Source of the DNA: Candidatus Pacearchaeota archaeon
GTDB lineage: Archaea; Nanobdellota; Nanobdellia; Pacearchaeales; GW2011-AR1
Assembly (NCBI GenBank): GCA_016866935.1
Contig: VGKS01000003.1
Location: 1-43,322, forward strand
DNA length: 43,322 bases
Direction of reading: 5' to 3'
A program made the position numbers and the translations under genes. This document shows, one piece after another, positions 1 through 43,322 of the stretch. How positions within the stretch are numbered: the first letter of the stretch is position 1; every line of letters starts with the position of its first letter. A model generated the notes under the pieces. It saw nothing but the letters and a program-made list of their open reading frames with translations. It had not been told where the DNA came from and did not search any database.

Positions 1-9
1 TATATAAAA

Positions 10-939
10 CTACTTAGGAGGCACTAAATTAGCCCAGTCATCAATAAACTGTTCTATTCCAGGCAATTGTGTTTTCATTCCCCTATTCTCAATGTAGATC
101 TTAGCTAACAAGTACATGATCATTCCCAAACTCTTTGAAGATTTGTTATTTCCAGCAATTACTTTAGTAATTCCAAACGAATAGTTATTGCTGTCACACA
201 CACTCAACACAGGAACTCCAACCTTGTTTGCATCAGTTAATGCATTCTTGTCAAGCCAAGGATCGCAAATCAAAACAAGTTTTGTTTCAAAGAAATTTGC
301 CAAGTTAGTGTTAGTTAAAATTCCAGCAGGATATTTCTTTGTGAATGATCTAATTCCCAAAGTTTCAGCGAATAAACTAACCGCATGCCATCCAGCTTCT
401 CTCTTACATACTACAATTATATCTTCAGGAGCATATTTACTTAAGAACTCTCCAGCTTCTTTTACTATGGAGTCAAGCATTGCAGTGTTGAATACTGCCA
501 GACCATCAGCACGTCTTTTGTAAATGTACTTGCGCATATTCGGAGTAATAACGCGAGTTCCCAAATGCATGGAACTCTTCAAATAATCTTCAATTGGAAC
601 AAGGGTGTTTGTAGGTTCTGTCTTCTCACCAGTAACTCTTTCCTTAATGTCTATTTTTTCAATTTCTTTGAATTTGCCTTCAAGAGCTTTTAATTTAGCT
701 TTCAAAGCCTCAGACATTTCCTTCTTAGGTTTTTTTTCTATTTCATCAGCTTGAGTTTCATTCTCTTCAGACTTCTTAGAAGATTTCTTTTTCTTAGGAT
801 TTTCATCTTCTCCAACAACAGCATGAGCTACGCCTTCAACAACTTTCTCAGCCACTTCTCCAATTTCTTCTACAATATGTTCCGCAGCATGAGCTACTTT
901 TGAAATTATTGATTCTTCTTTCTTGTGTGTTTTTGCCAT
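10..939 (-). CDS. rps2: 30S ribosomal protein S2 (uS2) with long charged N-terminal extension
   Basis: C-terminal ~195 aa match archaeal uS2 (HLGTRVITPNMRKYIYKRRADGLAVFNTAMLDSIV...DPWLDKNALTDANKVGVPVLSVCDSNN); about 115 aa Lys/Glu-rich extension precedes it; located in the classical rpoK-eno-rps2 neighbourhood. Confidence 0.93.
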   Translation of the reverse strand: MAKTHKKEESIISKVAHAAEHIVEEIGEVAEKVVEGVAHAVVGEDENPKKKKSSKKSEENETQADEIEKKPKKEMSEALKAKLKALEGKFKEIEKIDIKERVTGEKTEPTNTLVPIEDYLKSSMHLGTRVITPNMRKYIYKRRADGLAVFNTAMLDSIVKEAGEFLSKYAPEDIIVVCKREAGWHAVSLFAETLGIRSFTKKYPAGILTNTNLANFFETKLVLICDPWLDKNALTDANKVGVPVLSVCDSNNYSFGITKVIAGNNKSSKSLGMIMYLLAKIYIENRGMKTQLPGIEQFIDDWANLVPPK

Positions 940-1042
940 TGTAATTGATTATAACCAGCGCAGGGGTTTTGTCCAAGTTGTTTCAGTTGGTACCTGCTAA
1001 GTCAGAATTTAATGGGTTTAGATGGTTTTTAAAGACTTCTAT

Positions 1043-1576
1043 TTAATTTATAGAATATTCTTTATGGATAAGCCATTTTCCAGCTTCATACTTAAGAAGA
1101 GCAATATTATCAAAATCTAACTCAAAATGTGGTTTTTCTAGAGTTGAAATATATCCCCACATCTCTTCAAATACTTCTTCAATTCCTTTTGTAGCAATGG
1201 TTGCATGAAAATTAGCACCCTTGCCTTCAAACTCGCTCCAAGTCAAACCATCTACTTTTTTCAGTGAATCTAATAAGTGAGAATAACCTTCTTTCATTTT
1301 TTCGTTAGGCTTTACTCCGATAAATATAACTCTATTTCCAAAATGTCCAAAACCTTCTAACTCTAACTTGGATTTTTTATTTTTCTCGCTAAATTGTTCA
1401 AGTATCTTTTCTATTTGAGTTATATCTTCTGTTTCAAAAGGTGCCTTTAGAGTTAGGTGAGAAGGCACTTTATAAGGTAAATATTTTATTCCAAATTCAT
1501 TGGCTAAATTAGAGCATAAATTATTATGGTATTGTTTAGCCTGTCCTTTGATTAAGTATCCAATGAAATATCTCAT
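1043..1576 (-). CDS. thpR: 2'-5' RNA ligase / 2H phosphoesterase (LigT/ThpR family)
   Basis: 177 aa; paired 2H motifs HLTLKAPF and HATIATKG. Confidence 0.8.
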   Translation of the reverse strand: MRYFIGYLIKGQAKQYHNNLCSNLANEFGIKYLPYKVPSHLTLKAPFETEDITQIEKILEQFSEKNKKSKLELEGFGHFGNRVIFIGVKPNEKMKEGYSHLLDSLKKVDGLTWSEFEGKGANFHATIATKGIEEVFEEMWGYISTLEKPHFELDFDNIALLKYEAGKWLIHKEYSIN

Positions 1577-1719
1577 AGATTTTATGAATAATAAGGGATT
1601 ATAATCTTTTCTCTAGAGAAGTTTCTTAAAAGTAAGAGCAGAAGAATCATTAAAAAATTAGTCTCAATATTCTAATAATTTATCATTACTTTCTTGATAA
1701 AAGAGTCTTGCTCTTAGCT

Positions 1720-2892
1720 CTAACTTGATTTATTCAAACTTTTCTCTATTTCTATTAGCCTCTTTAGTTTAACTTCTCTCCACTGTGTTGCAATGCCACA
1801 TTTAATATAATCGGCTCCAAAACCAACGGCATAATCTGCTAAAGCATTGTCCATTGTTTCTCCAGATCTATGAGATAAAACTGTCTTAATTCCATGCTTC
1901 TTGCATAAATCAAATATCTTTTTCAGTTCAATAAGCGAACCATTTTGATTAGGTTTTATTATCATTCCAGAAATTGACTTCCTTTTTATTGCACTCAGTG
2001 TTCTAGAATATTGTGTAGCAGTTAAATCATCTCCTACAATCATAGACTTAACATTTTTATTCAACTTAGTAAAACTTGAGAAATCTCTTTGTTGAAAGGG
2101 GTCTTCTATATAGAAAAGAGAATAGTACAGAGATAACTCTTCTATAAATTTTCTCTGCCATTCAGTATCTATTTTCTTCTCATAATAATTATACTTTCCA
2201 TTCCTGAATAAAGAAGAGCTTGCACAATCTAATCCAATCTCTATATTGAATTTGAATTTTTTCCTTGTTTTAATTTTAAATCTACTTAATAAATCAAGAA
2301 CATCTCTATCGTTAAATTGCACAAGTAAAGCCCCCTCATCATTTACTTTTCTTATTTTAAGTTTTTTCTTTGCTAATCTATACAGGTAATTCATAGCTTT
2401 AATATTTTTAGCTACGGACTTTCCTTTAGGAATAACAAGAAATTCTTGAAAATTAGGGTGTTTACTTATTGAAGAGCTGTGCAATCCTCCACCAATAACG
2501 TTTCCGACAGGATTTGGTATCTTTCTTGAATTTCCTACAATTTCATACAATTCTTTTCTGTTAGTATAAGCAAGCGCCTTGAGTATTGCAGATTCAAATG
2601 CATATAAAGAGTTAGCTCCAAATCCGTTTGCATTTTTTATTCTAATCTTCTTACAAATAATCTTTTCAATTATCTTCAAATCATCAAATTTATTTATTTC
2701 AACATCTTCATTCCAATTATTTAGAAATTTAACACAAAAATCAATATTTTGATAATAAGAAGGTGTCTCATAATCTCCTGTAGACTTTCCATTTGGAGAG
2801 GAAGATTCCTCGCATCTATTTACTGAAACAGCAATTGTCTTTTCACCGCGAGAATCTTCTATCATTCTGGCTTTGACCTCTTTTATAATCAT
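1720..2892 (-). CDS. eno: Enolase (divergent, short)
   Basis: NDEGALLVQ, YIEDPFQQRD, GDDLTATQ, IIKPNQNGSLIE, SHRSGETMDNALADYAVGFGADYIKCG correspond to enolase active-site blocks; next to rpoK and rps2. Confidence 0.9.
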   Translation of the reverse strand: MIIKEVKARMIEDSRGEKTIAVSVNRCEESSSPNGKSTGDYETPSYYQNIDFCVKFLNNWNEDVEINKFDDLKIIEKIICKKIRIKNANGFGANSLYAFESAILKALAYTNRKELYEIVGNSRKIPNPVGNVIGGGLHSSSISKHPNFQEFLVIPKGKSVAKNIKAMNYLYRLAKKKLKIRKVNDEGALLVQFNDRDVLDLLSRFKIKTRKKFKFNIEIGLDCASSSLFRNGKYNYYEKKIDTEWQRKFIEELSLYYSLFYIEDPFQQRDFSSFTKLNKNVKSMIVGDDLTATQYSRTLSAIKRKSISGMIIKPNQNGSLIELKKIFDLCKKHGIKTVLSHRSGETMDNALADYAVGFGADYIKCGIATQWREVKLKRLIEIEKSLNKSS

Positions 2893-2941
2893 AATAAATT
2901 AAGAACATAAAGCTATTAAAATATAATCCCTTAGAAAAAAT

Positions 2942-3226
2942 ATGGATTTTAGAAGTCCAGTAAGGAGGCGTGCGTCTTGTTTCGAAAGAAACATGAGTTA
3001 TATGCAACAAGGCATAGCTTTGATGGATGAAGTAAGGGAGTCAGGAGATTTAGATACCTTACATCTTCACTCCACAACAGCAGAATTATACCTATTTGAA
3101 TTAAATCATTACAGAACTAGATGCAAGGATATGTCTCCAGAACAGAGAAGAGCTTTTGATTCAAAAATGACGGATTTCGTTACCCCTTACAGATTATTAC
3201 TAAGAGCTATATGTAGAAAAAACTAA
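2942..3226 (+). CDS. Hypothetical protein (94 aa)
   Basis: Intact ORF in the rpoK-eno intergenic gap, opposite strand to its neighbours; no recognised family. Confidence 0.5.
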   Translation: MDFRSPVRRRASCFERNMSYMQQGIALMDEVRESGDLDTLHLHSTTAELYLFELNHYRTRCKDMSPEQRRAFDSKMTDFVTPYRLLLRAICRKN

Positions 3227-3232
3227 TTAAAA

Positions 3233-3616
3233 TTATTCTTCAGATGCGCCAGATGAGTCATCTATTATGGAATCTTCATTCTCACCTTCATTCACTAAGC
3301 CCATTTCTTCTGCTTTCTCAGCAATTTCTTTTTCAACTTCTTTCTCTTTTTCAGCTATTTTTTCATCGTCAACATTGTCTTCTCTAACAGCCTGAAGTTT
3401 AGCCCCTGTCTTTAGAGGCATAGGTCTTCTTACAGATATTGGTAAAACTCCTGATTTGAATTCTTTTGTAGCAATTTTCAAAGCATCAAAGTGCATTTCA
3501 TTCAATTCTTCATCAGAAATAGTCATTAAAAGTGGAGCATCCATAGAAATCTGTAAAGCACGAGCTCCTAGTATGCGTGCTATTTCAAATCTTGTAAATT
3601 CGCGTGTTAATTCCAT
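3233..3616 (-). CDS. rpoK: DNA-directed RNA polymerase subunit K (Rpo6/Rpb6) with acidic C-terminal tail
   Basis: LTREFTRFEIARILGARALQISMDAPLL...FKSGVLPISVRRPMPL is the Rpb6/RpoK core. Confidence 0.9.
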   Translation of the reverse strand: MELTREFTRFEIARILGARALQISMDAPLLMTISDEELNEMHFDALKIATKEFKSGVLPISVRRPMPLKTGAKLQAVREDNVDDEKIAEKEKEVEKEIAEKAEEMGLVNEGENEDSIIDDSSGASEE

Positions 3617-3623
3617 TAGTAAG

Positions 3624-4445
3624 TCACTTCAGAAACTTTTTAAGCTTTTTAAGTGTATCGTCATATAGTTTTGGAAGGTTTTTCATCATTTCAGTAATAT
3701 CGTCAGTTGATAAATGAGCATCCATTCCTTTTTGAGCAGAGTGTATCATGTGTTCTTTTCCTTTGTAATGTGATATTCCCCATACAATTTTTCCGTCCGC
3801 TGCTTCTTCTTCTTCACGAGTTGGATCTACAACTAGTGAATCACCAAGTTTGTAGAATGTAAGAGATAAAGGTATCGTGTTTTCAAGAAGAGGCAATTTC
3901 TTTGTGGTTTTTTTATCATAATCAATCTTTCCATCCTTATCTATTTCAGGGAAATGTGTTTGCATCAATGCAGCCATAGCAGCTATGCTTGCAGCGTCAA
4001 TTAATGCCCCATCATCATTAATAGGATAAATATCAATCATAACAGTCCAAACTTTTTCTCCTTCTTTTATTACTAATTTTTTCAAATCAATAACATGGGA
4101 TTCTCTGATTGCTCTTTCAACCAGTCTCGTTAATTCAAGAGAATTGTACTTTGGAGGTCCTGATTCAAATCTTGGTGAAGCCAAAGGCAATAAGTCTCCT
4201 GATGCCATTAAGTTCCCGCTATCTAATGAATCTGGATAAGGTTCTCCAACACCAAGTTTAACTCCAACAACAACTTCTGTTTTACCAAGCTTTACACGAG
4301 CACTTCCTTCAGCTTTGTATGAAACATCATACTCTACTGTAAATTCTCTTTGTTCCAAAAGTTTACGACCATCAAAACGTTTGCCAAGAGCAAACATTTT
4401 ATTTAATGTATTCTTTGTTAGATTAGATAAATTCATTGCGCTCAT
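3624..4445 (-). CDS. rrp42: Exosome complex component Rrp42
   Basis: RNase PH fold: GKRFDGRKLLEQREFTVEYDVSYKAEGSARVKLGKTEVVVGVKLGVGEPYPDS; adjacent to Rrp41. Confidence 0.93.
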   Translation of the reverse strand: MSAMNLSNLTKNTLNKMFALGKRFDGRKLLEQREFTVEYDVSYKAEGSARVKLGKTEVVVGVKLGVGEPYPDSLDSGNLMASGDLLPLASPRFESGPPKYNSLELTRLVERAIRESHVIDLKKLVIKEGEKVWTVMIDIYPINDDGALIDAASIAAMAALMQTHFPEIDKDGKIDYDKKTTKKLPLLENTIPLSLTFYKLGDSLVVDPTREEEEAADGKIVWGISHYKGKEHMIHSAQKGMDAHLSTDDITEMMKNLPKLYDDTLKKLKKFLK

Positions 4446-5146
4446 TTTTCTTCCTCCATAACACTCTTTAATGCCTTCTTCTGAACTTCGTAAATCTTAG
4501 CAAATGCTTTGTCTGCTAAACTCAATGCTTTAGGATAAAGGTCAGGTTGTATCTTTCCATCTAATTGAAGTAATGTCCATTTATCAGAATTAGCTAATCT
4601 AGCAGTAGCCATATCTGTTGCACCTTCTCCATCTTCAAAGTGCTCTTCTTCATCATTAACATCTAAAACAAGATCTTTGTCCATCTTTCCTACAGATACA
4701 GCACAAACCAAATCTTTCATAGGTATTCCAGCTTGAGCCAAAGCCATAGACGCAGCGTTAATTCCAGCTACTCTTGTACTTGCATTTGCTTGTAAAATAT
4801 AAATTTGTACATCAATAACTGTGTTAGGGAATTCTTTTAAATCAAGTGCAGGAGATAATGCCCACTCAGTAACTTTAGAAATTTCCTGCGATCTTCTTGA
4901 AGGTCCAGGTTTCTTTCTATCTGAAACAGAGAATGAAAGTAAATCATAGTTAACTCTTAAAACAGCTGATTTAGGATCTTGCATGTGCTGAGGATGTAAT
5001 AATCTAGGCCCATATACAGCAGCAATAGCTACAGTTTTTCCGAATGAGAATATTGCGCTTCCATCGGCATTAGGTACAACTCCTATCTTAGCCATCATTG
5101 GTCTAATTTCTTCTAGTTTTCTTCCGTCAGGTCTTTTGAATGCCAT
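4442..5146 (-). CDS. rrp41: Exosome complex exonuclease Rrp41
   Basis: RPDGRKLEEIRPMMAKIGVVPNADGSAIFSFGKT...GPSRRSQEISKV; catalytic RNase PH-like subunit; 4-nt overlap with rrp42. Confidence 0.94.
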   Translation of the reverse strand: MAFKRPDGRKLEEIRPMMAKIGVVPNADGSAIFSFGKTVAIAAVYGPRLLHPQHMQDPKSAVLRVNYDLLSFSVSDRKKPGPSRRSQEISKVTEWALSPALDLKEFPNTVIDVQIYILQANASTRVAGINAASMALAQAGIPMKDLVCAVSVGKMDKDLVLDVNDEEEHFEDGEGATDMATARLANSDKWTLLQLDGKIQPDLYPKALSLADKAFAKIYEVQKKALKSVMEEEK

Positions 5147-5147
5147 T

Positions 5148-5888
5148 TTATTTGTTTTTACTAAACCATTCCTCCATTTTTTCTGTTAATCCTGATACTA
5201 AAACTTTTTCTGCTATAAACTCTATAGCTCTTCTAGTTCTAAGTTCTGAATCAATGTCATTTCCTTTTATCCAGACCCATCCGTTTTGACCTATTGTAAC
5301 ATTACATCCTGTCTTTTCTTTTATTAGATTAATCATGCTTCCCTCTCTTCCAATTATTCTTGGAACTCTTGAAGGGTTTACTCTAAATACAAATCCACCC
5401 TCTAATTTTCCTAATCCCTTACCTTTCATAGCTAAGTCTATTCCTTTAGGAGAAACATTCCAAACTTTAGCAGCAACTACGTCTCCAATAGCCAAGAATT
5501 GATCCATTTCATGTTTGTTTACAAATCTCGGAGATTCCATTAGAGGTAAGAATCCATTTTGAGCATAATCAATGTCAACTATCCATCCAGAATGAACAAT
5601 ATCATTTACTCTTCCAATAACTACATTATTTCTTCTTGGAATAAAAGCTCCAGAGAAAGGTATTATCTTAACAACTCTTCCAACCTTTTCAGCCAATCCA
5701 TAACGAGAAGCAACAACATTACTTCCTTCTTTGCGAGCACCTTCACCAGCTAAGAAATCGTCACCAGAAGCAACAACTTCCCCAGGAACTACAACAGTCC
5801 TGCTTGTTGGTTCTGCAACACCTGTGAACTCTTCATAATTTTCGTCGTTGTTTCCGTCGTTAAAATTTTTCATTTCTGTAATCTCCAA
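5148..5888 (-). CDS. rrp4: Exosome complex RNA-binding protein Rrp4
   Basis: S1 domain (GRVNDIVHSGWIVDIDYAQNGFLPL) followed by KH domain (VPRIIGREGSMINLIKEKTGCNVTIGQNGWVWIKG). Confidence 0.92.
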   Translation of the reverse strand: MEITEMKNFNDGNNDENYEEFTGVAEPTSRTVVVPGEVVASGDDFLAGEGARKEGSNVVASRYGLAEKVGRVVKIIPFSGAFIPRRNNVVIGRVNDIVHSGWIVDIDYAQNGFLPLMESPRFVNKHEMDQFLAIGDVVAAKVWNVSPKGIDLAMKGKGLGKLEGGFVFRVNPSRVPRIIGREGSMINLIKEKTGCNVTIGQNGWVWIKGNDIDSELRTRRAIEFIAEKVLVSGLTEKMEEWFSKNK

Positions 5889-6067
5889 TCAACAAAAGAT
5901 AATTGTAATATTTCCTTTGTTCGCTTGTTAATTTCAATATTTGAATTAATTTCGAGTATTTAAAGTTTCCTGTTTTCTAAAACTTTAAGCTAGAAAATCT
6001 CAATTTTCTTTGTTTAAAGTTTTGCCTAAGTTTGAACTATATACTGGAGTATAGAAATTTTAGTCTG

Positions 6068-6193
6068 TTATTCTTCCATATCCTTTCTTAATTGAGAAAT
6101 CTTATTTTCTATTTCTTTCATAGGGAGAGTGTTAAAAGAATCTTTTTTTACCTTTATTTTAACCTCATCATTAGGACCATATTTTTTTACCAT
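6068..6193 (-). CDS. Small hypothetical ORF (41 aa, MVKKYGPNDEVKIKVKKDSFNTLPMKEIENKISQLRKDMEE)
   Basis: Read by eye; below the ORF-track length cutoff; ATG start, charged coiled C-terminus, upstream of rrp4. Confidence 0.35.
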   Translation of the reverse strand: MVKKYGPNDEVKIKVKKDSFNTLPMKEIENKISQLRKDMEE

Positions 6194-6233
6194 CTTCTTA
6201 CGGATTAGCCTTATTTTTAAGTCTTTATGTCAC

Positions 6234-6404
6234 AAGTGTCTCCCTAAAACCCCGTCCCTTAGGGTGTGGTAGACACTTCGAGCACAAGAAGTTTGTTGAA
6301 TATTACAAACTTCTGTGCAGAAACTTCTTCCAGAAGAGAAGTTTCTTGCATCCAAAAATCGAGCACCAATCAAACCACACACTTTAGTGTGCATCGATTT
6401 TTTT
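6234..6404. ncRNA. Candidate structured RNA: four consecutive strong hairpins in an intergenic region
   Basis: Inverted repeats: 6234-6241/6271-6278 with inner 6242-6247/6259-6264; 6282-6295/6306-6318; 6319-6327/6338-6346; 6354-6362/6394-6402 with inner 6378-6383/6386-6391. No coding assignment. Confidence 0.45.
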
Positions 6405-6465
6405 GATATTAATTAAAAACTTAGACAAAGCAAAAAACATCAAAGTATCAGAACTAAATACTTGT

Positions 6466-7134
6466 TTACTTAACTTCTTGAGAAACAACTGCTCCTCGAG
6501 TAATTGCATTCAACTTATCATAGAAATCAATTTGCAATCCAGAAGGAATATTCATTATAACTTGCAAATCTCCATTAGAAAGCCATTCTTCGCTTTCTTT
6601 GTAATCTTTAAGCAATCCATATACTTGAGCGCTAAATCTGGCAGGAATAGTTAATTTAATCTTTTTAGTTTCAACTCTAATTGGAATAATAGTAGCTAAT
6701 TTTGTAATCAATTCAGGCATCTGAGCTTCAGCAGGTCTTGCATCAAAATTGAAATGTACTTCACTTATTGCCTTTCTTAATCTATCTTCAGTGTAAGGTC
6801 TTCCATGTTGATCTACTGCGTTTCTCAAAACAAGATCAACAACTTGCTTTATCTTTTTCTCGCGTTCAGCATCTCTAAATTCCTGATTCTTTTGAATTTC
6901 TCCCTTAACCATTATCATTTGAGCAATCTTGTAAATATCTTCAGTATCAAAAGCAGCATTCAATTCAGCTTTAGAAGCTGCAAATCCTTTCTTCAAATCA
7001 GTATAAATGTTAGGCATATTCAATGCAGCAGAAACGTTTCCCTTGCCAGCTTTTACTTTCAAAGCTTCATCTAAATCAACAGAGATTTCAAATTGTTTTC
7101 CCTTAACTTTAATGCGTGCTTCAACTGTAGCCAT
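6466..7134 (-). CDS. sdo1: Ribosome maturation protein SDO1/SBDS homolog
   Basis: EARIKVKGKQFEISVDLDEALKVKAGK...HGRPYTEDRLRKAISEVHFNFDARPAEAQMPELITKLATIIPI; upstream of exosome genes as in other archaea. Confidence 0.92.
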   Translation of the reverse strand: MATVEARIKVKGKQFEISVDLDEALKVKAGKGNVSAALNMPNIYTDLKKGFAASKAELNAAFDTEDIYKIAQMIMVKGEIQKNQEFRDAEREKKIKQVVDLVLRNAVDQHGRPYTEDRLRKAISEVHFNFDARPAEAQMPELITKLATIIPIRVETKKIKLTIPARFSAQVYGLLKDYKESEEWLSNGDLQVIMNIPSGLQIDFYDKLNAITRGAVVSQEVK

Positions 7135-7176
7135 AATTGTTAAAATTTTATATTGTATTTAAAGATTTAGCTAGAA

Positions 7177-7902
7177 TTACTTAACAAATTTTCTAAGCTC
7201 TTCGCCGTGTAATCTCATAAGTTTGCCATCTTTCAAAGAAATCATTCCAACATCAAATCTTGAAATCTCAAAGTTTTTTCCTAGTAAATCCTTGAATATT
7301 TTCATTACAAACTTGACTCCTTCATCCATAGTCATATTCTCATTCACCGCTTTTCTCAATTCTTCCTTGACTTGTTCATCATTTTCTCCAATCGAATTAG
7401 CCTTGTAAGCAAAAAAGTTTCCAGTAATATCTGAAGTATACAAATGACCTCTTCCCTTTGAAACGCCAGCAATCATTATTGCAACTCCGTAAGGCCTTGA
7501 TCCCCCATATTGAGTATATGCTTGTTTGTTATCAGCAATCATTTGAATTACAGAAATAGGGTCAATAGGAGTCCCATAAGAAACTCTATGTTGTTGAGAT
7601 AGGAGTCTAGCTCTATCTACTAATATGCGAGCGTCAGAAGCAATTCCAGCAGCAGTTGCCATAACGTGTTCGTCAACTTCGAATACTTTCATTGCGGATT
7701 CAGGAGCAATCAAATTATCCCTTATTCTTTTATCCGCTACAATTATAACTCCATCTTTACAGACAATTCCGACACTATTACTTCCAAGCTTAACTGTCTT
7801 CTCAGCATATTCTACCTGTAACAAATGTCCCTCAGGTGAGAACATAGTTGCAGCTCTATCATAACCCATTGCTTGATGTTGCATTTCTGTTGGCATGTCC
7901 AT
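7177..7902 (-). CDS. psmA: Proteasome subunit alpha
   Basis: GYDRAATMFSPEGHLLQVEYAEKTVKLGSNSVGIVCKDGVIIVADKR is the diagnostic alpha-subunit N-terminus. Confidence 0.95.
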   Translation of the reverse strand: MDMPTEMQHQAMGYDRAATMFSPEGHLLQVEYAEKTVKLGSNSVGIVCKDGVIIVADKRIRDNLIAPESAMKVFEVDEHVMATAAGIASDARILVDRARLLSQQHRVSYGTPIDPISVIQMIADNKQAYTQYGGSRPYGVAIMIAGVSKGRGHLYTSDITGNFFAYKANSIGENDEQVKEELRKAVNENMTMDEGVKFVMKIFKDLLGKNFEISRFDVGMISLKDGKLMRLHGEELRKFVK

Positions 7903-7985
7903 TTTATTGTGTTTTTCCTTGAGTATATAAAATGGATGCTAGAAAATAATTTTCCATTTTCTTTGTATCCATTTTATTGTGTTTT
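7898..7985. repeat. 18-nt direct repeat TCCATTTTATTGTGTTTT (7898-7915 and 7968-7985) around the psmA start
   Basis: Both copies read directly; on the minus strand each copy is AAAACACAATAAAATGGA and contains an ATG. Confidence 0.85.
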
Positions 7986-8109
7986 GTAAAACTCCTTTTA
8001 GATAATTGTTTTGAGAATGAAGTCTATTTAAAATTTGCTATTGAGAAAACTAAGTCCATAAACAAACCTAGCGTCCATAAAAGATTTCTATAAAATTAAA
8101 CTAATCTAA

Positions 8110-8454
8110 TTACTTCTGAGAATGATAACCTAACAATCCCTCTAACATTTCCCTTCTTACTGGATGTTCTAACTTCCTTATAGCCTTAGCTCTTATTTGA
8201 TTAGCTCTTTCTTTTGTTGTTCTAAATATCCTACCTATTTCATCAAGAGTATAAACAAATCCGTCTCTTAAACCATATTTCAACTTGATTACTTCTCTTT
8301 CTCTAAAAGTTAATGTTCCAAGCGCTCTATCAAGACCTTGCTGTGCTTCCGCTATTTGTTCTGGAGTGTAAGTTCTACCTTCTTGGGGTTGAACTCCAAG
8401 TACACCTGCAACGAATGATTCTATTCTTTCATAAGGAATTTTTTGTTCGCTCAT
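8110..8454 (-). CDS. Sigma-70 region-4-like HTH protein (start re-assigned to MSEQKIPYERIES)
   Basis: LTFREREVIKLKYGLRDGFVYTLDEIGRIFRTTKERANQIRAKAIRKLEHPVRREML matches the bacterial sigma-70 family region 4 pattern (LTxREreVLrlRfGLddG...TLeEIGeifgvTrERiRQIeaKAlrKLrhPsR). The track start at 8526 is upstream of a TATA box; M25 (8454) fits better. Confidence 0.85.
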   Translation of the reverse strand: MSEQKIPYERIESFVAGVLGVQPQEGRTYTPEQIAEAQQGLDRALGTLTFREREVIKLKYGLRDGFVYTLDEIGRIFRTTKERANQIRAKAIRKLEHPVRREMLEGLLGYHSQK

Positions 8455-8474
8455 AAAAATTAGCAATAAAGTGA

Positions 8475-8483
8475 CTATATAAA
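8475..8483 (-). promoter_or_regulatory. TATA box (TTTATATAG) for the sigma-like gene
   Basis: Centred about 25 nt upstream of the ATG at 8454, consistent with leaderless archaeal transcription. Confidence 0.65.
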
Positions 8484-8622
8484 CCTTTGTATTTGTAACT
8501 ACTTCATAGTTAACTATATCTCCCAATAACTGTTATATTATATACAAGACATTTCAATAGAAGTTCAACATCTTGAGCCGTTTCATTTCTTGATCTTAAG
8601 TAGTTAAGATGCTTTCTCTTAA

Positions 8623-8901
8623 TTACACTAAAGACTTGTTCAAACCCTTTAATGTCCCGGAAACCCTTAATACCTTTAACTCATTTTTTGCAAGAGATAA
8701 TGCTGCCTTAACATTATTCAATGCCTTATTATTTATACAAAGAACAACTTCATCTGCAACTTCTGAGACGAAGACAGGTGAAGCTTTAGCCCATCCTAAA
8801 ACACCTATAAACTCAAGTATTGCTTTCTCAATATTATATCGGGAACCTTTAACTAAAATATACCTCTTATTTTCCCTTGCAGATGGTTTTAATTTAAGCA
8901 T
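8623..8901 (-). CDS. rnp2: RNase P protein component 2 (Pop5-like)
   Basis: 92 aa, LKLKPSARENKRYILVKGS...AILEFIGVLGWAKASPVFV...VLRVSGTLKGL; size and pattern fit archaeal Pop5. Confidence 0.72.
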   Translation of the reverse strand: MLKLKPSARENKRYILVKGSRYNIEKAILEFIGVLGWAKASPVFVSEVADEVVLCINNKALNNVKAALSLAKNELKVLRVSGTLKGLNKSLV

Positions 8902-9719
8902 TAGAGTACTTCAGAGCCAACTATTTCATTGGTCTTTATCTTCAACATATTGCTTTCCAAAGCAAATCCAAGTCCCTCTGCTCCTCCAACTTTAAAGTTA
9001 GCCATTCCTATTACTCTTCCATCTTTATCTACTAAAGGACCTCCAGAATTTCCAGGATTCAAAGTAACGTCTGTCTGAATATATGCAGCTAAACCGTTAG
9101 GCCCCTCCCTATCAAGCGCAGAAACAATCCCTTCAGTAACTGTAAAAGATAATCCCAATGGATTGCCTATCGCAATCGCCTTCTGGCCTATAGAAACAAA
9201 ATCAGAGTCTGCAAGCTCAAATCCTTCCAAGTCTCCTGAAATTCTTAAAACTGCTAAATCTGCTAAAGCATCTGCCCCTACAACCTGTGCAGTATAAACT
9301 TCGTTGCTATATGTCTGAACTTGAATAGTTGTGCTTCCATCTATAACGTGATTATTTGTTAAAATATAATTTCCACCAGCAACAACAAAACCAGTTCCAG
9401 CAGATATATCTGTTGTAACAGTAACTACTTTTTTAATTGCTCCTTCTATAATTAATGACAAATCTTGTTGAGTAGATCTAAGCAAATCTATCTGGTTTTC
9501 AAAGTCGCTTCTCTGTTGTGAAATTGATCTGACAATCTCTCCTACTTGATATTGATTTTCCTGCCTTATGCTTCCCAAAGAACCTTTAATCTCTTTTTCA
9601 AAACTATTCTGTTGAGCTATTAATTTAGCAGATTGAGAACTAACAAAAGTAAAAGAAACAAGTTGAACTATCAAAAGCAATATCACTGCCCCATATAAAA
9701 CATTAATATGATGTTCCAT
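8901..9719 (-). CDS. Membrane-anchored HtrA/DegP-like trypsin-family serine protease, no PDZ domain
   Basis: N-terminal TM helix; TNNHVIDG (His), ALADLAVLRI (Asp), NPGNSGGPLVD (Ser) triad motifs. Confidence 0.9.
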   Translation of the reverse strand: MEHHINVLYGAVILLLIVQLVSFTFVSSQSAKLIAQQNSFEKEIKGSLGSIRQENQYQVGEIVRSISQQRSDFENQIDLLRSTQQDLSLIIEGAIKKVVTVTTDISAGTGFVVAGGNYILTNNHVIDGSTTIQVQTYSNEVYTAQVVGADALADLAVLRISGDLEGFELADSDFVSIGQKAIAIGNPLGLSFTVTEGIVSALDREGPNGLAAYIQTDVTLNPGNSGGPLVDKDGRVIGMANFKVGGAEGLGFALESNMLKIKTNEIVGSEVL

Positions 9720-9754
9720 CTTTTTTTATAGTAACTTCTTTCTATATTTATAGG

Positions 9755-9844
9755 TTACTTTGTCAATTCTTTAAACTTCTTTATTGTATTTTGATACCAT
9801 TTTTCCACATATCTAGCTTTTAATCTATGCTCCGAATCATACAC
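9755..9844 (-). CDS. Very small ORF (29 aa, GTG start): MYDSEHRLKARYVEKWYQNTIKKFKELTK
   Basis: Read by eye; clean stop and strongly protein-like composition; not in the ORF track. Confidence 0.35.
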   Translation of the reverse strand: MYDSEHRLKARYVEKWYQNTIKKFKELTK

Positions 9845-9910
9845 GTTAGAATATCTAAAAATAATATATGATTATATTCAATAATATTTATAATCTTATT
9901 TAGATAATTT

Positions 9911-10142
9911 CAATACCCAAAAAGAGATCTAGTTGAAAAAATAGCTTCCGAACAATTGGTAGGTAAAATTCCTCAAAGGACTCTTGCTCGTGTTGCAGGC
10001 AAAATGCCGGTAGAAAGATTTGTAGAAGCCGTTGACGGATTAGTAGAAGAGGAAGTTTTAGGAAAACCATCATACGACTAAAAAGAAAGAAAAATATTCT
10101 ACCCATTTAACCCAGAAATAGCAAGAAAGAGAGGACACATTT
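9911..10142 (+). pseudogene. Gene remnant: ...FQYPKRDLVEKIASEQLVGKIPQRTLARVAGKMPVERFVEAVDGLVEEEVLGKPSYD*KERKIFYPFNPEIARKRGHI*
   Basis: Protein-like open frame without an ATG start, with a TAA at about 10079-10081 and a protein-like continuation in the same frame. Confidence 0.4.
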
Positions 10143-10185
10143 AATTTTCACAAACCATTATAAACTTATATCTCAATATTGAGTT

Positions 10186-11517
10186 ATGTTAAAGATTCAT
10201 GCAGTCGGAGGTTTTTCTGAAGTTGGCAAAAATATGACTGCAGTAGAATGTAATGAAGATGTAACTCTCTGTGATGCGGGTCTTTTCATTCCAGCTCTTG
10301 TAGGTGTAAGTGAAAAAGAAAAGATACCAACAGAACAAGGAATGAGGGGGATAGGGGCTTTACCAAACGACCATTACTTAGATGAAAAAGGTCTTAGGAG
10401 TAAAGTAAAATCAATAGCAATTTCTCATGGCCATTTAGATCACGTAGGTGCAGTTCAATATTTAGCCCATAGATACAAGGCACCAGTTTCAGGAACACCT
10501 TATACAGTAGAAGTTCTGAAAAAACTACTTCCAGAAAGAGGAATAAGAAATCCTATTCACTCTATAAAATCAAACGGCTTTGCTAATATAAACGGAAATC
10601 AAAAATACAAAGTGGAATTTGTGCATATGACTCATTCAACATTACAATGCGCATTAGTCGCAGTTCATACTCCAGAAGGAGTTGTACTTTATGCTAATGA
10701 CTACAAGTTAGATGACACTCCTGTTATTGGAGATAAGCCAAACTATCAAAGATTAAAACAAATATCAAAAGAAGGAGTAAAAGCTTTAGTTGTAAATTGT
10801 TTATACGCTCATTCAGAAAAGAAGACTCCATCAGAATCTCTAGCAAGAGAGTTAGTAAAAGATAAGTTCCAGGAATTACAAGGAAGTAAAGAAGGCCTAA
10901 TAGTAACAACATTTGCATCTCATATAGCAAGACTAAAGTCTATAGTTGACTTTGGCCAAAAACTAGATAGAAAAATAGTTTTTATAGGAAGAAGTTTAGC
11001 AAAATATGTAGAGGCAGCAGAATTGGTAAAAGAATCCCCTTTCAAGAATAAAGTAATTATGGCCACTTATAAAAAACAAGTAGAAAAGACTCTTAGAATG
11101 GTCGAAGCAAACAGAGACAAATATATGGTAGTATGTACAGGCCATCAAGGTGAAAAAGGATCTGTTTTGGATAGAATCTCCAGAAATCAGCTCCCATTGA
11201 AGATACACCCTGGAGACAATATAGTATTTTGTTCAAAGACTATTCCTGCTCCAGAAACAATAGCCTCAAAAGCAGAATTACTAAAGCGTTTAAGTGAGTT
11301 TAAACCTCAAATAACTGAGAATCTTCATGTATCAGGTCATGGTTCTAGAGAAGATTTAATGGAATTAATAAAACTGACAAATCCTGAAAATGTAATCCCG
11401 TCTCATGGAGATCATGCAAAAACAATCCCTGGCATGCATGTTGCTGAAGATATGGGCTACAAAAAAGGTTATAATGTTCATTTGCTCTCAAATGGAGAGT
11501 CAATAAAAATAGCATGA
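10186..11517 (+). CDS. rnj: RNase J-type metallo-beta-lactamase/beta-CASP ribonuclease
   Basis: ISHGHLDHVGAV metallo-beta-lactamase motif; GFSEVGKNMTAVE N-terminus; VSGHGSREDLMELIKLTNPENVIPSHGD C-terminal block typical of RNase J. Confidence 0.9.
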   Translation: MLKIHAVGGFSEVGKNMTAVECNEDVTLCDAGLFIPALVGVSEKEKIPTEQGMRGIGALPNDHYLDEKGLRSKVKSIAISHGHLDHVGAVQYLAHRYKAPVSGTPYTVEVLKKLLPERGIRNPIHSIKSNGFANINGNQKYKVEFVHMTHSTLQCALVAVHTPEGVVLYANDYKLDDTPVIGDKPNYQRLKQISKEGVKALVVNCLYAHSEKKTPSESLARELVKDKFQELQGSKEGLIVTTFASHIARLKSIVDFGQKLDRKIVFIGRSLAKYVEAAELVKESPFKNKVIMATYKKQVEKTLRMVEANRDKYMVVCTGHQGEKGSVLDRISRNQLPLKIHPGDNIVFCSKTIPAPETIASKAELLKRLSEFKPQITENLHVSGHGSREDLMELIKLTNPENVIPSHGDHAKTIPGMHVAEDMGYKKGYNVHLLSNGESIKIA

Positions 11518-11993
11518 GGGATGATATAGTTGGAATGTTGAAGAATGCCATAGACCATGGTGGTAACCCTCAAAGAGTAGCTCAATCACTAATTAATTCA
11601 GGTTATCCTATGAAAGACGTAAAAGAAGCATGCGATTATGTGATTTCAAATAATCCTGAACTTAAAGCCCAACAATCACAACAAGTTAATCAACAAACTC
11701 CTCAAATGATTATTAGTTCTCAACAAGAAGCTCCTCAACAAAAACCACAAATCCAGCAACAAGTTGCTCAAAAAATTCAAATGCCTCAACCTCCTCAATA
11801 CAAAGCTCCTTCACCTACTCCATACTCTCAACAAGCACAGTTTTCAAGACCAAAACCTCTTCCTTCACAAAAGATAAATCCTTCAAGAGTCGGAAAAATA
11901 CTTGTCTTAATTCTAGTATTATTGCTTTTGGTTTTAGCATTAATATCCGTAATAGTTTTTAAAGACGATATTCTAGACCTATTGGGTCTATGA
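11514..11993 (+). CDS. Hypothetical tail-anchored membrane protein with Gln/Pro-rich linker
   Basis: N-terminal short helical domain (GGNPQRVAQSLINSGYPMKDVKEACDYVI), Q/P-rich middle, C-terminal TM helix; 4-nt overlap with rnj. Confidence 0.7.
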   Translation: MRDDIVGMLKNAIDHGGNPQRVAQSLINSGYPMKDVKEACDYVISNNPELKAQQSQQVNQQTPQMIISSQQEAPQQKPQIQQQVAQKIQMPQPPQYKAPSPTPYSQQAQFSRPKPLPSQKINPSRVGKILVLILVLLLLVLALISVIVFKDDILDLLGL

Positions 11994-12523
11994 GTTTAGT
12001 CTACGAACCAGCAGAAGATTCTTACTTATTAGAGTCAGTAATAAAAAGATATTGTAAGAATAAAGCCGTTCTTGATATGTGTACTGGCACGGGTATATTA
12101 GCAAAATCTGCATTAGATAATGGAGCAAAATCAGTTACAGCAGTTGACATAAATAAATCTGCTCTAGATTCAATAAAAGAGACTAAAATCAAGAAAATAA
12201 GAAGCAGTTTGTTTCAAAAAGTAAAAGGAAAATTTGACTTAATAATATGTAATCCACCATATCTTCCAAAAGATCAAAATGAAGATAAAGAAAGCGAGTT
12301 AGCAACTACTGGAGGAGACGATGGAGATGAGTTTATCCTAAAATTCTTAGACAATGTAAAGAAACATATGGAAAAAGAAGGGGTAATTCTTCTTTTAGTC
12401 TCTTCATTAACCCCAATGGATAAAATAAACAAGAAATTAGAGAAAGAAAGGCTAGTATCAAAAGTAATTGCGTCAATAACGATGTTCTTTGAAAAACTAG
12501 AAGTCCTAGAAATTAAGCAATAA
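11990..12523 (+). CDS. HemK2/PrmC-like N5-glutamine methyltransferase
   Basis: VYEPAEDSYLLESV, DMCTGTGILAKSA, IICNPPYLP (NPPY motif). Confidence 0.85.
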   Translation: MSLVYEPAEDSYLLESVIKRYCKNKAVLDMCTGTGILAKSALDNGAKSVTAVDINKSALDSIKETKIKKIRSSLFQKVKGKFDLIICNPPYLPKDQNEDKESELATTGGDDGDEFILKFLDNVKKHMEKEGVILLLVSSLTPMDKINKKLEKERLVSKVIASITMFFEKLEVLEIKQ

Positions 12524-12557
12524 ATAAGCCCATAAATAGGTCTAATTTGAAACGCCG

Positions 12558-12707
12558 ATGAATATTGATGAACTAATTGAATCCAGAGAAACTCCTGTTT
12601 ACGAGGCTAGAGAATACCTTAGACCTTGCAGTAAACTATCCGATGAAGACATGATTATAAACGGAGTTGAAGACCCAAGTTATGCAGTATTTGGGAATTT
12701 AGACTAA
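12558..12707 (+). CDS. Small hypothetical protein (49 aa)
   Basis: MNIDELIESRETPVYEAREYLRPCSKLSDEDMIINGVEDPSYAVFGNLD; read by eye, below the track cutoff. Confidence 0.45.
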   Translation: MNIDELIESRETPVYEAREYLRPCSKLSDEDMIINGVEDPSYAVFGNLD

Positions 12708-12753
12708 TCCTTACTACAATAATCCCTATAAACCCCAAGACTAACCAAACTTT

Positions 12754-13902
12754 ATGAAGTTTGGCCATCTGGCAGACTGTCATCTAGGCGCTTGGAGATA
12801 TCCAGAATTGCAACAGTTAAATTTTGAGAGCTTTAAGGCTGCTTTAGATACATGTAAAAAAGAGAAAGTTGATTTTATTCTTATAGCTGGAGATTTATTT
12901 GACTCTCCTTATCCTCCAATAGAAACAATCAAAGACGCTTTCAATGAGTTCCGTAAGCTAAAAGAATCTAATATCCCTGTTTTTTTCATAGCAGGAAGCC
13001 ACGATTATTCTATTTCGGGAAAAAGTTTCTTAGACGTAATGGAGAAGTCAGGTTTTGGGGTAAATGCCTACAAACCCCAAGAAAGAGACGGAAACATAAT
13101 TTTGGAACCAATTATTTACAAAGGAGTTGCGATTTATGGTTTCCCTGGTAAAAAAACTGGTTTAGAGGTAAATGATATTCCAAGAATAAAATTACAAGAT
13201 GCTCCTGGAATGTTCAAGATTTTAATGCTTCACACAACAATGAAAGATGCCATGCCAAACTTAGATATCCCTTCAGTAAATAGAGAGAGTTTGCCTAAAG
13301 TAGACTATCTTGCTCTAGGGCATTTACACTTACAGTATGAAAAAGGAAATGCTGTATATGGAGGGCCAATATATCCAAACAATGCTTCTGAATTAGAAGA
13401 TTTAGAATATGGAACTTTCTATATTATAGACACAAATAAAGAAGCAAAAAGGCATAATCTAAAATTAAAAGATGTATTGGTTCTAGACCTAGAAATAACT
13501 GATTCGTTAATTGGAACTGATAAAATAGTTGAAGAATTAAAGAGACATAATCTAAAAGATAAAATATTTATCTTAAAATTAAAAGGAGTTTTGGAAAAAG
13601 GTAAGATAACAGATATTAATTTCAATAGGATTGAGGAATTCGCAAGAAAACAAGGAGTATACTGTTTTATGAAAAATACTACAAAACTCTTTTTCCCAAT
13701 AATTGATATCGATGTAGCTCCAAAAACAGAAGACTTTGAAAAAGAAATAATAGATAGTTTTTGTGCAAAAAATCCCCATGAACTTAATAAAAATATTCCT
13801 TTGCTTCTATCTATGCTTAACTTAGAGAAGAAAGAAGATGAAACCTCCCGCGTATTCGAAGATAGATTATTTTCAGATTCAAAGAAGGTCTTATTTCCAT
13901 GA
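12754..13902 (+). CDS. mre11: DNA double-strand break repair nuclease Mre11
   Basis: HLADCHLGAW, IAGDLFDSPYPP, FIAGSHDYS, LALGHLH phosphoesterase motifs; overlaps rad50. Confidence 0.93.
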   Translation: MKFGHLADCHLGAWRYPELQQLNFESFKAALDTCKKEKVDFILIAGDLFDSPYPPIETIKDAFNEFRKLKESNIPVFFIAGSHDYSISGKSFLDVMEKSGFGVNAYKPQERDGNIILEPIIYKGVAIYGFPGKKTGLEVNDIPRIKLQDAPGMFKILMLHTTMKDAMPNLDIPSVNRESLPKVDYLALGHLHLQYEKGNAVYGGPIYPNNASELEDLEYGTFYIIDTNKEAKRHNLKLKDVLVLDLEITDSLIGTDKIVEELKRHNLKDKIFILKLKGVLEKGKITDINFNRIEEFARKQGVYCFMKNTTKLFFPIIDIDVAPKTEDFEKEIIDSFCAKNPHELNKNIPLLLSMLNLEKKEDETSRVFEDRLFSDSKKVLFP

Positions 13903-15962
13903 TATTCAAAAAACTTAAGCTTAAGAATATAAGAAGTTACAGAGAAGAAGAGGTAGTATTCCCTGAAGGAGCTGTTCTTTTAGCAGGAGATGTTGGGTCT
14001 GGTAAAACTTCTATTCTTTTAGCTATAGAGTACGCTTTATTTGGACTTCAACCAGGGCAAAGAGGCTCGTCTCTTTTATCAAATGGGGAAGAATTTGGGG
14101 AAGTTTCTTTAGAATTAGAAATAAATGGAAATAAGGTCTTAATAGAAAGAGGATTAAAAAGAAGTTCAAAATCAATAAATCAAGATTTTGCAGCAATAAC
14201 AATAAATGGTTCAAGATTTGAATCTTCTGTAACGGAAGTTAAACTGAAAATCTTAGAGCTTCTTAATTATCCATTAGATTTTGTAAGAAAAAACAATCTG
14301 GTATACCGTTATACTGTTTATACCCCTCAAGAAGAAATGAAGGAAATAATTCGTGAAGATATTGAAACTAGACTTGATGTTTTAAGACATGTCTTTGGAA
14401 TAGACAAGTACAAAAGAATTCAAGAGAATACTGCCAGAATATCTTCAATAATAAGAGATGAATCAAGAGTATTGCAAGCAGAAGCGGCAATAATAGATTC
14501 CAGAAAAAACGATGTTGACTCAAGTCAAAAATTCCTTAATATGATTCAATCTAAAGTATCAATAAAACAAGATGAGATAAAAGAAGTAAAAAACGAAAGA
14601 TTGCTTAAGGAAAAAGAAGTCGAAGAATTACATATTAAAGTATCAGAAAGAGAGAACTTCAAGAAAGAAATAGAAAAACTTTCTCTTGTTCTGAGAAATA
14701 AGCAAGAGCAAAAGTCCCGGTTTACTAAAGATTTGCTTGAAATGGATGATTTAATAAATTCTTCAAAATCATTAGCAATAAATTTAGACCCAAAAAAAAT
14801 TAATGACCAGATAGAAAATACTCTAAAAAATATAATATTGCTTGAAAAAGAGCACTTAGAATTTAACTCAAACAGTAACTCCCTAGATATTCAAAAACAA
14901 AGCGAGTTGGTTAAGAAAACAAAAATATTCCAGCTTCAACATTGTCCTACATGCCTACAAGATGTACCTGAAGCTCATAAACATAATATAATGAATGAAG
15001 TAGAAACTAAAATAAATAAATTTGACAAAGATAAAGTTGTTCTTTTAAATCAGATTCAAAAAATTAGTGCAGAACTAAGCAATCAAAAGAATATACTAAA
15101 AAATCTTGAGAATGATAGGGTTGCAATACAAATAAATAATGCTAAACAGGAAAATTTAAACAAGTACATAACTAAAAAACAAGAATTAGAAAAACTAAAA
15201 GATTCTTTCGAAAAAGATATTACTTTTATAAATGATCAAATAGACTCGCAAAAAAAGAACGCATTAGATTATTCTAAGTATGATAATTTATTGAGGATTA
15301 AAAGGGAGGAACTAATATTTCTAATTAATGAAGAAAAAAGAAAAGAGATAGAATTAGCGGAAATAAATAAAGAAATAGAAATGACTATAAGGGAAATATC
15401 CAAGTATAACTCAGAAATACAAAGGGGTCAGGAGTCAAAGAATAAATTGATAAAAATGTTGGATATAGAAGGGTGGCTTTCAAACAATTTCACAAATTTA
15501 ACTAAGTTTACAGAAAAGAATATACTGATAGCATTAAGAAAAGAATTTACAAAAATATTTAATAAATGGTTTTCTATGCTTACGACTGATTCTTTTGAAG
15601 TATACTTAGATGAAAACTTCTCTCCAGTAATAGTCCATAATGAGTTTGAGTTGGATTATGAATTTCTTTCAGGTGGAGAAAGAACTGCAGTAGCTTTAGC
15701 TTATAGACTTGCATTAAATCAATTAATCAATTCAGTTCTAAGCAAAATAAAGACAAGCGACGTGGTAATACTCGACGAACCGACAGAAGGGTTCTCTGAA
15801 GCTCAATTAGACAAAATGCGCGACATGCTTAGAGAGTTAAATGTGAAACAGCTCTTGATAGTAAGCCATGAAACAAAAATGGAAGGCTTCGTAGACCACG
15901 TCATTCGTTTTAAGAAAACTAACGGAGTATCCGAGGTTATCTCCCAACCGGATTTGCATTAA
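13899..15962 (+). CDS. rad50: DNA double-strand break repair ATPase Rad50
   Basis: Walker A GDVGSGKTSIL, zinc hook CPTC, LSGGERTAVALAYRLAL signature, VVILDEPTEGF Walker B. Confidence 0.95.
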   Translation: MIFKKLKLKNIRSYREEEVVFPEGAVLLAGDVGSGKTSILLAIEYALFGLQPGQRGSSLLSNGEEFGEVSLELEINGNKVLIERGLKRSSKSINQDFAAITINGSRFESSVTEVKLKILELLNYPLDFVRKNNLVYRYTVYTPQEEMKEIIREDIETRLDVLRHVFGIDKYKRIQENTARISSIIRDESRVLQAEAAIIDSRKNDVDSSQKFLNMIQSKVSIKQDEIKEVKNERLLKEKEVEELHIKVSERENFKKEIEKLSLVLRNKQEQKSRFTKDLLEMDDLINSSKSLAINLDPKKINDQIENTLKNIILLEKEHLEFNSNSNSLDIQKQSELVKKTKIFQLQHCPTCLQDVPEAHKHNIMNEVETKINKFDKDKVVLLNQIQKISAELSNQKNILKNLENDRVAIQINNAKQENLNKYITKKQELEKLKDSFEKDITFINDQIDSQKKNALDYSKYDNLLRIKREELIFLINEEKRKEIELAEINKEIEMTIREISKYNSEIQRGQESKNKLIKMLDIEGWLSNNFTNLTKFTEKNILIALRKEFTKIFNKWFSMLTTDSFEVYLDENFSPVIVHNEFELDYEFLSGGERTAVALAYRLALNQLINSVLSKIKTSDVVILDEPTEGFSEAQLDKMRDMLRELNVKQLLIVSHETKMEGFVDHVIRFKKTNGVSEVISQPDLH

Positions 15963-15981
15963 ATTTTTTACCAAAAAATTT
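15961..15981. terminator. AT-rich hairpin AAATTTTTT-acc-AAAAAATTT after rad50
   Basis: Perfect 9-bp arms with a 3-nt loop; its 3' arm merges into the downstream TATA-like TTTAAATAG of psmB. Confidence 0.4.
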
Positions 15982-16026
15982 AAATAGTATAGGTTTGGAT
16001 TAGTTTAAGGGGTATTTTTTATTCTT

Positions 16027-16698
16027 ATGAATGAAGACATTTCAAAGCACGTTTTAAAAACAGGAACTTTAACAATAGGTATCGTCTGTAAAGATGGAAT
16101 AGTAGTAGCGGCAGATAGAAGACAGTCGTATGGTGCTCAGGGTGGCGGAGTTTCTTATTTAGCTGGAGCAGCTAAAAAAGTTCTAGAATTAACAGACCGA
16201 ATGATTGCTACAACAGCAGGTACAGCCTCAGACACAAGAAAGGTTCTGGATATTTTACGTGCTGAATTCAAACTTAAAGAATTAAGAACAAGAGAAAAAA
16301 TCAGCATTCCAGAGGCAGCTAATTTCTTGTCAAATATGGTTTATGGTAATATAAGACAGCCTTCAATGATTCCAAGTATTACTCATTTTATATTGTCAGG
16401 TTACGACGACAAAGGATTATATTTATACGATATATCTCCAGATGGTTATATTCAAGAATCAGATACTTATGTTGCAACAGGAAGTGGTATTGCGCAGGCA
16501 CATCCTATTCTTGACATGGATTATAGAAAGAATATGAGTACAGATGAAGCCATTGCAATGGTAACTAAGTGTATAAGAGCAGCAACTGCAAGAGAACCTA
16601 GTGTAGGAGCAGGAATGGATATATACGTAGTAAAGAAGGGAGAAATTAAGCAAGTTGCTGATAAAGAAGCAATAGTAAGTTTTGAAAATTCAAAATAA
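16027..16698 (+). CDS. psmB: Proteasome subunit beta
   Basis: Short propeptide then KTG|TLTIGIVCKDGIVVAADRRQS (N-terminal Thr nucleophile). Confidence 0.94.
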   Translation: MNEDISKHVLKTGTLTIGIVCKDGIVVAADRRQSYGAQGGGVSYLAGAAKKVLELTDRMIATTAGTASDTRKVLDILRAEFKLKELRTREKISIPEAANFLSNMVYGNIRQPSMIPSITHFILSGYDDKGLYLYDISPDGYIQESDTYVATGSGIAQAHPILDMDYRKNMSTDEAIAMVTKCIRAATAREPSVGAGMDIYVVKKGEIKQVADKEAIVSFENSK

Positions 16699-16715
16699 TA
16701 TTCTAAAAATTAAAC

Positions 16716-18611
16716 ATGAGTGAAATATTAAAGGCAATAAAAGAAGAATTACCCAAAGGAGTAGTTAGCGAAGCAATCTTCGAAGGGGCAAATATAGTTC
16801 TTTACACAACAGATAAAGAGTTCTTTAGAAATTCAGATGATAAAATACGCGACGTAGTAAAGAAAGTAAAAAAGAGGATAGAGCTGAGAGCAGATAGCTC
16901 AATGTTGGCTCCTCAAGAAGAGACCGAAAAGACTATTCGCGAGTTAGTCCCAACAGAAGCAGAGATAGAGTCAATAATATTTGATATTCCAAGATCTACA
17001 GCAATTGTAGAAGCAAAGCGCCCAGGAATAGTAATAGGAAAAAGTGGTTCAATTCTGAAAGAAATAAAGAACTCTACAATGTGGACAATACAAACTCAGA
17101 GAAGTCCAGCGATACATTCAAAGATAACTGAAAAAATACGTGATGTTCTGTATGCAAATAACTCTTACAGAAAGAAATTCTTAAATGAAATAGGTAAGAA
17201 AATATATGAAAACTGGAACCCTGAAAAGATGGATATGTGGGTTAGACTTACATATCTAGGATCGGGTAGACAAGTAGGGCGTTCATGTCTTTTATTACAA
17301 ACTCCAAAATCAAAGATAGTATTTGACTGCGGAATAAATCCTGGAATAATAGACGGACCTGAAAAATTCCCTTATCTAGATGTATCAGAAATTGGAGATC
17401 TTTCAAGTATTGATGCAATAGTTCTTTCTCACGCTCATTTAGACCACTCAGGGTTAATCCCTTATTTGTATAAAATGGGCTATAAGGGTCCAACATATAT
17501 GACTCCTCCTACAAGAGATATTGCGGCTCTTTTAGCTTTAGATATGGTAAGTGTTCATTATAAAAAAGCAGAAGTTCCAATATACAGAGCAGATGATGTA
17601 AAAGAAATGGTTAGACATTCAATATGTCTCAATTTCGGGGAAGTATTTGATATAACTCCAGATATTAGAATTACATTCTATAATGCAGGGCATGTTCTCG
17701 GATCAGCTGTAACTCACGTAAATATAGGAAATGGTTTACATAACTTTGTATATACAGGAGATTCAAACTACAGAAAGACAAGATTATTAGACCCAGCCGT
17801 AAACTTCTATCCAAGAGTTGAATCAATAATGGTGGAGTCTACTTATGGAAGTAAAGATCAGATCCAACCTCCTCTTTCCGAAGTGGAAGAAATATTTTGT
17901 AATTTAGTCAATGACACAGTAAAACGTGGGGGAAAGATACTTCTTCCTGAATTAGGTCTAGGACACGCCCAAGAAACTCTTTTAAGGGTTGAAGATGCAA
18001 TGCGTACTGGAAAGCTTCCAGAAATCCCAGTTTATCTTGACGGAATGTTATGGGATATAACAGCAATTCATACCGCTTACCCTGAATTTCTTGGAAGCAA
18101 TGTAAGAAATAAAATATTCAATGACGAGAACCCCTTCGTTTCTCCTTATTTTAAGAAAGTAGGCTCTCCTACAGAAAGAAAAGAGGTTGTTGAAGGCGGA
18201 CCATGTATAGTTATAGCAACATCTGGAATGTTAGCCGGTGGAGCATCTGTAGAATATTTCAAAGAATTTGCTGAAAACGAAAATAATCTAATAATATTTG
18301 GATGTTACCAAGCTCCAGGCTCGTTAGGAAGACAAATATCTGAAGGAAACAAAGTTGTAAAAATAGATGAGAACTTCGGAGGAGAGACTATTAATGTAAA
18401 CATGCAAGTAGAAACCATGTCAGGTCTTTCAGCTCACTCAGGCCGTGGCGAATTAATGCAATTTATAGGAAGAATGAATCCTAAACCAAAGAAAGTAATA
18501 ATTTCTCATGGAGAACAATCCAGATGTTTAGATTTTGCATCAAGCGTTTACAGACAGTATGGTATTGAAACAGTTGTTCCAAGAAATTTAGAAACAATTA
18601 GGCTAAAATAA
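16716..18611 (+). CDS. cpsf1: aCPSF1/FttA (KH-domain beta-CASP ribonuclease, transcription termination factor)
   Basis: N-terminal KH region, LSHAHLDHSGLIPYL, beta-CASP motifs, GLSAHSGRGELMQF. Confidence 0.93.
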   Translation: MSEILKAIKEELPKGVVSEAIFEGANIVLYTTDKEFFRNSDDKIRDVVKKVKKRIELRADSSMLAPQEETEKTIRELVPTEAEIESIIFDIPRSTAIVEAKRPGIVIGKSGSILKEIKNSTMWTIQTQRSPAIHSKITEKIRDVLYANNSYRKKFLNEIGKKIYENWNPEKMDMWVRLTYLGSGRQVGRSCLLLQTPKSKIVFDCGINPGIIDGPEKFPYLDVSEIGDLSSIDAIVLSHAHLDHSGLIPYLYKMGYKGPTYMTPPTRDIAALLALDMVSVHYKKAEVPIYRADDVKEMVRHSICLNFGEVFDITPDIRITFYNAGHVLGSAVTHVNIGNGLHNFVYTGDSNYRKTRLLDPAVNFYPRVESIMVESTYGSKDQIQPPLSEVEEIFCNLVNDTVKRGGKILLPELGLGHAQETLLRVEDAMRTGKLPEIPVYLDGMLWDITAIHTAYPEFLGSNVRNKIFNDENPFVSPYFKKVGSPTERKEVVEGGPCIVIATSGMLAGGASVEYFKEFAENENNLIIFGCYQAPGSLGRQISEGNKVVKIDENFGGETINVNMQVETMSGLSAHSGRGELMQFIGRMNPKPKKVIISHGEQSRCLDFASSVYRQYGIETVVPRNLETIRLK

Positions 18612-18618
18612 TTCTCAC

Positions 18619-19143
18619 GTGAAGAAAATAATATTTTTTGATGGAGACGGTACTTTGTGGTACCCGAAAAAAACTAAGTATTCCAAACACCCTGTTTGGG
18701 TATACAGAGATAAAAGGATAAAGAATCATAATAATCATCTTACGCTGACTCCTTCTGCATTAGAAGTAATAAAGAAGCTAAAGTCTATGGGGATAATAAT
18801 GGTTATCTTATCAACAAATCCTTCACCTCCAGAAATAGCTGATGTGCATATAAAAAATAGGGTAAAACATTTTGATCTCCACGAACTATTCGACGAGGTG
18901 TATGCAACCCGGCCTTATCCTGATTCAAAAGGTGAATTTATTCTAAGTATTTTAGAAAGGCTAAAAATAAATAAATCGGGAGCGTTAATGGTTGGAGATA
19001 GTTATATCTGGGATTATGAGCCGGCTAAAAAAAGAGGAATAGACGCAATACTAATAAAATCCGATTATATGCATGAACATAACGATGTCAAGAATGTTAA
19101 AGATACAATCTCGCAATTAAACGAAATTTTTAAACATATTTAA
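18619..19143 (+). CDS. HAD-superfamily phosphatase (GTG start)
   Basis: FFDGDGTLW motif I, ILSTNPSP motif II, MVGDSYIWDYEPAKKRGIDAILI motif IV. Confidence 0.82.
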   Translation: MKKIIFFDGDGTLWYPKKTKYSKHPVWVYRDKRIKNHNNHLTLTPSALEVIKKLKSMGIIMVILSTNPSPPEIADVHIKNRVKHFDLHELFDEVYATRPYPDSKGEFILSILERLKINKSGALMVGDSYIWDYEPAKKRGIDAILIKSDYMHEHNDVKNVKDTISQLNEIFKHI

Positions 19144-19175
19144 ATATCATTCAAACTTGAAATTTAAAGAGCAAG

Positions 19176-20120
19176 ATGAAACACACAATAAAAGTTACAT
19201 TTATTCTTATATCTTTATTTTTCTTTGCGCAGTTAATAGGAATTTATGTAGCACACCAATACCTTCCCGAAGTAAAACAAATAGTAACAGAAACAGGAGA
19301 AATAAAAAATGAAACAATTTACAATCTCCCTTATGGTCTTGACCCTCCTACGGACATACAACCTCAAGAGTCAATAATATCTATAGTAATTGCACTAATA
19401 ATTGCGGTTGCTCTAATGCTATTTCTTATGAAATTAAAAGCAGAAACATTCCTTAGAGGATGGTTCACAATAGTTGTAATTCTAGGTCTTTCGATAGCAA
19501 TTAATGCATTCTTAATGCCTTTGCCAAAAGCAGCACTTATTTCAGTAATTCTAGCAATACCTCTAGGAATACTAAAAATATTCAAAAGAAATATGTTTGT
19601 CCACAACGCAACAGAATTATTAATTTACCCTGGAATAGCCACGGTATTCATACCAATTCTCAGCGTATGGTCTGTAATTATTTTGCTTATTATAATCTCT
19701 CTTTATGATATTTATGCTGTATGGCACGCTGGATTTATGCAGAAGATGGCTAAGTTCCAAATCCAAAAACTGAAACTATTCTCAGGATTCTTTGTACCTT
19801 ATATGAGAAAAGAAGATAAATTGCTTATAAAGAATGTAAAAAACAGTTCAAAATCTGCAAAAGAAAAAGAATCAAAACTTAAGAAAATAAAATTCAATCT
19901 TGCAATTCTAGGGGGAGGAGATGTAGTGTTCCCTATAATTTTAGCAGGTGTTGTTCTTAGAACTCTAGGTGTATGGCAAGCGGTAACGATAGCAGTAGGA
20001 GCAACTTTAGCCCTAGCATTCTTATTCTATAAATCGGAGAAAGGTAAGTTTTATCCAGCAATGCCTTTCATATCCACGGGGTGCTTTATTGCTATAGTAA
20101 TAGTGTATTTAATTTCATGA
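19176..20120 (+). CDS. Presenilin/signal-peptide-peptidase-like intramembrane aspartyl protease
   Basis: Multi-TM; SLYDIYAVWHAG (YD motif), GGGDVVFPIILAG (GxGD motif), YPAMPFI (PAL-like). Confidence 0.85.
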   Translation: MKHTIKVTFILISLFFFAQLIGIYVAHQYLPEVKQIVTETGEIKNETIYNLPYGLDPPTDIQPQESIISIVIALIIAVALMLFLMKLKAETFLRGWFTIVVILGLSIAINAFLMPLPKAALISVILAIPLGILKIFKRNMFVHNATELLIYPGIATVFIPILSVWSVIILLIIISLYDIYAVWHAGFMQKMAKFQIQKLKLFSGFFVPYMRKEDKLLIKNVKNSSKSAKEKESKLKKIKFNLAILGGGDVVFPIILAGVVLRTLGVWQAVTIAVGATLALAFLFYKSEKGKFYPAMPFISTGCFIAIVIVYLIS

Positions 20121-20167
20121 GTCTAATGCAAAGCTATATAATTGGTATTTTTAGTATAGGCAATATA

Positions 20168-20369
20168 GGATGCAAATGCAGGATTAATTTATATTGGAAA
20201 AGATAGACAGCTTAATGTGGGCTACACAGAAGGAAATTTTGTGACTGGTTCTACTCCTTTCCCTACAATAAAATTGATAAGGTCAGATATGACAGGAACA
20301 ACAAACACATTGGTTTATCAAAATCCAAACGGGCTAAGTCTTCATATCGGAGATTTAGTGACTGCATAG
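20168..20369 (+). pseudogene. Start-less open frame (DANAGLIYIGKDRQLNVGYTEGNFVTGSTPFPTIKLIRSDMTGTTNTLVYQNPNGLSLHIGDLVTA*): remnant, or 50-aa GTG-start protein from 20217
   Basis: Frame opens directly after a TAG; protein-like sequence; no ATG in a usable position. Confidence 0.35.
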
Positions 20370-20440
20370 ACTAAGCAATATAACCCCTTTTTAGTTACAA
20401 CATTAGAAAGCTTTAAATACCCTTAGATTTTTGCTCCTTT

Positions 20441-21202
20441 ATGATAATAAAACAAGAAATAGTAAATAAAGTCAAGGACCATTTTGACCTTAATATCTAT
20501 GAGACCAAAGTCTGGCTGGCTTTACTTTCAAAAGGAATAGTTACTGCTGGAGAAACAGCTGAAATCTCAGAAGTTCCTAGATCAAGAACATATGATGTTC
20601 TAGAGTCATTAACTAAGAGGGGATTCGCAATAGTTAAAGTAGGAAAACCAGTAAAATACATTGCTGTAGAACCTAAAACAGTTCTAGAAAGAATGCAAAC
20701 AAACACTCTTACAAAAGCTCAAGAAAAAGTTAATACTTTATCTAATTTGAAGAACACTCAAGAATACGACGAATTAGTTCAATTACATAAGGAAGGAATA
20801 TCTCCAGTTAAGCTTGAAGAATTATCGGGTCATATTAAGGGAAGATCAAATTTACTTTCAAAATTGAAAGAAATGGTTGACTCTGCTGAAAAAGAGATAA
20901 TTATACATACAACTGCAGAAGACTTTGATGACAAATCCCGTGTTTTACTGTCAGTTCTTAGTAAAATAAATAAAGAAGTAAAAATAAAAATATCTTTATC
21001 TGGAGACTCTTACAAAGTTAAAAGAATAGCTTCGAGAAATGATCTTAAGATAAAAGAATCTGAACAAATGGGTAAATTCTTTATCATAGATAAGAAAGAA
21101 ATGCTTTTGATGATTCACCCAGAAAACATGCAGGAAGAAGTTGGAGTATGGATAAACTCTCCTTATTTTGCAAACTCATTGTCATTAATGCTTGATAAAT
21201 AA
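20441..21202 (+). CDS. TrmB-family transcriptional regulator
   Basis: N-terminal wHTH (LNIYETKVWLALLSKGIVTAGETAEISEVPRSRTYDVLESLTKRGF) and TrmB-like sensor region; upstream TATA-like TTTAAATAC. Confidence 0.85.
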   Translation: MIIKQEIVNKVKDHFDLNIYETKVWLALLSKGIVTAGETAEISEVPRSRTYDVLESLTKRGFAIVKVGKPVKYIAVEPKTVLERMQTNTLTKAQEKVNTLSNLKNTQEYDELVQLHKEGISPVKLEELSGHIKGRSNLLSKLKEMVDSAEKEIIIHTTAEDFDDKSRVLLSVLSKINKEVKIKISLSGDSYKVKRIASRNDLKIKESEQMGKFFIIDKKEMLLMIHPENMQEEVGVWINSPYFANSLSLMLDK

Positions 21203-21211
21203 TTTAAGGTC

Positions 21212-21502
21212 ATGGAAGAATTTGCAAGAACAGGTGAGGTGTATGGAATTTCACAAGAAAACTTTGATGGATTAGTACAATTAATAGCAAATTCAAATAA
21301 TTTTACATTAGATATTCTTGCTCTAAGACAAGTTACACCTGACTTCAAAGGAGTTTGTTATGAAGGACAAGGGATTCGCTTTCAATTAGGTTGTAAAGAC
21401 GGTAGATTTGTTTATTCAGTTTTTGGTAAAGATGAAATACGGATTGATGATTTTTCTAAAGCCTTAGTTCATTTAGCTAAAAACTATTCTAGGGGAAACT
21501 AA
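21212..21502 (+). CDS. Hypothetical protein (96 aa)
   Basis: Intact ORF close behind the TrmB gene. Confidence 0.6.
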   Translation: MEEFARTGEVYGISQENFDGLVQLIANSNNFTLDILALRQVTPDFKGVCYEGQGIRFQLGCKDGRFVYSVFGKDEIRIDDFSKALVHLAKNYSRGN

Positions 21503-21503
21503 A

Positions 21504-21755
21504 ATGGTAGAAGACGAATTTGCTTTTCAAAATATGTATAGAGAAGGTTATCCTATTGGTATGGGTTCTGCTCTTACAAGTTCTGCAAGAGGATTAGATG
21601 TCGATGTAGAAATAGGATGTATTTTTAGAGATGATAACTCTAGTTTAGGAGATTTTGCAATTGGAATAAAAAGTAACTGTCCGGAGGCTTTTGCGGAAGC
21701 GGCTTTGCGTTTTGGAACGGTAGAAGATTCCTACAGACAATATAGTCCTAATTAA
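21504..21755 (+). CDS. Hypothetical protein (83 aa)
   Basis: Intact ORF 1 nt downstream of the previous gene, probably co-transcribed. Confidence 0.6.
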   Translation: MVEDEFAFQNMYREGYPIGMGSALTSSARGLDVDVEIGCIFRDDNSSLGDFAIGIKSNCPEAFAEAALRFGTVEDSYRQYSPN

Positions 21756-23025
21756 CCTTAAAGTCAGTTATATGCATCTGATTCATTAATTTTTCATTTC
21801 CCCCTTTCCAAGCATCCAAAAACTCATTTAGATTGAATCTAATTTTAAGTCTTGCATGAATATGCTTATTCTTTTCAAAAGTCTGAGCATGCTTATTCTT
21901 AAAAGACAAAACAGCTTTCTTCATATGTAATGGCGGTCCAATGCGAACAAGTTCTTTTTTCGGCTTAGCGATTAAATATCCTTCACCAGTATTTCCCCCA
22001 GTATATCTAAAATAACTCTCCATCAAAATAAACTCTTTTTTGATCTCTCTGGATAATAAGTCAAAAAATTTCTTAAGTTTAGTTCCAGCAATATCTCCTG
22101 CTTGCTTGTCAGTACTTAAATGTACAGAAACAAATTTATCCTTATTTTTTCCCTTTATTTTATTAAAATCAATATCCTTCTTCTCAAAAAATTTAATAGA
22201 GGGAGACTTCAAAAATGCTCTGGCAGATTCTTGAAATTTTACAAAAGTATCTTGAGATAGAGCAGCCAAAGCGTTTCTTTCTTTATAAGTGGGGTCAATT
22301 AATATTACCGGCGAGTGTATCTTAGCTTCATTAAGTTGAATAAAAACATCATTAGAATTTTTATAATGCTTTTCAATGTCAATTACAAGCCTTTTATCGT
22401 CTGTGACTTTAATTAATTCTTTTAACATTTTAACAAAAGATTTGTATTTTATTATTAAAAGTTCTACTGCATATCCAGAAAAGCCTTTTACATAAGTCTC
22501 TGCTCCGTAAACTTCCTGAGCCTTCATAAATTTCTTCACAACTCTTACCTGATCCTCAAAACCTTTAATCCTTTTCTTAATATAAGGACCGTGAAAATAT
22601 GTTAAATCAGTAACATTCTTTTCCTCTTTAGGATTGGATATTTTGTTTACCGGAATAACCTCAAAATATCCTGGCATCTTTTTGTCTCTTACAATAAAAT
22701 AATCTCTACTTCCATGAACTCTTTCAACATCTAAATTAAGTTTCATTGACACCACATTCAAAAACCTCTCCAGTCTATCGGATAAGTTCTCGTATTTTTT
22801 ATCGAATCTTACAAATATATCAACATCATAATTATCTGATCTCAAGAGAGTCCCCTTTGCAAAACTTCCTCCAATAAATATATCAGCATCTGCCTTTGAT
22901 TTTACTATTTCTTCTTTTAATTTGACTATGAAATCCTTGCTTCTTTTTTCAAGATCTTTGATTGCTTGTTCTTCGGGCCTCAATATTTTAATCTGTTTGA
23001 GAATAACTTTTTTCAACTCAGGCAT
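21748..23025 (-). CDS. cca: Archaeal (class I) CCA-adding tRNA nucleotidyltransferase
   Basis: IFIGGSFAKGTLLRSDNYDVDIFVRF (GS...DxD nucleotidyltransferase motif), archaeal CCA domain architecture. Confidence 0.92.
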   Translation of the reverse strand: MPELKKVILKQIKILRPEEQAIKDLEKRSKDFIVKLKEEIVKSKADADIFIGGSFAKGTLLRSDNYDVDIFVRFDKKYENLSDRLERFLNVVSMKLNLDVERVHGSRDYFIVRDKKMPGYFEVIPVNKISNPKEEKNVTDLTYFHGPYIKKRIKGFEDQVRVVKKFMKAQEVYGAETYVKGFSGYAVELLIIKYKSFVKMLKELIKVTDDKRLVIDIEKHYKNSNDVFIQLNEAKIHSPVILIDPTYKERNALAALSQDTFVKFQESARAFLKSPSIKFFEKKDIDFNKIKGKNKDKFVSVHLSTDKQAGDIAGTKLKKFFDLLSREIKKEFILMESYFRYTGGNTGEGYLIAKPKKELVRIGPPLHMKKAVLSFKNKHAQTFEKNKHIHARLKIRFNLNEFLDAWKGGNEKLMNQMHITDFKVN

Positions 23026-23056
23026 GTCTTATAGATGGTTTAACTGCTTTAAAATC

Positions 23057-23482
23057 TTACTTTTTCTTTGTTATGCTTGCAGCCAAGTCAATAACATACT
23101 TTCCATCTTCTAGTTTGTAAACGAGAGGGCGTTCCTTACTGAATAAATTAGGTATATCAAGAAGATATTTACCGGGACTTGTTACTTTAACTGTTTCAAG
23201 ATCTAAAATAACAGGAGCATCAATTTCTTCTATTCCAGTTATTTCACGAACATCTTCCTCAATACTCTTTTTATCTTCAGAAGTCAATTCAGCAAGAAGG
23301 TCAATAGGTTTGTCTGGTTGTGAAATTTGTTTTAATTCAGCTTCTTTAAGAGATTTTATCTTTTTATATTTCTCATCGCTAAGATAAAAGAAAAATCTAC
23401 TGTTGCATTTAGAACATCCCTCTAAAGTTTGTTTCGCTCCATCAGGATATATCTCGCTACAATGGATACATTGATTTGGCAT
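23057..23482 (-). CDS. Zn-ribbon protein of the DUF2072/OapC type
   Basis: N-terminal CIHCSEIYPDGAKQTLEGCSKCNSRFFFYL; adjacent to DUF2073-like and Era-like GTPase genes. Confidence 0.75.
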   Translation of the reverse strand: MPNQCIHCSEIYPDGAKQTLEGCSKCNSRFFFYLSDEKYKKIKSLKEAELKQISQPDKPIDLLAELTSEDKKSIEEDVREITGIEEIDAPVILDLETVKVTSPGKYLLDIPNLFSKERPLVYKLEDGKYVIDLAASITKKK

Positions 23483-23540
23483 AAAATTCTATCAAGTTAA
23501 CATTAATAAATATGATGTCGATAGTATTATTTCTTGATTG

Positions 23541-23933
23541 TCAAAAGAACACTTCAATCTTAGAAGGGTCTTTCTTTATCTCTTTAACCACATTTGCAGG
23601 ACCTATAACAGTCAATGATCCTGATTCGCCTGTTAATCCTCTAGCAATCCCTCTTCTCATTTTTAAGAAGAATCCCTCTTCTTTATTTGAGTCTACAACG
23701 GCAAGTTCAATCCCTTTGAAAGTCTTTATATGATCGACCATTGCCATTGTATCTTCAATAAGCCTTATCTCCTCTTCAGGCCTCAATCTACCCTGTAAAA
23801 TCACCACTCTATTTCCCAGGATTAAATTAAGTATCTTCTTGACTCTTTCAGTTATTGTAAGCTCTCTAATCTCAGAATAAGGCATAATATGTATGCTTAA
23901 CCCCTTTAATTTATTGTTCTTTTTCACCCTCAT
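23541..23933 (-). CDS. DUF2073/OapB-type protein
   Basis: MPYSEIRELTITERVKKILNLILGNRVVILQGRLRPEEEIRLIEDTM; gene context. Confidence 0.75.
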   Translation of the reverse strand: MRVKKNNKLKGLSIHIMPYSEIRELTITERVKKILNLILGNRVVILQGRLRPEEEIRLIEDTMAMVDHIKTFKGIELAVVDSNKEEGFFLKMRRGIARGLTGESGSLTVIGPANVVKEIKKDPSKIEVFF

Positions 23934-23962
23934 ATTAATTTTACTTTTTATTTAAATTTACC

Positions 23963-24586
23963 TCAAACTCTCTTCGTTAATTTGAAGAGAGCATCATAAA
24001 ATTCATTCATGTTAGTGGCTTTGCGTGCAGATATTCCTACAACAGGATACTCAGGGAATGCAGCCTCCATTTTCTTTACATTTGACTTTCTCAAATCTAT
24101 TTTATTTGCAACTACAAGAACAGGAATTTTTCTAGCAAGAAGATTCCCTATTATAGTCAAGTTTACCTGAGAATAAGGATTCTCAGATGAATCAAGAACG
24201 ATTACAACGGCATCCATATCATCAAGCCATTTAATCGCCTCAATTATTCCTTGAGTGGCTTCTTTTGCCCTTTTCTTTGCATCTTGTTTAGCAATTCCAT
24301 ATCCAAGAAAATCTTCATAATCTATTTTAGTAGCAATTCCAGGAGTATCAACAATCTTCAAAACCATTTTCTTTCCTTTGTGTTCTATTTCCACTTTTTC
24401 TTTAAATTGAACGTGTCTTGTCTCGTGAGGAACTTCGCTTACGCTTCCTAGTTCTTCTCCAGTCCAGTCCTTGCATAATAAATTAGCAAGACTTGTTTTC
24501 CCAGCGTTAGGAGGACCATAGAATCCTATCTTCAGGTTATCTTTCTTCTTAAAAACGCCAAATAATCTATATAATATCTTTAACAT
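23963..24586 (-). CDS. Era/Obg-like small GTPase (OapA-type)
   Basis: G1 GPPNAGKTSL, G3 DTPG, G4 NKID. Confidence 0.88.
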   Translation of the reverse strand: MLKILYRLFGVFKKKDNLKIGFYGPPNAGKTSLANLLCKDWTGEELGSVSEVPHETRHVQFKEKVEIEHKGKKMVLKIVDTPGIATKIDYEDFLGYGIAKQDAKKRAKEATQGIIEAIKWLDDMDAVVIVLDSSENPYSQVNLTIIGNLLARKIPVLVVANKIDLRKSNVKKMEAAFPEYPVVGISARKATNMNEFYDALFKLTKRV

Positions 24587-24665
24587 GTTTAATTTCCTCT
24601 TCCTATTGTGAGTGAAGACGAACAGCTGGAAATTATACTATCAAAAATATCAATTTTTTTCATGC

Positions 24666-27383
24666 TCATTGATAATAAGGTCTTTTAATAAATCTTGCGT
24701 CAACAGGTGCCTTTTGTCTGGTTTCTATTTGTTTAACTATTTCATTATGTTCTTTATGTGTAAATATAGGGATTTCAAGCATTCCCGCCCTCTTACCCTC
24801 TATTTTTTTAAATGCAAAGCCTATTCTTTCACTTGACCATTGTTGCTGTCTCAACTTTGCCTTAATATCTGAATCCGAAGAACCAGACTTTCTGGCATTG
24901 TATATGAAATTGATCAAATTGAATAAATCATTCGAGTTAGGAAATAGACTTCTCTGGTAATTACGTTTGTACCATTCCTGTAATACTATGTAACCTATAA
25001 TTGCTCCTATTGCAATTAATATCCATCCAAATATAGTGAACTTAAACCATTTTCTAGAACAATCCTCAGGGCACGAATCAGCAGTCTCCTCAGATTCGCA
25101 TATATTATTTATTTCACAAACTCCTGAAGGAGTCTCAATGTTTCCAAGTATGTTTAGAGACGGGGCGATATATGCTCCGAGAGTCTCCACATCAATATCT
25201 CCTTCTACAAAGAATTCAAATGTCTCTGATTTAGATGTATCAAGTAAAATATAATCTGTCCCAGAAGTAACAGATAATGGTTTATAATTTGTTCCATAAA
25301 CTCCTACATTCTCTACATCCTGTCCAAATATTAAATAAACATTCCCATTAACTGAATTAATAGGGTTTGTCTTTATTGTAAACAGCCCTCCTACCGGTTG
25401 TGTTCCGCTATTTCCTATTCTTTGTATTTTCTTGAAAGATATCTCTGCATTAAAATTATCATTCATCCAAGCAGATATTTGTTCTTTTAACCCACCATTT
25501 TGTAAATCCTTATTTTCAATTTCTTCTATATAAGATGGATTAATATTTTCATATCCTAAACCCAAGGGCAAGTTATCTCCTGAAACTGTAGAAGAAACAT
25601 ATGCAGGTACATCTAATTCAATTAAATCAAGCATTATATTTTGATATTCTTCTTCTAAACTAGCATTCCTGAAGTTAAGTTCAATAGTATTCAGTTCAGA
25701 AGTCATATTATTTAATCTAACTATGCTTTGTATCTTTGGCACTGCCCATGAAGGATAAGAATTTATTTGACCAGTAATATTTGTTAGCCTTTTTCTATAT
25801 TCTATTATCGTCAAATTAGCTATTACTTTTGGATTTCCTACAATGACCGTAAATGTTCTAGTAACTTGAGTATTATTAGCTATTGCAGTAACATTAACTG
25901 TAAATGAAGTCCCATTTTTTGTGAAAGCGTGATCTATGGACGTTCCGTTGACTGTCTGAACAGGAGTTCCATCTCCAAAGTTCCATATTGTTCTTATTAT
26001 TATAGTAGCAGAAGTAGCGTTGAATCTAACATTCTGTCCGAATGCAACAGATTTGGGATTTATGTCAAAAGCAAAACTTCTTCGTATGTTTATAGGCTTT
26101 GTAAGGAAGCTGTTCCCGTCTAAATAGAGCTTGAAACTATTCTCATTACTTGCTATTGGTATTACAAAATTTGCCTTTGATATATCAAGGCTTAAATTAT
26201 TAGAAGTTATTCTTGTAGATTGATAGTCTAATTCATTTATCTCCTCTATTGGCGCGAGTACAGCTCCAAAGCTTTCATACTTTAATTCAGGCTCATTAAA
26301 TAGAACTGTTTGACTTACCCCAAATATCTTGATTGGTACAAAACAATCACTCTCACAATTTCCATCGTATAAGTTTTGAACATATTGATCTATAATTTGA
26401 GTAATATTCCTATTGAAAGCTTTTTTGTAAGTGCTTACATTAATAACAATATTTGGAGAAGCAGCATATTTCTCAGTTTCAGCAAATATATCAAAGTCGC
26501 TATTCAAAGAGTTAAATCCTTGAGCAGTCCCACATGTAGGGGAAATAGTTTCCTGACCAATTTGATATCCATTATTTATGCTTGTAGACACACAAACATA
26601 ATATTCGCGAGTCTCATAAGAGGAGTAATTAATTTTACAACTTATTTCTTGAGTTTGTTGTTGAGGAGAATGTTGAGGTAATTTACAAGATCCTAGAAGA
26701 TTATTTGTATTTCCATCATATAATTTCATTGTAAGATTAGACTCACCATTTCCTTGTTTTATTTGAGCTCCAACGATGAATCCAGGAGCTTGAGGTATAC
26801 TTATCTTTTCACAATATTCTCTTCCTGTAACTATAGTCGCAAGTAATATGTTTGATTGAGCATAGCACCCAGTGTGTCTTATTCCACAACTCTCCCCATT
26901 TCCTTTACTCGCTGTAAGTATATTCTCTCCATCAGAAAGCAAGTCGACATAAAGGCTTGGGGTACAACTAGAAGGAGCATTAGAACTTATTCTAAGCTTA
27001 GCATCTTTAACTTTAATTCCAGAGCCTTCTATTTTGAATCCAGCATAATCAACTTCTCCAGAGTCAACTTGAATTTGTTGAACAACGCCTGAAGAAGAAT
27101 AATCATTCAAGCAACCATTAGTAGAACAGTTATATTCTATTCCTTCAATTAACCCTGTCTGATTTTCTATAAGTTCTAAAAGGGTTAAATTACCAGGAAA
27201 ATTACTTGTAACTTTAACATCTCCAGGTTCATTGCTAAATCTTAGGTTAATTTTTCCACTTATTTTTTCACCATCTGAATAGTTTGTAGCAATAGTGTTA
27301 TGTAAGTGGTTTACACTAGCAAAAACAGTAATAATTCCAAAAATAATAAAAACAAAAATCGCAATAATTAACTTACTTTTCAT
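24666..27383 (-). CDS. Large secreted/membrane-anchored surface protein with PKD domain (start re-assigned to MKSKLIIAIFVF)
   Basis: Signal peptide begins at M17 of the tracked ORF (27431); PKD block WNFGDGTPVQTVNGTSIDHAF; Cys-rich CEINNICESEETADSCPEDC; C-terminal TM and cytoplasmic tail. Confidence 0.85.
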   Translation of the reverse strand: MKSKLIIAIFVFIIFGIITVFASVNHLHNTIATNYSDGEKISGKINLRFSNEPGDVKVTSNFPGNLTLLELIENQTGLIEGIEYNCSTNGCLNDYSSSGVVQQIQVDSGEVDYAGFKIEGSGIKVKDAKLRISSNAPSSCTPSLYVDLLSDGENILTASKGNGESCGIRHTGCYAQSNILLATIVTGREYCEKISIPQAPGFIVGAQIKQGNGESNLTMKLYDGNTNNLLGSCKLPQHSPQQQTQEISCKINYSSYETREYYVCVSTSINNGYQIGQETISPTCGTAQGFNSLNSDFDIFAETEKYAASPNIVINVSTYKKAFNRNITQIIDQYVQNLYDGNCESDCFVPIKIFGVSQTVLFNEPELKYESFGAVLAPIEEINELDYQSTRITSNNLSLDISKANFVIPIASNENSFKLYLDGNSFLTKPINIRRSFAFDINPKSVAFGQNVRFNATSATIIIRTIWNFGDGTPVQTVNGTSIDHAFTKNGTSFTVNVTAIANNTQVTRTFTVIVGNPKVIANLTIIEYRKRLTNITGQINSYPSWAVPKIQSIVRLNNMTSELNTIELNFRNASLEEEYQNIMLDLIELDVPAYVSSTVSGDNLPLGLGYENINPSYIEEIENKDLQNGGLKEQISAWMNDNFNAEISFKKIQRIGNSGTQPVGGLFTIKTNPINSVNGNVYLIFGQDVENVGVYGTNYKPLSVTSGTDYILLDTSKSETFEFFVEGDIDVETLGAYIAPSLNILGNIETPSGVCEINNICESEETADSCPEDCSRKWFKFTIFGWILIAIGAIIGYIVLQEWYKRNYQRSLFPNSNDLFNLINFIYNARKSGSSDSDIKAKLRQQQWSSERIGFAFKKIEGKRAGMLEIPIFTHKEHNEIVKQIETRQKAPVDARFIKRPYYQ

Positions 27384-29637
27384 TTCTCGCAAGTTCCTTT
27401 CTGAAATTGAAGATAAGGTATATAGCTCCAATAAGCAGAACAGAAAGTAAGAATTCTCTTAATGTAAAGAATCCAAGCTCAAAGCTTAATGAACCACAGA
27501 GAACAGTTACGGGATCTCTAACACAAGAAGGTCCCCCGGTAGATACATATGTTATTGTCTTTTTTCCTCCAGTACAAGCACTTACAGTAGTAGTGTAAGA
27601 ACAAGAACTAACGATTACTGCTGTAGGCCCAGAGCTACATGCTCCAGTAGTAGAAGAATTAGCATATGTAGTTATATTTAATCCACAGGAATTAGTCGTA
27701 TTTGACCACTGACATTTCAATTCTGTACATGCAGGAGGAATTTCTCCGTAAGACGCTTGAGGTATTGCAGGATTCTGATTTCCATTACATGCAGTCTGAT
27801 TTGTAAAGTCATTACAATCAATTATAGGTCCTCCAGGAGGTATTTGACATGAATATAATGGGTTAGTAGCAGAAGTTCCAGCCATGCATCTAAGTCCTGT
27901 AGGGCAACAATCATCAGCAGTTAATGCAATTTCATCCCCACCCTTACATTTACCATTAGGTTCATTTGTAGAGTTACTCTCCAATTCGGATGAATAATAA
28001 GTATTTCCATTATTCAAACATCTTCCTAAAGTGAAACTTCTTTCAAATTGCGCACTTGCCCCACTAGTGTGTTTAACATTTACTATTATTTTCTTATCTC
28101 TTAATGAATTAGATAAATCATCGTATTGTACTAATCCAGAATATATTCCATTTCCAGTTTCATATTGTGCCCACTCATTAGTCCAATCACTATCCATAAA
28201 TGTCCAGTTAAAGAACAAACTTGAGTAACTTACGATAGGTTGGGCTGTAATAGATATAGGTCCTCCACCCGATCCGCAAGACATAAGGGAGTTTTCAGTC
28301 TGATTAGGGCAGTTTCCTCCAAGACATTCTAAAGTACAAGCAGTTGAAGAATTAACCACAAAACTATCAGAAGCGCTAAATGAAATCTCGTTAGGAAAGT
28401 AAGGCCCTAAAGCCGGAGGGCTTTTATAAACAATTTCATTAAAAGATGGCTTATTAATATAAGCTAAGGTGTATGGACTTGCAATAACTAAAATCTGACT
28501 CTCATTTATATCAAAATTCCCTAAAGGATCAGTACATTTCAATTTTACATTTACCTGTCCAGCCTGAGTGAATGTATAGTTGAATGTAGTTTCAGTTCTA
28601 GTAAAAGCTTGTCCATTTTGTGGAGTAATTGTCCATTCTGTCTGGGGTGGTCCAATCTGGCTAGTACAACCGGAAGTAAAGTTTACTTCTGTATCTGCAT
28701 AATAAACTCCTCTATGTTTAGGTGCAGAAATAACCGCATTAGGAGGGTCAAATGAACATAATGAAGCATTATTTTCATAAATTATTGGGTAAGATGTTTC
28801 AGTATCTCCAGGTATCCTAACCTCAAAAATAAGTTCCAAGTTATTTCCGGCCTCAAATCCAAGAGCTGATTGTAAAGCTGCTTGAACACCAGTATCATTT
28901 AATGGCAAAACTATCTGAGCAACATTATTTTGAACATAGCCAGTCCGATTTGCAATAGGGTCGCGTGTTAGGAGATCCAAATCATAAAACTCAAAAATAA
29001 GAGGAGTTCCATCAGCAATGTTATTTGTCTGTACTCTTGCAATTACATGGTTATTTCTACATACCCTCGCATTAGGGTCAATTTGGGTCCCATCATAATA
29101 TCTCCATGTAGAATTAGAAATAGATGGTGGGGGAGCTAAACAACATATTTTAGAGTTGCCTGCTCCAGTATATTGGTTAGCAGTAGCATTCTCAATATGA
29201 GCATTATTATTAGCAGATAATGAAACAACTTCTTTATAATTTGTAGAACAGTTATTATTTCCAGGAACTGCTGTACAAACTAAATCTCCATAACAAACAT
29301 CTATATCGTAAAGCGTACCTGCTGTAAAACTAGGTGCTTGAGCATGAGCATTTGTATTTGCCCATAATCTCAAAACTCTATTGCTTCCAGAAACAGAACA
29401 TATACGCAAATTTGCAGGAGTCACAGACCCAGCATAAGTGTTTCCAAAAATATCGCTGTAGTAAATATTTGTATATCCAGAAGTATTTTGAGAATAAATT
29501 TCCCCATGAGCATTAGTGTTTCCAGAAATTCTTAGAATTATATCTTGCGGGCTATACCGCGTTATTTGTGCAGAAACAATTCCTAAAAATAGCATCGAGA
29601 ATAATCCGAATAGTAATAATTTCATACCTCTCTTCAT
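27373..29637 (-). CDS. Surface-anchored extracellular protein with NAH-motif repeats and Cys-rich region
   Basis: Signal peptide MKRGMKLLLFGLFSMLFLGIVSAQ; three repeats around N-[TN]-NAH; C-terminal TM (FFTLREFLLSVLLIGAIYLIF). Confidence 0.85.
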   Translation of the reverse strand: MKRGMKLLLFGLFSMLFLGIVSAQITRYSPQDIILRISGNTNAHGEIYSQNTSGYTNIYYSDIFGNTYAGSVTPANLRICSVSGSNRVLRLWANTNAHAQAPSFTAGTLYDIDVCYGDLVCTAVPGNNNCSTNYKEVVSLSANNNAHIENATANQYTGAGNSKICCLAPPPSISNSTWRYYDGTQIDPNARVCRNNHVIARVQTNNIADGTPLIFEFYDLDLLTRDPIANRTGYVQNNVAQIVLPLNDTGVQAALQSALGFEAGNNLELIFEVRIPGDTETSYPIIYENNASLCSFDPPNAVISAPKHRGVYYADTEVNFTSGCTSQIGPPQTEWTITPQNGQAFTRTETTFNYTFTQAGQVNVKLKCTDPLGNFDINESQILVIASPYTLAYINKPSFNEIVYKSPPALGPYFPNEISFSASDSFVVNSSTACTLECLGGNCPNQTENSLMSCGSGGGPISITAQPIVSYSSLFFNWTFMDSDWTNEWAQYETGNGIYSGLVQYDDLSNSLRDKKIIVNVKHTSGASAQFERSFTLGRCLNNGNTYYSSELESNSTNEPNGKCKGGDEIALTADDCCPTGLRCMAGTSATNPLYSCQIPPGGPIIDCNDFTNQTACNGNQNPAIPQASYGEIPPACTELKCQWSNTTNSCGLNITTYANSSTTGACSSGPTAVIVSSCSYTTTVSACTGGKKTITYVSTGGPSCVRDPVTVLCGSLSFELGFFTLREFLLSVLLIGAIYLIFNFRKELARNEK

Positions 29638-29683
29638 ACTAAAGGATAATGTCGCACGTTTATAAAGATTATCAAAAAAAAAA

Positions 29684-31120
29684 TTACCCCTTAACTACCC
29701 CAAGTGGTTTGAGTTTTGCAACCATCTTTCCTATTCCAAGTTCATGAGAAACTCTTACAACCTCTTCAACATCCTTATATGCCTTAGGAGCTTCATCAAC
29801 TGCTCCAGAAAGACTTCCAGATTCCAAAACAATATCTTTTTTATCTAGCTCATTTTTCAATTCTTTAGAGCTAATAGTCTTGCTGGCTTCACTTCTGGAC
29901 ATTATTCTTCCAGCTCCATGAGCCGTGCTCCCCAAACTTAATTCTTGAGCCTTCTTTGTTCCAACTAAAACATAAGAACTTGTTCCCATACTTCCAGGGA
30001 TAAATATAGGAGTTCCAATAGAACGATACTTTACGGGAATTTCTTCGCTTTCAGGTCCAAATGATCTTGTAGCTCCTTTTCTATGTACAAGAACCTCAAT
30101 TTTTTTCCCATTTACGCTATGTTTCTCAAATTTAGCAATATTGTGGGCAATATCATAAACAAGTTTAAGCTCAGATTTAGGAAAGAACTTTTTGAATGAT
30201 TCTCTCAATTTACACATTATAATATGCCTATTAGTAAATCCAAAGTTTGCGGCTCCAGCCATAGCACTCAAGTAATCTTTTCCAAGGGAAGAGTCAATAG
30301 GAGCATAAGCCAGCTCTCTATCAGGTAAATGTTTGTAACCGTATTCATCTTCCATTTTTTTTATGTAATCTGAAGCAACCTGATGTCCTATACCTCTGCT
30401 TCCAGAATGAATCATTATAGCGACTTTCCCTTTTTCTATTCCAAGTAATTTAGCAGCGCTCTCATCATAAATCTCCTCAACTTCTTGAACTTCTAAAAAA
30501 TGATTTCCGGCTCCAAGAGTGCCTAATTGATTCATTCCTCTTCCTAGTGCTTTCTGGCTTATTTTCTTATAATCTGCTCCAGATATCTTACCTTCATTTT
30601 CACAAAATAATCTATCTTCTTCATTTCCATATCCTTTTGAAATTGCCCAGCTAATGCCCTCTTTAATAATATTAGAGATTTCTTTATATTCAATTTTAAA
30701 CTCGCTTTTCTTTCCAACTCCAGAAGGAACACTTTTGTATATTTCCTTCATCAAAACATTTCTTTTCAACATGAATTCTTTCTTTGTCAAATTAGTAGAT
30801 AATAGTCTAACTCCGCAGTTGATATCATAACCAACAGCTCCAGGAGAGATAATTCCTTTCTTTATATCAAATGCAGCTACGCCTCCAACACACATCCCAT
30901 AACCTTGATGTGCATCAGACATAGCAAGAGAGTATCCCACTATTCCAGGCAACTTGGCTACATTTTTTACCTGTTCAAAAGTAAAATCATTCTTTATTTT
31001 CTCTAATAAAGCTTCAGAAGCAAAAATTCTTCCAGGAACATTCATTCCATTTTCTTTAGGGATTTCCCATGTAAAATCGTTTATTTTTTTAAGGTTAACA
31101 ATTTTTTCTTTCATTTTCAT
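29684..31120 (-). CDS. rtcB: RNA-splicing ligase RtcB
   Basis: DAHQGYGMCVGGVAAFD, DINCGVRLL, GAGNHFLEV, HSGSRGIGHQ, RKGATRSFG; uninterrupted, no intein. Confidence 0.95.
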   Translation of the reverse strand: MKMKEKIVNLKKINDFTWEIPKENGMNVPGRIFASEALLEKIKNDFTFEQVKNVAKLPGIVGYSLAMSDAHQGYGMCVGGVAAFDIKKGIISPGAVGYDINCGVRLLSTNLTKKEFMLKRNVLMKEIYKSVPSGVGKKSEFKIEYKEISNIIKEGISWAISKGYGNEEDRLFCENEGKISGADYKKISQKALGRGMNQLGTLGAGNHFLEVQEVEEIYDESAAKLLGIEKGKVAIMIHSGSRGIGHQVASDYIKKMEDEYGYKHLPDRELAYAPIDSSLGKDYLSAMAGAANFGFTNRHIIMCKLRESFKKFFPKSELKLVYDIAHNIAKFEKHSVNGKKIEVLVHRKGATRSFGPESEEIPVKYRSIGTPIFIPGSMGTSSYVLVGTKKAQELSLGSTAHGAGRIMSRSEASKTISSKELKNELDKKDIVLESGSLSGAVDEAPKAYKDVEEVVRVSHELGIGKMVAKLKPLGVVKG

Positions 31121-31155
31121 TATTCTATGATAAGACCATCATTTTTAAACAGTAG

Positions 31156-31569
31156 TCATACATCTAAAACGACCTGACATTCCCATTTTTTACCCTTATT
31201 TTTTACATACATCTCCGCGTATGTTGGGGCCTTAATAGCATCCAAATCCTTGTAATTTGTAGAATCATCTCCATAAACTATTCCTTTTAGTTTTCCATCT
31301 TCAATCTCTAATTCCGCCTTAGATACAATAAATCCCTCAGCGTCAAAGAGGTAAATTAGTTCATCAATAAAACTATAAAGAAGAGATTCATAGTCATTTC
31401 CAGAAACACTAATCTCCTTTTTTATCAAAGATTTTATTTTCTTTCCTCTTGAGAGTACAGAAGAAATAGCAAGAGCACAATTCTCAAACATTCCTTTAAC
31501 ACTAGAAGAATAAGCCCTAAACTTTAAATCTCCAGTATGTTTCAAAAACTCGTATTTTTTGACCATCAT
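31156..31569 (-). CDS. Archease
   Basis: KYEFLKHTGDLKFRAYSSSVKGMFENCALA; directly upstream of rtcB. Confidence 0.9.
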   Translation of the reverse strand: MMVKKYEFLKHTGDLKFRAYSSSVKGMFENCALAISSVLSRGKKIKSLIKKEISVSGNDYESLLYSFIDELIYLFDAEGFIVSKAELEIEDGKLKGIVYGDDSTNYKDLDAIKAPTYAEMYVKNKGKKWECQVVLDV

Positions 31570-31970
31570 TCTTCAATCCACAGGAACAATCTTAATTTAA
31601 CAGGTTGGAAATTTGTTCTGTTAGTGCTTATTATTCTCTCAGCCGAATAAACATCTCCGACATAAGACCCTTGTCCGCAAGCGCTAGTTATTACGCATGC
31701 TCGCAGTTCAAATGTTATATAATCAGGCAATCTAGAGTCAATAAAGGTTAGGGTATTTCTCATAGCCCTAGCATTTATTTGGTTAGCAACAATCTCATCT
31801 CTCAAGCTTTCTATTGTGCTTATTTCTGACAAAATATCTCTAGCATTTTCAGATAAGTCTTGAGTTTCTTGAGACGGTAAGCTCTGTCTGTAAGATATAA
31901 GCAATATAGCCGAAATAATAGTTATTGCAATAAGTAACTCTATTATTGTGGCAATTCCCTTTCTCACCAT
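31566..31970 (-). CDS. Type IV pilin-like protein
   Basis: N-terminal MVRKGIATIIELLIAITIISAILLIS hydrophobic helix with class III-type signal; coupled to the neighbouring pilin-like gene. Confidence 0.65.
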   Translation of the reverse strand: MVRKGIATIIELLIAITIISAILLISYRQSLPSQETQDLSENARDILSEISTIESLRDEIVANQINARAMRNTLTFIDSRLPDYITFELRACVITSACGQGSYVGDVYSAERIISTNRTNFQPVKLRLFLWIEE

Positions 31971-32665
31971 ACTATCACCCTCAGATCAGCATATTCCCTC
32001 TGCCCAGAAATTCTTATTATTTCTACCCTATCATTTTTAGAAAGAACTTCTATTCCTTCAGGAATCTGGTTAACTGCACTTATCTGTTTATTGTTAAGGG
32101 TAACAACAAATCCGAATTCCATCCTATTAGGTAAATTAAGTTCTTGTTTTAACCCTAAATAATTTAAATAGTAACTTTGGTTTAATTCAAGAAGTAATTT
32201 TTCAAAATAAAGATCTCTTATTTCAGAAGAGGATATTGCATATTGGCTATTTCCTATAGCAGTTGTTTCGAGTATTGGAGCTCCATTATCGATTGCAGAA
32301 GAATATTTTATTCTAAAGAAATCCCCACCACTCCTATTAAAATAAACAACTCCGCTATTATCTCTATGTGTTGATATTGTGTTACCAATTTCATCCTCAA
32401 CACTTGCATTATAATATAAAGGCACTCCAGGAATATTTATTCTCATTAATGATGGGTCAAATAAAGGAGATATAGAAACAGAATAAGTCTCAACTCTTTC
32501 TCTTCCTTCTTCAGAAACCTCTATCCAAGCGTAGTCCATAGTAGACTTTAACGTTCTCTGGCTTTGAAGAGGATTAAAAAATACAAAAGCAAATACAATA
32601 AATCCTATAAATATTACAAACGAAACCACAAATTCTATATGGCTCAACCCCTTCTTATTCATCAA
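31964..32665 (-). CDS. Type IV pilin-like protein
   Basis: MMNKKGLSHIEFVVSFVIFIGFIVFAFVFF class III signal-like N-terminus with Glu. Confidence 0.65.
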   Translation of the reverse strand: MMNKKGLSHIEFVVSFVIFIGFIVFAFVFFNPLQSQRTLKSTMDYAWIEVSEEGRERVETYSVSISPLFDPSLMRINIPGVPLYYNASVEDEIGNTISTHRDNSGVVYFNRSGGDFFRIKYSSAIDNGAPILETTAIGNSQYAISSSEIRDLYFEKLLLELNQSYYLNYLGLKQELNLPNRMEFGFVVTLNNKQISAVNQIPEGIEVLSKNDRVEIIRISGQREYADLRVIVW

Positions 32666-32714
32666 AAAGTAAAAAATTAGCTTTATTTATATAGATTGCC
32701 CTACAATATAAGCA

Positions 32715-33479
32715 GTGGATAATTTAGTAAAGAAGATAAAAGAAAAATTTGAGCTAAGAGGTCTTCCAGATACCTTGGTTCTTTCATTATTAGAGGATTA
32801 TATTAACAAGAATAAAATAAAAGATATACATTCAGAAAAGTCAAAAAAAATAGTTATAAAAGAAGTAAGGGAAGAACTTAGAAAGTACACAGGACAGTAT
32901 GCTTCAAAATCAAACATAAAAAATAGAAAAACTTTGATAATAAATAACAATATAGAGGAATTATTAAAGAATCATTCTTCCACTAGGGAAAGAATAGAAG
33001 ATTATCCTTTAATAAGAGATGTCCTGAAAAGAATAAACCCAAAATCTATTCTTGACCTAGGGTGTGGTATAAACCCTATTGTAATAGCTGAAAAAGGAAT
33101 AAAATATCATGCATACGACATTAACCATAATGATCTAATTGTAGTTGAACAGTTCTTCAAGATCAACAATATAAATGGAGACATCCATCATAAAGATATA
33201 AGAGAAGAAACAACATTTCCAAAAGTAGATTTATGTATAATATTTAAAGTTCTAGATATTTTAGGAGATAGAAGAATAGGAATATCAAGAGATTTATTAA
33301 AAAACATAGATTCAAGATATTTTCTTATAAGTTTTGCAACAAGAACTTTAACTGGAAAACCAATGAACTCCCCTTATAGAAGATGGTTTGAAAATATTCT
33401 AAAGACCCTGAAATACAAATATGAAGTCAAAAGAACAAAACAAGAATTATTTTATCTTATAAAAAATGACAAGCTCTAG
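32715..33479 (+). CDS. 16S rRNA (guanine-1405-N7)-methyltransferase family homolog (ArmA/Rmt/FmrO-like)
   Basis: ELLKNHSSTRERIEDYPLIRDVLKR...KSILDLGCGINPIVIAEKGIKYHAYDIN...YFLISFATRTLTGKPMNSPYRRWFENI matches the Arm family blocks (LLKxHSSTxERv, ILDxGCGxNPLAL, YHAYDID, xVISFPxKSLxGK...WFE). GTG start. Confidence 0.85.
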   Translation: MDNLVKKIKEKFELRGLPDTLVLSLLEDYINKNKIKDIHSEKSKKIVIKEVREELRKYTGQYASKSNIKNRKTLIINNNIEELLKNHSSTRERIEDYPLIRDVLKRINPKSILDLGCGINPIVIAEKGIKYHAYDINHNDLIVVEQFFKINNINGDIHHKDIREETTFPKVDLCIIFKVLDILGDRRIGISRDLLKNIDSRYFLISFATRTLTGKPMNSPYRRWFENILKTLKYKYEVKRTKQELFYLIKNDKL

Positions 33480-33541
33480 TTTTGTTTCATTTTAACTCTA
33501 CTTTGATAAATATAATAAAAATAAAAATAATAAAAGTTGAT

Positions 33542-33934
33542 TTAACAATCCGCGCTAGCAAAAACTCCGTTTTGAAGCTTTATCTGTTCAATAGCATTCA
33601 TTAGTAGAAGCTTTTTACTAGGGGCAGCTACTAATCCACAGCAGTTGTACATTCCTAAAGCTACACCTGTTTTTTCTTCCATTATCCCTTTAGCTATATC
33701 TGTTCCAACCAGACGTATAAGTTGTTTTCCGAGCTTTGAATTTGGGTCTTCAATCTTTAATACTCTATTGTTTCCAGATTTTACTTCTTTAGCTATTTTT
33801 AAAATGTAAGAAACTCCTTCAGGCAAGTCTTTCTGAAATGCTGAGAATAATACTTCATTTAATTCTTTTTCAGAAGAACTTTCTATATCAACTTCCGCAT
33901 TAGTAATTACTTGTTTAATTGATGGATATGACAT
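33542..33934 (-). CDS. Conserved-looking hypothetical with NCCG motif and C-terminal Cys (130 aa)
   Basis: MYNCCGLVAAPSKKLLLMNAIEQIK...FASADC; overlaps the ATPase gene by 20 nt. Confidence 0.6.
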   Translation of the reverse strand: MSYPSIKQVITNAEVDIESSSEKELNEVLFSAFQKDLPEGVSYILKIAKEVKSGNNRVLKIEDPNSKLGKQLIRLVGTDIAKGIMEEKTGVALGMYNCCGLVAAPSKKLLLMNAIEQIKLQNGVFASADC

Positions 33935-34895
33935 TTTGACCTCCTTTCATTTTTTGAATATTTCTTAAGAATTCATAATCTATTTGTTTAGTCAAATCTT
34001 TCCCTACGGAATCATTTCCCCAAGAAACTGCATTCTTTTCATGGTATTTAGCAGCTAATTCATAATGGACGTACCAATTTTTCTCAATTTTGTCAACCTC
34101 TTTTAAAACTTTAGAAAGTGCTTCAAGATTACCCTCTTCCAACAGGTTTATCCCATGATTAATTCCTCTTTCACTTTTCTTTATATATTCTGAAGATCGT
34201 ATTTTTGCAATAGGCTCTTCACCAATCTGGTAAGAAATGTAGTCTGCTTCTTCTTTATTGTAAATCTTATTTCCTAAAGCAACTATCTTCAAATCATGAA
34301 TTTTAGCATACTCTTTGTATTGTTTGTAGACATCTATAGATTTTTTTGTTGGTTCTACAACAATTAGAGTCATGTCGAATTTAGTAAATAGTCCTGAAGC
34401 AAAAGAATCTGCTCCGGCAGTCATATCTACTAAGATATAATCATCTTTCGAGTCTATTAAATGATTAAATAATAATTCTAAAGTCCCAGTTTTAGAGTGG
34501 TAGCATTTAGTTCCTATATCCTGCTCTGAAAATCCGCCGACTCTTAATAGTCTTATTCCATTATTTTTTAATTCAAATTTATCAAAAAACTCTTTTGATT
34601 CAAGATTAATAAGTCTAGAGCCTTCTCCAGGAGGAGTAGTCTTTATCATTTCTTTTGAAGATCCTATAAGCGAATTTCTGTTTCTAAAGAAATCTTTTAT
34701 CCAATCAATATTATTTCCAAGAGTCTTTTCATCAATTAATTTAGTATCCTCAAATCCAAGACTTGACCCTAAATGTTGGTTTATATCAGCATCTATAACT
34801 AATATCTTTTTATTCTTAGAAGCAAGATATTTTGCAAACAGACCTGTAATTGTCGTCTTTCCGCTTCCACCTTTACCGACAAAAGCTATCCTCAT
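33915..34895 (-). CDS. CooC/MinD-like P-loop ATPase
   Basis: MRIAFVGKGGSGKTTITGLFAKYLASKNKKILVIDADINQHLG deviant Walker A; YILVDMTAGADSF; VVEPTKKSIDVYKQ. Confidence 0.82.
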   Translation of the reverse strand: MRIAFVGKGGSGKTTITGLFAKYLASKNKKILVIDADINQHLGSSLGFEDTKLIDEKTLGNNIDWIKDFFRNRNSLIGSSKEMIKTTPPGEGSRLINLESKEFFDKFELKNNGIRLLRVGGFSEQDIGTKCYHSKTGTLELLFNHLIDSKDDYILVDMTAGADSFASGLFTKFDMTLIVVEPTKKSIDVYKQYKEYAKIHDLKIVALGNKIYNKEEADYISYQIGEEPIAKIRSSEYIKKSERGINHGINLLEEGNLEALSKVLKEVDKIEKNWYVHYELAAKYHEKNAVSWGNDSVGKDLTKQIDYEFLRNIQKMKGGQNVISIN

Positions 34896-35344
34896 ATAAT
34901 CTCCTCTGGAAAAGGCATAGTTATTTTATCATAATTATTGGTACGGTGCTGATTTAAATTCCTATTTTTGTAAACACCTCTTAAAAGAATTAATAGTGGA
35001 ATTCCAAGAGCTAATGCCCAGCCGGAATAATCGACAATATCGCTGGCTATTTGTCTGTTGGAATCTACATATTCAGTCGTGCGAGTTCTTCTATCGTATC
35101 TCAATGGAGGAAGACTTGTGTAATCCGTATTATCTCCCCTAACTGTTGAAACTATAGGAGTTACTTGATTTACCAGATAATTATTTACGGCCATAAATGG
35201 GGCTGCAATAGCCCCGCTGATCAGACCCGTTTTAAATAGAATTGCAGGCAGTCCATGCATAGGGCAAACGCTAAAATGGGCTAATTGCCCAACTAAAGCT
35301 CCAGCTAATGTCTTTTTCGTCAAAATTGTTCTTTCTTTACTCAT
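34892..35344 (-). CDS. Small membrane protein with HFSVCPMHG motif (start re-assigned to MSKERTIL)
   Basis: Two predicted hydrophobic stretches; overlaps the downstream ATPase start by 4 nt; the track GTG start at 35380 lies inside an inverted repeat. Confidence 0.6.
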   Translation of the reverse strand: MSKERTILTKKTLAGALVGQLAHFSVCPMHGLPAILFKTGLISGAIAAPFMAVNNYLVNQVTPIVSTVRGDNTDYTSLPPLRYDRRTRTTEYVDSNRQIASDIVDYSGWALALGIPLLILLRGVYKNRNLNQHRTNNYDKITMPFPEEII

Positions 35345-35353
35345 AACAGGAGG

Positions 35354-35384
35354 GGCCGTAAACGAAATGCATAAGTTCACGGCC
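35354..35384. promoter_or_regulatory. Inverted repeat GGCCGTAAAC-N11-GTTCACGGCC
   Basis: 10-nt arms with 9/10 complementarity, just upstream of the ATG at 35344. Confidence 0.55.
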
Positions 35385-35416
35385 TAATATTTGAACATTT
35401 TTAAGAATATTAAAAG

Positions 35417-35441
35417 CTTATTGATTTTAATTATCAATAAG
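35417..35441. promoter_or_regulatory. Perfect inverted repeat CTTATTGAT-tttaatt-ATCAATAAG
   Basis: 9-bp perfect arms, 7-nt loop, between the pilus operon end and the ATPase cassette; could be operator or terminator. Confidence 0.5.
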
Positions 35442-35474
35442 AAATTTAATAAATGGTTATCTATAAATAAAGAA

Positions 35475-36329
35475 TCACAAAAACAATTTAGCACCTGTAG
35501 ATATCAGAAAAGCCGCAATTGTCATAACAAAAGAATGTTTAATTCCGGCTTTTACAGTTCCTTCAGATAACTTCCCTATTGCAAGTCCACTAAATAATCC
35601 TTGCAAGAGCAACATCCACAATAAAGGCCTAGATAAATCATCAGTTGAGAATGCTTCATTAGAGCTACCAACGCCTATTCCTCCAGATCCCCCAATTCCC
35701 TCAAGTCCTCCAACACTATTTACTTCTTCTGTTAAAGGAATTATTTTGAACTGCATTACAAGCATTATTCCTATGAATATGAAGAATATTATGTATCCTT
35801 GTACAACCAGAGAAGAAATTGCCGCAGCTCTTTCTTTCTTTAATTTCTCAATTTGATAAATAGAAGAAGCTACAGAGTCTAGTATATCATCTATTTTTCC
35901 TCCAGCCATCTCGGCTTCTTTAATCAAAGAAATAGCCCTTTTTACAGTAATACTTCCAATATCCTCAGCAAATGTATCAAGAGCCTTACTCATAGGAATC
36001 CCCATAGATATCTGATTGGCAAGCTTTCCTATATTTTCAGTAAGTGAACCGAAATTTTTATTTCTCATATTTCTGATACTTTGACCTATAGGAGTTCCAC
36101 CCTTAACATTTTCAGCCAGAGCTCTTGCAAATTCTAAGAATTGCTCATTCTTTTCTTTTTCAAGATTAGTTTCAAATATGGTAGTCGCAACAAAAGGAAG
36201 TGCAATAACAGCCATAGCTATTCCAATGAGAAAATAAAATAGATTATCTCCAAAAAAGAAAATGAAGTCAACTACTATCAAAATTAATCCAAATATTATT
36301 CCAATCCAGTTTGCTTTTTTAAGTATCAT
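35475..36329 (-). CDS. Type II/IV secretion system F-domain membrane protein (TadC/FlaJ-like)
   Basis: FLEFARALAENVKGGTPIGQSIRNM...MGIPMSKALDTFAEDIGS...SLIKEAEMAGGKIDDILDSVA plus TM helices. Confidence 0.88.
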   Translation of the reverse strand: MILKKANWIGIIFGLILIVVDFIFFFGDNLFYFLIGIAMAVIALPFVATTIFETNLEKEKNEQFLEFARALAENVKGGTPIGQSIRNMRNKNFGSLTENIGKLANQISMGIPMSKALDTFAEDIGSITVKRAISLIKEAEMAGGKIDDILDSVASSIYQIEKLKKERAAAISSLVVQGYIIFFIFIGIMLVMQFKIIPLTEEVNSVGGLEGIGGSGGIGVGSSNEAFSTDDLSRPLLWMLLLQGLFSGLAIGKLSEGTVKAGIKHSFVMTIAAFLISTGAKLFL

Positions 36330-37642
36330 CAGTAGTTAGGCTGTTTCATATGCAAGAAAGCAATGAACATTATATTTACTATAGCTACTAAACCAATAAT
36401 TGCAGTAGTCATCTGAGTTGGATTGAATCCAGTACTTATTTTAGATATGGATATTATAACAAGAAGCATTACCATTATCATAGGAGTAGCAATAACTATA
36501 CTGATGTATAAGTCCATGAATGTTTCAGCAGATTTATTTGCCTTTTCTCTTTCAAGTCTATACTCGAGTAATAAACTATCAGCTCTTTTCTCAAAAAACT
36601 TTTTCATATCCCCTCCAGAGTTTATTGTGACTGCCATTCCATTGAGCAACTCAGAAAACTTGGAACTAGGGGTTGATAAAGAGACATTTCTTAAAGCAGT
36701 GCTTAAATCATATCCATAAAGATTTGTTTGATTCAATATTTTTCTAAATTCAGTTCCTGCAAACTCATATTCATTACTTGTTGCAATTATTCTAAATAAT
36801 TCAATAGGCTCAATACCGCTTCCAGAAATAGAGGCCATATGAATAACCACAAAAGGAATTTCCTGGTTTATCTTTCCAGCAGTTGATTTCTTTTCAGCGG
36901 CAGGATAGGAATATAGGGCTAAGAATGTCATTCCAGGAACAGCTAATAAAATCCATAATATTTTTACAAATCTTAGCATATAAGACCCAGAGTAAGCTTC
37001 TATTGATAAATTAAGAAAATCAAAACTGAAGAATAAAAAGAATATCATCACAAATACTCCAAGTATAGATGCAAGCATTATTGTTAAGAACATCATTGAC
37101 AAATAAGTTGTTGAAAGTATGTTCAGATTACTTTTTTTTATATCAAGTATTAATGATTTGAAAGATCCCTCATTTACAAGTTTCTGCGAAAAGTTAAAGA
37201 ATATTTTATTTGCAAATTTACCATACCAATTTGTTGTATTGAATTTTTCAAGCCTCTTTGGCTTTTCCTTCTGTCTTTTTTTCACTTTTTTGAGTAATTG
37301 TGAATCGATATTTAGTTCTTTTAGAAATTCAACTCTATTTTTTTCTGAGACTATAATATCAACTTCTTTTCTAGCAGTATTAATTGGTTTAATCTGAACT
37401 ATTTCAAGCCCTTTAGACTTTTCTTCTTCCTTAGGAGAGACAGAATTAATTCCTATTTTATCAAGTATTTCTGGAATACTTTCATTAAGTATCGTTACTT
37501 TTCTTATTAGCGATTCCGCAATTTTAGAATATATTCTGATTTCTTCTGCATCAAACTGCGCCTCTAGAGAGTAGATCTTATCGAGCCCACGAATCATACC
37601 TATTTGAGAGGCTATATTTGATTTCAGACTTTCAAGAATCAT
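36329..37642 (-). CDS. Type II/IV secretion system F-domain membrane protein (TadB/FlaJ-like)
   Basis: INQEIPFVVIHMASISGSGIEPIELFRIIA...YGYDLSTALRNVSLSTPSSKFSELLNGMAVTINSGGDMKKFFEKRA and TM helices. Confidence 0.87.
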   Translation of the reverse strand: MILESLKSNIASQIGMIRGLDKIYSLEAQFDAEEIRIYSKIAESLIRKVTILNESIPEILDKIGINSVSPKEEEKSKGLEIVQIKPINTARKEVDIIVSEKNRVEFLKELNIDSQLLKKVKKRQKEKPKRLEKFNTTNWYGKFANKIFFNFSQKLVNEGSFKSLILDIKKSNLNILSTTYLSMMFLTIMLASILGVFVMIFFLFFSFDFLNLSIEAYSGSYMLRFVKILWILLAVPGMTFLALYSYPAAEKKSTAGKINQEIPFVVIHMASISGSGIEPIELFRIIATSNEYEFAGTEFRKILNQTNLYGYDLSTALRNVSLSTPSSKFSELLNGMAVTINSGGDMKKFFEKRADSLLLEYRLEREKANKSAETFMDLYISIVIATPMIMVMLLVIISISKISTGFNPTQMTTAIIGLVAIVNIMFIAFLHMKQPNY

Positions 37643-37800
37643 AATATTTTAGCTAGACTCCTTTGTAATTCCATTATTTTCTGCTTTAATTGAGAAACCT
37701 TACTAAAATCTTCTTTTTTTAATGAATCCTCAAGCCCTTCAGACAAGTCTTTCATTTGAACGAGCATCTTATATGCAAGAAATATATCCTCTTTTTTCAT
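37639..37800 (-). CDS. Small pilus-operon protein (53 aa, coiled-coil-like)
   Basis: MKKEDIFLAYKMLVQMKDLSEGLEDSLKKEDFSKVSQLKQKIMELQRSLAKIL; ATGA-type overlap with the start of the 37642 gene; not in the ORF track. Confidence 0.65.
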   Translation of the reverse strand: MKKEDIFLAYKMLVQMKDLSEGLEDSLKKEDFSKVSQLKQKIMELQRSLAKIL

Positions 37801-37835
37801 AATAATAAGAATGGAATTTGCTTTATATACCTTAT

Positions 37836-39362
37836 TTACTTTATTCCAAATTTCTCAAGAACATCTTTTGAGTTTCTATAATAATCTACCACTACTTTTC
37901 TAACATCATCAAATCCAAATATTTTCTTTCTATAAAGCTCGTATATTAGTTTGGTTCTGTTTGTAAACTCTTTTTGTAATTCATCAATAGTTAAACCATA
38001 TCTAATTGATATCTTTTCAAAAACCTTGCTCTCTTTTTTGAAATAGAAGGTGTCTTGTGCAGGGTTCCATACAAAAGGAGTGTTTACCATGACCATTCCA
38101 TCTCCTTTAACATTTACTATCTCAACAATTTCTCTTAATCTACGAGTATCATTCTTTTTTATCAAGGCGTGAGTCATAATTGCTACACAATCAAGAGAAT
38201 TTACAAGAGTTGGAGATAATTCAATAGGGGGAGTTTCTAATCTCTTAATCAGAGTATCTACTGAGTCTGCGTGCATTGTACTTATTGAAGGGTGTCCGGA
38301 TGCCATTCCCTGGAACAATACGAATGCCTCCTTACCTCTAACTTCTCCTACAATAACATAATTGGGGTTTTGTCTGAATGAGTTCTTAAGTAAATCAAAT
38401 AAGTCTATTTCTCCAACTCCTCCCTTACTCATTGCAACTCTCGCAACCGCAGGAATCCAGTTATCTCTAGGTAAATTAAGTTCACGAGTATCTTCAATAC
38501 TAACAACGTGAGATTCTGGAGGAATAAAAAAAGCTATGGCATTAAGCAGTGTAGTCTTTCCAGATGCCGTTCCTCCAGCAATGAATATGTTTGCTTTATA
38601 TTGCACAAGCATCCAAAAATAAGCTAGCATCTCAGGACTAAGAGTATTGAATGAGATTAGTTGTATTGGAGTCCACGGTATCTTTGTAAATTTACGAATA
38701 GTAAAAGTAGGACCTTTAGAAGTAACGTCCTGTGTATAAGTTGCATTAACTCTTGATCCATCAGGCAAAGTGCCATCAAGCAAAGGTTCAGAATAAGAAA
38801 CATACTTTCCACTTCTCTGTGCTAACTTCTCGACAAAACTTGCAAGATGATCTACTTCTTTAAATCTTAAAGTGGTTCTTATATTATGGTAATTTCTATG
38901 AACTATATATATAGGAGTATTAGCTCCGTTACATTCTATATCTTCAATAAAATAATCTCTTAATAATGGCTCTATTTCATTGAAACCTACAAAATCTCTA
39001 TACAAATAATAGAATATTTTCTCATAACTTCTTTCCTCTATTTTCAAATTTAACTCGCTTATAAGAAATTTTGCAGTCTTATCAACATACTCCATTATTT
39101 TCTCAGGAGTTTTCTCAGTAACTACATTTACATTAATTAGTTCAATCATAGCATCTTCTAGTTTTCTTATAGTTTCTTTATCCTCATCTTTAAGTAACGG
39201 TTCCTCAACATCATATACTAATTCCCCTAATTCCTCATCCCAATAAATATGTGCATTGGCAAATGGCTGTATCAAAGAATATCTTACATCAATTTTAGTC
39301 CTATCAACGGATTTAGGCAATACCGGTACAACTGGATTAGGATTAATACTTATCATACTCAC
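37836..39362 (-). CDS. Type IV pilus/Tad-like secretion ATPase (VirB11/CpaF/FlaI family)
   Basis: IFIAGGTASGKTTLLNAIAFFIP Walker A, SIEDTRELNLP Asp box, GEVRGKEAFVLFQGMASGHPSISTMHADS Walker B/His box. Confidence 0.93.
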   Translation of the reverse strand: MSMISINPNPVVPVLPKSVDRTKIDVRYSLIQPFANAHIYWDEELGELVYDVEEPLLKDEDKETIRKLEDAMIELINVNVVTEKTPEKIMEYVDKTAKFLISELNLKIEERSYEKIFYYLYRDFVGFNEIEPLLRDYFIEDIECNGANTPIYIVHRNYHNIRTTLRFKEVDHLASFVEKLAQRSGKYVSYSEPLLDGTLPDGSRVNATYTQDVTSKGPTFTIRKFTKIPWTPIQLISFNTLSPEMLAYFWMLVQYKANIFIAGGTASGKTTLLNAIAFFIPPESHVVSIEDTRELNLPRDNWIPAVARVAMSKGGVGEIDLFDLLKNSFRQNPNYVIVGEVRGKEAFVLFQGMASGHPSISTMHADSVDTLIKRLETPPIELSPTLVNSLDCVAIMTHALIKKNDTRRLREIVEIVNVKGDGMVMVNTPFVWNPAQDTFYFKKESKVFEKISIRYGLTIDELQKEFTNRTKLIYELYRKKIFGFDDVRKVVVDYYRNSKDVLEKFGIK

Positions 39363-39405
39363 ACCTCTTCATTAGAAAAACTCCGATGCATTTAAATCTA
39401 TCCTA

Positions 39406-39954
39406 CTAAGAACCCTCAGTAATGTCTATCCAAATCTTATTACCAACTTTCCCTCTATTTTCAACAAAGAATTCATAAGGTATACTTACAGGAGAGAATA
39501 CTTCTGAGCTTCTGTCGGAACCATCATAAGTAATATTATATACATAAGGTAAAGATAATGTTATTTTGTATTTTTCAGTAAGTTCCTCTGTAGTTACATT
39601 TATTCTACCAAGACTTAATGAAACTCCAGGTTCTGAATATCTTACATTTGATTCATCAAGAACATATTTAAGCTGATCATTCAAAGAGTCAACAATTATT
39701 TCTCCTTTATCCAGTCTAAATGTAATCTTTCTTTTATTTCCAGGTGCATCAAGAATCTCTATGATTTTAGAGTCAAAAGTATTGAGTGACTCTATTGTTT
39801 GTTCAATTACACTTCTATCTCTAAATTCCTTTATTTGAGGAGTCAGTATAGCTAAAACTAACCCTATTAACGCTAATCCAATTAAGGTATATATTACCGT
39901 CTCCACCCATATCTGACCGCGTCGATTAATCATGGGAATGTAATGCTTATGCAA
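39406..39954 (-). CDS. Pilin-like protein
   Basis: INRRGQIWVETVIYTLIGLALIGLVLAIL class III-like signal. Confidence 0.7.
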   Translation of the reverse strand: MHKHYIPMINRRGQIWVETVIYTLIGLALIGLVLAILTPQIKEFRDRSVIEQTIESLNTFDSKIIEILDAPGNKRKITFRLDKGEIIVDSLNDQLKYVLDESNVRYSEPGVSLSLGRINVTTEELTEKYKITLSLPYVYNITYDGSDRSSEVFSPVSIPYEFFVENRGKVGNKIWIDITEGS

Positions 39955-40460
39955 GGTTCAATTTCTATTTTGTCTGCAACAGAGCAAACATCTCCAGAAC
40001 TAGTTAGAGCGGATATCTCAGCCTTATTATATAATTTATTTACAACATATGTTCTCTGACCACTTATAGCTGGAAATGTAATTGCCCCGTTATAGGTACC
40101 ACCCATGGGTTTTAAACTTAGATCCGAAAATCCCTGAAATATTTCAAGAACATCAGAATTACCCTTACTATCTATTAAACCAATTCTGACTGCGGATATT
40201 CCTTCCTTATTTACTTTTACAGAGAATCCTGTTTCATTCGTTCCTCCAGTAGGTGAAACTATATAACAATTAAATTGGCTTTCAGGAAATTCTACTCCTT
40301 CAAAAATATCAAGACATTCTTTACTCTCTCCTAGAGAATTATTTACAAAAGGCACAACAACAGAAAATACTATCCCTCCTATTACTATTGTCAAAACAAG
40401 AAGTAAAACTGTAGCAACAACCGGACTAACAGCTTTTCTGAAAATCATCACCATATTCAA
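39930..40460 (-). CDS. Archaeal type IV pilin (archaellin/pilin N-terminal domain)
   Basis: FRKAVSPVVATVLLLVLTIVIGGIVFSVVVPF. Confidence 0.85.
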   Translation of the reverse strand: MNMVMIFRKAVSPVVATVLLLVLTIVIGGIVFSVVVPFVNNSLGESKECLDIFEGVEFPESQFNCYIVSPTGGTNETGFSVKVNKEGISAVRIGLIDSKGNSDVLEIFQGFSDLSLKPMGGTYNGAITFPAISGQRTYVVNKLYNKAEISALTSSGDVCSVADKIEIEPCISITFP

Positions 40461-40489
40461 TAAGACAAAAACTTCTTTTTATATCTTTT

Positions 40490-40990
40490 CTAAGGAGTAT
40501 AAACGATAGTCTGTCCATCTTTTTCAGGACATGTATAAGCAATCTTTGTGCTTTCTTTTTCTGCAAGAAGTTTAGGTATTATTCTGAACTTATCTCCCGA
40601 ACTTAAAGTATTAGTTATGCAAACGTAAGACGATTTTCCTACCGTAACTGTTCCCCCAACAAAAGTCTGATCGGCAAGAACAAGACTATCAATACTTCCC
40701 ATAGAATCGTCGTATTTCAGAACTTTAATCCCATATATCGGAACATTTCCTATATTGTTTATGTCAATTGCCCAATTACTTTCACTAATACATTGACTTG
40801 CAGTAGGAGCTATCTGTACTTCAAAGTTAACATCCTCACAAGAACTTTCAACAACTCTATCTCCCTTTGTAGCACTTTCAGATAAGAATCCTCTAGCCCA
40901 AATAAATATTATAGTAGCAAGAACAATTACTATTACAATAAGTAAAACAGTAGCGACAACCGGACTAACCCCTTTTTTACCCTTTATCAT
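40490..40990 (-). CDS. Archaeal type IV pilin (archaellin/pilin N-terminal domain)
   Basis: KGKKGVSPVVATVLLIVIVIVLATIIFIWARGFL. Confidence 0.88.
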   Translation of the reverse strand: MIKGKKGVSPVVATVLLIVIVIVLATIIFIWARGFLSESATKGDRVVESSCEDVNFEVQIAPTASQCISESNWAIDINNIGNVPIYGIKVLKYDDSMGSIDSLVLADQTFVGGTVTVGKSSYVCITNTLSSGDKFRIIPKLLAEKESTKIAYTCPEKDGQTIVYTP

Positions 40991-41038
40991 AAATAAGTAA
41001 GAGATTATTGTTTTATATATCTTGACATCAATACCTAA

Positions 41039-41572
41039 TCAAGGGGCCATGCAAACAATAGTCTTTGTAACAACGGCATTAGGGCACAAAACAGGCTTAT
41101 TATCAATCCATACAACCGGTTGAACACTTATTTCTTGAGAGACAGTAGGCACAGGGCTATAAGTATAATCTCCGCAGAATTTCTCTCCAGGCTTCAAAAC
41201 TCCGGATGCCCCGTTACATATAGATATAATATTTGTAGGATCGTTTGGAGGATTCAAATCAGTCCTGTATACTCTGTTGTAATCTCCAATTTTAATAAAA
41301 GCTCCCTCGACGTTGAATAATCCTCTATTAGTCATATTTAAATCAATGTTAACATAGGTTGGAATTGTAGCATCGTTCCAAACACATTTTACAGAATCAA
41401 TTGTTAGTTGAATATCTACTTCGCATTCAGGTCTCTCGTCAGGCAAATAAAGTTTCAAATAAAAGAATACTGCTGTAGATAGAGACACTGCAATTGCTAT
41501 TAACAAAACATATCCTACCATTATACTGACAGCCTTTTTATTCAACCGTAACAAATTTTTCTCCTTCCTCAT
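41039..41572 (-). CDS. Archaeal pilin-like protein
   Basis: NKKAVSIMVGYVLLIAIAVSLSTAVFFYLKLYL. Confidence 0.75.
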   Translation of the reverse strand: MRKEKNLLRLNKKAVSIMVGYVLLIAIAVSLSTAVFFYLKLYLPDERPECEVDIQLTIDSVKCVWNDATIPTYVNIDLNMTNRGLFNVEGAFIKIGDYNRVYRTDLNPPNDPTNIISICNGASGVLKPGEKFCGDYTYSPVPTVSQEISVQPVVWIDNKPVLCPNAVVTKTIVCMAP

Positions 41573-42059
41573 TTTTAGCTAATACAAAATAAAAGTTTTG
41601 TCCTGGTTTTAATTCAAAAGTATAATCAACACCATCAATTCTTATTCTTACGCTATTAGAAGAGCTAATGTATTCGGCTTCAATTTGGTTTCCACTAGCG
41701 ATATTTATTGACGCATAGGTGCTCCCTAAGATAGTCACCCCGATAACATTTATATGATTATAATAATAAGCGTAAACCTTACTATCATTTCCATATACAA
41801 AAGCCACATCATGGTCTCCAATAGACTCGCTATAATTGCTAAGTAACTCAGATGCAAGCCTGCTTATATTAGGTTCAGCCTTAATGACTCCATAATCTAA
41901 AACTCTCTTAGTTTCAAAGCTTATTTCATCACTCAAGTCAAAAAAAGCTTCAGGCTCTTCTCTTACAGTACTTTCATTTGATATTCTCACAAGGCTAATA
42001 AGTATTCCAGCAATTATAAGCGCAGCCATCAAAAACACCTGTCCTCTTTTATTCATCAA
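41538..42059 (-). CDS. Pilin-like protein (first gene of pilus operon)
   Basis: MMNKRGQVFLMAALIIAGILISLVRIS N-terminus; 35-nt overlap with the next pilin gene. Confidence 0.65.
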   Translation of the reverse strand: MMNKRGQVFLMAALIIAGILISLVRISNESTVREEPEAFFDLSDEISFETKRVLDYGVIKAEPNISRLASELLSNYSESIGDHDVAFVYGNDSKVYAYYYNHINVIGVTILGSTYASINIASGNQIEAEYISSSNSVRIRIDGVDYTFELKPGQNFYFVLAKNEEGEKFVTVE

Positions 42060-42094
42060 ATTTCAAAGTCAAAAGAAGTTTTTAAACCATTACT

Positions 42095-42366
42095 AAAAGC
42101 GTAGGCGGGGAGCTTGCTTGACATCAAAAACTCGTTTGACCTTCTACCATCCTCGGAATTGTTTTCTGCAAGCACCGAGGCTTCTGCTTAGGGCTGCTCC
42201 GATCAAGGCCTGACCCATTTCACAGGAGCACGGTCGAACAGGACAACTCCTCAACGTCTGGTAAAAGACGAGAGTTTGAACGCTACACGTACTCCTTTAA
42301 GTTCACTTGAAGCCCGCGGGTGTTACAGCACAGGGCTAACGTGCCAACTCGCCTACGGCGAGTTAA
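42095..42366 (-). ncRNA. ffs: Signal recognition particle (7S) RNA; ends approximate
   Basis: GC-rich island; minus strand has domain IV GGGTCAGGCC...GGAGCAGCCCTAAG, Alu-domain GTGCTGTAACAC (UGUAA), and closing helix 1 CGTAGGCG/CGCCTACG (42350-42357 with 42100-42107). Confidence 0.88.
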
Positions 42367-42450
42367 CCTCTATAGAGTTTTTAATACTTTCTAATATATT
42401 ATCTATTTAAATAAGTAAAGATTTAAATATATCTATATCTTATCCAAAAT

Positions 42451-42687
42451 ATGGGTGTAATAACTATCAGCTTAGACGATGCAATAGAAGAGAAATTAAG
42501 GAAAATAGCAGTAGCTAGATTTAGAAAAAAGAAAGGTTATTTGGCAAAAGCAATTTCAGAAGCATTAAATGAGTGGGCTTCAAAGATGGAGCAGGAAAGT
42601 ATGTCTAAAGCAATATCTATATTGTTAGATGGGGTAAATTTAGGCGGGATTGTTTCCAAGAAAAGAGAGGATTTGCATAAAAGATGA
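42451..42687 (+). CDS. VapB-like antitoxin
   Basis: N-terminal VITISLDDAIEEKLRKIAVARFRKKKGYLAKAISEALNEW ribbon-helix-helix-like; overlaps PIN gene by 4 nt. Confidence 0.72.
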   Translation: MGVITISLDDAIEEKLRKIAVARFRKKKGYLAKAISEALNEWASKMEQESMSKAISILLDGVNLGGIVSKKREDLHKR

Positions 42688-43112
42688 ATGCAATTATAGA
42701 CACAAACATCATAGCATATGCTTACGATTTATCAGAGCCCCTAAAGAGAGAAAAATGCCTCCAGATAGTGCAGGCAATATTTGAAGGGAAAAAAACAGCA
42801 TATATAACCAATCAGATACTCGGGGAATTATTTTATACATTAACAAGAAATTTTAATAAGCCGCTAGAAAAAGAAGCATCTAAACTAATAGTAAGCTCCA
42901 TCATCTCTTCAAATAATTGGACTAAATTAGATTACGACTCCAAAACTATTGATAAAGCAATTAACCTATCTAATAATTATAATATTTCATTCTGGGACTG
43001 CGTAATATCTGCGACAATGATTGAGAACAGCATATTTACAATATATACAGAAAACGAAAAAGATTTCAATAAAATCCCAGGCATTAAAGTAATTAATCCC
43101 TTATCTGTCTAA
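42684..43112 (+). CDS. vapC: VapC-like PIN-domain ribonuclease toxin
   Basis: IIDTNIIAYAYD, NQILGELFYTL, FWDCVISATM acidic PIN residues. Confidence 0.85.
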   Translation: MNAIIDTNIIAYAYDLSEPLKREKCLQIVQAIFEGKKTAYITNQILGELFYTLTRNFNKPLEKEASKLIVSSIISSNNWTKLDYDSKTIDKAINLSNNYNISFWDCVISATMIENSIFTIYTENEKDFNKIPGIKVINPLSV

Positions 43113-43279
43113 TCAACATTTTCATAAATTTGTTCTTTAATATCGATTAAATCCTTAGTAAGATATTCCCTATTTTTTCCCTTTTTATCTTTAGTTTTTT
43201 TAGATAATAATAGTAGGGACAATAAGATTATAATAAAAACAAAAGTATTCAAAATTAAAATATATTCAAGAATGTTCAT
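43109..43279 (-). CDS. Small single-TM protein (56 aa)
   Basis: MNILEYILILNTFVFIIILLSLLLLSKKTKDKKGKNREYLTKDLIDIKEQIYENVD; read by eye, convergent with vapC. Confidence 0.5.
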   Translation of the reverse strand: MNILEYILILNTFVFIIILLSLLLLSKKTKDKKGKNREYLTKDLIDIKEQIYENVD

Positions 43280-43322
43280 GAATTTGATTAAAATTTAGTC
43301 TATATTTAAAGATTATTATGTC

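What the first reader, a model, noticed from the sequence alone, without database searches (positions are those of the whole stretch)
8110..8454. Stand-alone bacterial sigma-70 region-4-like protein in an archaeal genome
The ~115-aa product contains LTFREREVIKLKYGLRDGFVYTLDEIGRIFRTTKERANQIRAKAIRKLEHPVR, nearly block-for-block the bacterial sigma-70 region 4 (the -35-binding HTH, including the ERxxQIxxKAxxKLxHP motif). The protein is too short for regions 1-3, so it cannot be a complete sigma factor. It sits among unmistakably archaeal genes and has its own TATA box. It may be a domesticated DNA-binding regulator, possibly interacting with the archaeal RNAP (region 4 contacts the beta-flap, conserved in archaeal RpoB).
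Basis: partly seen in the sequence, partly recalled or inferred. Interest (0 to 1): 0.85.

Follow-up and report, generated by a model that had tools for sequence, protein, structure and literature searches.

The report
Lone bacterial sigma-4 module in archaeon
A small gene in a tiny archaeon makes only the promoter-reading domain (region 4) of a bacterial sigma factor; it cannot be a sigma factor itself, and is most likely one of several sigma-derived DNA-binding regulators in this archaeal group, where complete sigma-70 proteins were already known.

Summary
Window 8110-8454 (-) encodes a 114-aa protein with a true sigma-70 region 4 (Pfam Sigma70_r4 3.7e-10; best PDB match SigA 6.8e-17; model overlays solved region 4). 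It lies in an unbroken archaeal cluster (htrA-rnp2-[r4]-psmA-sbds-rrp4). The cluster is present without this gene in two genomes of the same genus. The gene has the same TATA-to-ATG spacing (29 nt) as psmA, so it is not contamination or a chimera.

It is not isolated. Region-2 sigma proteins occur in 61 of 200 genomes of the order, and sigma-70 in Woesearchaeota was published in 2021. New here, as far as I could search, are region-2-less forms: stand-alone region 4 (closest: an 87-aa protein in another family, 59% identical), XRE-HTH+region 4, and N-domain+region 4+RNAP alpha-CTD (one in this same genome). None of 14 genomes with lone or XRE-linked region 4 has a detectable region 2, which argues against a split sigma. 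The archaeal Rpo2 lacks the hydrophobic flap-tip helix that holds region 4 in bacteria.

Best reading: a DNA-binding transcription regulator built from a recycled sigma-4 module, not a sigma factor. Target and sign of regulation are unknown.

The parts
8110..8454 (-). 114-aa stand-alone sigma-70 region 4 protein (P0001), stop codon included
8170..8325 (-). Sigma70_r4 domain, residues 44-95
   Evidence: Pfam PF04545, E 3.7e-10; Foldseek to solved region 4, e.g. 1rio_H TMt 0.90, rmsd 1.0
8170..8214 (-). Predicted -35-recognition helix, residues 81-95 (KERANQIRAKAIRKL); E585, R586, Q589 and K593 of E. coli RpoD kept (E82, R83, Q86, K90), R584->K81, R588->N85
   Evidence: roles of R584/E585/R588 from PMC2613000
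8326..8454 (-). N-terminal 43 residues: helix 8-19, loop, start of helix 31-46 (leads into region 4.1); no region 2 or 3
   Evidence: AlphaFold2 model, mean pLDDT 78; no r2 match
8476..8483 (-). TATA box TTTATATA, 29 nt before the ATG (archaeal, leaderless-type promoter)
   Evidence: same -29 spacing at psmA, sbds, trmB
7177..7902 (-). psmA, archaeal proteasome alpha subunit; downstream flank of the insertion slot
   Evidence: syntenic in G001 and G002
8623..8901 (-). rnp2-like (Rpp14/Pop5 family, weak match), upstream flank of the slot
   Evidence: E 2.4e-4, just below cut-off; syntenic in G001 and G002
8901..9719 (-). HtrA/DegP-like trypsin-fold serine protease, next conserved neighbour

Best explanation
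The gene encodes a sequence-specific DNA-binding transcription regulator built from a detached sigma-70 region 4 module. It is not a sigma factor. Shown: the domain identity, the absence of regions 1-3 and of any region-2 partner in the assembled genome, the archaeal promoter and archaeal context, and recurrence of region-2-less region-4 proteins in the same archaeal class, often joined to other DNA-binding domains (XRE HTH; RNAP alpha-CTD). Inferred: it binds a -35-like motif of altered specificity (R584K, R588N) near archaeal TATA/BRE promoters and represses or activates them by position. It probably came from the sigma-70 gene pool already inside these archaea, not by a fresh transfer from a bacterium, and was dropped into a variable slot between rnp2 and psmA.
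For: Domain and fold. Not a chimera: the htrA-rnp2-psmA-sbds-rrp4 backbone is shared with G002 (psmA 81% identical) and G001 (75%), with the gene absent in both; neighbours match archaeal models (uS2 euk/arch, Rrp41, Rrp42, Rrp4, SBDS, PsmA, PsmB, aCPSF1); GC 0.36 and GC3 0.19 are like the neighbours, and the TATA-ATG spacing equals that of psmA. Recurrence: stand-alone r4 in G392 (87 aa, next to a histidyl-tRNA synthetase gene), G208 (103 aa), G407 (116 aa) and weaker ones in G120, G051; XRE+r4 in G001, G058, G176, G186, G105, G046; N-domain+r4+alpha-CTD in G000 itself (contig 33), G316, G539. Fusion to other DNA-binding modules with no region 2 points to a DNA-binding role. No region 2 in 14 of 14 genomes carrying lone r4 or XRE-r4 (G372 is counted on alignment span alone). 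DNA-contact positions E585, R586, Q589, K593 retained. An isolated region-4 peptide binds promoter DNA (Dombroski 1996, cited in PMC2613000). Rpo2 lacks the flap-tip helix.
Against: No DNA-binding, expression or interaction data. No orthologue in the genus, so selection on the gene cannot be measured. A single HTH without a clear dimerisation domain may bind DNA weakly. Two recognition residues differ from consensus. Nearly all genomes are fragmented MAGs (71-93% complete in this set), so 'no region 2' is not absolute. Full sigma-70 proteins in relatives imply that some archaea of this group may use region 4 with RNA polymerase after all.
Confidence: 0.6

Rival explanations
1. RNAP- or TFB-docking factor: region 4 binds the archaeal polymerase (wall/flap of Rpo2) or a general factor and recruits or blocks it without needing its own DNA site.
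For: Region 4 is held by the beta-flap in bacteria (PMC2613000); full sigma-70 proteins in the same order suggest that some contact with archaeal RNAP may have evolved.
Against: This organism's Rpo2 has 'GKTTPP---------KFLSEARNLS' where E. coli has '[27 protein letters not shown]': the hydrophobic flap-tip helix is missing.
Confidence: 0.15
2. Half of a split sigma factor, like Bacillus SigO (sigma-4) with RsoA (sigma-2).
For: SigO-RsoA is a real precedent (PMC8103513).
Against: No Sigma70_r2 match in this genome (89% complete) or in any of the 14 genomes with lone r4 or XRE-r4, against 61 of 200 in the order at large.
Confidence: 0.04
3. Decaying fragment of a larger sigma or r4-alpha-CTD gene, without function.
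For: Species-specific, in a slot whose content differs between congeners; its r4 groups, with modest support, with a full archaeal sigma and with the r4-alpha-CTD protein of the same genome.
Against: Intact ORF, fold-level conservation, own TATA box at the standard distance, no remnant of the missing domains on either side; a 59%-identical stand-alone protein in another family.
Confidence: 0.13
4. Cargo of a virus or mobile element, related to phage XRE-r4 regulators, serving the element and not the host.
For: XRE-r4 proteins without region 2 are found on viral contigs, so the module moves with phages.
Against: No viral relative found with the window protein as query, no obvious viral genes among the window ORFs read, weak PHROG_36 match only (8.9e-4).
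Confidence: 0.08

Closest known systems
Bacterial group-1 sigma factors (RpoD/SigA), region 4
   Same: Fold, sequence (44% identity to E. coli RpoD over 68 aa, up to about half for SigA) and most -35-contact residues
   Different: No regions 1-3; recognition-helix changes R584K, R588N; host has archaeal RNAP without the flap-tip helix
Sigma-70 proteins of DPANN archaea (Castelle et al. 2021, PMC8204110, fam00359, prevalent in Woesearchaeota; earlier archaeal sigma factors reported by Rinke et al., per PMC6126073)
   Same: Same kind of host and the same domain; the closest full-length relative (G458) is archaeal
   Different: The window protein has only region 4
Stand-alone r4 of G392 (87 aa) and r4-alpha-CTD protein of contig 33 of this genome
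   Same: Closest region 4 sequences without a region 2
   Different: G392 protein lacks the N-terminal helix segment; contig-33 protein adds an N-terminal domain and an alpha-CTD
Phage XRE+region-4 regulators and PHROG_36 'transcriptional regulator'
   Same: Region 4 used without region 2 in a ~200-aa regulator
   Different: XRE HTH attached; window protein has none; PHROG_36 match is weak
SigO-RsoA split sigma of Bacillus subtilis
   Same: Region 4 on its own polypeptide
   Different: Partner region-2 protein required; none found here
RinA/Ltr phage late regulators
   Same: Small (~130 aa) transcription activators of similar size
   Different: Size analogy only; no homology was tested, and PMC13123087 reports that Ltrs show no similarity to known bacterial transcription factors

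Membership tests
Sigma70_r4 domain (PF04545) | Match over curated cut-off | tested here: met
   39.6 bits against 24.1; fold match to solved region 4
Sigma-70 factor (functional) | Region 2 for core binding, -10 recognition and melting | tested here: not met
   114 aa, no r2 in the ORF, flanks or genome
Sigma-70 factor (functional) | Region 4 docks on the beta flap-tip helix | tested here: not met
   Hydrophobic flap-tip helix absent from the organism's Rpo2 by sequence alignment; other docking modes not tested
Sigma-70 factor (functional) | -35 DNA recognition residues | tested here: inconclusive
   E585, R586, Q589, K593 kept; R584K and R588N
Split sigma (SigO-RsoA type) | Partner protein with region 2 in the same genome | tested here: not met
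   None in G000 nor in 13 other such genomes; MAGs are incomplete
XRE-r4 regulators | N-terminal XRE/HTH_3 domain | tested here: not met
   Only Sigma70_r4 found
N-domain+r4+alpha-CTD family (this report) | N-terminal domain and C-terminal RNA_pol_A_CTD | tested here: not met
   Neither found in the ORF or flanks; r4 alone aligns at 63.9 bits
Sequence-specific DNA-binding regulator | Specific DNA binding in vitro or in vivo | not testable with these tools
   needs purified protein

The most novel reading that the evidence does not exclude
These archaea have taken the upstream promoter-reading kit of bacterial RNA polymerase (sigma region 4, sometimes with the alpha-CTD) and use it, cut free from the polymerase, as a separate layer of regulators on top of TBP/TFB promoters, possibly with bacterial-type -35/UP sites in archaeal promoters.
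Probability: 0.3. Interest if true: 0.8.

Novelty: new variant of a known kind. Interest (0 to 1): 0.52.

Why it matters
Sigma factors and TFB are the two great solutions to starting transcription, and they are usually kept apart by domain of life. Full sigma-70 genes in DPANN archaea have been reported without a known role. Forms that have lost the polymerase-gripping half but kept the DNA-reading half make one answer testable: at least part of this sigma pool works as ordinary DNA-binding regulators. The r4-alpha-CTD fusions, which join two bacterial polymerase modules that read adjacent promoter sites, make the idea easy to test in vitro.

Tried and rejected
Chimera or contamination: rejected by synteny, promoter spacing and composition. 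Split sigma: no region 2 partner. Hidden remnants of regions 2-3 or alpha-CTD around the gene: none. A match of the r4-alpha-CTD protein running through stops down to 8014 was checked by reading the downstream sequence and by the profile scan; it is not a remnant. Viral origin of the window protein: no relative in IMG/VR with the protein query; annotated phage hits are RpoD-like sequences. Target-site duplication by the 18-bp repeat at 7898/7968: the copies do not flank the gene. Dating the transfer by phylogeny: the 67-column region-4 tree has few supported branches; only the small group with G392, G458 and contig 33 is supported (95/84, 95/86), and the bootstrap had not converged. Co-folding with Rpo2 or TFB could not be run.

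Full report
WHAT IS THERE. The ORF at 8110-8454 on the minus strand starts with ATG and gives MSEQKIPYER...LLGYHSQK, 114 aa. Pfam finds one domain, Sigma70_r4, at residues 44-95 with E 3.7e-10. NCBIfam RpoD models match only by their C-terminal ~70 residues. 66 PDB sequences match, the best being cyanobacterial SigA at 6.8e-17 over residues 37-105. A region-4 profile built without this protein scores 75.5 bits, against 9.9 for the best of 1000 shuffles. AlphaFold2 (three-row alignment; mean pLDDT 78, above 90 in parts of region 4) gives six helices, and Foldseek matches solved region-4 structures, for example 1rio_H with TM 0.90 by target and rmsd 1.0.

CONTEXT. The genome is archaeal by its own genes: uS2 of euk/archaeal type, exosome Rrp4, Rrp41 and Rrp42, SBDS, archaeal proteasome alpha and beta, aCPSF1, plus a TFB-like protein (by its sequence) and an archaeal-type Rpo2. 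The order htrA-rnp2-psmA-sbds-rrp4 is shared with the two congeners G002 (psmA 81% identical) and G001 (75%), but the slot between rnp2 and psmA is empty in G002 and holds a different small ORF in G001. In one search the gene labelled csl4 is Rrp4 by NCBIfam. The gene has TTTATATA 29 nt before its ATG; psmA has the same box at the same distance, and sbds and trmB have TTTAAATA at -29. GC 0.36 and GC3 0.19 are those of its neighbours. This is a resident gene with an archaeal promoter and not an assembly artefact.

RELATIVES. Sigma70_r2 occurs in 61 of 200 genomes of the order, and region-4 relatives of the window protein in 76 of 371 genomes sampled across the phylum, including nearly complete ones. 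This agrees with Castelle et al. 2021, who reported sigma-70 as particularly prevalent in Woesearchaeota and excluded mis-binning (PMC8204110), and with the earlier report of archaeal sigma factors by Rinke et al. (cited in PMC6126073). The basic surprise of the finding is therefore published. What I did not find described in the papers searched are region-2-less forms: (a) stand-alone region 4: G392 (87 aa, beside a histidyl-tRNA synthetase gene), G208 (103 aa), G407 (116 aa), and more distant ones in G120 and G051; (b) XRE HTH + region 4 in G001, G058, G176, G186, G105 and G046; (c) an N-terminal domain + region 4 + RNA polymerase alpha-CTD in this genome (contig 33, truncated at its 5' end), G316 and G539. 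XRE-r4 proteins also occur on viral contigs, one of them with genes that look like tailed-phage genes, so form (b) is not confined to archaea.

CLOSEST KIN AND ORIGIN. The window's region 4 is 59% identical to the stand-alone protein of G392, 56% to the full sigma of G458, 46% to the contig-33 protein of its own genome, and 44% to E. coli RpoD. A 67-column tree groups these four archaeal sequences with 95/84 and 95/86 support; most other branches are unresolved and the bootstrap had not settled. This suggests descent from a sigma pool already in these archaea, but the tree is too short to exclude a separate bacterial source.

MECHANISM. A sigma factor needs region 2; none is found in this genome, nor in the 13 others with lone r4 or XRE-r4 (one of them, G372, is assigned to XRE-r4 by alignment span only). 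With completeness of 71-93%, an obligatory partner would hardly be missed in all. That disfavours the SigO-RsoA type of split sigma (PMC8103513). In bacteria region 4 is positioned by the beta-flap (PMC2613000). In the organism's Rpo2 the segment aligned to the E. coli flap tip is nine residues shorter and lacks LLRAIF (E. coli 901-906), so bacterial-style docking is unlikely, though other contacts are not excluded. DNA reading is plausible: E585, R586, Q589 and K593 of RpoD are kept, while R584 (contact at -31) is K and R588 is N (roles of R584, E585 and R588 in PMC2613000), and isolated region-4 peptide has been reported to bind promoter DNA (same review). The fusions to other DNA-binding modules in forms (b) and (c) point the same way. 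I therefore favour a DNA-binding regulator (confidence 0.6); its targets, oligomeric state and sign of action are unknown.

LIMITS. Nearly all the genomes are fragmented and incomplete. The domain is short. Domain calls use small home-made profiles, checked against Pfam for ten proteins and one more. No expression or binding data exist here. The literature search covered open-licence PMC papers only, so 'not described' means not found there.

Noticed in passing
L119 (contig 33 of the same genome), 2-1015 (+): Second region-4 protein of this genome, truncated at its 5' end: N-terminal domain + Sigma70_r4 + RNA polymerase alpha-CTD (E 6.5e-15); full-length relatives in G316 (L200) and G539 (L250).
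   Followed up: yes
L005, L007, L026, L091, L095, L008: XRE-type HTH joined to sigma region 4, without region 2, in six archaeal genomes of the order, one of the same genus.
   Followed up: partly
L281, L285, L287, L288, L294 (IMG/VR contigs): XRE + region-4 proteins of ~175-295 aa on viral contigs; L281 carries genes that look like terminase and portal.
   Followed up: partly
window 7898-7915 and 7968-7985: Perfect 18-bp direct repeat around the psmA start (TCCATTTTATTGTGTTTT) plus a 20-nt imperfect inverted repeat at 7927-7977; a related arrangement is seen upstream of psmA in G002.
   Followed up: partly
window 8506-8517: 12-bp perfect palindrome ATAGTTAACTAT just upstream of the TATA box of the region-4 gene; could be an operator, but chance cannot be excluded in AT-rich DNA.
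   Followed up: no
L141 (G001), between rnp2 and psmA: The same slot holds a different small ORF (~135 aa, hydrophobic N-terminus, Cys-rich) in the congener: a variable slot in a conserved cluster.
   Followed up: partly
L184 (G330), L185 (G253), L187 (G285), L193 (G252): Very long open frames (682-1763 aa) containing sigma regions 2-4 in archaea of the same class; the N-terminal parts were not examined.
   Followed up: no
L170 (G205), 1249-2805 (+): Archaeal protein with two tandem alpha-CTD-like domains at its N-terminus and no region 4.
   Followed up: no
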